Positions 1-64,000 of a DNA stretch of 64,000 bases are shown piece after piece (position 1 is the stretch's first letter; each line of letters opens with the position of its first letter). The notes under the pieces were generated by a model. That model had not been told where the DNA came from. It was given only the letters and a program-made list of their open reading frames with translations, and made no database searches. The DNA is from Halarchaeum grantii (GTDB lineage Archaea > Halobacteriota > Halobacteria > Halobacteriales > Halobacteriaceae), in NCBI RefSeq assembly GCF_014647455.2, contig NZ_BMPF01000002.1:186001-250000 (forward strand), written 5' to 3'. Both the position numbers and the translations under genes were made by a program.

Positions 1-399
1 CGGCGCGCATCCCTCGGCGGTGGAGTGCGCCGTCACTACGCGCGGTTTCCACCGCTCGTGTGAACGTGGGCCCGCACTCTCGTTCGGCCCCACGCCCGCG
101 TGGCTCCACTGCCGTCGCTGTCAGAGGATACGTGGTGCTGGTCACGCGCTCGTATTTGAGGGGTCGTGGCGAGAAAGAGCGGTTTTAGGAGAGTGGCGTC
201 CGCGCACCGAGTGGCTCGTTAGAGCCCGGTAGGTGCGAGGTTCACCGGCACGCAGTGCCGGGCCGACGAGTGAACGGAGCGCCGAAGGCGCGAAGCTCTC
301 TCGTCACTGAGCGAATCGAAGATTCGCGAGGTCTGCGAACGCGAAGCGTTCGCCTGATCCCGCGAGACGCGAAGCGTCTCGCTTACGACAAAAGGTTCT
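1..399. other. Left-edge intergenic region
   Basis: I see no convincing gene here. Short open frames exist (for example 20-232), but their translations look like frame shadows of non-coding GC-rich DNA. The left part (about 60-120) has weak complementarity between GTGGGCC- and GGCCCCAC-type stretches and could be a structured RNA tail, but nothing identifies it. The right part (245-382) is a hairpin array listed separately. The region lies downstream of the geranylgeranyl reductase gene, which ends at 400 on the minus strand. Confidence 0.5.
245..382. repeat. Array of five GNA-triloop inverted repeats
   Basis: Five perfect inverted repeats follow one another, all with a three-base loop closed by a C-G pair on the plus strand: 245-261 (7-bp arms, loop GCA), 279-291 (5 bp, GAA), 311-327 (7 bp, GAA), 335-353 (8 bp, GAA) and 362-382 (9 bp, GAA). 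Two of them contain the heptamer GCGAAGC. In the reading direction of the upstream minus-strand reductase gene the array begins about 18 nt after the stop codon and follows a CCTTTTG tract, so it may act in transcription termination or 3'-end protection. The function is inferred; the repeats are seen directly. Confidence 0.85.
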
Positions 400-1770
400 T
401 CAGTACTTCGGGTCGGCCCCGGTGACCTCGTAGACGTCCTCCATGATGTCGTCGCGCTGGGCCTGCCAGCGTTCGAGTTCGGCGGGGGAGTTCGGGTAGT
501 CCTCGTAGTGCGCGAGGAGGCGGTCGGCGGCCTGCTTCGTCTGGTACATCTGGTAGATCTGGCCCCAGTGGCCGAAGCTCTTGACCGCGACCTTGGCGGC
601 GAGCGCGGGCCCGAAGCTCGCGCTCCCGGCGTAGAGGGCCTCGCTGAGCTGTTCGCCCGGGAGGTTCGCCAGCAGGCTCATGAGGTCGTCGACGTCGACG
701 CCCGTGGAGAGGATGTTGTAGACGTCGAGGGCGGCGTAGCGCGCGCCGAAGTGGTCCATGACGCGCTCGTTGTACTCCCAGAGGGCGTCCTCGGAGAGGT
801 CGCCGTCCTCGATGCCCGCCATCGCGGCTTCGGCGGCGTACTTGCCGGCGTAGGCGGCGCCCGCGATGCCGCCGCCGGTCGTGGGGTTGACGTGGCCGGC
901 GGCGTCGCCGACGGCGACGTAGCCGGGGTGGACGGCGGAGTCGTAGGGACGCCGTGTCGGGAGGGCGGCGCCGAGTTTGTCCTTCACCTCGGCGCCCTCG
1001 AACTCCTCGCGGTTGCGGAGGTCGTCCTTGAGGTCCTCGATCATGTGCATCGGCTCCTCGTTCATCTGGAAGCCGAGGCCGGCGTTGATCTCGGTGCCGG
1101 TGCGCGGGAAGTACCAGAGGTACCCCGCGGCCCGCTTGGTGGGCTTGAAGACGAGCGCGTCCTGCCACTCGACTTCCTCGGGGACCTCGACGATCTCGCG
1201 GTAGGCCGAGCAGAACTGCGAGTAGTCGACGTTCGTGTCGAAGGTCGACTCGCTGAAGTCCGTCTTGTCCTGGAGGAGCGAGAGCGAGCCGGCGGCGTCG
1301 ACGACGATGTCGGCCTCGTACGCCACGTCCTCGCCCTTGCGTTCGGCGGTGACGCCGGTGACCCGACCCGAGCGGTCCTGCTCGACGTCCTGCACGACGG
1401 TGTCGTAGTGGAACTCGGCGCCCTGTTCCTTCGCGCCCTCGATGATGAGCTGACCGTACTTCCAGCGGTCGATGACGGCGAGCTCGCCGGGAATCGGAAT
1501 CTCGAGGACGGTGTCCTCTTGGGGGATCTCGAAGCGCCCGTGGTCGACGTCGATGTTGGTGAAGGCGGGTTCGAGCTTGGACTTCGGGATGGCGGCGGGG
1601 AAGTTCGCGGCGCCCTTGAGGGCGTCGCCGCAGGCGATGTGGCCCGCCTCCTGCTCGTCCTTTCGTTCGACGACGACGACGTCGTAGCCGGCCGCGGCGG
1701 CGGTGGCGGCGGCGTAACAACCGGAGGTGCCGGCGCCGACGACGACGAAGTCGAACTCGTGGGTACTCAT
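400..1770 (-). CDS. Geranylgeranyl reductase family FAD oxidoreductase
   Basis: The 456-residue flavoprotein belongs to the geranylgeranyl reductase family, which saturates the isoprenoid chains of archaeal ether lipids (or related prenyl compounds) at the membrane. The N-terminal FAD-binding Rossmann motif GAGTSG is at residues 12-17, and the second FAD motif VGDAAGHVNPTTGGG lies at about 286-300. It diverges from a [2Fe-2S] ferredoxin gene 109 bp away, and the two promoters share a mirrored TAAAGAGTTTT motif, which suggests co-regulation and possibly electron transfer from the ferredoxin. A second family member lies at 21728-22990. The exact substrate cannot be read from sequence. Confidence 0.9.
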   Translation of the reverse strand: MSTHEFDFVVVGAGTSGCYAAATAAAAGYDVVVVERKDEQEAGHIACGDALKGAANFPAAIPKSKLEPAFTNIDVDHGRFEIPQEDTVLEIPIPGELAVIDRWKYGQLIIEGAKEQGAEFHYDTVVQDVEQDRSGRVTGVTAERKGEDVAYEADIVVDAAGSLSLLQDKTDFSESTFDTNVDYSQFCSAYREIVEVPEEVEWQDALVFKPTKRAAGYLWYFPRTGTEINAGLGFQMNEEPMHMIEDLKDDLRNREEFEGAEVKDKLGAALPTRRPYDSAVHPGYVAVGDAAGHVNPTTGGGIAGAAYAGKYAAEAAMAGIEDGDLSEDALWEYNERVMDHFGARYAALDVYNILSTGVDVDDLMSLLANLPGEQLSEALYAGSASFGPALAAKVAVKSFGHWGQIYQMYQTKQAADRLLAHYEDYPNSPAELERWQAQRDDIMEDVYEVTGADPKY

Positions 1771-1795
1771 ATCGCGGTGAATGTGACGGGCCGTG

Positions 1796-1853
1796 AAAAC
1801 TCTTTACGGAAAATCCGTCGCTTCGTCGGGGACACGGGGCGATAAAGAGTTTT
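1796..1853. promoter_or_regulatory. Mirrored divergent promoter elements
   Basis: The 11-mer TAAAGAGTTTT occurs on the plus strand at 1843-1853 and on the minus strand at 1796-1806. Each copy lies 26-37 nt before its own start codon (1880 and 1770), the usual box A position for a leaderless haloarchaeal transcript. The plus copy is also inside a 9-bp inverted repeat, 1838-1846 with 1851-1859, that could be an operator. Confidence 0.65.
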
Positions 1854-1879
1854 ATCGCCGCTCCACGAAACGGCGTCTC

Positions 1880-2212
1880 ATGACCGAACACACCGTCGAG
1901 TTCGTCGGCCGCGAGGAGACCATTCAGGTCTCCGAGACGGAGACCATCCTGACGGCCTGTCTGCGCGAGGGCATCGCACAGGAGTACTCCTGTCGCGTCG
2001 GGATGTGTCTGGCGTGCTCCGCCGAGATCGTCGAGGGCGACGTGGCGCAGCCGGCGGCGCGCGGACTCAGCGAGGAAGAGGCCGAAGAGTACTGTCTGAC
2101 GTGTATGGCGCGCCCGCTCTCCGACCTGACGCTCGACCGCGGGAAGTACCCGCCGAGCATCGAGACGGAGGCGGTGGACGCCGCCGGTCCCGTGACGGCG
2201 GACGACGACTGA
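1880..2212 (+). CDS. [2Fe-2S] ferredoxin-like protein
   Basis: The gene encodes a 110-residue acidic plant-type ferredoxin. The cluster ligands fit the pattern C-x4-C-x2-C-x28-C: Cys38, Cys43, Cys46 and Cys75, with an extra Cys72. The ATG at 1880 was chosen over an upstream in-frame extension because it gives the compact ferredoxin length and places box A about 30 nt upstream. It probably carries electrons in the cytoplasm. In Methanosarcina, geranylgeranyl reductase needs a ferredoxin for full lipid saturation, so the divergent reductase at 400-1770 is a plausible partner. That pairing is an inference from context. Confidence 0.88.
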   Translation: MTEHTVEFVGREETIQVSETETILTACLREGIAQEYSCRVGMCLACSAEIVEGDVAQPAARGLSEEEAEEYCLTCMARPLSDLTLDRGKYPPSIETEAVDAAGPVTADDD

Positions 2213-2231
2213 CTCCCTTTTTGCGCTGCTC

Positions 2232-3236
2232 TCAGAGGTCGGGCGCGGGCGCGGCCTTCTGAAGGGCGGTCTCGGCGACGTTCCCGCCGTAGTCGGCACA
2301 GCGGGAGAGCGAGTCGACGACGAGGCCGAGGTGCTGGGCCTCGTGGGGTTCGAGGTCGCGGAGGATGTCGTCGAGCGCGCGGGCGTGCTCGTCGATGTCG
2401 AGGACGGACGTGTGCGCCTGATTCGCGAGGTCGGTGGCGTCCTCGCGGTCGTCGGTGAACAGCGCCTCCATGGCGGTGTCGACGATGTCGGCGGCGTCCG
2501 CGTGGAGGTCGGCGAGCGCCTCGGCGGCCTCTGCGGGGACTGCCTCGTCGAGTTCGAGCGCGACGTTCGCGATCTTCGCGGCGTGGTCGCCGATACGTTC
2601 GAGCTGGCGCGCGCTCGAGTGGTAGTCGAAGCAGGTCTCGCGCGAGACGCCGATCTCCTGGGCGGTACGGGGGGAGCGCAGGGCGCCCCGGAAGATGCGC
2701 GAGACGACGAACCAGAGACGGTCGACGTCGTCGTCACGTTCGATGACGTCCTCGGCCATGTCGTGGTCGTTCTCGCAGAGCGCGGTGACGGCGTCGTCGA
2801 GCATCGAGAGGGCGATGAGGCGCATCCGTCGGACGGCGTTGTGGATGGAGAGCTCGCTGGAGTCAAGCAGGTCCTGAACGACGATGCGGTCGCCGGTCTC
2901 CTCCAGGACCTCGAGGCCGACGAGGCCCTGCGTGGCGTTGCGGACGACGCGTCGCTGTGCGGACGTGATGCGGTCGGCCTCGAGGACGAGGACGTCGAAG
3001 CCGCTGACGTACATCGTCATCACGGTACGCGTGAGCGCGTCACCCTCCATGCCGGAGATGTCGAACGCGCCGCGCTCGGCCTCGTCGCCGGAGACGGGCG
3101 AGAGCAGTAACGACCCGCTGTCCGGGTGGAAGGCGATTTCGTCGCCGGCTTCCACATCGTGTTCGCGCGCCCAGTCCTTCGGAATGGAGACGGTGAACGT
3201 CGAGCCACCGGTGACCTGCACCTTGCGGCGTTCCAT
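2232..3236 (-). CDS. AbrB/SpoVT-PhoU fusion phosphate regulator
   Basis: The 334-residue protein starts with a SpoVT/AbrB-type swapped-hairpin DNA-binding domain (residues about 1-45, MERRKVQVTGGSTFTVSIPK), followed by helical PhoU-like repeats in the C-terminal two thirds. PhoU domains monitor phosphate uptake through the Pst transporter; the AbrB domain would let this version bind DNA. It diverges from pstS1 across an AT-rich 220-bp region, which is the natural place for it to act. A second, free-standing PhoU closes the pst operon at 9380-10060. Direct control of pst is inferred from position. Confidence 0.88.
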   Translation of the reverse strand: MERRKVQVTGGSTFTVSIPKDWAREHDVEAGDEIAFHPDSGSLLLSPVSGDEAERGAFDISGMEGDALTRTVMTMYVSGFDVLVLEADRITSAQRRVVRNATQGLVGLEVLEETGDRIVVQDLLDSSELSIHNAVRRMRLIALSMLDDAVTALCENDHDMAEDVIERDDDVDRLWFVVSRIFRGALRSPRTAQEIGVSRETCFDYHSSARQLERIGDHAAKIANVALELDEAVPAEAAEALADLHADAADIVDTAMEALFTDDREDATDLANQAHTSVLDIDEHARALDDILRDLEPHEAQHLGLVVDSLSRCADYGGNVAETALQKAAPAPDL

Positions 3237-3456
3237 ATGTCACCTATGAACAGATACCATATATTAATCTTCGTATCTATATATTCCCTATTGGTGGTTC
3301 ATGCACTCTCTACAGCCAGTTTATGGCGATATATACGTTCCAGAATGGAGGCCTATGTAGTGGTCTATATCTATATGGCCATATCTACCGTGGTACGTTC
3401 TACAGTATATACATCATAGAAGCGTACATACCTCTCTCAGCGGCTTCGATCACGTG
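3237..3456. promoter_or_regulatory. AT-rich divergent pst control region
   Basis: About 220 bp of strongly AT-rich sequence separates the AbrB-PhoU gene from pstS1 in an otherwise very GC-rich window. It has several TATATA-like cores (around 3258-3264, 3284-3292, 3350-3355, 3365-3375 and 3405-3410) and a repeated TACGTTC word (3354-3360 and 3394-3400). Several overlapping promoters or regulator sites are likely, as expected for a phosphate-starvation promoter. A similar AT-rich patch precedes pstS2 at 4575-4620. Confidence 0.7.
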
Positions 3457-4545
3457 ATGGCACGGACGAGCGGTTCCAACACGGTCTCGCGCAGGAAGGT
3501 TCTCTCCGGTGTCGGCATCGCCGGCCTCGGCGCGCTCGCCGGCTGTACGGGCGGGCAGTCCGGGGGCGAACCGGACGGCGAGACGAGCACCGACTCGGGC
3601 GAGTCGAGCCCGTCGACCCTCCGGGCGGGTGGGTCCTCGACGGTCTACCCGATCGCGAACACGGCCGCGTCCTACTGGACGGCCAACGCCCCCGCCTCCG
3701 ACGCGGAGTACTGGGGGCCCGAGAAGTACGGCATCGACACCGACCAAAACCTCGCCGACTACTGGGCGGGCCGCTACGGCTTCGAGCCGGGGGACTCCGG
3801 CGTCCCCTTCTCCGTCGCGGTCGGGCTGAGTCACTCGGGGACTGGCATCGAGAAGCTCCGGAAGGGCCAACTCGACCTCGGCAACTCGAGCGCGCCCGTC
3901 TCCGCCGAACTCCCCGACGCCACCGAGGCGGAACTCGCTGAGTTCACCGACCACGTCGTCGGCGTCGACGCCCAGCCCATCGTCGTCTCACAGGAAATCT
4001 ACGACGCCGGCGTCACCGAAATCACTATCGAGGAGCTGCGCGCGATCTATCGCGGCGAGATCACGAACTGGTCCGAGCTCGGCGGCCCGGACTCGACGAT
4101 TCAGGCGGTCGGGCGCGCGGAGGGCTCCGGGACCGACACCGCGTTCCGAGTGAACGTTCTCGGCGGCGCGGACGCGTCGATGGACGGCGTCGACCTCCGG
4201 AAAGGCGAGAACCAACAGGTCAAGACCGTCGTCTCCAGTTCGAACAACGCCATCGCGTACATGGCGCTCGCGTTCGTCGAGCCGGACGGCGGCGTGCCGC
4301 CCATCGGCCTCGAAATCGACGGGACGACCTACGAGTACGGTCGGAACCTCGCGGACGAGGACTACCCGCTCGCGCGCGACCTCCACATGTACTCCTACGG
4401 CGGCACCTCCGAGCAGGAGGCCGCCTTCCTCGACATGATCATCAGCGACTTCGGACAGCAGAACTTCGTCGAGCCCAACAACTACGTCCCGCTGACGGAC
4501 GAGCGGCAGGAAGCGGAGCGCGAGAAGCTCCCGGACCCGAACTGA
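3457..4545 (+). CDS. pstS: Phosphate ABC transporter substrate-binding lipoprotein PstS (copy 1)
   Basis: The gene encodes a phosphate-binding lipoprotein of about 362 residues. The N-terminus has a twin-arginine signal (SRRKVLSGVGIAGLGA) and the lipobox LAGC, so it is exported folded and lipid-anchored outside the membrane. The ATG at 3457 was preferred to the GTG at 3454. PstS motifs include GGSSTVYPIA, LSHSGTGIEKLRKGQ and GRAEGSGTDTAFR. It starts the operon pstS1-pstS2-pstC-pstA-pstB-phoU. Its central part is almost identical in DNA to pstS2, differing mainly at synonymous sites, while the ends differ, which points to gene conversion or a recent duplication. Confidence 0.93.
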   Translation: MARTSGSNTVSRRKVLSGVGIAGLGALAGCTGGQSGGEPDGETSTDSGESSPSTLRAGGSSTVYPIANTAASYWTANAPASDAEYWGPEKYGIDTDQNLADYWAGRYGFEPGDSGVPFSVAVGLSHSGTGIEKLRKGQLDLGNSSAPVSAELPDATEAELAEFTDHVVGVDAQPIVVSQEIYDAGVTEITIEELRAIYRGEITNWSELGGPDSTIQAVGRAEGSGTDTAFRVNVLGGADASMDGVDLRKGENQQVKTVVSSSNNAIAYMALAFVEPDGGVPPIGLEIDGTTYEYGRNLADEDYPLARDLHMYSYGGTSEQEAAFLDMIISDFGQQNFVEPNNYVPLTDERQEAEREKLPDPN

Positions 4546-4559
4546 GCGGCGGCCGGGAC

Positions 4560-4636
4560 GCGCCGGCTCCGCCGATCTATATAGACATACATATCGATAA
4601 TAGTAGGGTATTTATTCATATGTGGCCACGTTCGTG
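4560..4636 (+). promoter_or_regulatory. AT-rich putative internal promoter before pstS2
   Basis: Between pstS1 and pstS2 lies an AT-rich patch (4575-4620) containing CTATATAGAC, CATACATAT and a TTTATT box. It resembles the pstS1 control region and contrasts with the GC-rich surroundings. It could give pstS2 and the downstream transporter genes a promoter of their own. Confidence 0.55.
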
Positions 4637-5737
4637 ATGATGACCGACGAGCCGGTTTCTCGGCGTGCGGTCCTCGCGGGTGGGGTAGGACTCGCGGCAT
4701 CGTTCGCTGGTTGTATCAGTACGAGTAAGACACCGCCGGGGAGCGGTGGGTCAGCTACCGACTCGACGTCGTCGAGCGGCGACGGGGGCGACGGCCCCGG
4801 GATCCTGAAGTCGGGTGGGTCCTCGACGGTCTACCCGATCGCGAACAACGCGCAGGCGTACTGGAACGCCAACCGCCCCGCCTCCGACACGGAGTACTGG
4901 GGGCCCGAGAAGTACGGCATCGACACCGACCAGAACCTCGCCGACTACTGGGGCGGCCTCTACGGCTTCGATAACGGGAACGGGGGCGACGCCCCCTTCC
5001 CCGCGACCGTCACCCTCAGTCACTCGGGGACGGGTATCGAGAAGCTCCGGAAGGGCCAACTCGATCTCGGCAACTCGAGCGCGCCCGTCTCCGCCGAACT
5101 CCCCGACGCCACCGAGGCGGAACTCGCTGAGTTCACCGATCACGTCGTCGGCGTCGACGCCCAGCCCATCGTCGTCTCACAGGAAATCTACGACGCCGGC
5201 GTCACGAAGATCACCGCCGAGACGCTGAAGGCGATCTACACCGGCGAGATCACGAACTGGAGCGAGGTCCCCGACTACGAGGGGCCCGAGAAGTCCATCC
5301 AGGTGATCGGGCGCGCGGAGGGCTCCGGGACCGACACCGCGTTCCGACTGAACCTCTTCGGCGACCCGAACGCCCCGATTTCCGGCGTCGACCTCCGGAA
5401 GGGCGAGAACCAACAGGTCAAGACCGTCGTCTCCAGTTCGAACAACGCCATCGCGTACATGGCGCTCGCGTTCGTCGACGACTCCGTCCCCGCCATCACG
5501 CTCGTCTTCGACGGGAAGGAGTTCATTCCCGGTGAGAACCTCGCGGACAAGGACTACCCGCTCTCCCGGGACCTCCACATGTACACCTACGACGGCACCT
5601 CCAAGCAGGAGGCCGCCTTCCTCCGCATGATCATCAGCGACTACGGGCAGCAGAACTTCGTGAAGCCGACGGGCTACGCCGCGCTCACGGACGAACGACA
5701 GCAGAACCAACTCTCGAAGCTCCCGGACACCCAATGA
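4637..5737 (+). CDS. pstS: Phosphate ABC transporter substrate-binding lipoprotein PstS (copy 2)
   Basis: A second PstS of about 366 residues. It has a twin-arginine motif (SRRAVLAGGVGLAASF), the lipobox FAGC, and the same phosphate-binding blocks as copy 1 (GGSSTVYPIA, GRAEGSGTDTAFR). The ATG at 4637 or 4640 is a better start than the upstream GTG at 4622. Its stop overlaps the start of pstC by four bases (ATGA), showing translational coupling. Keeping two receptors in one operon may allow different affinities or expression levels; the sequence does not show which. Confidence 0.92.
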   Translation: MMTDEPVSRRAVLAGGVGLAASFAGCISTSKTPPGSGGSATDSTSSSGDGGDGPGILKSGGSSTVYPIANNAQAYWNANRPASDTEYWGPEKYGIDTDQNLADYWGGLYGFDNGNGGDAPFPATVTLSHSGTGIEKLRKGQLDLGNSSAPVSAELPDATEAELAEFTDHVVGVDAQPIVVSQEIYDAGVTKITAETLKAIYTGEITNWSEVPDYEGPEKSIQVIGRAEGSGTDTAFRLNLFGDPNAPISGVDLRKGENQQVKTVVSSSNNAIAYMALAFVDDSVPAITLVFDGKEFIPGENLADKDYPLSRDLHMYTYDGTSKQEAAFLRMIISDYGQQNFVKPTGYAALTDERQQNQLSKLPDTQ

Positions 5738-6801
5738 GCGCGATCGACGACACACGCCCCGGGCGGTTCGAGCGCCTCGACGAGGGGACGCGCCGCATCG
5801 GCGTCGGAAGCGCCCTCACGATCGTCGCGACCATCGCGGCGTTCCTCGTCCTCCCCGCCGCGACCATCTTCCCGCTCCTCGGGTTCCTCGCCGTCGTCGG
5901 CTACGGCTGGTGGCGCTATCAGGAGGCCACCGCGAAGGTCGTGATGTCGCTGATGACCGCCTCCACGGTGATCATCCTCGGCCTCATCACCGTCTACCTG
6001 CTCTGGCAGTCCCTCCCCGTCCTCGAACAGATGGGACTCAGTCTCTTCACGCGCGTCGGCGACACCATGTGGTCGCCGAACACCGGCGTCTTCTCGCTCG
6101 TCCCGATGATGTGGGGCACCCTCCTCACGACCATCATCGCGATGTGCGTCGCCGGCCCGCTCGGCATCGCGGGCGCGCTCTTCACGAGCGAGATGGCGCC
6201 CCGGTGGGCGCGCGAGATCATCAAGCCCGCGATCGAGGTGCTCGCCGGCATCCCCTCCATCGTCTACGGCTTCCTCGGTTTCGTCATCGTCAACGACTAC
6301 ATGATGCGCGAGCTCTCCCTCCCGATCTACGGCAGCCTCTTCGGCGCGGGCGTCGTCATCGGCCTGATGGCGCTCCCGACCATCGTCTCCGTCGCCGAGG
6401 ACGCGCTCGACGCCGTCCCCGACGAGATGAAGGACGGCTCCGTCGCGCTCGGCGCGACCGGCTGGCAGACCATCACGGACGTCACGATCCCCTCCGCGTT
6501 CTCCGGCATCTCCGCCGCCGTCATCCTCGGCGTCGGGCGCGCGCTCGGCGAGACCATGGCTGTCACGGTCATGCTCGCGCACACGCAGACGCTCCCCGAC
6601 CCGCTCTACGACGTCTTCGGAGCGGGGGGACAGGAGACGCTCACCAGCCTCATCGCCAGCCAGTACGGCATCGCTTCGGGCGACCACATGAGCGCGCTCT
6701 TCGCCGCCGGCGTCGTGCTCTTCATCACCGTCCTCACGCTCAGCATCGGCTCACAGGTGGTCGAGGCGCGCATGCGCGAGAAGCTCGGAGGTGAAGCATG
6801 A
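5734..6801 (+). CDS. pstC: Phosphate ABC transporter permease PstC
   Basis: The 355-residue membrane permease forms half of the Pst channel. Hydrophobic segments begin near residue 24, and the cytoplasmic EAA-type coupling loop is visible as EDALDAVPDEMKDGSVALG in the C-terminal third, where PstB docks. It has about two more N-terminal hydrophobic segments than the minimal six-helix core. It overlaps pstS2 upstream and pstA downstream by four bases each, so the block is translated together. Confidence 0.93.
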   Translation: MSAIDDTRPGRFERLDEGTRRIGVGSALTIVATIAAFLVLPAATIFPLLGFLAVVGYGWWRYQEATAKVVMSLMTASTVIILGLITVYLLWQSLPVLEQMGLSLFTRVGDTMWSPNTGVFSLVPMMWGTLLTTIIAMCVAGPLGIAGALFTSEMAPRWAREIIKPAIEVLAGIPSIVYGFLGFVIVNDYMMRELSLPIYGSLFGAGVVIGLMALPTIVSVAEDALDAVPDEMKDGSVALGATGWQTITDVTIPSAFSGISAAVILGVGRALGETMAVTVMLAHTQTLPDPLYDVFGAGGQETLTSLIASQYGIASGDHMSALFAAGVVLFITVLTLSIGSQVVEARMREKLGGEA

Positions 6802-8408
6802 GCACGCAGAACGAACTCGTCAAGGAGGGGAACTCCACGCTCGACGTCGCGGCGCTCGTCCTCTCCGGCGGCGCGCTCGTCGGTGCTCTGGTCGGCGCGC
6901 TCGCGCTCTTCGAGGTGTTCGCCATCACGGACGCCGTCGCCGGGCTTTCGGTCGCGCGCTGGTTCGGCGTGCTGCTCGCCGCGCTCGGCCTCGGCACGCT
7001 CGGCGTCGGCGCCGCTTCGCGGAGCGGCCTCGTGCGCTCCGAGCCCGACCGGACCGCCGGCCCGGTCGCCGGCGCCGTCTTCGGGCTCGTCGGCTTCGTC
7101 GTCGGCGGTCTCGTCGCCTCGCAGACGCTCGGCCTCGGCACGCTCTGGCCGGTCGTCGCCGTGCTCGTCGCCGCCGTCACCGTCGTCGCGACCGTCTACC
7201 CGCGCGGCGACGTCGGCGCGACGCTGCCGAGCGGCCTGCTCGCGCTCCTCGCGGGCACGGTCGTCGCCGGCGGCGTCGTCGCGCCCGGCTGGTCGTGGAC
7301 GCCGATCGAGGGCTCGTTCACGCTGAACGCCGACATCGCGGTTCCGCTGCTCGCCATCGCCATCGGCTTCCTCGTCGCGTGGATGGCCTCGCGCGCCTAC
7401 GGCGGCTTCGGCACGCACGGCAAGCAGTCCGGCGCCTACCTGCTCGTCTCCGCGAGCGCCGCCGGCATGCTCCTCCTGCTCGTCCTCCTCGTCTCCTACA
7501 TCGTCGTTCGCGGCTGGGCGCCGATGACCGAGGGGGTCAAGTGGGGGCTCTTCTGGGCGAACTGGACGTACTTCTACGTCCCGCCGATCGACCGCTACGT
7601 CATCATCGACGGGCCCGTCCTCTGGTTCCACTGGCCGTTCGTGATGAACGGCTACGCGCTGTTGAACGACGTCAACGGCATCATGCCGGCGGTCGTCGGC
7701 ACCGTCTGGCTCGTCCTCGGCGCCGTCCTCTTCGCGGTGCCGCTGGGCGTCGGTGCCGCCGTCTTCCTCACCGAGTACGCCGGCCAGTCCCGCTTCACCG
7801 CGCTCGTCGAGGTCTCCACGAACGGCCTCTGGAGCACGCCGAGCATCGTCTACGGCCTCTTCGGGTGGGCGTTCCTCGTCCCGCGGCTCGGGAACAACCA
7901 GTCCATCCTCGCCGGTCAGCTCGTCCTCGGGTTCATGCTCCTCCCGCTCGTCATCATCACGAGCCGCGAGGCGCTGATGAGCGTCCCCGACGCCTACCGG
8001 GACGCGAGCGCCGCGCTCGGCGTCGGCCAGTGGGAGACCATCAAGAGCGTCGTCCTCCCCGCCGCGATGCCCGGCGTCACCACCGGCGTCATCCTCGGCG
8101 TCGGACGCATCGCCGGCGAGACCGCGCCCATCCTGCTCGTCGCCGCCGGCGCGCCCTTCCCCAGCGACGCTCCGAACGTCCTCTCCTCCTTCCAGCTCTC
8201 GACGGCGCCGCCATTCGTCACGAACGACGCGCTCCTGCAGGCGACGAGCGCACTCCCCTACCAGCTCTACGCCGTCATCACCGCCGGCGTCAACGAGAAC
8301 GCCGGCCTCGCGTGGGGGACCGCACTCGTCCTCCTGCTCGTCGTCCTCTCGTTCTACGCGATCGGTATCGCCTCGCGAATCTACTTCCGCAAGCGCCTGG
8401 AGGCCTAA
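6798..8408 (+). CDS. pstA: Phosphate ABC transporter permease PstA, long form
   Basis: The second channel subunit, 536 residues. The C-terminal half is a normal PstA permease with the EAA loop REALMSVPDAYRDASAALG. The N-terminal half (residues about 1-230) adds several hydrophobic helices absent from the roughly 280-residue bacterial PstA. The role of this extra membrane domain is unknown. Coupled by an ATGA overlap to pstC; pstB follows after 3 bp. Confidence 0.92.
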   Translation: MSTQNELVKEGNSTLDVAALVLSGGALVGALVGALALFEVFAITDAVAGLSVARWFGVLLAALGLGTLGVGAASRSGLVRSEPDRTAGPVAGAVFGLVGFVVGGLVASQTLGLGTLWPVVAVLVAAVTVVATVYPRGDVGATLPSGLLALLAGTVVAGGVVAPGWSWTPIEGSFTLNADIAVPLLAIAIGFLVAWMASRAYGGFGTHGKQSGAYLLVSASAAGMLLLLVLLVSYIVVRGWAPMTEGVKWGLFWANWTYFYVPPIDRYVIIDGPVLWFHWPFVMNGYALLNDVNGIMPAVVGTVWLVLGAVLFAVPLGVGAAVFLTEYAGQSRFTALVEVSTNGLWSTPSIVYGLFGWAFLVPRLGNNQSILAGQLVLGFMLLPLVIITSREALMSVPDAYRDASAALGVGQWETIKSVVLPAAMPGVTTGVILGVGRIAGETAPILLVAAGAPFPSDAPNVLSSFQLSTAPPFVTNDALLQATSALPYQLYAVITAGVNENAGLAWGTALVLLLVVLSFYAIGIASRIYFRKRLEA

Positions 8409-8411
8409 CCC

Positions 8412-9323
8412 ATGAGCGAACACATCGTCAACGACACCGACACCACGGAGGAACAGCCCGCGAGCACCACCACGGCCGGCGAGAGCGTAGAGGAGGTCGA
8501 CCCGGAGTGGACGGAGTACGACTTCGAGGGTGAAGCGAAGTTCACCGTCGAGGACCTGAACGTCTGGTACGGGGACGACCACGCGCTCACCGACATCTCC
8601 ATGGAGATCCCCGAAAACTCCGTGACCGCGCTCATCGGTCCCTCCGGCTGTGGGAAGTCCACCTTCCTCCGGTGCCTCAACCGCATGAACGACCGCATCA
8701 AGGCCGCCCGCGTTGAGGGCTCCGTCCGACTCGACGGCGACGAGATCTATCAGGACGGCGTCGACCTCGTGGAGCTGCGAAAGCGCGTCGGGCAGGTGTT
8801 CCAGTCGCCGAACCCGTTCCCGAAATCCATCCGCGACAACATCGCCTACGGCCCGCGCAAGCACGGCGACATCCAGACCGGCCTGCTCTCGCGTCTCCTC
8901 GGCGGCGACGACCAAGAGAAGGAGGACGAGCTGGTGGAGCGATGCCTGCGTGGGGCGGCGCTCTGGGAGGAGGTGAGCGACCGCTTGGACGACAACGCGC
9001 TCGGGCTCTCCGGTGGACAACAGCAGCGCCTCTGCATCGCGCGCGCCCTCGCCGTCGACCCCGACGTCATCCTCATGGACGAACCCGCCAGCGCCCTCGA
9101 CCCCATCGCCACCTCCAAAATCGAGGACCTCGTCGAGGACCTCGCCGAGGATTACACCGTCGTCATCGTCACTCACAACATGCAGCAGGCCGCCCGCATC
9201 AGCGACCAAACCGCCGTCTTCCTCACCGGCGGCGAACTCGTCGAGTACGGCGACACCGACCAGATCTTCGAAAACCCACGCAGCCAGCGCGTCGAAGACT
9301 ACATCACCGGCAAGTTCGGATAA
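8412..9323 (+). CDS. pstB: Phosphate ABC transporter ATP-binding protein PstB
   Basis: The 303-residue ATPase drives phosphate import on the cytoplasmic face. Walker [10 protein letters not shown] is at residues 76-84, followed by the signature LSGGQQQRL, Walker B VILMDEP and a switch histidine in VTHNMQQA. An acidic N-terminal extension of about 45 residues precedes the ABC domain, and a short charged insert (about [10 protein letters not shown]) sits in the helical domain, both plausible halophilic adaptations. Confidence 0.95.
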
Positions 9324-9379
9324 GCCCCGAACGTTTTACCCGTCGCGCCGAACCACTACACGACCCTCAGAGACTACCC

Positions 9380-10060
9380 ATGCCACGCGAAAGCTACCAA
9401 GCACAACTCGAGACGATGCAGGAGGACGTCCTCTACATGAGCGAGGTCGTCGTCGACCGCCTCCGGAGCGCGCTCGCCGCGATGGAGCAGAAGGACGAGC
9501 AGGCCGCCCGCGACCTCATCGCGGGCGACGACGAGGTCAACGACCTCTACCTCGAGCTCGAACAGGAGTGCATCGACCTCCTCGCCCTCCAACAGCCCGT
9601 CGCCGGCGACCTCCGCCTCATCGCCTCCTCGTTCAAGATCATCACCGACCTCGAACGCGTCGGCGACCTCGCCGTCAACCTCGGCGAGTACACCCTCGAC
9701 TCCCAACAGGACATGTTCCCCGAGGTCGACATCAACACCATCGGCGACCACACCGTCGAGATGCTGCAGGACGCCATGGCCGCCTACGAGGCGCGCGACC
9801 CCGAGGCCTGCTACGCCATCGCCGAGCGCGACGACGAACTCGACGCGCTCTGCGAGCAGGCCTCCCAGACCATCGTCCGCGAGCTCATCGAGACCGAGCT
9901 CGACCCCGAGGACTCCGACGAGCACGTCGAGGAACTCATGCAGGACGTCTCCCGCATGCTCCTGACGGTGCGCGACCTCGAACGCGTCGGCGATCACGCG
10001 GTGAACATCGCCGCGCGCACCCTCTACATGGTCGAGAACGACGAAGAGCTCATCTACTAA
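9380..10060 (+). CDS. phoU: Phosphate signalling protein PhoU
   Basis: The gene encodes 226 residues forming two PhoU helical repeats (for example DDEVNDLYLELEQECIDLLA and ERVGDLAVNLGEY, echoed near the C-terminus by ERVGDHAVNIAART). PhoU restrains the Pst transporter and phosphate signalling when phosphate is plentiful. It lies 56 bp after pstB and ends the operon. The ATG at 9380 matches the family N-terminus MPRESYQAQLETMQEDV. A terminator-like palindrome follows the TAA directly. Confidence 0.92.
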   Translation: MPRESYQAQLETMQEDVLYMSEVVVDRLRSALAAMEQKDEQAARDLIAGDDEVNDLYLELEQECIDLLALQQPVAGDLRLIASSFKIITDLERVGDLAVNLGEYTLDSQQDMFPEVDINTIGDHTVEMLQDAMAAYEARDPEACYAIAERDDELDALCEQASQTIVRELIETELDPEDSDEHVEELMQDVSRMLLTVRDLERVGDHAVNIAARTLYMVENDEELIY

Positions 10061-10113
10061 ACGACCTTTTACGCTGCGTTCGCCTCCGGCGCGCTCGGTA
10101 AAAGCTCGACCAA
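10061..10113. terminator. Post-stop palindromic element, copy 1
   Basis: Starting at the base after the phoU stop, the sequence has CTTTTAC (10066-10072) pairing with GTAAAAG (10098-10104) around an inner CGCC-TCC-GGCG hairpin (10081-10091). T-runs are present on both strands, which suits a terminator that works in both directions between convergent genes. The same layout occurs right after the aminotransferase stop at 24126-24173, including the shared words ACGACCTTTT and AAAAGCTCGACCA. Confidence 0.7.
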
Positions 10114-10481
10114 AAGCCATCGTTCCTCCCTACGGTCGTCTCTCGTCCCGAGCGCGTCGCGCGAACGCTACCCGTCGTTCGGTCGGACGTCGCGCTCCGT
10201 GAACGAGCCTTCACGTGCGATGACGCGACCACCGCGACGCGTGACCTGACTCACTGCCACGGGACGCGGCCGGCCGACGCGCGAGTGACGCCGCGCGCGG
10301 CCGACGACCGGAGCGCACCGAGCGTGCGCCACCACCGGCGACACCGCGACGACGAGCGGTGTCACCGCGAGCGACGCGCGTCCCGCGTCCCGTACTCGTC
10401 GCCAGTCAGCCAGCCGTGGCTCTGCGTCCGGCGCCGAAAGAAGAGCGTTCGGTGCGTCGGTGCGTGCTCGACGAGCGCCTA
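10114..10481. other. Intergenic region between phoU and the dehydratase gene
   Basis: I found no supported gene between the two convergent transcription units. Visible structure includes a perfect 8-bp inverted repeat, GACACCGC (10340-10347) with GCGGTGTC (10356-10363). Open frames crossing this stretch are GC-driven artefacts. Confidence 0.5.
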
Positions 10482-10539
10482 CGCTTCGTCGAACGAGGCG
10501 ACGCGAGGCGTCGCTTACTCGATGAGGCTACGCCTCGTC
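10482..10539. repeat. Hairpin array at the 3' end of the dehydratase gene
   Basis: Three consecutive short-loop inverted repeats: 10482-10500 (8-bp arms, one wobble), 10498-10514 (7-bp arms, loop GAG) and 10521-10539 (8-bp arms with one wobble, loop TAC, which is GTA on the minus strand). The last overlaps the stop codon of the minus-strand gene. The layout matches the array after the reductase gene at 245-382. Confidence 0.7.
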
Positions 10540-11766
10540 GAAGAGGGTCTCGCCGTCGACCATGTGGTCCTCGACGGCGTCGAGGTCGAGGGTGAGGCCG
10601 AGGCCGGGCTTCTCGGGGACCGCGATGGAGCCGCCGTCGATGACGTCCTCCTCGACGAGGTCGCTCCACCAGCCGAGTTCGTAGGAGTGGTACTCGACGG
10701 CGAGTGCGTTCGGGATGGCCGCGCCGACGTGCGCGGAGGCCATCGTGCCGATGGGCGAGGAGACGTTGTGCATCGCGACCGGGATGTAGTACTGGTTCGC
10801 GACGTCCGCGATCTTCTGCGTCTCGCGCATCCCACCGACCTTCGGGAGGTCGGGCGCGACGATGTCGACCGCCTGATTCTCGATGAGGCGGCGCTCCTCG
10901 GTCACGCGATAGCGGTTCTCGCCGACCGTGATCGGCGTGAGCGTGGACTTCGTGACCTCCTCCTGCACGTCGAGGTTCTCCGGCGGGACGGGGTCTTCGA
11001 GCCACCAGACGTCGTACTCCTCGATCTCGGCGGCGAGGCGCTTCGCGCTGTTCGGGCTGAACGTCCAGTGACAGTCGAAGGCGACGTCCGCCTTGTCCTT
11101 CACGCGCTCGGTGACCTTCTCGACGATTTCGGCCTTGTGGCGGATCTCGCCCGGTCGGAGGTGGCGGTTCGCGCGGTCCTTCTCGTGGCCGGAGGGGACG
11201 TCGAGGTCGAACTTGAGGGCGTCGTAGCCGAGTTCGTCGACGACGCGCTCTGCCTCGTCCGCACAGGCCTCGGGGTCGGCTTCGTCCTCGGTGTGACAGT
11301 CGCAGTAGACCCGAACTTCGTCGCGGTATTTCCCGCCGAGGAGCTGGTAGGCGGGGAGTTCGGTGATCTTGCCAGCGAGGTCGTGGAGCGCGACCTCGAT
11401 GCCGGCGATTGCGGTGACGGTGACGCCCTCGACGGAGCCCTCGCCGCTCATCTTCTGGATGAGGTGCTCGTAGAGGCGGTCGATGTCGAGCGGGTTCTCG
11501 CCGATGATGAACGGCGCCATCCGGTCGACGAGTTCGGGGACGCCGGCGCCCCAGTAGGCCTCACCGGTGCCGACGACGCCGGCGTCGGTGTAGATGCGGA
11601 CGAGCGTCCACGGGAAGTTCCCGTCGACCATCGTCGTCTGTACGTCCGTGATCTCGACGTCGCGACCGCCGCCGCGCTTCGCGTCGACGCCCATCGTTTC
11701 AGCGGAGAGTTCGCGCATCGTGTACTCCGCGTTCGGGTCGTGGAGCTGTCGGTAGTCCTTCGCCAT
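10528..11766 (-). CDS. Enolase-superfamily sugar-acid dehydratase (gluconate/galactonate type)
   Basis: The 412-residue protein belongs to the mandelate racemase/muconate lactonizing branch of the enolase superfamily. Metal-ligand regions are visible as FDCHW, WLEDPVPPE and VGENRYR, and a candidate catalytic His in MHNVSSP. It resembles haloarchaeal gluconate/galactonate dehydratases, which make 2-keto-3-deoxy sugar acids in the semi-phosphorylative Entner-Doudoroff pathway. The neighbouring gfcR gene, a known activator of that pathway in Haloferax, supports this. The start at 11766 (MAKDYRQLH) was chosen over an upstream in-frame ATG at 11781. The exact substrate is not certain. Confidence 0.85.
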   Translation of the reverse strand: MAKDYRQLHDPNAEYTMRELSAETMGVDAKRGGGRDVEITDVQTTMVDGNFPWTLVRIYTDAGVVGTGEAYWGAGVPELVDRMAPFIIGENPLDIDRLYEHLIQKMSGEGSVEGVTVTAIAGIEVALHDLAGKITELPAYQLLGGKYRDEVRVYCDCHTEDEADPEACADEAERVVDELGYDALKFDLDVPSGHEKDRANRHLRPGEIRHKAEIVEKVTERVKDKADVAFDCHWTFSPNSAKRLAAEIEEYDVWWLEDPVPPENLDVQEEVTKSTLTPITVGENRYRVTEERRLIENQAVDIVAPDLPKVGGMRETQKIADVANQYYIPVAMHNVSSPIGTMASAHVGAAIPNALAVEYHSYELGWWSDLVEEDVIDGGSIAVPEKPGLGLTLDLDAVEDHMVDGETLFDEA

Positions 11767-11814
11767 GTGGGGGAGATTCACTCGGCCCGGGGTAAACCTT
11801 TGGAGATTGTTCCG

Positions 11815-13029
11815 CTAGGATCCGTCAGCGAGTCGGTTGAGCGCGTAGACGGTGCGCAGGACGTCACCGGCCGCGCCGCGGTCGTAGACGAGGCCGTCCG
11901 TGGACTCGGCGTGTTCGCGGACGCGCTCGCTCGCGTGGTCGGGCGCGGCGGCGATGCCGGCGTCGTTGTCCTCGGCCCACTCCATCACGCGCAGGTCGCT
12001 CTTCGAGTCGCCCATGACGAGCGCGAACGGGTCGGCGACGCCGAGGACGTCGAGGGCGGCCGTCACGCCCGCGACCTTGTCGAGTTCGTTCGCGGTGACT
12101 TCGGCGGCGTCGCCCTCGTAGTAGGCGAGTTGGACGCGGTCGAGGACGGCCTCGGCGGCGGAGTCGACGTCGTGGTCCGCCGGGGGACGCGCGTCGCGTG
12201 CGTCGAGGACGGCGGCGATTTCGGGGTCGCGCGCCCCGAAGTACGCGCGGACGTCGTCGGTGCTCGCAGCGGGAATCGCGTCCGCGAGCAGTTCGGTGAG
12301 GTAGACGGTGGCGTGGTCGATGACGGCGACGGCGTCCTCGCTCCCCGTCTCGTAGTTCGGCTTCAGGGTGACGTTGAACTCGTTGCCCTGCAGGTGACAG
12401 CCGCGCCTGACGTCCTCGGGGGCGTCCGGGAGGACGCGCCCGCGAACGTAGTCGAAGACGTCGCGGACGTCGTCGTCGAGCTCCTCGTAGAGGAGGCGCT
12501 TCGTGTCCGGGCCGTGGCCGGGCGTGAAGACGCCGGTGCCGGCTTCGTAGACGACGGAGACGTCCCCGGAGTGGACGAGTTCGTTCCCGAGGCCCTGAAT
12601 GAGGAACCCCTTCACGTTCTCGAGGGTCTGGCCGGTGCAGACGACGATGGGGACGTCGTTCTCGTGGAAGACAGTGAGGAGGTGGAGTGTCTCGCGCGGG
12701 ATCTCGTTGTCCGTCCCACCGGCCGAGCGCAGCGTCTCGTCGACGTCGAGGACGAGGACGTTCACGGGCCGGTCGTGTTTGCTGTAGAGGTCGAGCGCGG
12801 TGAACGCTTGCTCGCGGGTCGCGTGGGCGGCGAGCGCCGCGTACGTCTCGCCGTAGGCGTCCGCGACGCGGTCGGTCCGCTCGGCGAGTTCGTCGCTCGC
12901 TTCCTCCCAGTACTCGAGGGCGACCCGGGAGTCGACTGGCGGAAAGAGGTCGACGAAGTCCTGGTAGGCGCGGAGCGTGTCCACATCGAACGCCTCGTAC
13001 AGCGCGTATAGCGTGTCGTACCGCTCCAT
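11815..13029 (-). CDS. HAD-superfamily hydrolase
   Basis: The gene encodes a 404-residue HAD phosphatase. Motif I is VLVLDVDETLR with the two aspartates, a threonine motif lies in VVCTGQT, and motifs III/IV lie in MGDSKSDLRVMEWA. The cap insertion is large, as in sugar-phosphate phosphatases of the Cof/HAD-IIB type. A helical N-terminal region of about 100 residues precedes the HAD core. The start at 13029 (MERYDTLYAL) is preferred over a longer frame because upstream codons look non-coding. It lies 48 bp before the dehydratase on the same strand and could act on a sugar phosphate, but the substrate is unknown. Confidence 0.82.
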   Translation of the reverse strand: MERYDTLYALYEAFDVDTLRAYQDFVDLFPPVDSRVALEYWEEASDELAERTDRVADAYGETYAALAAHATREQAFTALDLYSKHDRPVNVLVLDVDETLRSAGGTDNEIPRETLHLLTVFHENDVPIVVCTGQTLENVKGFLIQGLGNELVHSGDVSVVYEAGTGVFTPGHGPDTKRLLYEELDDDVRDVFDYVRGRVLPDAPEDVRRGCHLQGNEFNVTLKPNYETGSEDAVAVIDHATVYLTELLADAIPAASTDDVRAYFGARDPEIAAVLDARDARPPADHDVDSAAEAVLDRVQLAYYEGDAAEVTANELDKVAGVTAALDVLGVADPFALVMGDSKSDLRVMEWAEDNDAGIAAAPDHASERVREHAESTDGLVYDRGAAGDVLRTVYALNRLADGS

Positions 13030-13152
13030 ACGCGGTGTCGTCGCCGTCGGCCCATAAAGCATCCCGGTCGGGGCGCGGTCCGCGGGACCGAAGTCGGGTC
13101 TGGGACGCGAAACAGCGATCTTCGTCCGGGCCGGTGTCACCAGCGAAACGCC

Positions 13153-13160
13153 CTTAAAAA
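13153..13160 (+). promoter_or_regulatory. Box A of gfcR
   Basis: CTTAAAAA lies 22-29 nt before the gfcR ATG, the distance expected for a leaderless haloarchaeal transcript. It is flanked by CCC on the left and CGGG on the right, a small inverted repeat that might be an operator. Confidence 0.6.
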
Positions 13161-13181
13161 CGGGACTCGAACTCGCACGAC

Positions 13182-13829
13182 ATGAAGAACGTCGACGACC
13201 TCATCGAGAGCGCGGGCGACCTCGCCGCGCGCGGCCTCTCGCGCGGGGAGATCGCGGACGAACTGAACGTCTCGCGCGAGACGGCGAGCTGGCTCGTCGA
13301 GCGCGCCGGCCGGAGCGCGAGCGCGGTCGAGTCGGAGTCCGGAGACGGGAGTGCCGGCGGCCCGCAGGACGTCCACGTGGACTGGAGCGCCATCGGGGAA
13401 GCGGGCGCGCGCCTCGCCTCGATCGGCGACGCGCTCGCGGACCTCCTGCGCGAGCACAGCCACGACGTCGACCTCGTCGTCGGCGTCGAGAAGGCGGGCG
13501 TGCCGCTCGCGACCGCCGTCTCGCGCGAGCTCGGTGTCGACCTCGGGACGTACACGCCCCGCAAGCACCAGTGGGAGGAGGGCGACATCGAGGACCTCGG
13601 CGGGAGTTTCAGCCGGAACTTCGCGCAGGTCGAGGGACGCGACTGCTTCATCGTCGACGACACCATCACCTCCGGCACGACCATCAGCGAGGCCGTCGAG
13701 GCCATCGAGGAGAGCGGCGGGAACGCCATCGCGGCCGCCGTCCTCGTCGACAAGCAAGGTGTCGGCGACGTCAACGGCGTCCCCGTGGACGCGCTCATGC
13801 AGGTCATCCGCGTCGGGAACGACGACTGA
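13182..13829 (+). CDS. gfcR: Transcriptional regulator GfcR (PRTase-like)
   Basis: The 215-residue protein has an N-terminal helix-turn-helix (residues about 18-42, SRGEIADELNVSRETASWLV) fused to a phosphoribosyltransferase-like domain. The PRPP-binding loop CFIVDDTITSGTTI is at residues 155-168. In Haloferax volcanii GfcR activates glucose and fructose degradation genes; it was formerly annotated as an orotate phosphoribosyltransferase. It diverges from the HAD/dehydratase gene pair across about 150 bp, so it probably controls them as well as distant glycolytic genes. That target assignment is an inference. Confidence 0.88.
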   Translation: MKNVDDLIESAGDLAARGLSRGEIADELNVSRETASWLVERAGRSASAVESESGDGSAGGPQDVHVDWSAIGEAGARLASIGDALADLLREHSHDVDLVVGVEKAGVPLATAVSRELGVDLGTYTPRKHQWEEGDIEDLGGSFSRNFAQVEGRDCFIVDDTITSGTTISEAVEAIEESGGNAIAAAVLVDKQGVGDVNGVPVDALMQVIRVGNDD

Positions 13830-13930
13830 CGGTCGGGCTGCGGTGGTTCTCCCCACCCGCACGGTGGCCGTTTGCGGTGCGCACGACCACCAGCACAACG
13901 CATTTCCACTTCGAGCGCCAACTCGGAAGT

Positions 13931-14347
13931 ATGACCTTCGACCCGATGGGCGAGGCGCTGGACGACGAGGAGGTACCCGAGATCGTCGACGACGCGATCT
14001 CGAACAACGAAGTCGTCCTCTTCATGAAGGGGACGCCGCAGATGCCCCAGTGTGGCTACTCGAAGCGTGCGGTCGGCCTCGTCAGCCAGTACCGCGACGA
14101 CGTCGAGACGGTCGACACCCTCCAGAACCTCGGCGCGTTCCGCGAGGCGCTCGACGAGCACTCGGGCTGGGAGACGATCCCGCAGACGTTCGTCGAGGGC
14201 GAGTTCGTCGGCGGAAGCGACGTCCTCGCGCAACTCGACGATGAGGGCGACCTCGCGGCGACGCTGAACGCCGCGGACGCCGACGCGGACGTCGAGGCCG
14301 CCACGGACGGCGGTTCCGACGACGACGAACTCGACGCGCCCTTCTAG
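13931..14347 (+). CDS. Monothiol glutaredoxin (Grx4 family)
   Basis: A 138-residue glutaredoxin with the monothiol active site CGYS at residues 41-44, preceded by VVLFMKGTPQMPQ, and the glutathione-site segment IPQTFVEGEFVGGSDVL. Monothiol glutaredoxins carry and insert Fe-S clusters in the cytoplasm. The C-terminus has an acidic tail of about 25 residues. The ATG at 13931 is the family start; an upstream in-frame extension reads through non-coding DNA. It follows gfcR by 101 bp. Confidence 0.9.
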   Translation: MTFDPMGEALDDEEVPEIVDDAISNNEVVLFMKGTPQMPQCGYSKRAVGLVSQYRDDVETVDTLQNLGAFREALDEHSGWETIPQTFVEGEFVGGSDVLAQLDDEGDLAATLNAADADADVEAATDGGSDDDELDAPF

Positions 14348-14417
14348 AGGGCGGTCGCGGTTCGGTTTCGATACTCGTTCTCCGTTCGATCGGCCTCGAA
14401 CTGTGCTCAGCGCGCGC

Positions 14418-15251
14418 TCAGCGGGCGTTCCAGTGCGCGAAGTCGGCGTCGACGCGCCGGTCGACGCGCTCGATGGCGTCGATACGCCGGACGTCCTCGG
14501 CGTCGAGCTCGAACTCGAGGCTCCGGAAGTTGTCGCGGATGTGGGCCTCGGAGGTGGCTTTCGGGATGGCGGTGACGCCCTTCTCGCGGAGCCACGCCAG
14601 GCTCACCTGCGCTTCGCTGACACCGTACGTCTCCGCGATATCGCCGAGCACGGGATCGTCGAAGACGGCGCCGCGCGCGAGCGGGGAGTAGGCGACGGTC
14701 TCGACGTCCATCTCGTCCGCGACGGCGCGGAGTTCGCGCTGCTGGAGGAACGGGTGCATCTCCACTTGGTTCGCGAAGATCGGTTCGTCGAGGACGTCGC
14801 GGGCGCGCTCGAGGTGGCGGCGGCCGAAGTTCGAGACGCCGATGCGCTCGATCTTCCCCCGCGCTTTCAGTTCCTCGAAGGCCGGCAGCGTCTCCTCGGG
14901 GTCGTACGTCCGGGCGGGCCAGTGGACGTAGAGGAGGTCGACGGAGTCGACGCCGAGCTTCTCGAGGCTCTCCTCGGTGGACGCGATGACGTCGTCGTAC
15001 GCGAGGCTGTCGATGAAGACCTTGGTCGCGAGGAAGACGTCGTCCCGGTCGACGTCCGCGGCGGCGATGCCGTCGCCGACCGCGGCCTCGTTGTCGTAGG
15101 CCTGTGCGGTGTCGACGTGGCGATATCCCATCTCGAGCGCGTTCGAGACGGCGGTCGCGCAGGCGTCGGGGTCGGCGTTCTGCCACGTTCCGAGGCCGAA
15201 GCGCGGCATTCCGTCGACGTGCGGGACGTCGTCGCTGGTGAGCTCCGTCAT
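14418..15251 (-). CDS. Aldo/keto reductase
   Basis: The 277-residue protein has the aldo/keto reductase TIM-barrel catalytic tetrad: Asp and Tyr in DTAQAYDNEAAVG, Lys in FLATKVF and His in YVHWPA. The NADP-binding end is seen in IPKATSEAHIRDNF. It reduces carbonyl compounds with NAD(P)H in the cytoplasm. The start at 15251 (MTELTSDDV) is the family start. The substrate cannot be predicted. It is divergent from the truncated adenylate-forming protein at 15391. Confidence 0.92.
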   Translation of the reverse strand: MTELTSDDVPHVDGMPRFGLGTWQNADPDACATAVSNALEMGYRHVDTAQAYDNEAAVGDGIAAADVDRDDVFLATKVFIDSLAYDDVIASTEESLEKLGVDSVDLLYVHWPARTYDPEETLPAFEELKARGKIERIGVSNFGRRHLERARDVLDEPIFANQVEMHPFLQQRELRAVADEMDVETVAYSPLARGAVFDDPVLGDIAETYGVSEAQVSLAWLREKGVTAIPKATSEAHIRDNFRSLEFELDAEDVRRIDAIERVDRRVDADFAHWNAR

Positions 15252-15390
15252 GGTGGAGACGTGGCGCGGCACGGGAAAAGGCGTTCGGGCGTCGGCGAGC
15301 CACACCGGCCACTCGAATCGTGTCCCACAGTAGCGATCGGCACGGGCGGAGAGCGCGCCGGCTTTGTGCCCCCGCGACGAAGGGGCGGGC

Positions 15391-16101
15391 ATGGAGACGG
15401 TCTACGAGCTGCTCGCGGACCTCCCGGACGAGGCGGCCCTGCGGGCGCCACCGGCGTCACTCTCGTCGCGGGACGTCCGGGCGACGGCGTACAAGGTCGG
15501 GAACTACCTGCGCTCGCGCGGCGTCCACGAGGGCTCTCGCGTCGGCGTCGCGGACGACGCGGACCCGAAGGTCGTCCTCGCGTTCCTCGGGTCGGCGCTC
15601 CTCGCGGCCCCCGTGACGTTCGCTCCGCCCGGGCGCTTCGACGGCCGCGCCGTCGTCGTGCCCACGGCGTCGCTCGACGGCTTCGACCTCGGGCCGGGCG
15701 GCCAGCGCGTCGGCTACGGCGCGAAGCCCGCCGACCCCGCGGACGGCCACTTCGAGGGCGGCGTCTGGAGCGAGAACCCGGCGTTCCCGCCGGTTCGATA
15801 CGGCGGCGACGTGCCGGCGCTCGCCGGCGGGACGGGTGCGGGCGACGACGAGGACGGCCCGAGTCAGCGCGCGCTCCTCGACGCCGCCGCCGACGTGGCC
15901 GCCGGCCTCGACGCCGACGACGCGCTCGCGGTGCGGGCGTCGTTCACGCGGCCGGGGACGGTCGTCGGCGTCCTCGGCGCGCTCCGCGCGGGCGCGACGG
16001 TGCTCCTGCCGGACGCCGAGGCGACCGGGACGGTGGCGCTCGCGGACGGCGACGGCGACGCGCCGGAAGCGGGGGTGTACCGCCCCGAGGAACTGTTCTA
16101 G
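15391..16101 (+). CDS. Truncated acyl-CoA synthetase-like (adenylate-forming) protein
   Basis: The 236-residue protein resembles only the N-terminal part of AMP-forming acyl-CoA synthetases: residues 33-80 match the early substrate-entry region, and 158-210 (SQRALLDAAADVAAGLDADD and GALRAGATVLLPD) match the part just after the ATP loop. The expected TSGTTG-PKG phosphate loop is replaced by ALAGGTGAGDDEDG, and the catalytic C-terminal half is absent. It is likely non-catalytic, perhaps a regulator or partner. The reading frame is intact with good halophilic codon use, so it is not an obvious pseudogene. Its stop overlaps the convergent aminotransferase stop (CTAG). Confidence 0.7.
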   Translation: METVYELLADLPDEAALRAPPASLSSRDVRATAYKVGNYLRSRGVHEGSRVGVADDADPKVVLAFLGSALLAAPVTFAPPGRFDGRAVVVPTASLDGFDLGPGGQRVGYGAKPADPADGHFEGGVWSENPAFPPVRYGGDVPALAGGTGAGDDEDGPSQRALLDAAADVAAGLDADDALAVRASFTRPGTVVGVLGALRAGATVLLPDAEATGTVALADGDGDAPEAGVYRPEELF

Positions 16102-17216
16102 GCCTCGGCGTCCGCGATGCCCTCGAGGAGGGCGTCGACGTCGCCGGGCGTGTTGAAGACGTGGAAGGAAGCCCGAACGGCGCCCGTCGGGAGCGCGCGC
16201 ACGACGACGTCGCGTTCTTTCAGGTTCGAAACGAGCGCCTCGGGGTCGTCGCTCTCGAAGGCGACGAGACCGGACTCGGGCGATGCGGGACCGAGGACGC
16301 GCTCGGCGCCGATACCGTCGACGAAGCGCTCGGTAAGCGCGTCGATGCGCTCTTGGATGGTTCCGAGGCCGAGTTCGGCGTGGACGTCGAGCGCCTCGCG
16401 GAGGCCGGCGTAGGGCGCGGGCGAGACGGTGCCGACTTCGAGGCGGCGCGCGCCCGCGTGAAACTCGTAGCCCGCGGCGTCGGGTTCGCGGACGCTCCGG
16501 TAGCCCACGTGGGCGGGTCCGAGGCGCTCGGCGGCTTCGGGGGCGACGTACAGGAAGCCCGCCCCCCACGGCCCGAGGAGCCACTTGTGGCCGGCGGCGG
16601 CGACGTAGTCCGCGCCCCACGCCTCGACCGGCATCGGGGCCTGTCCCGGGAGCTGGACGGCGTCGACGAGCACCTCCGCGCCCGCGTCGTGCGCCTCGGC
16701 GACGAGGTCCGCGACGGGGAGGCGGGTGCCGTGCGTCCACGTGAGCGCGGAGACGCAGACGAGGCGGGCGTCGCGGACGGCCTCGCGGTAGGCGTCGCGG
16801 TCGAGTCGCCCGCCCTCGGTGGGGACGACGCGCGTCCGGACGCCCTCGGTGTCGCGGAGGCGTCGCCACGGGAGGATGCCGGCGGAGTGCTCGACGTCCG
16901 TGCGGACGACGACGTCGCCCGGGTCCCAGTCGATCGCCGAGGCGATGCGGTTCACGCCGTCGGTGGTGGACTGGGTGAGCGCGACGTTCGCGGGGTCGGT
17001 CCCCACGAAGTCGCCGAGGCGCTCGCGGACGTCGTCGTAGAGCGCGTGCGCGGACCGATAGGGGTCGTCGCTCGCGTGCGCCTCGTACTCGTGGTGTTCG
17101 AGCGCGGTTTCGGTGGCGTCGACGACGCGGCGCGGTGACGGGCCGCTCGCGCCCGTGTTCAAGTAGACGGCGTCGTCGAGCGCCGGGACGTCGGCGCGGA
17201 GCGTCTCCGGGTCCAT
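16098..17216 (-). CDS. Class V aminotransferase (cysteine desulfurase-like fold)
   Basis: The 372-residue PLP enzyme has the N-terminal YLNTGASGPSP motif, DAVQLPGQ near the cofactor, and the PLP lysine in AAGHKWLLGPWGAGF. It belongs to the class V aminotransferase/SufS-like family, but the catalytic cysteine loop of a true desulfurase is not evident, so a lyase, desulfurase or aminotransferase role is possible. The start at 17216 (MDPETLRADV) fits the family. Convergent with the preceding gene, with overlapping stop codons. Confidence 0.87.
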   Translation of the reverse strand: MDPETLRADVPALDDAVYLNTGASGPSPRRVVDATETALEHHEYEAHASDDPYRSAHALYDDVRERLGDFVGTDPANVALTQSTTDGVNRIASAIDWDPGDVVVRTDVEHSAGILPWRRLRDTEGVRTRVVPTEGGRLDRDAYREAVRDARLVCVSALTWTHGTRLPVADLVAEAHDAGAEVLVDAVQLPGQAPMPVEAWGADYVAAAGHKWLLGPWGAGFLYVAPEAAERLGPAHVGYRSVREPDAAGYEFHAGARRLEVGTVSPAPYAGLREALDVHAELGLGTIQERIDALTERFVDGIGAERVLGPASPESGLVAFESDDPEALVSNLKERDVVVRALPTGAVRASFHVFNTPGDVDALLEGIADAEA

Positions 17217-17255
17217 ACGGGAGGCGTGGGTCCGCACGCCAATACCGTTGGGGGG

Positions 17256-17783
17256 TCAGTCGGCGGCGGCGCGAACGCCGATCCGCTCGCGGATGGGCGC
17301 GGCGACGGCGTCAGGCGCGGTTTCGAACCAGCGCGCTTCGGCGATCTCCGGGGCTGGGTCGAGGTCCGTGCCGAACGGTTCGCCCTCGAAGTGGACCCAG
17401 AGGCCCTCGGTGCCGTCGCCCGCCTCGACGAGGGAGAAGGACTGGCGGCGCGCGTGGAACGCGCCGGTGAGCTCGCACTCGATGCCGAGCTGGTCGGCGA
17501 CGTGGCGTTTGGCGGTCTGTTCGTGCGTCTCGTGTCGGGACAGCCCCCCGCCGGGCAGGTCCCAGACGTCCGGGTTGTCCCGATACCTGACGAGTAACGC
17601 CCGCCCGTCGCGTTCGAGGAGCGTGCGCGTGCCGCCGAGGCGCCCCTCGCTCGCGCTCGCCATGCATTCGACGAGGGCCTCCTCCGGCACGACGGTCTCC
17701 TCTTCGACGACGGGGAACCGACCGTACGACTCGCGCAACTGGTCGAGCGTCGTCTCGACAGTCGCGCTCCCCTCTCGCGACAT
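17256..17783 (-). CDS. Nudix-fold protein with degenerate Nudix box
   Basis: The 175-residue protein has the Nudix fold, with DVWDLPGGGLSRHE starting the Nudix box. The key stretch that should read R-E-U-x-E-E-x-G-U reads R-H-V-A-D-Q-L-G-I, so two metal-binding glutamates are replaced (Glu to His and Glu-Glu to Asp-Gln). Hydrolase activity is doubtful. An N-terminal domain of about 70 residues precedes the fold. The start at 17783 (MSREGSATVETT) was chosen over a longer frame. It is upstream of korA in the opposite direction. Confidence 0.82.
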   Translation of the reverse strand: MSREGSATVETTLDQLRESYGRFPVVEEETVVPEEALVECMASASEGRLGGTRTLLERDGRALLVRYRDNPDVWDLPGGGLSRHETHEQTAKRHVADQLGIECELTGAFHARRQSFSLVEAGDGTEGLWVHFEGEPFGTDLDPAPEIAEARWFETAPDAVAAPIRERIGVRAAAD

Positions 17784-17942
17784 ACGGTGTGCGGTAAGCG
17801 CTTCGACGGCGAAAACTATTTGGGTTGATGTCAGCCAACCGGCGAGGCGGCGACCCCCGCCGCGTCCGCCGTCGAATCGACGATTAACTCGGCAGAGAGT
17901 ACCGTATTCGGCCACACAGAGGGTATCGTTCCTTCAGAAGTC

Positions 17943-17948
17943 TTTTGC
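17943..17948 (+). promoter_or_regulatory. Box A of korA
   Basis: TTTTGC lies 26-31 nt before the korA ATG, in the standard position for a leaderless transcript. The rest of the 190-bp gap between the Nudix gene and korA shows no other gene. Confidence 0.5.
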
Positions 17949-17973
17949 TTGCCCGCTCAGAAGCGACACCCAC

Positions 17974-19725
17974 ATGCACGACGACCTGAACTGGGCCATC
18001 GGCGGCGAAGCCGGCGATGGAATCGACTCTACCGGGAAAGTGTTCGCGCAGGCACTCTCCCGCGCCGGTCGCCACGTCTTCACCTCCAAGGACTTCGCGT
18101 CCCGAATCCGAGGTGGCTACACCGCCTACAAGGTTCGCACGTCGGTCGACAAAGTACAGAGCGTCGTCGACCGCCTCGACGTCCTCATCGCGCTCACCGA
18201 ACGCACCGTCGAGGAGAACCTCGACGAGCTCCACGAGGGCTCCGTCATCATCTACGACGGTGAGCGCACCGAGTTCAGCGGCTTCGAGGTCCCCGAGGGA
18301 ATGGTCGGCCTCGACATCCCGCTGAAGTCGCTGGCCGAGGACGCCGGCGGCGCGCTGATGCGCAACGTCGTCGCGCTCGGCGCCGTCTGCGAGGTCGCCG
18401 AGTTCCCCATCGAGAACCTCGACGAGTCGCTGCGCAAGCGCTTCGGCTCGAAGGGCGAGAAGATCGTCGAGAACAACAAGGAGGCCGCGCGCCTCGGCGC
18501 CGACTACGTCGACGAGCACTACGCGGACGACGTCGGCACGCTCGACTACGAGCTGGAAACGACGGACAACGACTACGTCCTCCTGAACGGCGACGAAGCC
18601 ATCGGGATGGGCGCCATCGCCGCCGGCTGTAAGTTCTACTCCGGCTACCCCATCACGCCCGCGACGGACGTGATGACCTACCTGAAGGGCCGCATCGAGG
18701 AGTTCGGCGGCCACGTCGTTCAGGCCGAGGACGAGCTCTCCGCCATCAACATGGCGCTCGGCGCCGCGCGCGCCGGTGCGCGCTCGATGACCGCGACGAG
18801 CGGTCCGGGTATCGACCTGATGAGCGAGACGTTCGGCCTCGTCGCCACCTCGGAGACGCCACTCGTCATCGCGGACGTCATGCGCTCGGGTCCCTCCACG
18901 GGGATGCCGACGAAGCAGGAGCAGGGCGACCTGAACATGCTCCTCTACGGTGGCCACGGTGAGATTCCCCGGTTCGTCGTCGCGCCCACCACCGTCGCGG
19001 ACTGCTTCCACAAGACGGTGGAGGCGTTCAACCTCGCGGAGAAGTACCAGACCCCGGTCTACATCGCGGCCGACCTCTCGATGGCCGTCACCGAGGAGAC
19101 GTTCGCGCCCGAGGAGTTCGATATGGACGCGGTGGAGATCGACCGCGGGAAGGTCGTCGACGAGGACGAGATCTCCAAGTGGCAGAACGAGAAGGACCAG
19201 TTCAAGCCCCACGCGGTCACCGCCGACGGCGTCAGCCCGCGCGCCTTCCCCGGCACGGAGGGCGGCGTCCACATGAGCACCGGCCTCGAGCACGACGATC
19301 TCGGCCGCCGGACGGAGGACACCGACGAGCGCATCGAGCAGGTCGACAAGCGCAACCGGAAGGTCGAGACCGCACGGGAGGAGGAGGACTGGAGCCCGGT
19401 CGAGTACGGCGACTCGGACGCGGACACGCTCGTCATCTCGTGGGGGTCGAACGAGGGCGCTCTCGTCGAAGCCCTCGACTTCCTCGAGGAGGACGGCGTG
19501 GACGTTCGCGTCCTCTCCGTCCCCTACATCTTCCCGCGTCCCGACCTCTCGACGGCCGTCGAGGACGCGGAGACGACCATCGTCGTCGAGTGTAACGCCA
19601 CCGGTCAGTTCGCGGACGTCATCGAGAAGGACGTCCTCGAGCGCGTCGACCGCATCAACAAGTACAACGGCGTCCGCTTCAAGGCGGACGAGCTCGCAAA
19701 CGACATCAAGGAGGTTCTCGCATGA
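17974..19725 (+). CDS. korA: 2-oxoacid:ferredoxin oxidoreductase, fused gamma-alpha subunit
   Basis: The 583-residue subunit starts with the gamma-type domain (WAIGGEAGDGIDSTGKVFAQ, residues about 5-180), followed by the pyrimidine-binding alpha domain with GYPITPATDVMTYL and the ATSGPGIDLM motif. With KorB it oxidises a 2-oxoacid (most likely 2-oxoglutarate, possibly pyruvate) to acyl-CoA, reducing ferredoxin. Haloarchaea use such two-subunit enzymes instead of dehydrogenase complexes. The ATG at 17974 sits 26 nt after a box A. Its stop overlaps korB by four bases. Confidence 0.92.
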   Translation: MHDDLNWAIGGEAGDGIDSTGKVFAQALSRAGRHVFTSKDFASRIRGGYTAYKVRTSVDKVQSVVDRLDVLIALTERTVEENLDELHEGSVIIYDGERTEFSGFEVPEGMVGLDIPLKSLAEDAGGALMRNVVALGAVCEVAEFPIENLDESLRKRFGSKGEKIVENNKEAARLGADYVDEHYADDVGTLDYELETTDNDYVLLNGDEAIGMGAIAAGCKFYSGYPITPATDVMTYLKGRIEEFGGHVVQAEDELSAINMALGAARAGARSMTATSGPGIDLMSETFGLVATSETPLVIADVMRSGPSTGMPTKQEQGDLNMLLYGGHGEIPRFVVAPTTVADCFHKTVEAFNLAEKYQTPVYIAADLSMAVTEETFAPEEFDMDAVEIDRGKVVDEDEISKWQNEKDQFKPHAVTADGVSPRAFPGTEGGVHMSTGLEHDDLGRRTEDTDERIEQVDKRNRKVETAREEEDWSPVEYGDSDADTLVISWGSNEGALVEALDFLEEDGVDVRVLSVPYIFPRPDLSTAVEDAETTIVVECNATGQFADVIEKDVLERVDRINKYNGVRFKADELANDIKEVLA

Positions 19726-20588
19726 GCTCCGACGTTCGCTTCACAGACTTCAAATCCGACAAGCAGCCGACGTGGTGTCCGGGGTGCGGTGACTTCGGCA
19801 CGATGAACGGCATCATGAAGGGTCTCGCCGAGACCGGCAATTCGCCCGACGATACGTTCGTCGTCGCCGGTATCGGCTGCAGTGGGAAGATCGGCACGTA
19901 CCTGCGCTCCTACGCCCTCCACGGCGTCCACGGGCGCGCCCTGCCGGTCGGCACGGGCGTGAAGATCGCCAACCCCGACATCGAGGTCGTCGTCGCGGGC
20001 GGCGACGGTGACGGCTACTCCATCGGTGCCGGCCACTTCATCCACGCCGTCCGCCGGAACATCGACATCACGTACGTCGTGATGGACAACCGCATCTACG
20101 GGCTCACGAAGGGGCAGGCCTCGCCGACGAGCCGCGAGGACTTCGAGACCGCGACGACGCCGGAGGGCCCGAAGCAGCCGCCGGTCAACCCGCTCGCGCT
20201 CGCGCTCTCCGCCGGCGGGAGCTTCATCGCGCAGTCCTTCTCCTCGAACGCCCTGCGCCACCAGGAGATCGTCCAGAAGGCCATCGAGCACGACGGCTTC
20301 TCGCTCGTCAACACCTTCAGCCCCTGCGTGACCTTCAACGACGTCGACACCTACGACTACTTCCGCGACTCCATCGTCGACCTGGACGAGACGGAGCACG
20401 ACCCGACCGACCGGGACGCCGCGAAGGAGAAGATCCTCGACAGCGAGAAGGAGTACATCGGCGTGCTCTGGGAGGACGAGGACGCGGTCGACTACAACAC
20501 CGCCCACGGCGTCGAGGGCAACATGGCGGACATCGACGAGTCCGGCGCCCCCGAGGGCGCGACCGACCTCGTCCGGGAGTTCTACTGA
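19722..20588 (+). CDS. korB: 2-oxoacid:ferredoxin oxidoreductase, beta (TPP) subunit
   Basis: A 288-residue thiamine-diphosphate subunit. It has the cysteine motif WCPGCGDFG, GIGCSGKIGTYL, and the TPP/Mg motif GGDGDGYSIGAGHF ending in DNRIYGLTKGQASPTS. It works with KorA, to which it is translationally coupled (ATGA overlap). The two-subunit form lacks a separate ferredoxin-like delta subunit, as is usual for the haloarchaeal enzymes; the Fe-S cluster is bound by the cysteines here. Confidence 0.93.
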   Translation: MSSDVRFTDFKSDKQPTWCPGCGDFGTMNGIMKGLAETGNSPDDTFVVAGIGCSGKIGTYLRSYALHGVHGRALPVGTGVKIANPDIEVVVAGGDGDGYSIGAGHFIHAVRRNIDITYVVMDNRIYGLTKGQASPTSREDFETATTPEGPKQPPVNPLALALSAGGSFIAQSFSSNALRHQEIVQKAIEHDGFSLVNTFSPCVTFNDVDTYDYFRDSIVDLDETEHDPTDRDAAKEKILDSEKEYIGVLWEDEDAVDYNTAHGVEGNMADIDESGAPEGATDLVREFY

Positions 20589-20714
20589 GCGGCCCCCGGA
20601 CGCGGTGACGCCGCCGCTGCGGTCGGTGAACCACAGCTATTTTGCGGATGGTGCGCGGCCATCGGGACGAACGATGACGCGACGACAGATGACGCGACGC
20701 GGGGGCGGAGTCCG

Positions 20715-21611
20715 ATGACCGAGACGAGCACGCGACGAGACGTCCTTCGAGGGGTCGGCGTCGCGGTGACGGGCGTCGCCGTCGCGGGCTGTTCGACGGG
20801 CGGTAGTTCGGGCGACGGATCCGGCGGGAGCGACGGCGGCGAGGAGCAGTCGGGCTCGTGGTTCCCGTCGCCGGACGCGCTCGGCACGTCGGGACCCTAC
20901 CGGTCGCAGTACGGTGACGTCGCTGCGCTCCGGTCGGCCGCCTCCTCCGTGGACGCGACGAGCGTGGTCGAGAGCCGCATGGGCGCGAGCGCGGCGACCC
21001 GACTCGTCTCGGACCCGAGCAGCATCGAGGCCGTCGGGCGCGCGGCGGCGGCGAGCGGCACCGACCAGTTCCTCGCGGTCGCGGGGACGTTCGCGGCGTC
21101 CGACGTCCGGACGTCCTTCGAGTCCGTGGAGACGCAGGGGACGACGACGGTCGGTTCGTACACCGTCCACCGACTCGGCAACGAGAACGTGCTCGGGGTG
21201 CGGGACGGCGTCGCCATCGCGGCGTCGGACGCCGACACCGTTCGGACGGTCGCGGACGTGCGCGCCGGTGAGGCCGACTCCTACGCGGACGCCGTCCCGA
21301 TGTACGCGGAGACGGCGGCGCCGCTCGCGGACGCGCACCTGCGGACGCTTCGCCCCGTGCGGTCGAACGCGACCGCGACCTTCGAAGGCCTGCGGTTCCG
21401 CGGCCAGAGCATGACGGTCGTGGACGGCGAACTGCGTGTGGTCGCGGCGCTGTGCTTCGAGGACGACGCGAGCGTTCCCGAGTCCGAGATTCGGGACCGG
21501 GTGTCGTCGAGCACGGAGGGGAGCGAGAGCTCGACGCTCGAGTCGGTGACCGTCGAGGGGCGCGTGGCGGTCGTAACGGTGACGCAACCGCTCTCGCGAC
21601 TGTCGGGCTGA
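20715..21611 (+). CDS. Secreted haloarchaeal lipoprotein of unknown function
   Basis: The 298-residue protein begins with a twin-arginine-like signal (STRRDVLRGVGVAVTG) and the lipobox VAGC, followed by a Ser/Gly/Asp-rich linker, so it is predicted to be lipid-anchored at the outer face of the membrane. The mature part is acidic and shows no enzyme motif that I recognise. The upstream region holds a 12-bp direct repeat (GATGACGCGACG) at 20673-20684 and 20688-20699. It is not obviously in an operon with its neighbours. Confidence 0.82.
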   Translation: MTETSTRRDVLRGVGVAVTGVAVAGCSTGGSSGDGSGGSDGGEEQSGSWFPSPDALGTSGPYRSQYGDVAALRSAASSVDATSVVESRMGASAATRLVSDPSSIEAVGRAAAASGTDQFLAVAGTFAASDVRTSFESVETQGTTTVGSYTVHRLGNENVLGVRDGVAIAASDADTVRTVADVRAGEADSYADAVPMYAETAAPLADAHLRTLRPVRSNATATFEGLRFRGQSMTVVDGELRVVAALCFEDDASVPESEIRDRVSSSTEGSESSTLESVTVEGRVAVVTVTQPLSRLSG

Positions 21612-21727
21612 CGCGAGCGCCGGGCGTCTGACGACCGGCGATAAGTGTCCCCGGAGAAACGTCGGAATAGCGCCGGTGAGGCGGCTATTCAGCAAGACTG
21701 ATTAGCGCGTCGTGGGTTCGGTTGTGT

Positions 21728-22990
21728 ATGACTGACCACTTCGACGTGGTTATCGCCGGGGCAGGTCCCGCCGGCGCGCAGTGCGCCCGGGACCTCGCTG
21801 AACGCGACTACGACGTCCTCGTCTTGGAGACGGAGAACGAGGACGACTTCCCGCGCCAGAGCAACAAGTCCACCGCCGGGACCTTCCCCTCGATGATGGG
21901 CGCGTTCGGCGTCCCCGACGACGTCGTGATGAACTTCACGGACAGCGTCGTCATCGAGTCGCCCAACGACCACTTCGCGCAGACGCAGCCGGGCGCCGTC
22001 CTCGAGTTCGGGGACTTCAAGCGCTTCCTCGTGCGCGACGGGCGCGAGGCGGGTGCGGAGTACCGCTTCGACTCGCGCGCGACCGCGCCCATCACGGAGA
22101 ACGGCAGCGTGGTCGGCGTCCGCTACAACGGCGACGAGGAGGTTCGCGCGGACGTCGTCGTGGACGCGACGGGGCCGGCGGCGCCGCTCGCGAAGCAACT
22201 CGGCGTCGTCGACCTCGAGCGCGAGAACCAGGCCATCGGCATCGAGTGGGAGATGGAGGGCGTCGAGGTGGACCACCCCGACTACGCGGACCTGACGGAC
22301 GCGATGATGCTCCGCCTCGACCACGACCTCGCCCCCGGTGGCTACTCGTGGATCTTCCACACGGGCGGCGACACCGCGAAGGTCGGTCTCTGCTACATCC
22401 AGAACGAGAAGTACCACTCGAACAAGGAGGGCCTCAGCATCGACGGCTTCCTCGAGAAGTGGCTGGACAACGACCCCCGCTTCGCGGACGCGGAGAAAAT
22501 CGCGGGCAAGCAGCACCGGGGGAGCGCACACATCCAGCCGCCGGGGAGCCTCTCGACGGACGGTTTCATGGCCATCGGCGACACCGTCCCCTCCATCGAC
22601 CCGCTCTGGGGCGAGGGCATCCACAAGGGCATGAAGTCCGCGCGCGCCGCCGCCGTCACCGCCGACCGCTGTCTCACCGGGGGGACGGACACGTCCGCCG
22701 AGGAGATGGCGATCTACGACGAGCTCTGGCATCGCGACGTCGCGCCGGACGCGGGCGTCCGCCTCCTCATGACGCACCTGCTCTACTACGCGCCGAACGA
22801 GCGCTACGATCGGCTCATGCGCGACATCAACACGATGGACCTCGACACGCTCGCGAACGTGAACAACGGGAGCCCGCGCGCCATCGCGAAGCTCCTTCAC
22901 CGCGAGGACCTCTCGCTCCTCCGGGACTTCGTGCGCGACGACACGGAAATCGTGAAGGTCGGCCTGAAAGACGTCATCCCCTTCCTCTAG
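21728..22990 (+). CDS. Digeranylgeranylglycerophospholipid reductase-like flavoprotein
   Basis: The 420-residue geranylgeranyl reductase family protein has the FAD motif GAGPAGAQCARDLAE (from residue 10) and the second FAD motif MAIGDTVPSIDPLWGEGIH. It is closer in layout to the archaeal lipid reductases that hydrogenate the double bonds of ether-lipid chains than the paralogue at 400-1770. The ATG at 21728 follows a short leader. Membrane-associated action is inferred from the family. Confidence 0.88.
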   Translation: MTDHFDVVIAGAGPAGAQCARDLAERDYDVLVLETENEDDFPRQSNKSTAGTFPSMMGAFGVPDDVVMNFTDSVVIESPNDHFAQTQPGAVLEFGDFKRFLVRDGREAGAEYRFDSRATAPITENGSVVGVRYNGDEEVRADVVVDATGPAAPLAKQLGVVDLERENQAIGIEWEMEGVEVDHPDYADLTDAMMLRLDHDLAPGGYSWIFHTGGDTAKVGLCYIQNEKYHSNKEGLSIDGFLEKWLDNDPRFADAEKIAGKQHRGSAHIQPPGSLSTDGFMAIGDTVPSIDPLWGEGIHKGMKSARAAAVTADRCLTGGTDTSAEEMAIYDELWHRDVAPDAGVRLLMTHLLYYAPNERYDRLMRDINTMDLDTLANVNNGSPRAIAKLLHREDLSLLRDFVRDDTEIVKVGLKDVIPFL

Positions 22991-23027
22991 CGCGTCGCTT
23001 TTTGCGCGAGCGCGCCTCCGCTCGCGT

Positions 23028-24125
23028 GTGAACTACGAGGAGCCGCTGTTCTTCACGGTGATGCAGTACGCGGAGGCGGCGGAGCGCGACGTCGTCGACA
23101 TGGTCTCGGGGAACCCGGACTGGGGCGCGCCCGACGGCGTCGGCGAGGGCCTCCACGACTACGCGGAGACGGGCGGCGAGGCGTTCCAGTACCCGCCGAG
23201 CGACGGCCTCCGGGAGCTCCGCGAGCGCATCGCGACGCGGCGCGGCGTCGACACCGAGCGCGTCGTCGTGACGAACGGCGGCGCGATGGCGAACACGCTC
23301 GGGATGGCGCGCGCGCTCGAACGCAGGTCGGGCGACGAGGTGCTCCTGACGGACCCCGTCTACCCTTACTACCCGGGGAAGGCAGAGATGCTCGACGGGA
23401 CGACGCGCTTCGTCCCCGTGGACGAGGAGGGCGCGCTCGATCCAGCGGACGTCCGCGCGGCGGCGAGCGACGAGACCGCGTGCATCGTCGTGAACACGCC
23501 GAACAACCCGACCGGCCGCGTCTATCGGGAGGAGACGCTGCGCGAACTCGCCGCGGTCGCCGAGGCGCACGACGCGCTCCTCGTCAGCGACGAGGTGTAC
23601 GACCACTTCGACTTCACCGGCGAGTTCACGTCGGCGCTCGCCATCGACTCCGAGCACGTCGTCGTCACCAACTCCTTCTCGAAGACGTACGCCATCACGG
23701 GCTTTCGCGTCGGCTACGCGATCCTCCCGAAGCGCGACGCGCCGGCGGCGCGCACCCGGAACATGCTGACGAACGTCGCGACGAGTCGCCCCGCGCAGGC
23801 CGCCGTCCTGCACGCCTTGAAGACGACGGACGCCGACTACCACGAGGCGAACCGCGAGCGCCTCCGCGAGCGCGTCGACTCCTTTACGGCCGCCCTCGAC
23901 GAGGCCGGCGCGGAGTACTCGACGCCCGAGGGCGCCTTCTACGTGCTCGCGAAGTTCCCCGACTACCCGGGGACGATGGCGAACGTGAAACGCCTCGTCG
24001 ACGAGGCCGGCGTCGCGGGGATGCCCGGCGAGGCGTTCGGCGACGCCCGCAGCGAGTGGCTCCGCTTCGCGCTCGTCACACCGCGCGTCGACGCCGCCGC
24101 CGAGCGCCTCGCCGAGTTCTTCTAA
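23028..24125 (+). CDS. Class I/II pyridoxal-phosphate aminotransferase
   Basis: The 365-residue fold-type I aminotransferase shows VNTPNNPTGRVY, SDEVYDHFDF and the PLP lysine in SNSFSKTYAITGFRVGY. It transfers amino groups between amino acids and 2-oxoacids (aspartate or aromatic type; specificity not readable). The start codon is GTG at 23028, giving MNYEEPLFF. A palindromic post-stop element and a large hairpin array follow its stop codon. Confidence 0.9.
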   Translation: MNYEEPLFFTVMQYAEAAERDVVDMVSGNPDWGAPDGVGEGLHDYAETGGEAFQYPPSDGLRELRERIATRRGVDTERVVVTNGGAMANTLGMARALERRSGDEVLLTDPVYPYYPGKAEMLDGTTRFVPVDEEGALDPADVRAAASDETACIVVNTPNNPTGRVYREETLRELAAVAEAHDALLVSDEVYDHFDFTGEFTSALAIDSEHVVVTNSFSKTYAITGFRVGYAILPKRDAPAARTRNMLTNVATSRPAQAAVLHALKTTDADYHEANRERLRERVDSFTAALDEAGAEYSTPEGAFYVLAKFPDYPGTMANVKRLVDEAGVAGMPGEAFGDARSEWLRFALVTPRVDAAAERLAEFF

Positions 24126-24173
24126 ACGACCTTTTGCTGCAGGCGCTTCGCGCCTTGGCAAAAGCTCGACCAC
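24126..24173. terminator. Post-stop palindromic element, copy 2
   Basis: Directly after the aminotransferase TAA, CTTTTGC (24131-24137) pairs with GCAAAAG (24158-24164) around an inner GGCGC-TTC-GCGCC hairpin (24142-24154). The words ACGACCTTTT and AAAAGCTCGACCA are shared, in the same order, with the element directly after phoU at 10061. It is probably a terminator that begins the array described next. Confidence 0.75.
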
Positions 24174-24436
24174 TGTAGGAAGCAACGCTTCCTACCGTTC
24201 AGTCAGAACGCTCCGCGTTCTGACGACAAAAGCCGTCGTCACCCCCTTCGGGGGTTCCTCGGCCTCGCCTTCGGCGAGTCAATCGGCGACCTTCCGGGCT
24301 CTCCGAGCCGCTCGGTCGCCGAACGCTTGCACCATGGATTGTTCAGCACAGCCACTGTATCGAACGTCTGCGCTGCGGTCTGCGGTCCGGCGTGCTCGCG
24401 CGAAGCGCGAGTTTCATCGGTCGCCTTCGGCGACCG
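24142..24436. repeat. Dense array of trinucleotide-loop inverted repeats
   Basis: Nine inverted repeats lie within 300 bp: 24142-24154 (loop TTC), 24175-24195 (9-bp arms, AAC), 24202-24224 (10 bp, TCC), 24221-24241 (7 bp, longer loop), 24241-24255 (6 bp, TTC), 24264-24278 (6 bp, TTC), a nested pair 24283-24322 outer (9 bp) with 24297-24309 inner (TCC), 24395-24411 (7 bp, GAA) and 24418-24436 (8 bp, TTC). All listed arms are perfect, and seven of the eight triloops give C-GNA-G on one strand. No gene is supported here; the open frames crossing the array are artefacts. Confidence 0.88.
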
Positions 24437-24550
24437 GCCTTTTTCTCCCGTGTTTTTGCGAGGAGTGGTTCCCGCAGGGCCGGCGGCCCGAGGAAACCCG
24501 ACGAGGAAAAAGACGGTGGACCTACCCCGGAGGAACCCCCTCTGTCACCT
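24437..24550. other. Upstream region of the Get3-type ATPase gene
   Basis: After the hairpin array come T-rich tracts (CCTTTTTCT near 24438 and GTTTTTGCG near 24451), which could end the upstream transcript, then a purine-rich stretch reaching the ATG at 24551. A box A is not obvious at the leaderless distance, so this gene may have a longer leader. Confidence 0.35.
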
Positions 24551-25606
24551 ATGAGCGAACTCGAAGTCGAGGCGGTCGAGGACGTCGAGGCGGCGGGCGT
24601 CGCACCGGACACGGCGGAGTACGTCCTCTACGGCGGGAAGGGCGGCGTCGGGAAGACGACGATGGCGGCGGCGACGGGACTGGCGAGCGCCCACGAGGGG
24701 ACGCCGACGCTCGTCGTCTCGACGGACCCCGCGCACAGCCTCTCCGATACGTACGAGACGGACGTGCCGAGCCAGCCCGGGCGGCTCCGCGAGGACGTCC
24801 CGCTCTGGGGCGTCGAGATCGACCCGGACGAGGCGATGGAGCGCGCGAGCGCGCTCGGGTTCGGTGGCGAGGACGGCGCGGCGGGCGGACCGATGGGCGG
24901 CCTCGGCGAGCTTATGGGTGGAGACGAGGGCGCGGCGAACCCGTTCGGTGGGCCGATGCCGGGCGCGGACGAGGCGGCGGCGATGCAGCTCCTCATCGAG
25001 TACCTCGACGACGAGCGCTTCGAGCGCGTCGTCGTCGACACCGCGCCGACGGGGCACACGCTCCGCCTCCTCGAACTCCCGGAGCTCATGGACTCGATGA
25101 TGGGGCGGATGCTGCAGTTCCGCGAGAAGATGAGCGGGATGATGGGCTCGCTCACTGGGATGTTCGGCGGCGACGACGAAGCGGACGCGATGGGGGCGGA
25201 CGGCATGGAGGAGGTCCGCGAGCGCGTGGAGCGCCTGCGCGCGGTGCTCACCGACCCCGCGCGGACGGACTTCCGCATCGTCACGGTGCCCGAGGAGATG
25301 AGCGTCATGGAGGCCAAGCGCCTTCGCGCGCGCCTCGAGGAGTTCGGGATTCCCGTGAGCACCGTCGTCGTGAACAAGGTGATGGAGCCGCTCGTCGACG
25401 TCGTGCCCGACATCCCCGACGAGACGTTCGTCTCGCCGAACCTCGACGCGTGCGAGTTCTGCCAGCGCCGCTGGGACGTCCAGCAGGACGCGCTCGCGGA
25501 GGCCCAAGAGCTCTTTCGCGGCCACGACGTGAAGCGCGTCCCCCTGCTCGCCGAGGAGGTGCGCGGCGAGAGCGCGCTGCGCGTCGTCGGCGCGTGTCTG
25601 AGCTGA
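24551..25606 (+). CDS. ArsA/Get3-family ATPase
   Basis: The 351-residue protein has the deviant Walker A motif GGKGGVGKTT near residue 35, the switch I region STDPAHSLSDTYE, and DTAPTGHTLRLLELP. A CEFC pair in the C-terminal third matches the zinc-binding CxxC of Get3 dimers, and a methionine-rich stretch (MGRMLQFREKMSGMMGSL) could form the hydrophobic groove for membrane-anchor clients. An archaeal Get3 role in tail-anchored protein handling is more likely than arsenite efflux, as no ars genes are nearby. The ATG at 24551 opens the conserved part. Confidence 0.85.
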   Translation: MSELEVEAVEDVEAAGVAPDTAEYVLYGGKGGVGKTTMAAATGLASAHEGTPTLVVSTDPAHSLSDTYETDVPSQPGRLREDVPLWGVEIDPDEAMERASALGFGGEDGAAGGPMGGLGELMGGDEGAANPFGGPMPGADEAAAMQLLIEYLDDERFERVVVDTAPTGHTLRLLELPELMDSMMGRMLQFREKMSGMMGSLTGMFGGDDEADAMGADGMEEVRERVERLRAVLTDPARTDFRIVTVPEEMSVMEAKRLRARLEEFGIPVSTVVVNKVMEPLVDVVPDIPDETFVSPNLDACEFCQRRWDVQQDALAEAQELFRGHDVKRVPLLAEEVRGESALRVVGACLS

Positions 25607-25692
25607 GCGCGCCGGACTGGCCCGGGGACGCGGCGGCGGGCGCACGCCGGCGTGGGACACCGCTTTACGTGGCCGAGCGATAGGGGGCAGCC

Positions 25693-26943
25693 GTGATAAC
25701 GCTCCTCGCCGCTGTCGGCATCCTCGTCGCGGTCTTCGTCGGGTTCAACATCGGCGGTTCCTCGACGGGCGTCGCGTTCGGGCCGTCCGTCGGCAGCCGC
25801 CTCGTTCGCAAACCGACCGCGGCGGCGCTGTTCACGGTGTTCGCGCTCGTGGGCGCGTGGACGGTGGGGCGGACCGTCATCGAGACGATGAGCGGCGGCA
25901 TCGTGCCGGCCGTGCAGTTCACGCCCGTCGCGAGCGTCGGCGTCCTCTTCTTCACCGGCGCGTCGCTGCTCGTCTCGAACCTCTACGGCGTCCCCGCCTC
26001 CACGTCGATGACGGCGGTCGGCGCCATCGTCGGTCTCGGCCTCGCCACGGGAACGCTCAACGAGGCGCTGATGTTCACCATCGTCTCGGCGTGGATCGTC
26101 GCGCCGCTCGTGGCGTTCGCCGTCGGCGCGCTCGTCGGCCGCTACCTCTACCCCCACCTCGACCGGCGCATCGCCTTCACCCGCTTCGACTCGCACCTGA
26201 TACGCGTCGAGCGGACGGGGGGCGTCCCCCGACTGCGGTTCAACGACGACGCGTCGCTGCGCGACATCGGCGGGTCGCTCGCCGTCGTGGCCATCGCGTG
26301 CTACATGGCGTTCTCGGCGGGCGCCTCGAACGCCGCGAACGCCGTCGCGCCGCTCGTCGCCGCGGGCGGTCCGCTGACCGTCGACCAAGGCGTGCTCCTC
26401 GCGGTCTTCGCGTTCAGTCTCGGCGGGTTCACCATCGCGCGCCGGACGCTCGAGACGGTCGGCGACGACATCACCGAACTCCCGATACTGGCGGCGCTCG
26501 TCGTCTCCGTCGTCGGCGCGACCATCATCACCGGGCTGTCGGCGCTGGGCATCCCGGCGAGTCTGGCGGTGAGCACCACCTGCTGCATCATCGGCCTCGG
26601 GTGGGGTCGCGCGAGTCGGGCGGCGACCGTCGCCGAGCTCGCGGCGCCCACGCCCCGAGGCGAGCCCGACATCGAGATAACGACCGGCGCGCTCGCCGCC
26701 TCGCGCGACGCGGACGTCCCGACGAGCGCGACGGTCGGCGACATCGCGAGCGGCGAGGCGACGGTGGAGCCGCCCGCCGAGTCGGTGCCCGACGTCCCGG
26801 ACATCGGAGAGGCGGACCCCGCGGAGCTGGACCGCGACGGGCTCTTCGATCCGAACGCGGCCAAGCGAATCGTGTTCCTGTGGGTTCTCACGCCGACGCT
26901 CGCCGTCCTCGGTTCCTACCCGCTGTTCCGCTTCGTGCTCTGA
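25693..26943 (+). CDS. Inorganic phosphate transporter, PiT family
   Basis: The 416-residue membrane protein of the PiT/Pho4 family has the two family signature regions GFNIGGSSTGVAFG (N-terminal) and SAGASNAANAVAPL (C-terminal half), each beside hydrophobic helices, with a soluble acidic loop at about residues 330-400. It moves phosphate with a cation, probably as a low-affinity complement to the Pst system at 3.4-10 kb. The start is GTG at 25693. Its 3' end overlaps the convergent glycerate kinase gene by 28 bp. Confidence 0.88.
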   Translation: MITLLAAVGILVAVFVGFNIGGSSTGVAFGPSVGSRLVRKPTAAALFTVFALVGAWTVGRTVIETMSGGIVPAVQFTPVASVGVLFFTGASLLVSNLYGVPASTSMTAVGAIVGLGLATGTLNEALMFTIVSAWIVAPLVAFAVGALVGRYLYPHLDRRIAFTRFDSHLIRVERTGGVPRLRFNDDASLRDIGGSLAVVAIACYMAFSAGASNAANAVAPLVAAGGPLTVDQGVLLAVFAFSLGGFTIARRTLETVGDDITELPILAALVVSVVGATIITGLSALGIPASLAVSTTCCIIGLGWGRASRAATVAELAAPTPRGEPDIEITTGALAASRDADVPTSATVGDIASGEATVEPPAESVPDVPDIGEADPAELDRDGLFDPNAAKRIVFLWVLTPTLAVLGSYPLFRFVL

Positions 26944-28271
26944 GAGTCATCGACGACGAGCACGCGGAGGTCGTTCACGTTCGTCCCGGTCGCGCCCGTC
27001 TCCACGAGCGCGCCGCGCGCGTCGAGGGCGGGGAGCGCGTCGTTCACGCGGAGCGCGCGGCGCGCCTCGCGGCGGTCGGTGACCGTCCCCGAGTCGACGA
27101 CGGCGCCCGCGGCGTGTGTCGCGCCGTCGATGCCGTCCGTGTCGACGGCGCAGAGCGCGCTCCCCGGCGGGAGTTCGAGCGCGGCCGAGAGCGCGAACTC
27201 GAGGTTCGGGCCGCCCTCGCCGTCGCCGCGAACGGTAACGGTGCACTCGCCGCCGGAGAGGACGACGCAGGGCGGACTGAGAGGGGCGCCGCTCGCGATG
27301 GCCTCCTCGGCGACGGCGGCGTGCGTCTTCGCGGCCTCGCGGGCCTCCCCGCGCACGCTCGTGGAGAGCACGAGGGCGTCGTAGCCGGCGTCCTCGGCGA
27401 CGGCGGCGGCGGCGTCGACGGCGGTGCGGTTGTCCGCGAGGAGGTGCGTCGAGACCGAGTCGAAGGCGGCAGCACCCGCCGTCGGCGTCTCCGCGTGCTC
27501 GCCGGCGGCGCCGCGTTCGAGGTGGGTGCGGACGGCGTCCGGGACGTCGAGCGCGTACGCCTCGATGACGTCGAGCGCGTCCGCGTACGTCGTCGGGTCG
27601 GGGACGGTGGGGCCGCTCCCGATGACCGACGGGTCGTTGCCGACGACGTCGCTGAAGAGGAGGGTGACGACGCGCGCTGGCGCGAGGCGCGCGGCGAGGC
27701 GGCCGCCCTTGAGTTCGGAGAGGTGTTTGCGGACGGCGTTCAGTTCGTCGATGGTCGCGCCGCTCGCGAGCAGGGCGTCCGTCGTCGCGCGGAGGTCGGC
27801 GAGCGTGAGGTCACCGGCGGGCGCGGCGAGGAGCGCGCTCGCGCCCCCCGTTATCGCGGCGAGGACGAGCGTCGAGTCGTCGAGACCGTCGGCCTCGTCG
27901 AGGAGGCGGCGCGTGGCGTCGACACCGCGTTCGCTCGGCGTGGGGTGGTCCCCGCGCACCACCGCGACGCGCTCGGTCTCGGCGGGGTCGTCGGTGACGA
28001 CGATGCCGCCGTCGAGGCGCTCGCCGAGGACGCCTTCGAGCGCGGCGGCGACCTGCGAGGCGGCGTTCCCGCCGCCGAGCACCACGACCGACTCGTAGTC
28101 GGTGAGGTCGAACGTCGCGTCGCCGATACGGAGCGTCTCGCCCGCAAGGGAGACGGCGTCACGGATGACGCTCTCGGGGTGCGCGGCGTCGATGCCGGCG
28201 GTGGCGCACTCGCGAGCGAGCGCGCGTCGGTCGCGTGCGGCGTCGGCGTCGTCGGAGGTCCCGGACGTCAT
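26916..28271 (-). CDS. Glycerate 2-kinase (DUF4147/MOFRL family)
   Basis: The 451-residue kinase has the N-terminal DUF4147 domain with VVVLGGGNAASQVA and AITGGASALLAAPAGD, and the C-terminal MOFRL domain with VVLSGGECTVTV and DTDGIDGATHAAGA. It phosphorylates glycerate to 2-phosphoglycerate, feeding serine or glycerol-derived carbon into lower glycolysis. Its C-terminal codons overlap the end of the PiT gene on the other strand. One base separates its start from the SDR stop on the same strand. Confidence 0.9.
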   Translation of the reverse strand: MTSGTSDDADAARDRRALARECATAGIDAAHPESVIRDAVSLAGETLRIGDATFDLTDYESVVVLGGGNAASQVAAALEGVLGERLDGGIVVTDDPAETERVAVVRGDHPTPSERGVDATRRLLDEADGLDDSTLVLAAITGGASALLAAPAGDLTLADLRATTDALLASGATIDELNAVRKHLSELKGGRLAARLAPARVVTLLFSDVVGNDPSVIGSGPTVPDPTTYADALDVIEAYALDVPDAVRTHLERGAAGEHAETPTAGAAAFDSVSTHLLADNRTAVDAAAAVAEDAGYDALVLSTSVRGEAREAAKTHAAVAEEAIASGAPLSPPCVVLSGGECTVTVRGDGEGGPNLEFALSAALELPPGSALCAVDTDGIDGATHAAGAVVDSGTVTDRREARRALRVNDALPALDARGALVETGATGTNVNDLRVLVVDDSQSTKRNSG

Positions 28272-28272
28272 C

Positions 28273-29094
28273 TCAGGCGAGTTTGTAGAGCAGGTCGACG
28301 ACGCGGTCCCGGATTCGGTCGGGGGCGTAGCGCGCGAGGAGCATCGCGCGCGCCGCCGGGCCGACGGGGTAGCGCGGGTCGGGGTCGGTCGTGCTCGCGG
28401 CCTCGAGGACGACGGCGGCGACGTCCTCGGGCTGGCTGGACGCGAAGCCGCCGGAGACGGCGTCGAAGTCCTCGAAGAAGCGATAGACGCGGTCGTAGGC
28501 GCCGGAGGCCTCGACGGGTTCGAGCTCGTCGGCGGCGCGCGCGGAGAACGCCGTCTCGACGGGACCGGGTTCGACGAGCGCGACGTCGATGCCGTGCGGT
28601 TTCAGCTCACCGCGGAGCGCGTCGCTCAGGCCCTCGAGCGCGAACTTCGAGGCCGAGTAGATGCCCATGCCGGGCGTGCTGACGCGCCCGGAGACACTGG
28701 AGAGGTTGATTATCGTCCCCTCACCGCGCTCGCGCATGTGCGGGAGGGCGGCGCGGATCAGCCGATGCGGCCCGTAGACGTTCACGTCGAACTGCTTGTT
28801 CAGTCGGCGCGTCGTCACGTCCTCGACGGCGCCCATCTGTCCGTAGCCCGCGTTGTTCACGAGGCAGTCGAGGCGGCCCTCTACCGTGAGGAGTTCCTCG
28901 ACGACGTCGCGACACTGCGCGGGCCGCGTCACGTCGAGTTCGGCAGTCGTACAGCCGGCCTCGCGGAGCTCCCGGAGGTCCGATTCGTCGCGCGCGGTCG
29001 CCCACACCGACCACTCCGCGTCGAGGAACGCCTCGGCGGTCGCGTGGCCGATACCCGAGGACGCGCCCGTGATGAGAACCGTCTCACTCGTCAT
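28273..29094 (-). CDS. Short-chain dehydrogenase/reductase
   Basis: A 273-residue SDR with the cofactor motif TGASSGIG, the NNAG motif, catalytic Ser in INLSSVSG, and YSASK as the catalytic Tyr-x-x-x-Lys. It uses NAD(P)H to interconvert an alcohol and a carbonyl. The ATG at 29094 puts TGASSGIG near residue 9, the normal distance. It lies one base upstream of the glycerate kinase start, so the two are probably co-transcribed; a link to glycerate metabolism is possible but unproven. Confidence 0.9.
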   Translation of the reverse strand: MTSETVLITGASSGIGHATAEAFLDAEWSVWATARDESDLRELREAGCTTAELDVTRPAQCRDVVEELLTVEGRLDCLVNNAGYGQMGAVEDVTTRRLNKQFDVNVYGPHRLIRAALPHMRERGEGTIINLSSVSGRVSTPGMGIYSASKFALEGLSDALRGELKPHGIDVALVEPGPVETAFSARAADELEPVEASGAYDRVYRFFEDFDAVSGGFASSQPEDVAAVVLEAASTTDPDPRYPVGPAARAMLLARYAPDRIRDRVVDLLYKLA

Positions 29095-29149
29095 ACTCGA
29101 AGGCGTCGCGCGGCGCCGAGTTAAGGATGGCCGTTTCGCGGACCCGCGT

Positions 29150-29953
29150 TCAGCGCTCGCCGCGCGCCCGCTCGCCGACGAGCGCGTCCGCGTGCCGCGT
29201 GGGCTCCGGGAGTTTGTAGCCCGCGCAGGTCGCGGCGACGAACTCGACGGTCGTCTCGGCGCCCACGCGGTGGCCGGGGCTGACGACGAGCGGGTTGACG
29301 TGGCGCCGCTCGGGGGTGTCGTACTGCTTCGACTGGTAGTAGTGGCCGATGGTCGTCCCGTTCGCGCAGGTCTCCACCTCGTCGTCGGCCTCGATGGCGA
29401 CGCGCTCGCCCGCCGCGAGATGCCGGTCCTCGACGTCCTCAACGGGTGTCCCGCAGAGGAGGTTCTTCGCGACGCCGACGGCGGGCGCGTCGAAGAGGAC
29501 GCCGACGTGCGTCGCGAGGCCGGCCTCCCGGTAGTGGATGCGCCCGCTCCCGTCGAGAACGAGGAGGTCGGGGTCGACGGCGAGCGACTGGAGCGCGTCG
29601 ACGATGGCGCTCCCCTCGCGGAACGCGAGGAGGCCGGGGATGTAGGGGATTTCGAGGTCGGCGGCGCCGTACGCGCGCTCGACGACGGCTCCGTCCCGGA
29701 TTGCGACGGCCGCCGAGACGGCGTCGTCCTCGCGGAAGGCCTGGTCGACGCCGACGACGACGGGACCGTCACCGTCGAGCGTCGCCTGCGCGTCGTCGGC
29801 GGCGTTGATGGAGTCGGCGAGCGCGAGCGCCGACGGGTCGAGGCCGTGGTCGTCGTCGAAGACGGCGGTCTCGGCGATGTCGCGCTGCATCGCCTCCATC
29901 TCGGCGGCGGAGAGCGACGGGTCCGGGAGGAACTCGGGGGCGGAGAGCTCCAT
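29150..29953 (-). CDS. nfi: Endonuclease V
   Basis: The 267-residue nuclease cuts near deoxyinosine and other deaminated bases. Metal-site motifs are visible: GVDQAF with catalytic Asp70, IPYIPGLLAFRE, LDGSGRIHYREAGLATHVG and GVAKNLL. It has about 60 extra N-terminal residues compared with compact forms. It directly follows the rhomboid gene (its start touches the rhomboid stop at 29953/29954), so they form an operon on the minus strand. Confidence 0.92.
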   Translation of the reverse strand: MELSAPEFLPDPSLSAAEMEAMQRDIAETAVFDDDHGLDPSALALADSINAADDAQATLDGDGPVVVGVDQAFREDDAVSAAVAIRDGAVVERAYGAADLEIPYIPGLLAFREGSAIVDALQSLAVDPDLLVLDGSGRIHYREAGLATHVGVLFDAPAVGVAKNLLCGTPVEDVEDRHLAAGERVAIEADDEVETCANGTTIGHYYQSKQYDTPERRHVNPLVVSPGHRVGAETTVEFVAATCAGYKLPEPTRHADALVGERARGER

Positions 29954-30847
29954 CTAGAACGGCCCCCGGCCGCCGCCGGGACCGCGCCGGCCGCCGCCGA
30001 GCTGGAGCTGGTTCGGCCCGCGACCGCCCCGGGACTTCAGGTAGGCGCCGTAGAGGAGGCCGACACCGAGGCCGGCGAGGTGCGCGACCTGGGCGACGCC
30101 GCCGCTCCCCGGCCCGAAGAAGCCGGTGACGAAGAGCGAGTAGGTGGCGAAGCCGAGCGTGAGAACCCAGAGCGGCATCGGGATGACGAAGTAGAGGTAG
30201 ACCCGAAGGCCGGGGTTGAGCACGGTGAGGACGCCCATGACGGCCATGATCGCGCCGCTCGCGCCGTAGACGGCCGCGACGTCGCCGAGCGCGGCCGCGG
30301 TGAGCACCTGTGCGAGGCCGGCGAGGACGCCCGCGCCGACGAAGAGCACGGCGAACTTCGCGGAGCCCATGCGGCGCTCGACCGGCGGCCCGAAGAAGTA
30401 GAGCGCGATGCCGTTGAACAGGAGGTGGCCGAAGCCGCCGTGCGCGAAGATGGAGACGAACCACGGGTAGACGTGCGTGAGATTGTACGTGTTCAGCGTG
30501 AAGAGGTCGACCCACGGGCCCGAGTTCACCGCGACGCCGAAGAGGGGCGCGACGATGTACTGGGCGAGCGCCGTCAGCGCCATCAGCCCGAGGAAGACGT
30601 AGGTCGCGTTCCCGCGGAGATACCCCAGCGGCCCGCCGGTCGCGCTCACGGCGTCGACGGCGCGGTCGACGCGCGAGCGCTCCTCCTCCTCGTACTCCCC
30701 GAAGACGCCCGAGGGGTCGTTCCACTCCTCGAGGCCGGGGCAGTCGTGGCTCTCCGGGAGGCGGTGCTCCTCGCAGTAGCTCCCCCCGCAGAACCGACAG
30801 CGGTAGGGCATCCCCACTTGTGTCCCGCACCGGTCACACGTCGCCAT
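29954..30847 (-). CDS. Rhomboid intramembrane protease with N-terminal zinc finger
   Basis: The 297-residue membrane protease starts with an AN1-like zinc finger (residues 4-36, with CDRC, CRFC, the Cys/His pair CEEH, then H and C). The rhomboid core follows: the catalytic serine is in GASGA (Ser198) and the catalytic histidine in AHLAGLGVG (His256), with an HGGFGHLLFN segment between membrane helices. It cleaves proteins within the membrane. The zinc finger faces the cytoplasm and may recruit partners. A Gly-rich tail ends the protein. Co-transcribed with endonuclease V. Confidence 0.9.
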   Translation of the reverse strand: MATCDRCGTQVGMPYRCRFCGGSYCEEHRLPESHDCPGLEEWNDPSGVFGEYEEEERSRVDRAVDAVSATGGPLGYLRGNATYVFLGLMALTALAQYIVAPLFGVAVNSGPWVDLFTLNTYNLTHVYPWFVSIFAHGGFGHLLFNGIALYFFGPPVERRMGSAKFAVLFVGAGVLAGLAQVLTAAALGDVAAVYGASGAIMAVMGVLTVLNPGLRVYLYFVIPMPLWVLTLGFATYSLFVTGFFGPGSGGVAQVAHLAGLGVGLLYGAYLKSRGGRGPNQLQLGGGRRGPGGGRGPF

Positions 30848-30941
30848 TGGTGGGAGTGCGTGGGCTGGCGGGTTAGTGCCTTTGGTCGGGCGCGCCGAGT
30901 CGGGCGCAGGCTACAAGGCCGCAGCGGGCGAGGACTCACGC

Positions 30942-31409
30942 ATGAAGGAGTACGAGCGCAAGCAGCTCTTGGAGCGCATCGGCCGCGAGTCGGCGACGGT
31001 CGGGGCGACGATTCCGGACGAGGTGGCACTCGACGGCGAGGCGTTCCCGCTCCGCGAGTTCGTCTTCGAGATGAAGCGCGTCGACGCCGTTCCACCGGAG
31101 CGCCGCGAGGAGGTCGAGGACGCGAAGCGCAACCTGCGGCGCGCGCGCCGCGAGCGCGCGGAGCGCCTCGAGGAGGCCGCCCTCGACTACGCGGAGGGGG
31201 AGACGCTCGCCGAGGAGATCATCGGCATCGACCGCGCGCTGAACGCCCTCGAGTCGCTGGGCTCGACGACGGACATCGAGCGCGAGATGCGGGCGAAGGA
31301 GACGGCCGACCAGAAGCGCTGGTACAACTTCCTCCAGAAGGCGCTCGGTCGCGAGAGCGAGAGCTCGCGCGGCCGCGGTCGCGGCGGGAGCGCCGGCCGG
31401 GGGCGATAG
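30942..31409 (+). CDS. Haloarchaeal conserved hypothetical protein (possibly DUF5788)
   Basis: The 155-residue soluble protein is highly charged. It is mostly helical in appearance, with an Arg/Glu-rich coiled-coil-like centre (about 45-75) and an RGRGRGGSAGRGR tail rich in Gly and Arg, which may bind nucleic acid. The start MKEYERKQLLERIGRES fits a haloarchaeal family of unknown function. It lies 3 bp before polX on the same strand, so a DNA-repair link is possible. Confidence 0.75.
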   Translation: MKEYERKQLLERIGRESATVGATIPDEVALDGEAFPLREFVFEMKRVDAVPPERREEVEDAKRNLRRARRERAERLEEAALDYAEGETLAEEIIGIDRALNALESLGSTTDIEREMRAKETADQKRWYNFLQKALGRESESSRGRGRGGSAGRGR

Positions 31410-31412
31410 CCG

Positions 31413-33164
31413 ATGAGTCGGAACGCGGCGGTGGCGTCCGTACTGGAGGAGTACGCGGACCTGCTGGAGGCGCAGGGCGACGACTACCGGCCGAACGTCT
31501 ACCGGCGCGCCGCCTCGAACGTCCGGGACTACCCGGAGGACGTCGCTGCCCTCGCCGACGAGGGGGCCGAGGCCGTCCAGCGGATCGACGGCGTCGGCGA
31601 GGGGATCGCCGAGCACGTCGTCGACTACCTCGAGACGGGGACGTTCGAGGAGCTCGAGGACGCCCGCGCGGCCCTTCCCGTGGAGATGGCGGAGCTGACG
31701 AGCGTCGAGGGCGTCGGGCCGAAAACGGTGCGGAAGCTCTACGACGCCCTCGGCGTCGAGACGCTCGACGACCTCGAATCAGCGGCTGAGAACGGCGAGA
31801 TTAAGGAGGTGAAGGGGTTCGGCGCGAAGACGGAGGCGAACATCCTCGAGCACGTCGCGTTCGTCCGGCGCGCACAGGAACGCGAACTCCTCGGCGACAC
31901 GCGCCCGCTCGCCGACGACATCGTGGACTACCTCGCGGACGCGGCGGAGGCCGAGCGCGTCGAGGCGGCGGGGTCCGTGCGGCGGTGGCGCGAGACGAAC
32001 GGCGACGTGGACGTCCTCGTCGCGAGCGACGCCGGCGAGGCCGTCGGCGAGTCCCTCGCGGCGTGGGAACGCACCGAGGAGACCATCGAGACGGGCGAGA
32101 CGAAGACGTCGGTGCGCGCGGGCGGGATGCGCGTCGACCTCCGCGTCGTCGTCCCCGAGGAGTTCGGCGCCGCGCTCCAGTACTTCACGGGGTCGAAGGA
32201 CCACAACGTCACGCTCCGCAACCACGCCATCGAGCAGGGGAAGAAGGTGAACGAGTACGGCGTCTTCGACGTGAGCGACGTGCCCGAGGACGCGTCCGGT
32301 CAGCGCGTCGGCGAGCGCCTCGCCGCCGAGTCGGAGAGCGACGTCTACGACGCGCTCGGCCTGCCGTACATCCCGCCGGAGCTCCGCGAGGACCGCGGCG
32401 AAATCGACGCCGCGCGCGAGGGCGCGCTCCCCGAGCTCCTCACCCTCGACGACGTCCGGGGCGACCTGCACACGCACACGGAGCGGTCGGACGGCGACGC
32501 CTCCCTCGCGGAGATGGTGGCGGCCGCCGCCGAGTTCGGCCACGACTACGTCTGCATAACCGACCACGCGGACGGCCCCGGCGTCTTCGGCGACTCCGGG
32601 TTGAGCGACGCGGAGCTCCGCGAGCAGGCCGAGCGCGTCGCGGCCGTGCGCGACGACGCCGACATCGACGTCCTGCACGGCGTCGAGGCGAACGTCGACG
32701 TGGACGGGGACGTCGTGGCCGTGAGCGACGACGTGCTCGCGGACCTCGACCTCGTGGTGGCGTCCCCGCACTCGGGGCTCGGCGACGACGGCGGCGACCG
32801 GACCGAGCGCCTCGTCACGGCCGTCGAGCACCCGCACGTCGACGTCCTCGGCCACCCCTCGGGGCGCCTCATCAACCAGCGCCCCGCGATGGAGTTCGAC
32901 GCCGCCGCGCTCGCGGCGGCCGCCGCCGACGCCGGCACGGCGCTCGAGGTGAACGCGAACTACCACCGCCTCGACCTCTGGGGGAGCGCGGTGCAGGCGG
33001 CCGTCGAGGCGGGCGCGACCATCGCCGTCGACACGGACGCGCACTCGCCCGCCGAGTTCGACAACCTCACCTACGGCGTCCACACCGCCCGGCGCGGGTG
33101 GGCCGAGGCCGACGACGTCCTGAACGCGTGGCCCATCGGGGAGGTGCGCGAGTTCCTCCACTGA
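31413..33164 (+). CDS. DNA polymerase X with PHP domain
   Basis: The 583-residue family X polymerase has N-terminal helix-hairpin-helix repeats (DGVGEGIAEHV, EGVGPKTVRKLY, KGFGAKTEANI), then the polymerase core with catalytic aspartates in GDVDVLVA and RVDLRVV. The C-terminal PHP phosphoesterase has DLHTHTERSDGD, ITDHADG, HGVEANVD and DTDAHSPAEF. Such enzymes fill short gaps and trim 3' ends in base-excision repair. Its stop overlaps the next start (TGATG). Confidence 0.93.
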   Translation: MSRNAAVASVLEEYADLLEAQGDDYRPNVYRRAASNVRDYPEDVAALADEGAEAVQRIDGVGEGIAEHVVDYLETGTFEELEDARAALPVEMAELTSVEGVGPKTVRKLYDALGVETLDDLESAAENGEIKEVKGFGAKTEANILEHVAFVRRAQERELLGDTRPLADDIVDYLADAAEAERVEAAGSVRRWRETNGDVDVLVASDAGEAVGESLAAWERTEETIETGETKTSVRAGGMRVDLRVVVPEEFGAALQYFTGSKDHNVTLRNHAIEQGKKVNEYGVFDVSDVPEDASGQRVGERLAAESESDVYDALGLPYIPPELREDRGEIDAAREGALPELLTLDDVRGDLHTHTERSDGDASLAEMVAAAAEFGHDYVCITDHADGPGVFGDSGLSDAELREQAERVAAVRDDADIDVLHGVEANVDVDGDVVAVSDDVLADLDLVVASPHSGLGDDGGDRTERLVTAVEHPHVDVLGHPSGRLINQRPAMEFDAAALAAAAADAGTALEVNANYHRLDLWGSAVQAAVEAGATIAVDTDAHSPAEFDNLTYGVHTARRGWAEADDVLNAWPIGEVREFLH

Positions 33165-33616
33165 TGCGCGCGCCCGAGGACACCGCGCTCCTGCTGGACG
33201 TCATGTGCGGCAAGCTCGCACGCCTCCTCCGGATGTGCGGCTACGACGCCGCGTACGCGCTCGACAGGGGGGTCGAGGACGACGAGCGCCTCCGCGAACT
33301 CGCGCGCCGCGAGGGCCGCGTCCTCCTCACGCGCGACGAGGAGCTCGCGCGCCGAACCGCGGCGAGCGTCCTGCTGCGCACCCGACACGTCGACGACCAA
33401 CTGCGCGAACTCGCCGACGCGGGGTTCGAGCTCGCGCTTCCCGCGGAGCCGCGTCGGTGCGCGAGCTGTAACGGGCCGCTGGAGCGCGCGGACCCGCCAC
33501 ACCCCGAGTACGTCCCGAACGACGCCGAGGCGGTGTGGGTCTGTACGAACTGCGGCCAGCGCTACTGGAAGGGGAGTCACTGGGACGACGTGGAGACGCG
33601 ACTGACCGGACTCTAG
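33164..33616 (+). CDS. Mut7-C RNase domain protein with zinc ribbon
   Basis: The 150-residue protein has a Mut7-C domain (PIN-like): LLDVMCGKLARLLRMCGYDA, then LLTRDEEL with acidic residues of the possible nuclease site, and a zinc ribbon CASCNGPL ... CTNCGQRYWKGSHWD. Members of this family are thought to cut RNA. It is coupled to polX by a one-base overlap (TGATG). Its stop codon overlaps that of the convergent small membrane gene in the word CTAG. Confidence 0.88.
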   Translation: MRAPEDTALLLDVMCGKLARLLRMCGYDAAYALDRGVEDDERLRELARREGRVLLTRDEELARRTAASVLLRTRHVDDQLRELADAGFELALPAEPRRCASCNGPLERADPPHPEYVPNDAEAVWVCTNCGQRYWKGSHWDDVETRLTGL

Positions 33617-33831
33617 TCGCCCGGTCCGGGGATCACACGCCAGACGGCGAGCGCGCCGGCAGCACCCGAGAGAGCGATGAACGCGACCGCGGCGCGTCCC
33701 CTGTAGTCGAGCGTGGCGAGGAGAGCGAGGGCGGCGAGGCCGGTGAATGCGCCGGCGGCGAGCGCGAGGCGGAGCCGGACGTCCGTCAGCGCGAGCATCG
33801 CGAGCCCGTCACGCGTCGATTTACTGACCAT
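33613..33831 (-). CDS. Small two-helix membrane protein
   Basis: A 72-residue hypothetical protein with two hydrophobic segments (about 22-42 and 48-66) and short charged ends. It has no motif of known function. The frame is intact, lies between two real genes without overlap beyond the shared stop word CTAG, and keeps halophilic codon use, so it is probably real. Confidence 0.6.
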   Translation of the reverse strand: MVSKSTRDGLAMLALTDVRLRLALAAGAFTGLAALALLATLDYRGRAAVAFIALSGAAGALAVWRVIPGPGD

Positions 33832-33888
33832 CTGGTGGGTCTCGGAGGGGAGCAGCGCGTCGTCGGCGGTGACGGCTCGGTGTCGGTA

Positions 33889-34752
33889 TCACGCGTCGTT
33901 GCGCGTCCACTGCTCGCAGGCGTCCATGTCGTCCATCAGTTCGTCGTGGAAGCCACAGTAGGGCCGGATGGCGTCGTCGTCCGTGCGGACGTAGTCGAAG
34001 TGCGCACAACTCCCGCAGTACTGGTCGGGACCCGAATCGGTGCCGCTCGCGTTCGAGTCCGACTCGGCGGTGCCGGGGTCGCGGACGTCCGTCGCCGCCT
34101 GCCCGCCGTCGGAGGTCGGCTGCGGGGAGGTGTCCTCGACGTCCGTCGAGCCGCCGAGGACGCCGACGCCGCCGAAGGAGCCGCCGGAGAGCGCGGCGCG
34201 CGCGTCGTCGAGGTCCTCGCGCGGCACCTCGACGGTGCGGGTCTCGCCGTCGCGCGTGACCGTCATCGAGACGGTACCGCCGGGGGCGTTACGGGTCTTG
34301 AACGTCGCGACGGCGGTGAACAGACACCAGAGCGTCGTGAGCAGGCCGAGCGCGTAGACGACGCCGCCCGCGACGACGATGGTCGAGGGGACGCTCGCGC
34401 CGCTCGCGTACCACTGACCGGGGTAGGCCGCGCGGAGGACGAGCGTGCCGACGGCCGCGAGCGCGGCGCCACCGACGGCGGCGACCCGGTAGAGGCGGGC
34501 CGCCGGGAGGACGGTGAAGACGCCGAGGAGGATCGCCGGCACGCCGAAGCAGACGAGCGTGAGCGCGAGGCGGCGCGCGCCGAACTTCGCGGCGGTCGAC
34601 GGGTTCGCACCCATGACGAGGTGGGTCGTCCCCGCGAGGAGCCCGCCGACGACGAGTAGCGCGCCGGCCGCGAACAGCGCCGTGCCGGCGTAGACGCGGC
34701 GCTGACTCGCGCCGTTGGCGTCTCGTTCGTACGCGTCCGCGAGGCTGGTCAT
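33889..34752 (-). CDS. Multi-pass membrane protein with C-terminal cysteine cluster
   Basis: The 287-residue protein has five or so hydrophobic helices in residues 20-155, a soluble acidic linker, and a C-terminal module with CGSCAHFDYV ... YCGFHDE ... CEQW that looks like a zinc or Fe-S site. The same cysteine layout occurs in small haloarchaeal proteins of unknown function. I do not recognise a specific role. Divergent from the gene at 34855. Confidence 0.72.
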   Translation of the reverse strand: MTSLADAYERDANGASQRRVYAGTALFAAGALLVVGGLLAGTTHLVMGANPSTAAKFGARRLALTLVCFGVPAILLGVFTVLPAARLYRVAAVGGAALAAVGTLVLRAAYPGQWYASGASVPSTIVVAGGVVYALGLLTTLWCLFTAVATFKTRNAPGGTVSMTVTRDGETRTVEVPREDLDDARAALSGGSFGGVGVLGGSTDVEDTSPQPTSDGGQAATDVRDPGTAESDSNASGTDSGPDQYCGSCAHFDYVRTDDDAIRPYCGFHDELMDDMDACEQWTRNDA

Positions 34753-34854
34753 GGGCGCACATACGCGCGCAACACCAAAAGTAGTGCGTCAGACACCGTT
34801 CGTTCGCTCGGGGCATCGAAAAGTCTAATCGCGCGGCCCGACGACACTGCACGT

Positions 34855-35226
34855 ATGGCTGACGACGAAGGCGAGGAGGAGGAGGCTCCAGCGGTCGAAC
34901 TCGGCGAGGGCGTCGCCGTCGAGGGCGCACCGCTCGCGCGCGTCGCCTCCCGGTTCACGTGGGGCATCCAGCGCAGCGAGATCGTCCGCCGGGACGGGGA
35001 GACGCGGATCCGGACACCGAAGGGCCCGCGCCGCCTCGCGGACGTCCTCGCGCACACGGACGTCCCCTACTTCGAGTCGCGTCGCGAGTTCGTCGACACC
35101 GTCCGCGAACAGATCGGCGACGGCCCCGTGCCGACGGGCGCGGAGACGGACGGGGAAGCAATCGACGGCGACGACGGCGGGGACGACGCTGACGGCGATT
35201 CCGGGGACGCGACGTCCGAGGAGTGA
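34855..35226 (+). CDS. DUF5789-like haloarchaeal protein
   Basis: The 123-residue acidic protein has a conserved core (residues about 15-90) with VASRFTWGIQRSEIVRRDG and VPYFESRREFVDTV, followed by an Asp-rich tail. It resembles the DUF5789 family, whose function is unknown. A box A (TCTAAT at 34824-34829) lies 26-31 nt before the ATG. Confidence 0.72.
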   Translation: MADDEGEEEEAPAVELGEGVAVEGAPLARVASRFTWGIQRSEIVRRDGETRIRTPKGPRRLADVLAHTDVPYFESRREFVDTVREQIGDGPVPTGAETDGEAIDGDDGGDDADGDSGDATSEE

Positions 35227-35232
35227 GGCGCC

Positions 35233-36009
35233 TCAGCCGAGGAGCGCGGCCGCGTTCTGGAGCTGGTCGCCGTACGCGATGGAGACGTAGAGGATGAGGA
35301 ACTGCGTGGCGTTGTAGGCGCCGTGGACGAGCGCGGGCACCGTGAGGTTCTCCGTGTACTCGTAGAGCGCGCCGAGGAAGAGCGAGATGACGAAGAGCGC
35401 CGCGATCGTCACGACGCGACCCGCGACGGCGCCCGAGAGCGACGTGAAGTGGACGCTCGCGAAGATGAGGCTCGCGAGCAACACGGCGGGCACGGGCCCG
35501 AAGCGCTCGCGCAGCGTCCCCTGAACGACGCCACGGAAGAGCAGTTCCTCGCCGGGGCCGACGAGCAGGAAGGAGAGCGGGATCAGGAGGAGGAGGACTT
35601 CGGGGTGTTCGAGCCCGTAGTTCGCGATCTGGTTGCTCGCCGTCGGCGCGTTCGTCGCCTGCAGGAGGACGCCGATGACGATGAGCGCGGCGAGCGCGCC
35701 GACCCACCCGCCGAACGCGAGTCCGAGTTCGCGAAGCGACGGCCAGCGGAACGTGAGGAAGCGCGCGGTGTCGTCGCGGTAGCGGGCGTACGCGTAGGCC
35801 ACGCTGCCGAACGCGACGCCCTGCAGGAGGACGACCGAGAGGACGATGCTGATCGACGGCGTGAGCGTCACGCCCGCGAACCGGAGGCCAAGACCGACGC
35901 CGAGGGTGAGGGCGAAGCCGAACGCGAGGCCGCCGGCGCCGACGCCGAGCGCGAGGAGGAGCGTGGTGACGCGGAGGACCCACTCGTCGAAGGTGCTGTC
36001 TGACATCAC
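35233..36009 (-). CDS. CPBP-family intramembrane metalloprotease
   Basis: A 258-residue protein with about seven hydrophobic segments and the CPBP (Abi) motifs: EELLFRG (Glu154, Glu155 and Arg159), then SVHFTSL and HGAYNAT with the metal-binding histidines. CPBP proteins are glutamate-type intramembrane proteases related to CAAX prenyl proteases. The substrate is unknown. Convergent with the DUF5789-like gene. Confidence 0.9.
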   Translation of the reverse strand: MMSDSTFDEWVLRVTTLLLALGVGAGGLAFGFALTLGVGLGLRFAGVTLTPSISIVLSVVLLQGVAFGSVAYAYARYRDDTARFLTFRWPSLRELGLAFGGWVGALAALIVIGVLLQATNAPTASNQIANYGLEHPEVLLLLIPLSFLLVGPGEELLFRGVVQGTLRERFGPVPAVLLASLIFASVHFTSLSGAVAGRVVTIAALFVISLFLGALYEYTENLTVPALVHGAYNATQFLILYVSIAYGDQLQNAAALLG

Positions 36010-36061
36010 GCGGACGTTCGCTCCCGCGCCACTAAGAGGCCGCCGGAGTCGAGCGGGCGCG

Positions 36062-36364
36062 TCATCGCTCTCCGTCCCCGTCGTTCTCGTCAGTGTCGTC
36101 GCCGCGTCCCGTCCCGTCGCGTTCGGCCGGGTCGCGGTCGGATTCGCTCAGTTGGTCGCGGAGCGCCTCGACCTCGCTCTCCAACTCGGCGATGCGCTCG
36201 TCCTCGGTCGCGCCGCGTGCGAGGAGGTAGCCACCGCCGCCGAGCAGGAGGAGGACGGGGATACCGAAGAGCACGACGGCGACGAGGAGGATGACGAGCA
36301 ACTCCACCCCGCCCGGCATCCCACCGAGGAACGCGGGCGCGACGGCGTCGTGGAGGGTGTGCAT
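36062..36364 (-). CDS. Small single-pass membrane protein with coiled coil
   Basis: The 100-residue protein has one strong hydrophobic segment (residues about 20-48, Gly-rich at its end), then a coiled-coil stretch TEDERIAELESEVEALRDQL and a charged Asp/Arg tail. It is probably a membrane-anchored scaffold of unknown function, as seen in several haloarchaeal small proteins. It lies between the CPBP protease and nfeD on the same strand. Confidence 0.65.
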   Translation of the reverse strand: MHTLHDAVAPAFLGGMPGGVELLVILLVAVVLFGIPVLLLLGGGGYLLARGATEDERIAELESEVEALRDQLSESDRDPAERDGTGRGDDTDENDGDGER

Positions 36365-36440
36365 GCGTTCGCGTAGTGCGCGCCGCGTTGTAAGCTTTGT
36401 ACACGCCGCTCACGCGACGCGCCGCCGGGCGCGACGCCCC

Positions 36441-37010
36441 TCACTCCCGCTCGCGCTCCCGGTCGGCCGACTCGGACTCGCGGTCCGCACGCTCGCGTTC
36501 GCGCCCGCGCTCGAGTTCGCGGTCGATGTCGTCCAGGCCGTCGACCGCCGCGACGGTGAGGACGTTCCCGCCACCGGGGTCGACGACGACGACCTCGGCG
36601 CCCTCGTCGATGGCGTCCGCGCCCGAGATGGTTCGCGCGGCGTACGTCGGGTCGAAGCCGCCGCCCTCGTCGAGACGGATCTGCCCCGAGGAGTCCGTGA
36701 CGCGCTCCGTGACGACGCCGCGAACCCCGCGCAGGGAGGACGAGCCCTCCGTCTTCCCGCGCCCCGTCCCCTCGTAGAGTTCGAGGTGCCGGTAGCCCCA
36801 GAGCGCGAGCGCGCCCACGACGAAGACGAGGACCGCGAGCACGAGCGGGGTGACCACCCCGGGGAGGAGGACGCCCGCGAGCCCCGCGACGAGGAGGGCG
36901 ACGCCGATGACGACGAAGTGTGCGCCCGGCGCGAACGCCTCCGCGATGCAGAGGACGACGCCCGCGACGACGAGCAGGAGCGGCAACGAGATGTCGAGCA
37001 AGTCCGCCAT
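36441..37010 (-). CDS. NfeD-like membrane protein
   Basis: The 189-residue NfeD family protein has about four hydrophobic segments (residues 5-100), then an OB-fold soluble domain (SLRGVRGVVTERVTDSSGQI ... GAEVVVVDPGG) and a Glu/Arg-rich tail. NfeD proteins partner with SPFH/stomatin proteins in membrane quality control; no stomatin gene is adjacent here. The start MADLLDISLP at 37010 is preferred over a longer frame through non-coding DNA. Confidence 0.85.
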   Translation of the reverse strand: MADLLDISLPLLLVVAGVVLCIAEAFAPGAHFVVIGVALLVAGLAGVLLPGVVTPLVLAVLVFVVGALALWGYRHLELYEGTGRGKTEGSSSLRGVRGVVTERVTDSSGQIRLDEGGGFDPTYAARTISGADAIDEGAEVVVVDPGGGNVLTVAAVDGLDDIDRELERGRERERADRESESADRERERE

Positions 37011-37466
37011 ACGTGTCCATCCGTGACGGACCGGGAAGAACGTTACCCGCGAGCGTTTCCCGCGCCTCCCCCCGGTCGCCGGCAAAACCCCGACTCGCTG
37101 CAGCGCGACCCGAATCCAGCACTCGCTTCTTTGCTTTCGCTCTGGTCTACCGCGTTTTGCGGGGCTCCTTCGACGCTGTCTCCCGTCTCCATACACGCGA
37201 GGCTTCACACACGTACGTCGGTCGTCCATCCGCCGCGCCGGTCGATACGCGAGCCACGCCGAGCGGCGTCCGCGAACAGAGCGGCCGGAAAACCCCGGCC
37301 GGTCGTCGGTTCTCTCGGTGGGGAAGCGCGAGCCTCACCACAGCGCCCGGAACCGCGGTTGCTCACGGCTCGCTGTCGCTCACCGTTCGCGTCTTCGCGG
37401 CGCCCTCGCAAACTGCTCGGTTGCCGTGTTTGCTCACGGCTCGCTGTCGCTCACCGTTCGCGTTTC
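37011..37466. other. Intergenic region with direct repeats
   Basis: No supported gene lies here. It holds a 34-bp direct repeat (37359-37392 and 37430-37463, 71 bp apart), a 10-bp palindrome AACCGCGGTT (37351-37360), and a 7-bp inverted repeat CGGCCGG (37282-37288) with CCGGCCG (37295-37301). Composition is less GC-biased than coding DNA, and open frames here are shadows. Confidence 0.6.
37359..37463. repeat. Two-copy 34-bp direct repeat
   Basis: The same 34 bases, starting TTGCTCACGGCTCGCTGTCG, occur at 37359-37392 and 37430-37463. Similarity continues weakly past the repeat into a CGCGG word in both. The copies precede a terminator hairpin and may be a remnant of an intergenic repeat family. 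Confidence 0.85.
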
Positions 37467-37496
37467 CGCGGTTCTTCGCCTGCGCTCAGAACCGCG
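37467..37496 (-). terminator. Inverted repeat after the small membrane gene
   Basis: A perfect 9-bp inverted repeat, CGCGGTTCT (37467-37475) with AGAACCGCG (37488-37496), begins directly after the stop codon of the minus-strand gene at 37497. It is a good candidate 3'-end structure for the pyk transcript. Confidence 0.65.
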
Positions 37497-37703
37497 TCAC
37501 CCGACCAGCAGGAGCGCGAAAACGCCGACGGCGCCGAGCGCACCGAGCAGGAAGAAGGCGACGTTCTCCGCGCTCGGCGACCCGGGTTCGACGGGGCGGG
37601 CCTCGGCGACCGGGTCCTCCTCGGCGTCCTCTTCGAGGTCGGCGAGCGAGAAGCGCCACTCGCCGTCGTCGCGCTCCTGCTCGCCGTCGATGCGCTCACT
37701 CAT
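37497..37703 (-). CDS. Small acidic membrane-anchored protein
   Basis: The 68-residue protein has an acidic N-terminal part (MSERIDGEQERDDGEWRFSL) and one C-terminal hydrophobic helix (about 48-67). It begins one base after the pyruvate kinase stop on the same strand, so it is co-transcribed and probably conserved for a reason, but the function is unknown. Confidence 0.65.
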   Translation of the reverse strand: MSERIDGEQERDDGEWRFSLADLEEDAEEDPVAEARPVEPGSPSAENVAFFLLGALGAVGVFALLLVG

Positions 37704-37704
37704 C

Positions 37705-39453
37705 CTATCGGCTCCCGCTGATCTCGCCGGCGTAGACGACGCCGCGCTCGCCGTCCACGGTGACGGTTTCGCCGTCCGCGACGTCGTCGTCGAGGGTCGC
37801 GCTCCCGACCATCGGAAGGTCGAGTTCGCGCGCGACCATCGCCGCGTAGCCCGTCATGCCGGTGTCGGCGCTGACGATGCCCGCGAGCTTCTCGACGTCC
37901 CCCTCGAACTCGCCGTCGAACGTCGACGGGAGGACCGCAATCGCGCCCTCGGGGAGGTCGCTGAGGTCGCCGTCGGCGACGCGGTGGGCGGGCCCGGTCG
38001 CGCGCCCGGAGACGACGGAGCGCCCGGTCGCCACCGTCTCGGCGGCGACGTGGACTTTGAGGGTGTTCGTCGTGTCCGAGCCGTCGAGCTCGGTCATCAT
38101 CCCGGAGACGACGACGACCGTGTCGCCGGACTCGACGATGCCCGAGTCGATGGCGGCGGAGACCGCGTTCTCGATGACCGCCGAGGTGCCGCCGGAGGTG
38201 TAGGCGGAGTACTGGGGCGCGACGCCGCAGGAGAGCGCGAGCTGGCGGCGCACATCGTCGTTCGGCGTCGTCGCGACGACGGGGACGCCGGGGCGGAACT
38301 TCGCGGCCTTCCGCGCGGTGTAGCCGGACTCGGAGGCGACGACGACGGCCGTGGCGTCCACGTCGCGCGCGAGGTAGCGCGCCGAGCGCGCGAGCGCGTC
38401 CGTCCGCGAGTCGTCGTCGGCCTTCGGGACGCGCTGCTCGCGCAGTTCGACGTACTCCTCGCTCGACTCGGCCTCGCGAACGATGCGGTCCATCGTCTCG
38501 ACGACGCGCGTCGGGTTGTCCCCGACGGCGGTCTCCGCGGAGAGCATCACGCCGTCCGTGCCGTCGAGGACGGCGTTCGCGACGTCGCTCGCTTCCGCGC
38601 GCGTGGGTCGACGGGAGTGGACCATCGAGTCCAGCATCTCCGTCGCGGTGATGACGGGCGAGCCGGTCTCGCGGCACTTGCGGATGATGCGCTTCTGGGT
38701 GATGGGGACGTCCTCCATCGGGCACTCGACACCGAGGTCGCCGCGCGCGACCATCACGCCGTAGGCGGCCTCGACGATCTCGTCGAGGTTCTCGACGGCG
38801 CCCGCGCGCTCGATCTTCGCGATGATCGGGATCTCGGCGCCGAACTCCTCGAGCGTCGAGGAGATCTCGTAGACGTCCGCCGCGCTCCGGACGAACGACG
38901 CCGCGACGAGGTCGACGCCCTCCTCGGCGGCGAGCTTCAGGTCGCGGCGGTCCTTCTCCGTGACGACGTCGAGGTCGAGTTCGACGCCGGGGACGTTCAC
39001 GCCCTTCCGGGAGCCGAGCTCGCCGCCGCTAACGACGTACGCGGTGACGACGCCGTCCTCGACGCCCTCGACGCGCGTCTCGATGCGGCCGTCGTTGAGC
39101 AGGACGACGTCGCCGGCTTCGACGGCGCTGATGCTGTTCGAGAGGCCGATGCGGTCGGGCGTGGCCTCGTCGCCGACGTAGAACTCGACGGTGGTGTCGG
39201 TCTCGACGTGAATCGGGTCGTCGATTTCCGCGGTCCGCACCTCGGGGCCCTGCGTGTCGAGCATCACGGCGAGCGGTTCCTCCGTCGTGTCGTCGACCTG
39301 CCGGACGGTGTGGATGCGCTCGCGGCGGTCCTCGACCGTTCCGTGGCTGGCGTTCAGCCGCGCGACCGACATCCCCGCCTCCGCGAGGTCCTGAATCGCC
39401 GCCCGGGAGTCCGTCGCCGGACCGAGCGTGCAGATAATCTTCGCGTTCCTCAT
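37705..39453 (-). CDS. pyk: Pyruvate kinase with C-terminal PEP-utiliser-like domain
   Basis: The 582-residue enzyme converts PEP and ADP to pyruvate and ATP. Motifs include ICTLGPAT, the substrate-loop region VARLNASHGT, MLDTQGPEVRT, IIAKIERAGAVENL and ITATEMLDSM. Beyond the normal 470-residue core is an extra C-terminal domain like the swivelling domain of PEP synthase, but the phosphohistidine is replaced: TGMTGYAAMVAREL has Tyr536 where PEP synthase in this window has His391. The start MRNAKIICTL at 39453 lies 26 nt after a TTTTT box A. A downstream small membrane gene follows after one base. Confidence 0.94.
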   Translation of the reverse strand: MRNAKIICTLGPATDSRAAIQDLAEAGMSVARLNASHGTVEDRRERIHTVRQVDDTTEEPLAVMLDTQGPEVRTAEIDDPIHVETDTTVEFYVGDEATPDRIGLSNSISAVEAGDVVLLNDGRIETRVEGVEDGVVTAYVVSGGELGSRKGVNVPGVELDLDVVTEKDRRDLKLAAEEGVDLVAASFVRSAADVYEISSTLEEFGAEIPIIAKIERAGAVENLDEIVEAAYGVMVARGDLGVECPMEDVPITQKRIIRKCRETGSPVITATEMLDSMVHSRRPTRAEASDVANAVLDGTDGVMLSAETAVGDNPTRVVETMDRIVREAESSEEYVELREQRVPKADDDSRTDALARSARYLARDVDATAVVVASESGYTARKAAKFRPGVPVVATTPNDDVRRQLALSCGVAPQYSAYTSGGTSAVIENAVSAAIDSGIVESGDTVVVVSGMMTELDGSDTTNTLKVHVAAETVATGRSVVSGRATGPAHRVADGDLSDLPEGAIAVLPSTFDGEFEGDVEKLAGIVSADTGMTGYAAMVARELDLPMVGSATLDDDVADGETVTVDGERGVVYAGEISGSR

Positions 39454-39478
39454 TGGGGCGCCCTTGACGCCGACGCGG

Positions 39479-39484
39479 CAAAAA
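39479..39484 (-). promoter_or_regulatory. Box A of pyk
   Basis: On the minus strand, CTTTTTG lies 26-31 nt before the pyk ATG, in the leaderless promoter position. Upstream at 39535-39548 the minus strand reads TACT-N6-GAGT, one spacer base short of the TACT-N7/8-GAGTA motif described for the halobacterial sugar regulator TrmB. Confidence 0.45.
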
Positions 39485-39572
39485 GGGCGGTGATAGGTCG
39501 GCACGCAGACGGCCGTCGCGGGCGTTCAGCGCCCACTCAGCGCCAGTAATGATTAGGAACGACCGTGAGGGA

Positions 39573-41648
39573 TTAGCGGACCTTCGTGCCCGGTTCGCTG
39601 TCGCCGTGCGTCGTGAGGAGGTCGGCGTCCTCGCCGGCGGCGAGCACCATGCCGTTCGACTCGACGCCGAACAGTTCGGCCTGCTCCAGATTGGCGACGA
39701 CGACGACCTTCGTGCCGGGGAGGTCGTCGAGGTCGTGGAGCTGCTTGATGCCGGCGACGATCTGGCGCTCCTCGACGCCGATGTCGACGGTGAGGCGCGC
39801 GAGCTTGTCCGCGCCCTCGATGCCCTCGGCGGCCTCGATGCGCCCGACGCGGAGGTCGAGCGCCTCGAAGTCCTCGAAACCGATGCGCTCCTCGAGCAGG
39901 TCCTCGAACTCGCTCTCAGTCTCCGCGTCAGAGTCGTCGTCGCTCACGTCTCCGTCTTCGCTCTCCTCGCCCGTAGTCTCCTCGACTCGCTCGTCGAGCT
40001 TCCGGTTGAGCTCCGCGACGCGCTCGTCGTCGATCTTCTCGAAGAGCGGCGCGTCCGGCTCGTCGAAGGACGCGGGCGGCGCTTGCAGGCAGTCGGCGAC
40101 GGTGGCGTCCGCGGCGTCGCCGTCCTCGCCGAGCTGGCTCCACGCGAGGTCCGCCTTCTCGGGCGTGAACGGCTGGAGGAGGACGCTCACGGCCTTCACG
40201 ATCTGGACGCAGTCGCGGATGACGGGCGCGGCCTCGTCAGCGTCGAGCTTCCACGGCTCCGCGTTCTGGATGTACTCGTTGCCGTAGCGCGCGAGCGCGA
40301 CCGCCGTCTCGCCGGCGCTCCGGACGTCGTAGTCGTTGAGGGCGTCCTCGTAGTCGTCCATCGCCGCCGCGATGCGCGTCTCCGTCTCGTCGGTGAGGTC
40401 GGCGTCCGGCGTGCCGTCGAAGTTGCGCGCGGCGAAGAGGAGCGCGCGGTTCACGAAGTTGCCGACGACGTCCGCGAGCTCCGTGTTCACACGCTCCTGG
40501 AAGCGCTCCCACGAGAAGTTCACGTCGCGCTCGAAGCCCGCCGCCGTCGCGAGGTAGTAGCGCAGGAGGTCGGGGTGGAAGCCCTCCTCCAAGTACTCGT
40601 TCGCCCAGATAGCGCGGTTTCGGGAGGTGCTGAACGCCTTCCCGTCGAGGTTGACGAAGCCGGTCGCGCAGACCGCGCGCGGCTCGTTGTACTCGGCCGC
40701 CCGCAGCATCGACGGCCAGAAGACCGTGTGGTGCTGGATGATGTCGCGGCCGATCACGTGGACGATTTCGGAGTCGCCGTCCTTCCAGACCTCCTCCCAG
40801 TCGTACTCGTCGGTGCCGACGCGCTCGCTGTACTGCTTCGTGGACGCGACGTACTCGATGGGGGCGTCCACCCAGACGTAGAGCACGAGGTCCTCGGACC
40901 CCTCGCCCGGATAGTCGATGCCCCAGTCCATGTCGCGCGTGATGCAGAGGTCCTGCAACTCGCCCTCGATCCACTCGCGGGGCTGGTTCTGCGCGTTGCT
41001 CGTCCCCTCCATGCGGTTGATGAACCCCTGGAGGTACTCCTGGAACTCCTCGAGACGGAGGAACTTGTGCGCGCGCTCGTGGTACTCGGCGGGGTTGCCG
41101 GTGAGCGTCGAGACGGGGTCGACGATCTCGCCGGGTTCGAGGTGGCGCTGACAGCCCTCGTCGCACTCGTCGCCGCGCGCGTGCTCGCCGCAGTACGGAC
41201 ACTCGCCCTCGACGAAGCGGTCGGGGAGCCACTGGTCGGCGTCCGGGTCGTAGGCGACCGGAATCTCGCGCTCGTAGACGTGGTCGTTGGCCTCCCACGC
41301 GCGCACGAACTCCTGCGTGAGTTCGACGTTCGTCTCCTCGTGGGTGTGGCCGTAGTTGTCGAAGTCGACGTTGAACTTCGGGAACGTCTCGGCGTACTCC
41401 TCGTGGTGGCGCAGCGCGAACTCCTCGGGCGTCACGCCCTCCTGCTCGGCGTTCACGGCGATGGGGGTGCCGTGCATGTCGGAGCCGGAGACGAGCGCCG
41501 CCTGCTGGCCGAGCGTGCGGAGGCCGCGCGTGAACGCGTCGCCGCTGACGTACGTCCGCAGGTGGCCGACGTGCAGGTCGCCGTTCGCGTAGGGGAGCCC
41601 GCACGTCACCAGCGCGGGGTTCTCTGTGGGGAACTCCTCGTGAGACAT
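39573..41648 (-). CDS. metG: Methionyl-tRNA synthetase
   Basis: The 691-residue class I synthetase charges tRNA-Met. The HIGH motif is HVGH in NGDLHVGHLRTY, the KMSKS equivalent is KAFSTSRNRAIW, and the zinc knuckle has CPYC and CDEGC. A C-terminal EMAP-II-like tRNA-binding domain (about residues 590-691, DFEALDLRVGRIEAAEG) is fused, as in many archaea. An acidic linker of about 40 residues joins it. The box A on the minus strand is GATTTAGG. Confidence 0.96.
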   Translation of the reverse strand: MSHEEFPTENPALVTCGLPYANGDLHVGHLRTYVSGDAFTRGLRTLGQQAALVSGSDMHGTPIAVNAEQEGVTPEEFALRHHEEYAETFPKFNVDFDNYGHTHEETNVELTQEFVRAWEANDHVYEREIPVAYDPDADQWLPDRFVEGECPYCGEHARGDECDEGCQRHLEPGEIVDPVSTLTGNPAEYHERAHKFLRLEEFQEYLQGFINRMEGTSNAQNQPREWIEGELQDLCITRDMDWGIDYPGEGSEDLVLYVWVDAPIEYVASTKQYSERVGTDEYDWEEVWKDGDSEIVHVIGRDIIQHHTVFWPSMLRAAEYNEPRAVCATGFVNLDGKAFSTSRNRAIWANEYLEEGFHPDLLRYYLATAAGFERDVNFSWERFQERVNTELADVVGNFVNRALLFAARNFDGTPDADLTDETETRIAAAMDDYEDALNDYDVRSAGETAVALARYGNEYIQNAEPWKLDADEAAPVIRDCVQIVKAVSVLLQPFTPEKADLAWSQLGEDGDAADATVADCLQAPPASFDEPDAPLFEKIDDERVAELNRKLDERVEETTGEESEDGDVSDDDSDAETESEFEDLLEERIGFEDFEALDLRVGRIEAAEGIEGADKLARLTVDIGVEERQIVAGIKQLHDLDDLPGTKVVVVANLEQAELFGVESNGMVLAAGEDADLLTTHGDSEPGTKVR

Positions 41649-41783
41649 ACGTGATACCGCGCGCCGTATCGGCCTAAATCCCGCGGATTCCGACTCCGCT
41701 AAGCAGGGGTGCGCGAGTGAACCCCATGCTCACCGCGTCGCGGACGAGCGCCTTATGCCCGCGCGGTCACTCGGTTACGTCGC

Positions 41784-41975
41784 ATGGGTTTCGGAAGCTA
41801 CGACGAGTCCGAGCAGGAGAAGCAGAACTCGGGGACCGACTACGACGACGAGGACGCCGTCAGCGTCCACGAGAACGACCACGACGGCTCGGTCAGCTTC
41901 GACACCGGCGCCTCGAGCGGCGAGCTCGTCGACCGCCTGCAGGAGATGAAGGGCGGCGACGACGACGAGGAGTAA
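41784..41975 (+). CDS. DUF5786 family small acidic protein
   Basis: The 63-residue protein begins MGFGSYDESEQEKQNSGTDY, the hallmark of the haloarchaeal DUF5786 family, and ends with an Asp/Glu tail. The core contains VSFDTGASSGELVDRLQEMK. Function is unknown; the family is found across Halobacteria. It is divergent from metG and has a CCTTAT box A about 30 nt upstream. Confidence 0.85.
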   Translation: MGFGSYDESEQEKQNSGTDYDDEDAVSVHENDHDGSVSFDTGASSGELVDRLQEMKGGDDDEE

Positions 41976-41984
41976 CCGGCGACG

Positions 41985-42010
41985 CCGCCGGAGGACGGCG
42001 GGCACCAGCC
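41985..42010 (+). terminator. Hairpin after the DUF5786 gene
   Basis: CCGCC and GGCGG, separated by seven bases, form a short hairpin about 10 nt after the DUF5786 stop. It is a weak terminator candidate. The rest of the gap up to 42140 shows no gene. Confidence 0.35.
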
Positions 42011-42140
42011 GACCGACGCGGGCGGGTGGCGACGAGTCGAGCGACCCCGTCCACGCGAGCGCCGCGAGCGCGACCGCCACACGTTCGTTTTCGACGGGTT
42101 CGATTCCGACGAGCGGCGCGACCGGTGACGTGACCGCGGT

Positions 42141-43208
42141 TCAGACGCCGGCGCCGACGCGCGCGGCGTCGAGCGTCTCGAGGAAGGTGCGGAGCATCTC
42201 GCGCGTGACGTGGGGCATGCAGACGATGCGGGCCTCGCCGCTCCCCGTCCGGGAGAGCCGCCAGCCCGCGTCGCGCGCGGCCTCGAACTCCGCTTCGGGG
42301 AGCGAGAACGCGACGAGCGGGAGTTCGGGGTCGACGACGTCGTACCCCCGGTCGGTGAGTTCGTCCGCGAGGTAGGCGGCGTTCCCGCTCGCGCGCTCGT
42401 GGTTCGCCTCGTACTCGGCGGACCACTGCGCGTCGAGCGCGGCGGCCGCGCCCGCGACGCCCGCGCCGCTCCGCGTCCCCGTGAGCGTCGCCTGCGCCGT
42501 CGACTCGAGGTACGGCGTCTCGACGGCGAGCCGGTCGAGAGTGTCCGCGTCGCGCGCGAGGAACCCCCCGGCCGGGATCGGCGCGCGCCCGACCTTGTGC
42601 GGGTCGATGGTGAGCGTGTCGACGGGCGCGTGCCCGAAGTGCCAGTCGTGGTCGGTGAACGGGAGGTGGAAGCCGCCCCACGCGGCGTCGACGTGGAAGC
42701 ACGCGTCCGCCTCGTCGGCTACGAGGCCGAGTTCGGGGATGGGGTCGACGCGGCCGAACTCGGTGGTGCCGGCGACGCCGACGACGAGCGCGGTGTCGTC
42801 GTCCACGGCGGCGCCGACGGCGTCGACGTCCGCGCGATAGTCGTCGTCCACGGGGACGAGGCGTAACTCGACGCCGAGCAGGTCGGCGGCCTTGTTGAAC
42901 GAGAAGTGCGCGCTCTCGGGCGCGACGACATTCGGGGTGTCGCTCTCCGCGACCTCGCGAGCGGCCCGCACCGCCTGAATGTTCGCCTCGGTGCCGCCGC
43001 TCGCGACGTAGCCGGCGGGGTCGTCGAGGCCCGTGACCTCCGCGAGCGTGTCGACGGCGCGGTCCTCGAGGTCGGCGATGGCCGGGTACGTGGCGGGGTC
43101 GCCCGGGTTGTCCGCGAGGAACCGCTCGGCGGCCGCCCGCGCCTCCGGGTGCGGGCGCGTGCACATCGAGGAGAGCACGCGGTCGAACTCCTGGGGCGAC
43201 GCGTCCAT
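42141..43208 (-). CDS. mfnA: MfnA-type tyrosine/aspartate decarboxylase
   Basis: The 355-residue PLP-dependent group II decarboxylase has the cofactor lysine in [14 protein letters not shown] and the upstream region [13 protein letters not shown]. In methanogens MfnA makes tyramine for methanofuran; in haloarchaea, which lack methanofuran, the homologue more likely makes beta-alanine from aspartate for coenzyme A. The ATG at 43208 is preferred to the GTG at 43214. It follows ppsA on the same strand with a 12-bp inverted repeat between. Confidence 0.88.
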
Positions 43209-43248
43209 ACCCACCTGATACTGTAGCGGCCGGTTAAGACGTTCCGTT

Positions 43249-43287
43249 CGACGCCGACCGAGACCGACCGGGAGACGGTCGGCGTCG
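43249..43287. terminator. Long inverted repeat between ppsA and mfnA
   Basis: A perfect 12-bp inverted repeat, CGACGCCGACCG (43249-43260) with CGGTCGGCGTCG (43276-43287), has a 15-base loop. It lies 9 bases after the ppsA stop (minus strand) and before the mfnA start. It can act as the ppsA terminator or an attenuator for mfnA. Confidence 0.65.
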
Positions 43288-43295
43288 ACGTCTAC

Positions 43296-45542
43296 TTACC
43301 GGACCGAGTCGAGGATGAGGCGCTGTTCGACGCGCTTGGCCTCGTGCTGGACGTCGCGGACCGCGTCGACGTTCGCGCTGATGGAGGAGACGCCCTGCTC
43401 GACGAGGAAGTCGACCATCTCGGGCTTCGAGCCGGCCTGCCCGCAGATGGAGGTGGCGACGTCGTGCTCGCGGCACGTCTCGATGACGCCCTCGATGAGC
43501 GCGAGCACGCTCGGGTGGAGCTCGTCGAAGCGCTCGGCGACGTGCTCGTTGTTCCGGTCGACCGCGAGCGTGTACTGCGTGAGGTCGTTCGTCCCGAAGG
43601 AGACGAAGTCCGCGCCGGCCTCGCAGAACTCGGCCGCGCAGAGCGCGGCGGCCGGCGTCTCGACCATCACGCCCCAGCGGCGCTTCGCCGTGTCGACGCC
43701 CGCCGCCGCGAGCGCGTCGCGGGCGGCCTCGGCGTCGCGGCCGTCCGTCACGAGCGGGAACATCACCTCGACGTTGTCGTACCCCATCTCGTAGAGCTCG
43801 GCGAACGCGGCGAGTTCGAGTTCGAAGAGCTCGCGCTCGTCGAGCGAGCGCCGGATGCCGCGATAGCCCAGCATCGGGTTGTGCTCGTGGGGCTCGTTCT
43901 CGCCGCCCTCGAGCTGGCGGAACTCGTCGGTGGGCGCGTCGAGGGTGCGCACGCGGACCGGGCGGGGGTAGAACTCGTCGGCGACGCTCCGAATCGCCTG
44001 CACGAGTTCGTCCGTGTACGCCTCGGCGCCGTGCGTCTCGACGTAGCGCTCGGGCGTCTGGTTCGTGGAGAGGATCATGTGCTCCGTGCGGAGCAGGCCG
44101 ACGCCGTCCGCGCCCGTCGCGGCGGCGCGCTCGGCGGCCTCCGGGATGGAGACGTTCACCTTCACCTCCGTCGCGGTCATCGGCTTCACGGGCGTCGTCG
44201 GGCGCGCGTCCTCGACGGGTTCGCGCTCCTCGTCGGGTTCGGCGCGCCCCGACTCGACGGTCCCGCGGTCGCCGTCGATGGTGATGGGTTGGTCGTCGCT
44301 GAGCACGGCGGTCGCGCTCCCCGCGCCGAGGACCGCCGGGACGCCGAGTTCGCGCGAGACGATGGCGGCGTGACTCGTCATCCCGCCCTCGTCGGTGACG
44401 ATGCCCGACGCGCGCTTCATCGCGGGCACCATGTCGGGCGTCGTCATCTCGGTGACGATGACGTCACCCTGCCCGACCTTGTCGAGCTCGTCGAGGCCCC
44501 GGACGATGCGCGCCGCGCCGCTCGCGATGCCGGGGCTCGCGCCGAGCCCGGAGACGAGCGCGTCGCCGTCGCTCGCCTCCGTCTCGGCGATGGCGGCGTC
44601 GTCGTCGATGGTGGTGATGGGGCGCGACTGGAGCATGAACACCACGTCGTCGACGATCGCCCACTCGACGTCCTGCGGGGTGCCGTAGTGTTCCTCCACG
44701 CGCTCGCCGAGCGTGCGGAGTTCGTCGAGTTCGGCCTCGGAGAGGACGCGCTCGGTTCGCTTCGCCTCGGGGACGTCGACCTCGACCGTCTCGCCCGTCT
44801 CGGCGTCGCGCGTGATGAGCGTCTTCTTCTCGGCGACCGTCACGTCCTCGACCGCGCCGCTCCCCCGGTCGACGACGTAGTTGTCCGGGGAGACGCTCCC
44901 GGAGACGACGCCCTCCCCGAGCCCCCACGCCGCCTCGATGATGGTGGTCGGCGCGCCCGTCGAGGGGTGGGAGGTGAACATGACGCCGGACTTCTCGGCG
45001 TCCACCATCCGCTGGACGACGACGGCGATGTCGACGCCGTCGTGCGGATAGCCCTGCTCCTCGCGGTAGTAGATGGCGCGCTGGGTGAACAGCGACGCCC
45101 AACAGCGCTTCACGCGGTCGAGGAGGTCCTCTCGATCGACGTTCAGGAAGGTCTCCTGTTGGCCGGCGAAGCTCGCGTCGGGTTGGTCCTCGGCGGTCGC
45201 CGAGGAGCGAACGGCGACGAACGGCTCGTCGCCGAAGTCGTCGTAGGCCGCGAGCACCGTCTCGGCCACCTCCGCCGGGAACTCGGCGTCGAGCACGAGT
45301 TCCTTCGCGTGGCTGGCGGCGTCCGCGAGCGCCGCCGAGTCCTCGACGTCCACGTCGAGCGTGCGCGAGAGCTCCTCGTCGAGCCCGGTCTCTTCGAGGA
45401 ACGCCCGGTAGGTGTCCGCCGTCACCACGAACGCGGACGGCACCGGGAGGCCGGCCTGTGTGAGCTCTCCGAGCGAGGCGCCCTTCCCGCCGACGCTCGA
45501 AACGTCCTCGGCGCTGATGTCTGCGAGCCAACGTACTGGCAT
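43296..45542 (-). CDS. ppsA: Phosphoenolpyruvate synthase
   Basis: The 748-residue enzyme makes PEP from pyruvate with ATP, the first step of gluconeogenesis from pyruvate. The N-terminal ATP-binding domain has VGGKGASLGELTQAG and RSSATAEDQPDASFAGQQE, the central swivelling domain carries the phospho-accepting His391 in DEGGMTSHAAIVSRELG, and the C-terminal PEP barrel has GTNDLTQYTLAVDRNN. The usual CGQAPS loop is CGQAGS. It opposes pyruvate kinase, encoded 4 kb away on the same strand. A TATATA box lies about 48 nt before the start. Confidence 0.95.
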   Translation of the reverse strand: MPVRWLADISAEDVSSVGGKGASLGELTQAGLPVPSAFVVTADTYRAFLEETGLDEELSRTLDVDVEDSAALADAASHAKELVLDAEFPAEVAETVLAAYDDFGDEPFVAVRSSATAEDQPDASFAGQQETFLNVDREDLLDRVKRCWASLFTQRAIYYREEQGYPHDGVDIAVVVQRMVDAEKSGVMFTSHPSTGAPTTIIEAAWGLGEGVVSGSVSPDNYVVDRGSGAVEDVTVAEKKTLITRDAETGETVEVDVPEAKRTERVLSEAELDELRTLGERVEEHYGTPQDVEWAIVDDVVFMLQSRPITTIDDDAAIAETEASDGDALVSGLGASPGIASGAARIVRGLDELDKVGQGDVIVTEMTTPDMVPAMKRASGIVTDEGGMTSHAAIVSRELGVPAVLGAGSATAVLSDDQPITIDGDRGTVESGRAEPDEEREPVEDARPTTPVKPMTATEVKVNVSIPEAAERAAATGADGVGLLRTEHMILSTNQTPERYVETHGAEAYTDELVQAIRSVADEFYPRPVRVRTLDAPTDEFRQLEGGENEPHEHNPMLGYRGIRRSLDERELFELELAAFAELYEMGYDNVEVMFPLVTDGRDAEAARDALAAAGVDTAKRRWGVMVETPAAALCAAEFCEAGADFVSFGTNDLTQYTLAVDRNNEHVAERFDELHPSVLALIEGVIETCREHDVATSICGQAGSKPEMVDFLVEQGVSSISANVDAVRDVQHEAKRVEQRLILDSVR

Positions 45543-45697
45543 TAGGCGTCTGGACAGAACGAACCCCGGGAGATAGTCGTTTCGGAGGGTATATAGGGGT
45601 ATTTCGGTATTCGGAGCCGAGTTAATCGTCGCACGTGACGGCTCCGCACCGACACCGGGGCGCAGGGTTTTACGTCGCCCGCCGACACGGAGGTGGT

Positions 45698-46144
45698 GTG
45701 AACTGGAAACGCGCGTTCCGCTGGGCGGGCGCGTACTTCGTCTGGACCGTACTGTTCGCGCTCGTCGGCGTCGCGCTCGTCGCCGGCGGCGCGTACCTCC
45801 TCGCCGCGAACGCGACGCCGACGGCGGTCGGCCCGGCGACGGTGCCCGTGCCGACGAGCGCCGGCCTCCCGGGCCTCGCGCTCCTCGTCGCCGGCGTCGC
45901 CGTCTACCGCTTCGGGAAGGCGTGGGCGCTCTACCGGACGCTCACCGGCGCGGTCAGCGAGGACGTCGCGGACACCTACGACACCCAGCGCGTGAAGAGC
46001 GACATCGTGAGCGTGCTCGACGACCGACTGAGCGACATGCAACAGGACCTCCAGTCGGTGAACCGGGAGATGCGGGAGTTGAAGCGCGAGAGCGAAACCG
46101 GGGTCGAGAGCAGGAGCGAGCGCGGCGGCGACGGGTCGTTCTAA
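45698..46144 (+). CDS. Two-helix membrane protein with C-terminal coiled coil
   Basis: The 148-residue protein has two hydrophobic helices (about 11-36 and 53-70) and a cytoplasmic C-terminal coiled coil (SDMQQDLQSVNREMRELKRE). The GTG at 45698 is preferred because a GGAGGTG ribosome-binding-like sequence lies just upstream and the longer ATG frame is not hydrophobic at its start. Function is unknown. Its stop overlaps the convergent PhzF stop. Confidence 0.68.
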   Translation: MNWKRAFRWAGAYFVWTVLFALVGVALVAGGAYLLAANATPTAVGPATVPVPTSAGLPGLALLVAGVAVYRFGKAWALYRTLTGAVSEDVADTYDTQRVKSDIVSVLDDRLSDMQQDLQSVNREMRELKRESETGVESRSERGGDGSF

Positions 46145-47040
46145 GCTTCGAGTATCTCGTCCTCGTCGTCCTCGGGGGGGACCCGAATCTCGCCGTCGAG
46201 GGCCGTCGCGGCGGTGCCGCCGACGCGGACGTCGTCCTCGACGCGCACGCGGACCTCGCCGGGCCGCTCGACGTAGTGGCCCTGCTCGCAGACGAGTTCG
46301 TCTGGGAAGTCGGTGCCGAACGCCGCGACCTCGTCGAGGTAGGCGCCGACGGCGCCCGAGGCGGTGCCGGTGACGGGGTCCTCGTGGATGCCGACGGGCG
46401 CGCAGAACGCCCGGCCGTGCAGGGAGGCCTCGCGCTCGAGCGTGTCGAAGGTGAACGCGTAGACGCCCTTCGCGCCGACGCGCTCGCAGAGGTCGCGGAC
46501 CGCGGCGTCCTCGGGGTCGACCTCGCCGAGCGTCGAGAGGTAGTCGAGGCCGACGACGAGGAAGGGGAGACCGGTGTCCGCGACGGCGAGCGGGAGTTCG
46601 TCGACGAACGACATCGCATCGACGCCGAGCGCGTCCGCGACGACGTCGTCATCGAGGTTCGGGAGGCGACGGACCGACGGGTCGCGCTGCGTCATCCAGA
46701 CGACGCCGTCGTCCGTGAGTTCGACGTCGAGGACGCCGACGTTCGTCTCGACGGTGTGCGCGCCGGCCTCGAGGACGCCGGCCTCGTGGAGGTGCGCGTG
46801 GGTCGCGACGGTCGCGTGCCCGCAGAGGTCGACCTCGGTGGTCGGCGTGACGTAGCGCAGACGGCGGTCGGCGTCGTCGCTGTCGGTGACGAACGCGGTC
46901 TCGCTGACGGCGAGTTCGCGCGCGACGGCCTGCATCTGGGCGTCGCTCAGGCCCGCGGCGTCGGGGACGACCCCGGCGGCGTTGCCGGCGAGCGGGCGGT
47001 CGGTGAACGCGTCGCAGAGGAGAGCGCGAGTTGTGTGCAC
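46141..47040 (-). CDS. PhzF-family isomerase/epimerase
   Basis: The 299-residue PhzF/diaminopimelate-epimerase-like protein has TDRPLAGNAAGVV near its start, the catalytic Glu region LAVSETAFV, LCGHATVATHAHL, and DPVTGTASGAVGAYL in the second half. Family members act as isomerases; phenazine synthesis is unlikely here, as no other phz genes are present. The substrate is unknown. Confidence 0.9.
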   Translation of the reverse strand: MHTTRALLCDAFTDRPLAGNAAGVVPDAAGLSDAQMQAVARELAVSETAFVTDSDDADRRLRYVTPTTEVDLCGHATVATHAHLHEAGVLEAGAHTVETNVGVLDVELTDDGVVWMTQRDPSVRRLPNLDDDVVADALGVDAMSFVDELPLAVADTGLPFLVVGLDYLSTLGEVDPEDAAVRDLCERVGAKGVYAFTFDTLEREASLHGRAFCAPVGIHEDPVTGTASGAVGAYLDEVAAFGTDFPDELVCEQGHYVERPGEVRVRVEDDVRVGGTAATALDGEIRVPPEDDEDEILEA

Positions 47041-47091
47041 GTCACGGTACTCGGACGCGACCCTGTTGAACGCTCGGCTTCGTCGACGCGC

Positions 47092-47325
47092 TCACCGTGC
47101 GCGCTCCGCGATGAGGGTTCGGAAGCGCTCGTAGGCGTCGGCCGCCGTCTCCACCTCGATGACGTCCGCGACGCCGCCCTCGAGGAGGTATTCGACCGTC
47201 TCGCTCGGTTCGCAGTCGTCGGTGACGACCTTCGCCTGTAGGTGTCCGCGGCGCTTAACGAGGTAGACGCCGGGCTCCTTCTCGTCGAGGGTCCACTCCC
47301 CCGTCCTCTGTGTGACACTCATCAT
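47092..47325 (-). CDS. Small haloarchaeal hypothetical protein
   Basis: The gene encodes about 77 residues with a compact alpha/beta look: GEWTLDEKEPGVYLVKRRG, then VVTDDCEPSETVEYLLEGG and a C-terminal helix. It starts at ATG 47325 or 47322 after an AGGTGAG sequence, and a TTTATCA box lies about 40 nt upstream on the minus strand. Function unknown. Confidence 0.65.
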   Translation of the reverse strand: MMSVTQRTGEWTLDEKEPGVYLVKRRGHLQAKVVTDDCEPSETVEYLLEGGVADVIEVETAADAYERFRTLIAERAR

Positions 47326-47468
47326 CACTCACCTTGCTAAACAATAACACACAAACTACGATGATAAACCTTTCCCCCGTCTCACGCGCCGAACCGGGGC
47401 CGACCCACCGCGAGCGGCTATCCGACCACTTAACGTCCTCCGAACCCTCGGGCCAGAACAGATACCAC

Positions 47469-48170
47469 ATGTCCGAGCTCCCGGACGACTTCAAGTGCAC
47501 CATCACTAACTGGGAATACATCTACGGGCTCTGCCGGGACGTCGCCACGCAGGTCAAGCGCTCCGAGTTCGAACCCGACGTCATCGTCGCGCTCGCTCGC
47601 GGCGGCTGGTTCGCCGGGCGCTGTCTCTGCGACTTCCTCGGACTCAACGACCTCACGAGCCTGAAGATGGAACACTACGTGGGCACCGCCCAACAGAGCG
47701 GCGAGGCCGAAGTTCGCTACCCGATGCCCGAGGGCTCCGTCGAGGGCAAGGACGTCCTCGTCATCGACGACATCGCCGACACCGGCGGCTCCATCGAGCG
47801 CGCCCACGAGTACGTCGAGGAGCGCGACGCCAACGACGTCCGCACCGCCACCCTCCAGTTGCTCGGCACCAGCGAGTTCGACCCCGACTTCGTCGGCGAG
47901 CGCCTCGAACAGTGGGCGTGGGTCGTCTACCCGTGGAACTTCATCGAGGACATGACCGACCTCATCAGCGGCGTCATGGAGACCGACGACGACGGCCCCT
48001 ACACGAAAGCGGAGATCCGCCACCTCCTCTCCGCCTACCACGACGTCGAGCGCATCGAGATGGAGATCGCCCAGCCAAACCGCCTCGACGAAGTCTTAGA
48101 GGAGATGGTGCGCCGGGACGTCCTCGTCAAGAGCGCCGACGACGAGTGGCTGCTGCGCGACGAGGCCTAG
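47469..48170 (+). CDS. Phosphoribosyltransferase with C-terminal winged-helix-like extension
   Basis: The 233-residue protein has a type I phosphoribosyltransferase domain: DVIVALARGGWFAGR and the PRPP loop VLVIDDIADTGGS. It may salvage a purine base (xanthine/guanine type) or act as a sensor. The last 60 residues (YTKAEIRHLLSAYHDV ... LVKSADDEWLLRDEA) look like a winged-helix domain, so a regulatory role is possible. The ATG at 47469 is the family start; a longer frame upstream is non-coding. Confidence 0.82.
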   Translation: MSELPDDFKCTITNWEYIYGLCRDVATQVKRSEFEPDVIVALARGGWFAGRCLCDFLGLNDLTSLKMEHYVGTAQQSGEAEVRYPMPEGSVEGKDVLVIDDIADTGGSIERAHEYVEERDANDVRTATLQLLGTSEFDPDFVGERLEQWAWVVYPWNFIEDMTDLISGVMETDDDGPYTKAEIRHLLSAYHDVERIEMEIAQPNRLDEVLEEMVRRDVLVKSADDEWLLRDEA

Positions 48171-48178
48171 TTCTCGAC

Positions 48179-49603
48179 TCAGTCCGCCGGCTCCGCGTCA
48201 CGCGACGCGACGACGTGCTCCTTCCACGTCCCGCGCGTGAACCAGAGGCCGGCCGCGAGACAGCCCACGATGTCGCCGAGCGCCACCGCCCACCAGAGCC
48301 CCGTCGACCCCCAGCCGAGCGCGAACGCGAGCACGTACGTCGCCGGCACCCGCACCACCCAGAGCGTCACCAGCGAGAACACCATGCTCGTCCGGGTGTC
48401 GCCCGCGCCACGGAACGCGCCGAGGATGACCTGCAGGAGCCCCATGAAGACGAACATCAGGCTCATCACGCGGACGTACTCGCTCGCGTGCGCGAGCGTC
48501 GCCGCGACGCCGGGCGCGTCCGCCGTCAGGAACGGCGCGACCGCCGCCTCCGGGAAGCAGAACGCGAGCGCCGCCACGACCGCCATCGACCCGACGACGA
48601 GGCCGCCCGCGACGTGGACCGCCTGCTCCGCGCGCCCCGGTTCGTTCGCTCCGAGGTTCTGCCCGACCATCGTGTTCGTCGCCTGCCCGAGGCCGAGCGC
48701 CGGCAGGAAGACCAGCGACGACAGGCGGTTCCCGATTCCGTACGCGGTGACGACGGCGGGCGGGAACGCCGCGATCATCGCCGTCAGGACGACCATCGCG
48801 AGCGACGACGTCGACTGCTCGATGGCGCTCGGAACGCCGAGGCGAACGATGTCGCGCACCACCTCGAAGTCGGGCCGCAGGTCCGCCGCGCCGACGGCCG
48901 GGCCGCGAGCCGTGTAGAAGAGCACGTAGAAGCCGACGGCCGCCGCGACGACGCGCGAGAGCACCGTCGCGAGCGCGGCGCCCTGCACGCCGAGCTCGGG
49001 GACGCCCGCGTAGCCGAAGATGAACAGCGGGTCGAGCGCGACGTTCAGCCCCGCCGTGAGCAACATCACGTACATCGGCGTCCGCGTGTCCCCGTACCCA
49101 CGGAGGAGGCTCGTGAAGACGAAGAAGCCGAAGACGAACGGCACGCCGAGGAAGTACGTCTGCATGTACTCGCCGGCGAGCGGGACGACGCGCGCCGCCG
49201 TCCCCGGGTCCGCCGGCAGCAGGGAGAGCAGGGGCTTGGCGAGCAGGAAGCCGAGAATTCCGATGCCGACCGCGATGACGGAGACGAACCAGATTGTCTG
49301 CCCCGCCGCCTTCGACGCACCCGCCTCGCTGTCCGCGCCCGTGTGCTGGGCGACGAGGATGCTCCCGGCGGCCGTGAACCCGCCGCCGACCGAGATGAGG
49401 AGGAAGACCATCGGGAACGCGAGCGAGAGCGCGCCGACCGCGTCCGGCGAGTACGCGCCGAGCCAGATGGTGTCCACGAGGTTGTAGACGACCTGGAGGA
49501 GTTGGACGACGACGAGCGGCCACGCGAGGCGGAGCGTCGGGCGGACGAGCGGGCCGCTCGTCAGCGAGCGAGAGGAGTCACTGGGAGCGGAGGGACCGGG
49601 CAC
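48179..49603 (-). CDS. MATE family efflux transporter
   Basis: The 474-residue protein has twelve predicted membrane helices in two halves. It has the MATE-type conserved pattern in VQLLQVVYNLVDTIWLG and PALGLGQATNTMVGQNLG. It exports cationic drugs or organic compounds in exchange for Na+ or H+. Convergent with the phosphoribosyltransferase gene, with an 8-bp gap. Confidence 0.93.
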   Translation of the reverse strand: MPGPSAPSDSSRSLTSGPLVRPTLRLAWPLVVVQLLQVVYNLVDTIWLGAYSPDAVGALSLAFPMVFLLISVGGGFTAAGSILVAQHTGADSEAGASKAAGQTIWFVSVIAVGIGILGFLLAKPLLSLLPADPGTAARVVPLAGEYMQTYFLGVPFVFGFFVFTSLLRGYGDTRTPMYVMLLTAGLNVALDPLFIFGYAGVPELGVQGAALATVLSRVVAAAVGFYVLFYTARGPAVGAADLRPDFEVVRDIVRLGVPSAIEQSTSSLAMVVLTAMIAAFPPAVVTAYGIGNRLSSLVFLPALGLGQATNTMVGQNLGANEPGRAEQAVHVAGGLVVGSMAVVAALAFCFPEAAVAPFLTADAPGVAATLAHASEYVRVMSLMFVFMGLLQVILGAFRGAGDTRTSMVFSLVTLWVVRVPATYVLAFALGWGSTGLWWAVALGDIVGCLAAGLWFTRGTWKEHVVASRDAEPAD

Positions 49604-49718
49604 TACTACCAGTGAGACCTCCGGGCGTCTTGAACGCTCCTGAGCCGTGATAGCGTTGCCGCAACCCCCGCGTTAGCGACGCCGGGGCCCGAAACATACA
49701 CCGGATTTTCCAGAAAAA

Positions 49719-49725
49719 CTAAATA
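49719..49725 (+). promoter_or_regulatory. Box A of the DUF7504-like gene
   Basis: CTAAATA lies 28-34 nt before the ATG at 49753, in an AT-rich patch. It is a standard leaderless haloarchaeal promoter. Confidence 0.55.
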
Positions 49726-49752
49726 CGGATCCACGGGTAGTAGTAATGAATC

Positions 49753-50463
49753 ATGGGAGTGGCGGATTCCGAGGCGGCGGCCTTCTCGCGTGAGCTGGCC
49801 GCACTCAAGCGGGAGGGCTGTAACGTACTCGTCGTCGACGACCCGGGAGGGGAACGCGCGGCCTGCGAGCGACTGCTCGGCGGCCACGACCTCGACCGCC
49901 ACCACGTCTTCCTGTCCACGTCGGTCCCCCTCGCCGACGTGCTCGCGCGCCACGGCTCCCGCGACCGTGACGCGAGTCGCTTCGGCGTCGTCGACGCCAC
50001 CGGTTCCGACACCACCCGCTCCGCCGTCGCCGCCGCCCCGACGGGCGCGGTCGGCCCCTCACTCGGCGCTGGCGAGCCCGAGTGGTACGACGACCTCGAC
50101 GACCCCACCGACCTCGAGGCGCTCTTCGCCACCGTCAGCTCCCACCTCGACCGCGTCGTCGACGGCGAGCAGGGCGCGCCCGGTGAGCTCCGGTTCTGCC
50201 TCGACTCCCTCGACCCGCTCGCCGACGCCGTCCCCGAAGAGTCCCTTTTCCGCTTCCTCCACCTCCTCACGAGCACGGTTCGGGACGCGCGCGGCATGGG
50301 TCACGTCCACGCCTCCGCCGGCGTCCACGACGAAACCATCGACGCCATCGAACCGCTCTTCGACGCCACCGTCTACGTCGAGACGCGACCCGACGGCGCG
50401 ACCCAGCAGCGCTGGGTGCTCCGCGACGCCGACATCGAGACCGGCTGGTTCGAACTCGCTTAA
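49753..50463 (+). CDS. KaiC/RecA-fold-like protein without Walker A (DUF7504-like)
   Basis: The 236-residue soluble acidic protein has alternating strands such as CNVLVVDDPGG and SRFGVVDATG, and ELRFCLDSLDPLAD at a Walker B-like position, but no phosphate-binding loop (GxxxxGKS). It resembles haloarchaeal proteins related to KaiC/HalX partners that have lost ATP binding. Function unknown. Its stop overlaps that of convergent scpA in TTAA. Confidence 0.65.
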   Translation: MGVADSEAAAFSRELAALKREGCNVLVVDDPGGERAACERLLGGHDLDRHHVFLSTSVPLADVLARHGSRDRDASRFGVVDATGSDTTRSAVAAAPTGAVGPSLGAGEPEWYDDLDDPTDLEALFATVSSHLDRVVDGEQGAPGELRFCLDSLDPLADAVPEESLFRFLHLLTSTVRDARGMGHVHASAGVHDETIDAIEPLFDATVYVETRPDGATQQRWVLRDADIETGWFELA

Positions 50464-51479
50464 GCGTCGACGACCCAGAGGTCGCCGAACAGCTCGTCCT
50501 GCTCGAGCGTCAGTCGCCCGCGATGCGCCAGAAAGAGGAGCGCGAGGAACGACTGTACGCGCGACGACCCCGCGTCCGCCACCTCCGCGAACAGTACTTC
50601 CTCGCGGCCGCGCTCGTACTGCTCGGCGAGCGCCGCCTCCACGTCCGCGATGACCTCCTCGATGTCCTCGGAGTGTGCGGTGTCCGTGACGTCCGCCGCC
50701 GACGGCTCCTCCTCCATCCGGAAGTCGTCGCCCGAGCGGTAGTCGAGTTCCTGCACGCCGCGCTGGAACCCGCTCGGGCTGTCGGAGGTGTCGTACGTCC
50801 GGGACTCCTTCCACCACGACCCGCGCTCGGCCTCGCGCAGCGAGCGCACGAGCTCGTCCAGCGTCTCCGGCGTCCCGCGCTGGGGTTTGCGTTCGAGGCG
50901 GCGGTCCATCTCGTCCTCCAAGGCCGCCACCGGATCGACGTCCGGCGCGTCCGCCGGCGGCTCCATCCCCGGCTCCCAGTCCTCCCAGCCGGGCTCCTCG
51001 GCGTCCTCGGGCTCCTCGTCGGCGTCCGGTTCGAGGAGGGCGTCCGACTTCATCCGCAGGAGGACCGAGGCGTAGAAGAGCGCGCGCCCCGACGTCCGCA
51101 GATCCGCCTCGTCGAGTCGCTCGAGGAACGCGTCCGTCACGTCCACTATGTCGATGTCCCACGGCTCGATCTCGCCGTCCTTCGCCAACTGCACGAGCAA
51201 CTCGACCGGCTCGACCTCCTCCTCCTCGGCGTTCGCGTCCGCAGACTCCGGCTTCGCGTCGTCCGCGTCGTCCGCGCCGTCGAACGGCAGGTCGGCCTCG
51301 CCCGACTCGTGACCGGAGAGCGTGAACGCATCCTCGGGGTTGCCGCCGTCCGCACGAAGTGCGTGCGCTCGCGTTTCTGGTGACCCGCTTCGTGGCTGAC
51401 CGTCTGCTCGCGGGTCGCTCCGCTCCCCGCTCGCTCGTTCGGCGGGCCCTCGCTCCGCTCGGCCCCGCCGGTCAGTCAT
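50460..51479 (-). CDS. scpA: Segregation and condensation protein ScpA, with repeat-derived N-terminus
   Basis: The 339-residue kleisin closes the Smc ring in chromosome condensation. The ScpA core starts near residue 90 (VEPVELLVQLAKDGEIEPWDIDIVDVTDAFL) and ends with the winged-helix part (RVQSFLALLFLAHRGRLTLEQ). The start overlaps the smc stop (ATGACTGA), and no other ATG, GTG or TTG is in frame before residue 50. Residues about 4-45 are arginine-rich and are encoded by an array of hairpin repeats (51351-51469), so the normal short N-terminus seems to have been extended by an in-frame repeat insertion. Confidence 0.88.
   Translation of the reverse strand: MTDRRGRAERGPAERASGERSDPRADGQPRSGSPETRAHALRADGGNPEDAFTLSGHESGEADLPFDGADDADDAKPESADANAEEEEVEPVELLVQLAKDGEIEPWDIDIVDVTDAFLERLDEADLRTSGRALFYASVLLRMKSDALLEPDADEEPEDAEEPGWEDWEPGMEPPADAPDVDPVAALEDEMDRRLERKPQRGTPETLDELVRSLREAERGSWWKESRTYDTSDSPSGFQRGVQELDYRSGDDFRMEEEPSAADVTDTAHSEDIEEVIADVEAALAEQYERGREEVLFAEVADAGSSRVQSFLALLFLAHRGRLTLEQDELFGDLWVVDA
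51351..51469. repeat. Hairpin array inside the 5' end of scpA
   Basis: Four short-loop inverted repeats: 51351-51363 (5-bp arms, GAA), 51385-51395 (4 bp with a wobble, TTC), 51410-51430 and 51441-51469. The last two share an identical core TCGCTCCGCTC (51415-51425 and 51450-51460) with flanking arms of 5 and about 8 bp. Flanking words CTGACCG (51396-51402) and CGGTCAG (51469-51475) form a further inverted repeat. The minus-strand loops are GGA or GAA, as in the intergenic arrays. Confidence 0.78.
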
Positions 51480-54400
51480 CCGCCGGCGCCTCCTCGCCGT
51501 TCGTCAGGTCGATGCCCGTCACGCTGCTCACGTTGTCGCCCTGCATCGTCACGCCGATGGCGCGCTCGGAGCGCTCGAGCATCGCCGAGCGGTGGCTGAC
51601 GACGACGAACTGGGCGTCCTCCGCGAGCTCGTCCACGAGTTCGCCGACGCGGTCCGCGTTCACCGCGTCGAGGAACGCGTCCACCTCGTCGAGCGCGTAG
51701 AACGGCGCGGGGTTGTGTCGCTGGATCGCGAAGATGAACGCGAGCGCCGTCAGCGACTTCTCCCCGCCGGACATGGCGTCGAGGCGCTGAACGGGCTTGT
51801 CCGCGGGCTGGGCCTTCATCGTCAGCCCGCCGTCGAAGGGGTCGTCCTCGTCGTCGAGGACGAGTTCGCCCGAACCGGCGGAGAGCCGCGAGAAGATGCG
51901 CTGGAAGTGCCCGTCGATGGCCTCGTAGGCGTCCATGAACGTCTGGCGCTTCTGGGACTCGTAGCTCTCGATGCGCTCGCGGATGCCGTCGGCCTCGGAG
52001 ACGAGCGTCGCGCGCTTCTCCTCGAGGTCGTCGAGCTCCGCCTCGACCTCGTCGTACTCCTCTATCGCGAGCATGTTCACGGGCTCGAGGGCCTCCATCT
52101 GCCGTTCGAGGCGCGCGACGGCGTCCTCCACCTCGTCGATCTCCGGGATCTCCGCGGCGTCGTAGTCGCCGACCGCCTCCTCGAGGTCCGCGACCTCCTC
52201 GCGGAGTCGCTCGGCCGCCCGCCGCAGGCTCTCCACGCGACTCTGGACGGACTCGACGTTCTGCTGTTGGTCGTCGCGCTCGCGCTGGGCCTCCTGTAAC
52301 TCCTCCTTGAGCGCCTCGCGCTCGGCCTTCAGCTCCGCGAGCTCGTCCTCGAGGTCGTCGACGGCGGCCTCCTTCTCCGCAAGCGTCTCGCGTTTCGCCT
52401 CGATCTCCGCCTCGAAGGACTCGATTCGCTCGGCCTGCTCGGCCTTCGTGTTCTGTGCGTCCTCCACGTCGTCGTGGAGGTCCTCGATCTCGTTCTCCGC
52501 GTACTGCTGTTGGAGCTGGAGGTCGTTCAGCTCGCCATCGAGCGAGGACAGCTGGTCCTCGAGGTCCGCGATGTCGTCCCGGATCGCCTCCTTCTCGGCG
52601 GTGAGTTCGGGGATCTCCGAGTCCGCGAGCTCCGCCTCCAGCTCCTCGATGTCGGCCTCGATGGACTCGATGCGCTCGGACTGGGCGGCGATTTCCTCGT
52701 CGAGCTCGCCCATCCGCTCGTCCACCTCGGCGCGCTCGGCCTCGAGCTCCTCGAGGCGCTCCTCGAGGTCCGAGATCCGCGTCTTCGCGTCCGCCTTCTC
52801 CGCCTCGACGCGCTCGATGTCGCCCTCGAGCGAGCGCACCGTCTCGGCGGCGTCCGACTTCCGGTCGCGCGCGCCGTCGAGGCGCTCCTCGACGTCCCGG
52901 ATGTCGCTCCGGATCGACTGGCGCTCGTCCTCGAGGTCGTTTATCTTCGAGGCGACCCGTTCGAGCTGGCCCTTTCCGGACTTCGAGAAGGAGTAGCGCG
53001 ACCCCGAGCGAGAGCCGCCGGTCATCGCGCCGCTCTTCTCGACGAGTTCGCCATCGAGCGTCACGAGCCGATAGTCGCCCATGAACTCGCGCGCCGTCTC
53101 CATGTTCTCAACGACGAGCGTGTCGCCGAGGACGTAGGAGAAGACGGGCGCGTACTGCCGGTCGAACTCCACGAGGTCGAACGCGAAGCCCACGACGCCG
53201 GGGTCGTCCGGCTCGCGCGGGAGCGAGCGGTTCTGCATCTCCGTGATGGGGAGGAAGGTCGCCCGGCCCGCGTTCCGGGACTTCAGGTACTCGATGCAGG
53301 ACTGGCCGACGCCGTCGTCGTCCACGACGACGTGCGCCATCCGGCCGCCGGCGGCGGTCTCCGCCGCCGTCGCGTGCTCGCCCGCGACGCCGCCGAGTTG
53401 GGCGACCGTGCCGTGCACGCCCTCCTTCCCGCTGTTCAGGATCGTCGAGACCGCACGGCCGTAGGAGGAGTCACCGGACTGCTCGGCGTTCGCCTCCAAG
53501 CGCGCGTACTCCTCCTGTGCGGCCTGCAGGTCGTCCTCGACGTCGTTCAGCTCCTGCTGGTGGGCCTGCTTCTGGGACTTCAGGTCCTCGACGACGTCCT
53601 CGATCTGCGCGCGGTTCCGCTCGGCCTTCTCGAGTTCGTCGCGGAGGTCCGCGAGCTTCCGGTCGAGTTCCGGGAGCTCCTCGCGCGCCGCCTCGATGTC
53701 GTCCTCGGCCTCGCGCACCTCGTTCGAGCGCCGGCGCGCCTCGTCGAGCAGGCGGTCCTTCTCGCGCTGGAGGTCGTTGCGCTCGCTCTTCGCCTCCTCG
53801 AGGGCGTCCTTCTTCGCCGCGAGCTCCGCCTTCACCTCGTCGAACTCGGTGTCGACGGACTCGATGCGCTCCTCGACGTCTGCGAGGTCCGCCTTCCGGT
53901 CCTGGACGTCCGCCTTCACGGAGGCCTTCTCGACCTTCACCTCGCGGATCTCCGCCTCCAGTTCGTCGAGCTCCTCCTGCTTGCGGTCGATGGCGACGAA
54001 CGCCTCGCGGCGGTCGTTCTCCGCCTGCTCGCGGCGCTCCTCCGCGGCCTCGATCTTGTCCTCGATGCGACTGATGTCGCCCTTCACCTCCTCGATCTCG
54101 CGCTTGAGCGCGAGCTGTTCGTCCTCGCCCTTGCGCTCGATCTCGGCGTTCAGCTCGTCGAGGTCCTCCTGCAGGCGCTCCACGCGGCCGCGACGCGTGT
54201 CGAGTTCGGCCTGCAGGTCCTCGAGTTCCGCCTCGCGCTCCTCGATATCGGCCTCGGTGTTCGCGAGGTCGTCGCGCTTCTCCTCGAGTTCGGCGGCCTT
54301 CCGGTAGGATTCGTACTCCTCCTTCTCCTCCTTGAGGCCCTGATACTCGAGGGCGGTCTCGCGCTCGTCCTCGAGCTGCGAGAGGCGCTCGCGTTTCTCC

Positions 54401-55047
54401 TCGATGCGGAGGTCGGCCTCCTCGATGCGGTCCTCGACGACGTCGAGCTCGTCGTAGGCGTCGGCCTTCTTCGCGTCGAACTCGGCGACGCCCGCGATCT
54501 CGTCGATGATCTCGCGGCGCTCGCCGGCGGTCATGTTGATGATGCCGGTGACGTCGCCCTGCATGACGACGTTGTACCCCTCGGGGGTGACGCCGGCCTG
54601 CGCGAGCAGGTCCTGCACGTCCGAGAGGTTCACCGAGCGCCCGTTGAGGTAGTAGTAGGAGTAGTAGTTGTCCTCGGTGCGCTTCACGCGGCGCTTCACG
54701 GTGATGGTCTCGACGTCGCCGACGTCGTCGCTCCCGGCCGCGTTGACGACCTGCGAGCGCGCGAGCGCGCCGTCGGAGTTGTTCAGGACGACCTCGACGC
54801 TCGCCTCGCGCGGGCCCGCCGTCTCGCCGTCGCCGTCGTGGCTCGGGTTGTAGATGAGGTCGGTGAGTTTCTCGGCGCGCATGCCGCGCGTCCGCGCGAG
54901 ACCGAGCGCGAAGAGGACGGCGTCGATTATGTTGGACTTCCCGCTACCGTTCGGGCCGCTGATCGTGGTGAAGTCCTCGTAGAACGGGATCCGCGTCGTC
55001 CGGCCGAAGCTCTTGAAGTTCTCGAGAACGATTTCGTCGATGTACAT
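51472..55047 (-). CDS. smc: Chromosome segregation protein Smc
   Basis: The 1191-residue SMC ATPase organises chromosome structure. Walker A GPNGSGKSN is at residues 31-39, long coiled coils flank a hinge near the middle (AGEHATAAETAAGGRMAHVVV), and the C-terminal head has LDAMSGGEKSLTALAF and the Walker B YALDEVDAFLD. The start MYIDEIVLENFKSFG at 55047 is the family N-terminus; an upstream in-frame extension is not coding-like. It sits between a small coiled-coil gene and scpA. Confidence 0.96.
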   Translation of the reverse strand: MYIDEIVLENFKSFGRTTRIPFYEDFTTISGPNGSGKSNIIDAVLFALGLARTRGMRAEKLTDLIYNPSHDGDGETAGPREASVEVVLNNSDGALARSQVVNAAGSDDVGDVETITVKRRVKRTEDNYYSYYYLNGRSVNLSDVQDLLAQAGVTPEGYNVVMQGDVTGIINMTAGERREIIDEIAGVAEFDAKKADAYDELDVVEDRIEEADLRIEEKRERLSQLEDERETALEYQGLKEEKEEYESYRKAAELEEKRDDLANTEADIEEREAELEDLQAELDTRRGRVERLQEDLDELNAEIERKGEDEQLALKREIEEVKGDISRIEDKIEAAEERREQAENDRREAFVAIDRKQEELDELEAEIREVKVEKASVKADVQDRKADLADVEERIESVDTEFDEVKAELAAKKDALEEAKSERNDLQREKDRLLDEARRRSNEVREAEDDIEAAREELPELDRKLADLRDELEKAERNRAQIEDVVEDLKSQKQAHQQELNDVEDDLQAAQEEYARLEANAEQSGDSSYGRAVSTILNSGKEGVHGTVAQLGGVAGEHATAAETAAGGRMAHVVVDDDGVGQSCIEYLKSRNAGRATFLPITEMQNRSLPREPDDPGVVGFAFDLVEFDRQYAPVFSYVLGDTLVVENMETAREFMGDYRLVTLDGELVEKSGAMTGGSRSGSRYSFSKSGKGQLERVASKINDLEDERQSIRSDIRDVEERLDGARDRKSDAAETVRSLEGDIERVEAEKADAKTRISDLEERLEELEAERAEVDERMGELDEEIAAQSERIESIEADIEELEAELADSEIPELTAEKEAIRDDIADLEDQLSSLDGELNDLQLQQQYAENEIEDLHDDVEDAQNTKAEQAERIESFEAEIEAKRETLAEKEAAVDDLEDELAELKAEREALKEELQEAQRERDDQQQNVESVQSRVESLRRAAERLREEVADLEEAVGDYDAAEIPEIDEVEDAVARLERQMEALEPVNMLAIEEYDEVEAELDDLEEKRATLVSEADGIRERIESYESQKRQTFMDAYEAIDGHFQRIFSRLSAGSGELVLDDEDDPFDGGLTMKAQPADKPVQRLDAMSGGEKSLTALAFIFAIQRHNPAPFYALDEVDAFLDAVNADRVGELVDELAEDAQFVVVSHRSAMLERSERAIGVTMQGDNVSSVTGIDLTNGEEAPADD

Positions 55048-55066
55048 CTGGGGGTGTCCGGAGTCC

Positions 55067-55408
55067 TCAGGCGACGATGATGTCGTCCATCCCGGACTCC
55101 TCTTCCGTCGTCGTATCCTCGCCCTCGGCGCCTTTAGCTCCTTCGCCGTCGCCGTCGGCGGCATCGGCGTCGGCATCGGCGGCCGCCCCGCTCGGGCTCG
55201 CGTCCGCGGACGCGTCCTCCTCGGGCGCGCCGGCGGCGAGCGGCTCGGAGGCGGGCCGACCCGCGCTCTCGTGGGCGTCGTGGTAGTCCTCGAGCTCGCG
55301 GATGCGCTCGTTCGCGTCCACGAGCTCCTCGGTGAGCCCGCGAACGGTGGCTTCGAGTTCCTTCACGCGGCTTTCGAGCTCGGAGACCCGGTCGCTATCG
55401 CTCGACAT
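55067..55408 (-). CDS. Small coiled-coil protein upstream of smc
   Basis: The 113-residue protein has a coiled coil at residues about 5-45 (VSELESRVKELEATVRGLTE) and then a long Ala/Asp/Glu-rich disordered tail ending GMDDIIVA. It ends 19 bp before smc on the same strand, so it is likely co-transcribed and may be a Smc partner. The family is haloarchaeal (possibly DUF7518) and has no known function. The start MSSDSDRVSEL at 55408 is chosen. Confidence 0.72.
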   Translation of the reverse strand: MSSDSDRVSELESRVKELEATVRGLTEELVDANERIRELEDYHDAHESAGRPASEPLAAGAPEEDASADASPSGAAADADADAADGDGEGAKGAEGEDTTTEEESGMDDIIVA

Positions 55409-55533
55409 ACCCACGAGAACAGCCTCGCCGACCATAAGCCTGTGGCGGCCGTGCGTCAGACGCTCGGCTGACGATATCCCGGCGGCGCTCCACGGGGCTC
55501 GCCGTCGTCGGGCGCGTTCGGACCTTCGTCAAG

Positions 55534-55539
55534 CCTAAG
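55534..55539 (+). promoter_or_regulatory. Box A of gatB
   Basis: CCTAAG lies 26-31 nt before the gatB ATG. It is a weak but correctly placed promoter element for a leaderless transcript. Confidence 0.4.
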
Positions 55540-55564
55540 CGCCCGCGCGTCGAATCCCCGGCAA

Positions 55565-57043
55565 ATGAGCACGCAGGCCGCCACGGAGGACCTCGCCGCC
55601 GTCATCGGGCTCGAGGTCCACGTGCAACTCGAGACGGACACCAAGATCTTCTGCGGGTGTTCGACGGACACGGCGGGCGCGGAGCCGAACACGCACACCT
55701 GCCCGACGTGCCTCGGGCTCCCGGGCGCGCTCCCCGTCCTCAACGAGGGCGCCGTCGAGGCCGCCGTCCGCCTCGGCAAAGCCCTCCACGCCGACATCCC
55801 CGAGCGCACGCGCTTCCACCGGAAGAACTACTTCTATCCCGACCTCCCGAAGGGCTTCCAGCTCACCCAGTACGACGCCCCCATCTGTCAGGACGGCGAG
55901 CTCGAGGTGCGCGTCGCGGACGAGCGCCGCGACATCGGCATCACGCGCGCACACCTCGAGGAGGACCCGGGGAGCCTCCAGCACGTCGGCGGCGGCATCG
56001 ACACCGCCGACTACACGAAGGTCGACTACAACCGCGCGGGCACGCCGCTCGTCGAGATCGTCACCGAACCCGACTTCCGCTCGCCCGACGAGACGCGGGC
56101 GTTCCTCGCGAAGCTCGAGGAGGTCCTCGAGTACCTCGGTATCTACGACAGCCAGCGCGACGGCAGCCTCCGCGTCGACGCGAACATCTCGATGGTGCCC
56201 GCGAGCGACCTCGAAGGCGGGGTCGACGACGCCGTCCTCGCGGCGGCGAACCGCACCGAAGTGAAGAACATCTCGAGTCACAAGGGCGCCCAGCAGGCGC
56301 TCGCCTACGAGGTGACGCGCCAGCGCAACGCCATCAAGCGGGGGCGAGAGGTCGAGCAGGAGACGCGCCACTGGGACGAGTCCCGGGGCATCACGGTCTC
56401 GATGCGCACCAAGGAGGAGGAGAAGGACTACCGCTACTTCCGCGAGGCCGACCTCCCGCCGCTCGAGGTCTCGGACTGGAAAGACGAACTCGACATCCCC
56501 GAGCTCCCGGACGCCCGGCGCGAGCGCTTCCGCGAGGAGTACGACCTCAGCGAGGAGGCGGCGAGCAAGCTCACCTCCACGAAGGAGGTCGCGGACTTCT
56601 TCGAGGAGATCGCACAGGAGTACGACCCGAGTCTCGCGGCGACGTGGGTCGCGGACAACCTCCTCGGCGAGCTGAACTACCGGGACATGGCGGTGACGGA
56701 CCTCGAAGGGCGCTTCGACGAGGTCACGCGCCTCGTCGAACTCGTCGCCGAGGACGAGATCACGGAGAAAAACGCGAGAGAGGTCGTCCTCCGCGAGATG
56801 CTCGACGACGGCGCGGCCCCGGACGAAATCGTCGAGGCCGAGGACCTCGGGAAGACGGGCGCCGGCGAGGTGCAGGCCGCCGTCGAGGAGGCCATCGCGG
56901 AGAACCCGGACGCCGTCGCGGACTACGAGGGCGGCGACGAGGGCGCGCTCAACTTCCTCGTCGGGCAGGTGATGCAGAAGACCGGCGGGAGCGCCGACCC
57001 CGGGCAGGTGAACGGCCTCCTGCGCGAGGAGCTGGACGCCTAA
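55565..57043 (+). CDS. gatB: Glu-tRNA(Gln)/Asp-tRNA(Asn) amidotransferase subunit B
   Basis: The 492-residue GatB kinase subunit activates mischarged Glu-tRNA or Asp-tRNA so that GatA-derived ammonia can make Gln- or Asn-tRNA. The N-terminus has AAVIGLEVHVQLETDTKIFCGCS with zinc cysteines CGC and CPTC, followed by the ATP-grasp-like core (YDSQRDGSLRVDANIS) and the C-terminal YqeY-like tail (MLDDGAAPDEIVE). Its partners GatA and GatC are not in the window. Confidence 0.95.
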   Translation: MSTQAATEDLAAVIGLEVHVQLETDTKIFCGCSTDTAGAEPNTHTCPTCLGLPGALPVLNEGAVEAAVRLGKALHADIPERTRFHRKNYFYPDLPKGFQLTQYDAPICQDGELEVRVADERRDIGITRAHLEEDPGSLQHVGGGIDTADYTKVDYNRAGTPLVEIVTEPDFRSPDETRAFLAKLEEVLEYLGIYDSQRDGSLRVDANISMVPASDLEGGVDDAVLAAANRTEVKNISSHKGAQQALAYEVTRQRNAIKRGREVEQETRHWDESRGITVSMRTKEEEKDYRYFREADLPPLEVSDWKDELDIPELPDARRERFREEYDLSEEAASKLTSTKEVADFFEEIAQEYDPSLAATWVADNLLGELNYRDMAVTDLEGRFDEVTRLVELVAEDEITEKNAREVVLREMLDDGAAPDEIVEAEDLGKTGAGEVQAAVEEAIAENPDAVADYEGGDEGALNFLVGQVMQKTGGSADPGQVNGLLREELDA

Positions 57044-57067
57044 CGCTCGACGCGAAGACGGGACGGC

Positions 57068-57433
57068 CTACTCCGTCGGCGTCTCGAAGTACCGGCCGCC
57101 GAGGACGTAGTCGACGCCGAACGCGACGAGCGCGAGGCCGGTGAGCCCGAAGAGCGCCTGAAAGAGGAGGCTCGACTCGCTCGCCGCCGAGAGGCCCATC
57201 GAGACGCCGAGACCGACGTGGCCGACGCCGACGAGGCGGAGCGCGCCGACGCGCTCGCGGATCGGGTTCCCGAAGCCGCCGAGGAGTTCGAAGACGCCGG
57301 CGACGACGAAGACGACGAGCTGGAGGCCGGTGAGGCTGTCGAGCGGCGGGGCGCCGAACGCCACGAAGAAGAGCGCGGCGAGGACGAGCAGGAACGCGCC
57401 GAGGTAGCCGAAGCGACGGAACGTGAATGCCAT
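57068..57433 (-). CDS. Four-helix membrane protein of unknown function
   Basis: The 121-residue protein has four hydrophobic segments beginning at FRRFGYLGAFLLVLAALFF. No catalytic motif is visible. The start at 57433 (MAFTFRRFGYLG) was chosen over a longer frame. It lies between gatB and topA, convergent with gatB. Confidence 0.68.
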   Translation of the reverse strand: MAFTFRRFGYLGAFLLVLAALFFVAFGAPPLDSLTGLQLVVFVVAGVFELLGGFGNPIRERVGALRLVGVGHVGLGVSMGLSAASESSLLFQALFGLTGLALVAFGVDYVLGGRYFETPTE

Positions 57434-57550
57434 GTCCTCGCTCGGAGGGCCAGCCCCAAGTAGTTCACCTCCTGCGAGCGCGCACGCGAGGCGCCGCGCG
57501 GGTACGCACCCGACGCCCGCACAGGCGCTTACGCGCACGAAAACGTCTGT

Positions 57551-57573
57551 TTCGGCCCCGAAAGCTTTAGAAC
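57551..57573 (+). promoter_or_regulatory. Putative topA promoter
   Basis: A 6-bp inverted repeat TTTCGG-CC-CCGAAA (57551-57564) sits directly before a GCTTTAGAA box. The topA GTG is about 55 nt further on, so the transcript probably has a leader of about 25 nt. The palindrome could be an operator or a BRE-flanking site. Confidence 0.4.
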
Positions 57574-57625
57574 GGCGTCCGGCCTATCGTGGGGTAACGA
57601 CCGCCGCGAGGCGGGCTATCCGACC

Positions 57626-60106
57626 GTGGAACTCATCATCACCGAGAAGGACAACGCCGCCCGGCGCATCGCCGACATCCTCAGCGGGGGCGGCGCGTCC
57701 ACCGAGCGGAGCGGGGGCGTCAACGTCTACGAGTGGGGCGGCCGACGCTGCATCGGCCTCTCCGGACACGTCGTGGGCGTGGACTTCCCGCCGGAGTACA
57801 GCGACTGGCGCGACGTCGAGCCCGCCGAGCTCGCGCACGCGCCGGTGACGAAGACGCCGACACAGGAGTCCATCGTGAACGTCCTCAAGCGTCTCGCGGC
57901 GGACGCGGACTCGGCGGTCATCGCGACCGACTACGACCGCGAGGGCGAACTCATCGGGAAGGAGGCCTACGAGCTCGTCCGGAAGGCGAACGACGACGTC
58001 CCGATCTCGCGCGTGCGCTTCTCCTCGATCACGGAGAACGAGGTGCAGTCCGCGTTCGCGGACCCGGACGACCTCGACTTCGACCTCGCGGCCGCCGGCG
58101 AGGCCCGGCAGATCGTCGACCTCATCTGGGGGGCGGCGCTCACGCGCTTCCTCTCGCTCTCCGCGCGACAGGTCGGCGACGACTTCATCTCCGTCGGTCG
58201 GGTGCAGTCCCCGACCCTGAAGCTCATCGTGGACAAGGAGCGCGAGATCGAGGCGTTCGACCCCGAGGACTACTGGGAGCTCTTCGCGGACCTCACGAAG
58301 GAGGAGACGGCGTTCGAGGCGCAGTACTTCTACCTCGACGAGGAGGACACCGAGGCCGAGCGCGTCTGGGACGAGGGCGACGCGGAGGCGGCGTTCGCGA
58401 CGCTACGCGAGGCCGCGAGCGCGGTCGTCGAGTCGGTGCGGCGGCGCACGCGGACGGACGACCCGCCCGCGCCGTTCAACACGACGCAGTTCATCCGTGC
58501 CGCCGGCTCGCTGGGGTACGGCGCGGGGCGCGCGATGAGCATCGCCGAGGACCTCTACACGGCGGGCTACATCACCTACCCGCGGACGGACAACACCGTC
58601 TACCCGGAGGACCTCGACCCGGCCGAGCTACTGGACGCGCTCTCCGCGCAGCGCGACTTCGCCGACTCGGTGTCGCTCCTGCAGGAACTCGACGAGTTGG
58701 AGGCGACGCGCGGCGACGAGGAGACGACGGACCACCCGCCGATCCACCCGACGTCGGACTTGCCGAGCAAAAGCGACCTCTCGGAGGACGAGTGGGAGCT
58801 CTACGAACTCGTCGTGCGGCGCTTCTTCGCGACGCTCGCCGAACCCGCCGAGTGGGAGCACTTGCGCGTCGTCGCAGCTGCCGACGATGCGAGCCTGAAG
58901 GCGAACGGTCGGCGGCTGCTCGAGGAGGGGTACCACGCCGTCTACCCCTACTTCAGCGCGGACGAGAACCACGTCCCGGACGTCGAGGAGGGCGAGGAAC
59001 TCGCCGTCTCCGACCCCCGGCTGGAGGCGAAGCAGACCCAGCCTCCTCGGAGGTACGGCCAGTCGCGGCTCATCGAGACCATGGAGTCGCTGGGGGTGGG
59101 GACGAAGTCGACGAGACACAACACCATCGAGAAGCTCTACGACCGGGGCTACATCGAGAACGACCCGCCGCGCCCGACGCGGCTGGCGATGGCGGTCGTG
59201 GAGGCGGCGGAGGAGTACGCGGACCTCGTCGTCTCCGAGGAGATGACCGCCGACTTGGAGGCGGACATGACGGCCATTGCCGAGGGCGAGAAGACGCTCG
59301 AGGAGGTGACCGAGGAGTCGCGGGAGATCCTCGAACGCATCTTCGAGGAGCTGGGCGACTCCCGCGAGGAGATCGGCGAGCACCTGCGCGAGTCGCTGAA
59401 GGCGGACAAGCGCCTCGGGCCGTGCCCCGACTGCGGCGAGGACCTGCTCGTCAGGCGGAGCCGTCAGGGGTCGTACTTCGTGGGCTGTGACGGCTATCCG
59501 GAGTGTCGCTTCACGCTCCCGCTCCCGTCGACGGGCGAGCCGGTCGTCCTCGACTCGGAGTGCGAGGAGCACGGGCTCAACGAGGTGAAGATGCTCGCGG
59601 GGCGGAGCACGTTCGTCCACGGCTGCCCGCTCTGCGCGGCCGAGGAGGCCGCCGAGACGGAGGACCGCGTCATCGGGCCGTGCCCCGAGTGTGGGGAAGC
59701 GCACGGTGGCGAGCTCGCGATCCGCAAGCTCCAGTCGGGCTCGCGGCTCGTCGGCTGCACGCGCTATCCGGACTGCGAGTACTCGCTCCCGCTCCCGCGA
59801 CGGGGCGATATCGAGATAACGGACGACTACTGCGAGGAGCACGACCTCCCGGAGCTAATCGTCCACGACGAGGGCAGCGAGGAGCCGTGGGAACTCGGCT
59901 GCCCGATCTGTAACTACGAGGAGTATCGCGCCCGACAGGGGCTCGACGACATCGAGGGCATCGGCTCGAAGACGAAGGAGAAGCTCTCGGCGGCGGGCGT
60001 CGAGAGCGTCGCGGACCTCCGCGAGGCGGACGCCGAAGCGGTCGCGGACGACGTCGATGGCGTCAGTGCGGAGCGCGTCCGCGACTGGCAGGCGAAGGCG
60101 GATTGA
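57626..60106 (+). CDS. topA: DNA topoisomerase I (type IA)
   Basis: The 826-residue enzyme relaxes negative supercoils. It has the TOPRIM domain (LIITEKDNAARRIADIL and DYDREGE at 102-108), the catalytic-tyrosine region GYITYPRTDNTVYPEDL, and four C-terminal zinc ribbons (CPDCGEDLL, CEEHGLNEVK, CPECGEAH and CEEHDLPEL with their CxxC partners). A final helix-hairpin-helix domain (DDIEGIGSKTKEKLSAAGV) is fused. The start codon is GTG at 57626. Confidence 0.95.
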   Translation: MELIITEKDNAARRIADILSGGGASTERSGGVNVYEWGGRRCIGLSGHVVGVDFPPEYSDWRDVEPAELAHAPVTKTPTQESIVNVLKRLAADADSAVIATDYDREGELIGKEAYELVRKANDDVPISRVRFSSITENEVQSAFADPDDLDFDLAAAGEARQIVDLIWGAALTRFLSLSARQVGDDFISVGRVQSPTLKLIVDKEREIEAFDPEDYWELFADLTKEETAFEAQYFYLDEEDTEAERVWDEGDAEAAFATLREAASAVVESVRRRTRTDDPPAPFNTTQFIRAAGSLGYGAGRAMSIAEDLYTAGYITYPRTDNTVYPEDLDPAELLDALSAQRDFADSVSLLQELDELEATRGDEETTDHPPIHPTSDLPSKSDLSEDEWELYELVVRRFFATLAEPAEWEHLRVVAAADDASLKANGRRLLEEGYHAVYPYFSADENHVPDVEEGEELAVSDPRLEAKQTQPPRRYGQSRLIETMESLGVGTKSTRHNTIEKLYDRGYIENDPPRPTRLAMAVVEAAEEYADLVVSEEMTADLEADMTAIAEGEKTLEEVTEESREILERIFEELGDSREEIGEHLRESLKADKRLGPCPDCGEDLLVRRSRQGSYFVGCDGYPECRFTLPLPSTGEPVVLDSECEEHGLNEVKMLAGRSTFVHGCPLCAAEEAAETEDRVIGPCPECGEAHGGELAIRKLQSGSRLVGCTRYPDCEYSLPLPRRGDIEITDDYCEEHDLPELIVHDEGSEEPWELGCPICNYEEYRARQGLDDIEGIGSKTKEKLSAAGVESVADLREADAEAVADDVDGVSAERVRDWQAKAD

Positions 60107-60356
60107 GAAGGGGGGAATATGCGGCCGGCGGCGCGAGTCGCACCGGCGACGCCGTGGAAGGGCTGGAGAGGGGCGTCATCGGAGCGCCCGGCACGGGATG
60201 CGAGGCTGCGCGACGTGTCGTGTCCGTGGGTCGTGGTCGATGGTCACCTCCGTAACCGCAGTCCGTCTCGTCCTCGCACGGGCGGAGGACGGCCGTTCGT
60301 CGTCTATGTAGTGAGTCCCTCGGCGGGGACGTGTGCGGTTGCTTATTGGAACACCC
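60107..60356. other. Intergenic region between topA and the zinc-ribbon gene
   Basis: These 250 bp between convergent genes show no supported gene or tRNA. Weak features are a GGGGGG run after the topA stop and an ATTGGAACACC patch near the right end. Open frames here are shadows. Confidence 0.45.
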
Positions 60357-60515
60357 CTACACTCGCTTCTTGCCGCTCGATTCGACGTTGAGGGAGCCAC
60401 ACGCTGGGCAGTTGTCCCGCTGCACGTCATAGCCCCGACCGCAGAGCTCGCACTCGAACGGGTGGTCCGTCGGGTCGGACAGGAGCTTCGTCGTGATGCG
60501 GGTGAGCGTGGGCAT
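60357..60515 (-). CDS. Small zinc-ribbon protein
   Basis: The 52-residue protein has two CxxC pairs, CELC and CPAC, 13 residues apart within CELCGRGYDVQRDNCPACG, a typical zinc ribbon. It is probably a DNA- or protein-binding regulator of unknown target. The ATG at 60515 (MPTLTRITTKLL) is chosen. A 17-bp perfect palindrome lies just upstream, over the likely transcription start. Confidence 0.75.
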   Translation of the reverse strand: MPTLTRITTKLLSDPTDHPFECELCGRGYDVQRDNCPACGSLNVESSGKKRV

Positions 60516-60525
60516 CGTCCTACGC

Positions 60526-60542
60526 GTGGTACAATGTACCAC
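60526..60542. promoter_or_regulatory. 17-bp palindromic operator candidate
   Basis: GTGGTAC-AAT-GTACCAC is a perfect palindrome 11 nt before the zinc-ribbon ATG and just downstream of a TATTTAGT box A (60547-60554, minus strand). Its position over the likely transcription start suits a repressor site. Confidence 0.65.
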
Positions 60543-60691
60543 AGAACTAAATAGCTATCGGCGGTCGTCGCGATATGGTATCTATTTCCACCCATTCGAC
60601 GCACTCTATCGCACTATGTAGCAATATATCCGCAGAAATACCCCGCTATATTCCCCACTCGGGAACCCCGCGCCGGCGTCGGGGGAGCGAG

Positions 60692-60709
60692 CCGTGCGCT
60701 TAAGCACGG
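60692..60709 (+). promoter_or_regulatory. nreA promoter with inverted repeat
   Basis: CCGTGC (60692-60697) and GCACGG (60704-60709) flank the box A CTTAAG (60699-60704), which lies 26-31 nt before the nreA ATG. The arms may be an operator over the promoter. Confidence 0.5.
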
Positions 60710-60729
60710 TGCGGCCCAACTCCGTGGCG

Positions 60730-61998
60730 ATGCGACTCGACGACTACGTCGAGGGACTGAAGCCCGACGAGGAGTACGAGCGCCGGAAACTCGCCGAGGA
60801 GAAGTCCTACGCGATCACGGACTACCTCGACGACGCGCGCGCCTCCTTCGAGGCCGTCCAGCAGGGCGACTCGATCTACGGCGCGACCGCGCCCTCCGTC
60901 TTCGTCGGGCGCTCTTCCTACCCGAACGTCTCCGCGGGCATTCTCTCCCCGGTCGAGTCGAAGGACGACGCCGAAGCGTACGCGACGAGCGGCGCGTGGT
61001 ACGAGCGCGGCCTCGGCATCGACAACGTCCTCCAGTATCGCACTGGATTACTGAACTCGCAGCGCTCGGCGTCCGTGAACGTCGAGGACGTCTGGGACGG
61101 CTTCGTCGGCACGCAGCGCGAGGTCGCCATCGCCGACCGGCCGGTCGACGTCGAAATCGGCCTCTCCTCGACGCCCGAGTTCGACCCCGAGGCGTACGCC
61201 CAGCCGAGCGCGAACGCCCCGAGCGGCCCGAGCGCGAGCGCGGAGTCCGCCGACCTCACCGAGAACCCGCACGTCCCCCGGCAGGTCGAGAAGACCCTCG
61301 AGGACGACGACTGGAACGCGCAGGGCGCGATGACCTACCTCTACACGCACGGCCTCGACGTCTACGACGTCAATCGCGTGCTCTCCGTCGGCGCGCTCGG
61401 GCAGGGCGAAAACAGGAGGCTGGTTCCGACGCGCTGGTCGATCACCGCCGTCGACGACACGGTCGGGCAGTTCCTCCGGGGGCAGATCCGCGACGCGCCG
61501 AGCGTGAACGGCGTCGAGGTCCGGCTGAACGAGTACATGGGGAACCGCTACTGGGTCGTGCTCGCACCCGGCACGTGGGAGTTCGAGCTCGTCGAGATGA
61601 AGTCGCCGGGGAGCGTCTGGAACCCCGACCCGGCGGGGGACGTCTGGATGGCGGCCGCGAGCGAGGGCTACGAGGGGCGCTCGGGCTACGTCGAGGAGAC
61701 GGCGGGCGCCTACTACGCGGCGCGCCTCGGCGTCCTCGAGCACTTGGCGGAGCGGGGTCGGCAGGCGAAGGCGCTCGTCCTCCGCGAGGTGAGCGACGAC
61801 TACTGGGCGCCCGTCGGCGTCTGGCAGGTGCGCGAGAGCGTGCGCCACGCCTTCGAGCGCGAGCACGCGGGGGCGGAGACGCTCCACGCGGCCGTTCGGG
61901 ACCTGTCGGAGCACCTGCCGGTGAGCCTCGCGGAACTCCGGCGGAAGTCGACGATGGTCGCCGGCCTCCAGACGTCGCTCTCGGACTGGACGGCCTGA
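60730..61998 (+). CDS. nreA: DNA repair protein NreA
   Basis: The 422-residue NreA family protein takes part in archaeal DNA damage repair and binds PCNA. Conserved segments include the N-terminal VGRSSYPNVSAGILSP, ALGQGENRRLVPTRWSIT and YWVVLAPGTWEFELVEMKSPGS (spread over residues 60-300). The C-terminus QTSLSDWTA resembles the PCNA-interacting peptide of NreA proteins. The start MRLDDYVEGL at 60730 matches a box A at the leaderless distance. An MGMT-like gene follows, convergent. Confidence 0.9.
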   Translation: MRLDDYVEGLKPDEEYERRKLAEEKSYAITDYLDDARASFEAVQQGDSIYGATAPSVFVGRSSYPNVSAGILSPVESKDDAEAYATSGAWYERGLGIDNVLQYRTGLLNSQRSASVNVEDVWDGFVGTQREVAIADRPVDVEIGLSSTPEFDPEAYAQPSANAPSGPSASAESADLTENPHVPRQVEKTLEDDDWNAQGAMTYLYTHGLDVYDVNRVLSVGALGQGENRRLVPTRWSITAVDDTVGQFLRGQIRDAPSVNGVEVRLNEYMGNRYWVVLAPGTWEFELVEMKSPGSVWNPDPAGDVWMAAASEGYEGRSGYVEETAGAYYAARLGVLEHLAERGRQAKALVLREVSDDYWAPVGVWQVRESVRHAFEREHAGAETLHAAVRDLSEHLPVSLAELRRKSTMVAGLQTSLSDWTA

Positions 61999-61999
61999 G

Positions 62000-62449
62000 T
62001 CAGATCCCTTCGATACCGCGGAGTTTCTGCTCAACCTCCGGCGGCGCGCCGCTCGGCGCGTCCCGGACGCGGTGGTCGGGGATGAGGAGCGGCGCGGGGT
62101 TCTCGGCGAGCGCGGTGCGCACGAGCTGGCGGTCCTCGTCGGCGTCGAGGCCGGGCGTCATGCGCGCGAGCGCTTCCACGCCGACCTGCTCGCCGTAGTC
62201 GATTTCGCGCACCTTCTCGAGGACGGCGCGCTGGTCGGTCGGGAGCGTGAGGCCGACGGGGACGTCCGCGAAGTCGTCCTCGACGCCTTCGAGGTAGGCG
62301 TCGATGCGCTCGAAGAGCGGGTGGTCGCTCGCGGCGTCCTCGTCGGGGTCTTTCGGGAAACTGACGCTGATGACGCGGTCGCCGGCGACGCCGAGTTGCA
62401 CGTAGCGTTCGAGATACGTCGACTCCGTCGCGTAGATGCCGGCGTCCAT
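62000..62449 (-). CDS. MGMT/alkyltransferase-like protein lacking the acceptor cysteine
   Basis: The 149-residue protein aligns with the DNA-binding domain of O6-alkylguanine-DNA alkyltransferases: VLEKVREIDYGEQVGVEALARM, then NPAPLLIPDHRV. In an active enzyme this last motif is PCHRV; here the acceptor cysteine is Asp125 (codon GAC). That fits an alkyltransferase-like protein that binds damaged bases but cannot repair them alone. It is convergent with nreA, with a one-base gap, and divergent from trpC. Confidence 0.85.
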   Translation of the reverse strand: MDAGIYATESTYLERYVQLGVAGDRVISVSFPKDPDEDAASDHPLFERIDAYLEGVEDDFADVPVGLTLPTDQRAVLEKVREIDYGEQVGVEALARMTPGLDADEDRQLVRTALAENPAPLLIPDHRVRDAPSGAPPEVEQKLRGIEGI

Positions 62450-62512
62450 GTCCTACTCCTCGGACACGTCGGACTTGAAAGTTCGTGGTCGACGCGGCGT
62501 GGGGAAACATTC

Positions 62513-62540
62513 TTGTACAGATGAGTCCATTATTGTACAA
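62513..62540 (+). promoter_or_regulatory. Two TGTACA boxes before trpC
   Basis: TTGTACA occurs at 62513-62519 and TTGTACAA at 62533-62540; the TGTACA cores (62514-62519 and 62534-62539) are exactly 20 bp apart, two helical turns. The first lies at the box A position and the second ends just before the trpC ATG at 62543. In Methanothermobacter, the repressor TrpY binds TRP boxes with consensus TGTACA in front of trp genes, so these are probably operator sites for tryptophan control. Confidence 0.75.
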
Positions 62541-62542
62541 CG

Positions 62543-63313
62543 ATGAACGATACACTCGCACCGCAGGTGCGCTCCATCCTGCGGGCGGCGCGCGAGCGCG
62601 ACGTCGCGGCCGACGACCGCGTGTCGGTCTCGCCCCGGTCGCTCTCGGCGGCGTTCGCGGACGCCGAATCCGACGGACGCGTCCCGGTTATCGCCGAAGT
62701 GAAGCCGACGAGCCCGACCACGGAGGGCGAGCGCCGCGACGACCCCGTCGAACTCGCCGAAGGGATGGTCGCCGGCGGCGCCGCCGCTCTCTCCGTGCTC
62801 ACCGAACCCGAGCACTTCGGCGGCTCCACGGAGAACCTCGAACGCATCCGCGATGCCGTGGACGTCCCCGTCCTCCGCAAGGACTTCGTCGTGCGCGAGG
62901 CGCAACTCGACGCCGTCGCGGCCGACGTCGTCCTCCTCATCGCGCGCTTCGTCGGCGACGACCTCGCCGACCTCAAGCGGGCCGCCGAGGAGCGCGGCTT
63001 CCAGGTGCTCGTCGAGGTCCACGACCGCGACGAACTCGAGCGCGCGCTCGACGTCGGCGCGGAGTACGTCGGCGTGAACAACCGCGACCTCGCGAAACTG
63101 GAGGTCGACCTCGAAACGTTCGAGAGGGTGGCGCCCCACACATCAGGGGACGTGACACTCATCGCGGAGAGCGGCGTCTCCACGCCAGCGGACGTCCGAC
63201 GGATGCGCGAGGCCGGCGCGGACGGCCTCCTCGTCGGCTCGGCCATCATGGACGGGGACGTCACCGAGAACACCGAGGCACTGACGCGCGCCGAATCGGA
63301 GGGGTCGGCGTGA
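62543..63313 (+). CDS. trpC: Indole-3-glycerol phosphate synthase
   Basis: The 256-residue TIM-barrel enzyme makes indole-3-glycerol phosphate in tryptophan synthesis. Catalytic lysines lie in [11 protein letters not shown] and VLRKDFVV, and the phosphate-binding end has [15 protein letters not shown] and GLLVGSAIM. The start follows the TGTACA boxes. The stop overlaps the trpB start by four bases (GTGA), so the pair is translationally coupled. Confidence 0.95.
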
Positions 63314-64000
63314 GCTCCACGGACGACGCCGGCAAGTTCGGCGACTACGGCGGCCAGTACGTCCCCGAAGTCCTCATGCCCGCCGTCGAGGAGCTCGAGG
63401 ACGCCTACGAGCGCTACGTCCTCGACAACGAGGACGGCTTCATGGACGACTTCCGCGCGCGCCTCCGGGACTTCGGCGGGCGCCCGACGCCGCTCGGGCG
63501 GGCGGACAACCTCTCTGCCAGGTATGGCGTCGACGTCTACCTCAAACGCGAGGACCTCCTCCACGGCGGCGCGCACAAGCTGAACAACGCGCTCGGGCAG
63601 GTCCTCCTCGCGAAGTACATGGGTAAGGAGCGCATCATCGCGGAGACCGGCGCCGGCCAGCACGGCACCGCGACGGCGATGGCCGCGGCCTACCTCGACA
63701 TGCCCTGCGAGATCTACATGGGCCGCACCGACATCAACCGCCAGCGCCCGAACGTCTTCCGCATGCGCACGCACGGCGCCGAAGTCAACCCCGTCGACGT
63801 CGGTTCTGGTACCTTGAAGGAGGCGACGAACGAGGCCATGCGCGACTGGGCGACCACCGTCGAGGACACCCATTACGTCATCGGCTCCGTCGTCGGCCCG
63901 CATCCGTTCCCGACGATGGTGCGCGACTTCCAGTCCGTCATCAGCGAGGAAGCGCGCCGGCAGTCCGAAGAGCAACTCGGTCGCCTCCCCGAGGCCGTCA
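63310..64000 (+). CDS. trpB: Tryptophan synthase beta chain (partial, runs off right edge)
   Basis: The frame starts at GTG 63310 ([20 protein letters not shown]) and continues open to the window edge, giving about 230 residues of the roughly 400 expected. It has the PLP lysine in [13 protein letters not shown] and [12 protein letters not shown], and [14 protein letters not shown]. TrpB joins indole and serine to make tryptophan. Coupled to trpC by a GTGA overlap; trpA is expected beyond the edge. Confidence 0.96.

Follow-up and report, generated by a model that had tools for sequence, protein, structure and literature searches.

A palindrome-rich, probably mobile DNA repeat of haloarchaea in two facing copies behind an aminotransferase gene of Halarchaeum grantii

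REP, BIME and REPIN repeats of bacteria are dispersed extragenic palindromes that are often found near stop codons and form composite units with inverted copies (PMC12306157, PMC2817692). PATEs, which derive from IS200/IS605 elements and are mobilised when a Y1 (TnpA) transposase acts on their terminal hairpins in single-stranded DNA, are common in haloarchaea and known from Haloquadratum (PMC3119063). Here, we report a gap of Halarchaeum grantii at positions 24126-24436 of the window (the whole stretch of 64,000 nucleotides that was analysed), between an aminotransferase gene (stop codon 24123-24125) and an ArsA-type ATPase gene. In our judgement, the gap probably consists of a facing pair of copies of one haloarchaeal DNA repeat, which is mobile but non-autonomous and rich in palindromes. 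Its nearest kinds are the REP/BIME repeats and the PATEs; these are defined by their link to a RAYT or to IS605, which was not found here. Like REP/BIME/REPIN, the element is extragenic, palindromic, dispersed, close to stop codons and composite with inverted copies. Unlike them, it is a longer multi-hairpin unit (about 150-350 bp) with variable stems. Within the conserved positions of A1/A2, no GTAG or CGTC end tag was seen.

With a perfect stem of at least 5 as the criterion, eight non-overlapping triloop hairpins and one overlapping alternative (24303-24315) were counted in the gap. Four have the loop TTC (24141-24155, 24241-24255, 24264-24278, i.e., hp1, and 24418-24436), two have TCC (24202-24224 and 24297-24309), and the remaining two have AAC (24175-24195) and GAA (24395-24411). 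The hairpin at 24297-24309 is nested in a longer stem (24283-24325), and this nested pair, already pointed out in an earlier note on this DNA, is hp2 of the dispersed repeat family. Nine triloop hairpins compare with 0.51 expected from 300 Markov shuffles (maximum 3), which bears out the earlier count of nine inverted repeats packed into about 310 bp, two of them overlapping. Hairpins cover 166 of the 311 bases (mean 37, maximum 103 in 300 Markov shuffles), and the fold energy of the gap has z = -7.3 on the plus and -6.7 on the minus strand. Counting either strand, seven of the eight loops are of the form C-GNA-G, as had been claimed, the exception being 24175-24195 (C-AAC-G); these loops had also been placed on one strand, which does not hold, with six on the minus strand and 24395-24411 on the plus strand. 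UUCG-type RNA tetraloops were considered and rejected: the registers do not fit, and the loops close as C-TNC-G triloops. The structure extends past both limits of the gap, from 24124, inside the stop codon, to about 24518.

In aligned copies the common module order is A (ARACGACC-TTTTGC-hairpin-GCAAAAG), an optional B, and C (CAAAAGC...hp1-GTGAAYC-hp2-RAYGCT), with the spacers between hairpins conserved and the stems not. The gap is composed of one copy with the order A-B-C, on the plus strand, and of another, called D, on the minus strand. The TAA stop codon of the aminotransferase gene (24123-24125, plus) is overlapped by the 5' end of the repeat (ARACGACC), the junction falling between T24123 and A24124. 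Module A (24124-24172, plus) reads AAACGACC-TTTTGC-hairpin 24141-24155-GCAAAAGCTCGACCA, with a T4 tract right behind the stop codon. It is followed by module B (24173-24226, plus), a two-hairpin unit (24175-24195 and 24202-24224) that is missing in L002, L006, L007 and L029 and occurs in tandem in L008. The first part of module C (24227-24280, plus) reads CAAAAGC...CCCCC-TTC-GGGGG...GGCC-hp1, and its second part is hp2 (24281-24327, plus), which covaries and is matched by the hp2 covariance model, R1, with 73.9 bits. The build of hp2 is a variable outer stem, a conserved internal loop (YNCC / RCTC), a variable inner stem with its loop at 24302-24304, and then RAYGCT. Between the two facing copies lies an interior at 24328-24359 (plus); an L002 match (98%) runs over 24227-24356 and a G008 match (100%) over 24308-24359. 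Module D (24360-24518, minus) reads CCGTC-TTTTT-CC...hairpin 24477-24489...GCAAAAACACGGGAGAAAAAGGCC-hairpin 24418-24436-RTGAAAC-hairpin 24395-24411-GCACGC. A further copy at 195-399 (minus; R1 57.2 bits at 195-242) starts at the TGA stop of the gene at 400-1770 (minus), TGA being followed directly by AGAACCTTTTGTCG. Two minor observations concern hp2: a weak match (24 bits) lies at 37265-37311 of the window, and two G008 copies (L134, 1000-2600) have identical extra hairpins inserted inside hp2.

Because the stems differ, the hairpins had been regarded as not being copies of one repeat. This is wrong. BLAST found 29 places matching the gap in the host genome including the window itself (28 others), and since the greater part of the gap recurs in related form elsewhere in this genome, it is a dispersed modular repeat rather than a set of independently made hairpins. 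The gap also matches most relatives, some of these matches covering the aminotransferase end only. The hp2 model matches 17 times in the host genome and hits 90 of 292 sampled genomes of the class, the copy number being 7-21 in most of the host's family, and the layout is conserved across more than 100 matches. All named hits are haloarchaea except two isolated Acidimicrobiia, presumed to be chance matches. The plasmid, phage and viral collections gave no match to the element.

The element is positioned at gene ends. Among 59 copies with module A, the end of an upstream ORF lies within -60 to +6 nt in 29, and 27 of the 59 start no more than 4 nt from the stop codon of a same-strand upstream gene; other copies begin at tRNA 3' ends. 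A second scan gave 36 junctions, all inside a 12-nt window by design. The stops beside these elements, with genomes pooled, are 19 TAA, 11 TAG and 6 TGA, a shift to TAA compared with the 38 window genes (6 TAA, 10 TAG and 22 TGA; Fisher p = 3e-4). Element copies bring T4-T5 directly behind the stop codon, and T-tracts are present on the opposite strand as well; only four of the 38 window genes have a TTTT no farther than 40 nt from their stop, at least two of them owing to element copies. This resembles the T-tract (T5C) terminators of Haloferax, for which 95% termination by a T5C stretch was reported in H. volcanii (PMC7237163), the difference being that the candidate T-tracts here ride on a dispersed hairpin element. 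By analogy, the T-tracts of the element may act as terminators. As a separate observation, the same genes carry an element at their 3' end in two families, with different subtypes (L003/L121 and L103/L111).

The arms remain near-perfect Watson-Crick palindromes while their sequence changes. In 24 copies of hp2, judged against slid and shuffled controls, 97.6% of the cells are paired and 62 double changes were found; it was thus rightly claimed that shape and loop class are conserved and stem sequence is not. Many short palindromes arise in a GC-rich genome, and chance palindromes with ordinary decay, with no behaviour as units, would be one account of the gap. However, the hairpin excess over shuffles, the shared layout and the covariation all contradict it, and we give it practically no credence. 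A structured 3'-UTR RNA is a more serious alternative: the hairpins would act in the transcript as a terminator, stability element or small RNA, and selection on the RNA would keep the pairing. This explanation fits the strict positioning at the 3' ends of genes, the T-tracts behind the stop codon, the covariation, and the fact that the same genes have elements in both of two families. In a functional RNA helix, G-U pairs are expected to be tolerated more than A-C. The pairs of hpA and hp1, however, comprise 938 Watson-Crick, 1 G-T, 3 A-C and 49 other, and hp2 has 12 G-T against 18 A-C cells over 87 distinct copies, whereas tRNA stems of genomes with the element, a small sample of 11 tRNAs, gave 92 Watson-Crick, 6 G-T, 2 A-C and 4 other. 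Since the helices of the element do not favour G-T over A-C, it seems that pairing is maintained in the DNA, via selection on folded DNA or copying from arm to arm; for perfect arms free of wobble pairs, arm-to-arm copying is no worse an explanation than selection. Loops are found in either orientation, the element is present or absent between congeners, and no credible Rfam match was obtained on the element, the flanking loci giving tRNAs only. All of this speaks against the RNA, which we regard as unlikely. The earlier suggestion of a process that generates or keeps hairpins is supported in part, in that the pairing looks like a matter of DNA; selection and a generating mechanism are not separable here. 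Read along the element, 54 of 101 triloops in the element zone are C-TNC-G and 15 are C-GNA-G, so the GNA form is on the bottom strand in most of its hairpins.

Besides being dispersed, modular and placed at gene 3' ends, the element is gained or missing as a whole when species are compared, and near-identical copies of it occupy unrelated sites in other genera. Such copies, 155-182 bp long and 95-100% identical with unrelated flanks, were found in G067, G139 and G253, and copies 92-95% identical occur in different families. Most of the recent copies have RTAN as the 5' flank. At the L029 site, the one clean empty-site comparison and for the 5' junction only, the gene aligns as far as its TGA stop in three congeners, which have no element; the host copy starts inside the stop codon, i.e., TTC-TGA becomes TTC-T followed by AAACGACC, turning TGA into TAA. 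In the gap described here, three of four congeners share the element, and it was lost or replaced in the fourth; other genera have no element at this site. Between the orthologues L133 and L045, an indel coincides exactly with module B, and the hpA stem is new yet still perfect. Stems replaced and hairpin pairs gained or lost as units in orthologous copies are in line with the earlier note on conserved shape. Please note that inheritance and function could be why the same genes carry an element across families, which would count against mobility. In several respects the element resembles a PATE: it is short and non-coding, the recent copies are too short for a transposase gene, palindromes lie close to both ends (hpA near the 5', hp2 near the 3' end), and no terminal inverted repeats or target duplication were seen when the flanks of near-identical copies were read by eye. 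It differs in its optional hairpin units, in its place at gene 3' ends, and in its ends, which are unlike those of the tested TnpA/TnpB elements (a comparison with the Haloquadratum PATE sequences outside its scope). R1 is absent from the ends of all 42 TnpA or TnpB loci, the one strong R1 hit near them (L059) adjoining a truncated TnpB relic, and the gap has no ends in common with TnpB/TnpA loci of the host and relatives. A match to the Y1 family (PF01797) is lacking in G002, G008, G016, G019, G020 and G022, of which the last five hold 9-21 element copies each; this also separates the element from REP, whose partner is a RAYT of the Y1 family. Neither search, of the 42 loci for shared ends or of these element-rich genomes for Y1, revealed a mobilising enzyme. 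We consider an IS200/IS605-derived element moved by Y1 on these grounds quite improbable.

A two-ended transposon with terminal repeats was also rejected: at several loci each of the facing copies starts where its own gene ends, the two genes being convergent, and they therefore look like two elements. Yet facing pairs (L061, L078, L143, L144, L146 and L181) surround 28-1383 bp of interior sequence, whose GC content is mostly below that of the flanks (0.43-0.66 vs 0.65-0.72) and which carries unrelated small ORFs, some of them lipoprotein-like.

For the mobile, non-autonomous repeat, the following mechanism can be envisaged. A putative recombinase or transposase would recognise the folded single strand, possibly by the C-GNA-G loops with their preference for the bottom strand and by the conserved internal loop of hp2, and would attach the element by its 5' end, ARACGACC, to the ends of genes, in many cases restoring a stop codon as TAA or TAG. 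Copies may persist at gene ends because T-tracts on both strands can terminate transcription. The arms may change in concert because one arm would be corrected from the other by hairpin-templated copying in the course of replication or repair, presumably nucleated by the very stable GNA loops; as DNA, GNA mini-hairpins are unusually stable (PMC4686876). We also entertain, at low probability, a haloarchaeal recombination system that reads folded bottom-strand DNA (GNA-loop hairpins, free stems) and inserts units at the stop codons of genes and the ends of tRNAs; these units would also be the joining sites in toxin-antitoxin-like cassette arrays. The element is a natural case in which the shape of DNA, not its sequence, is preserved over more than 100 copies, and counting wobble pairs is a simple test that separates DNA from RNA constraint. 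It offers an explanation for the hairpin-rich 3' gene ends of haloarchaea and a starting point toward finding the enzyme that moves these hairpin elements.

In working principle only, the element is also like integron attC sites: it follows the stop codon, combines a conserved fold with variable stems and has a strand preference, and in some families it lies inside arrays of toxin-antitoxin-like genes. Unlike attC, its hosts include ordinary chromosomal genes, and no R-box pair is defined. Haloarchaeal integrons were considered as a candidate and set aside, the archaeal integron paper making no mention of haloarchaea. In other haloarchaeal families (L203, L204, L205, L206 and L207), the element was seen within arrays of small genes resembling toxin-antitoxin pairs, with a repeat of about 50 bp (CCACCGAGCCTACTAGTAGAAACTCGCYCGGTAGTGTTCCGGGCGTACA) between the genes, an integron-like layout.
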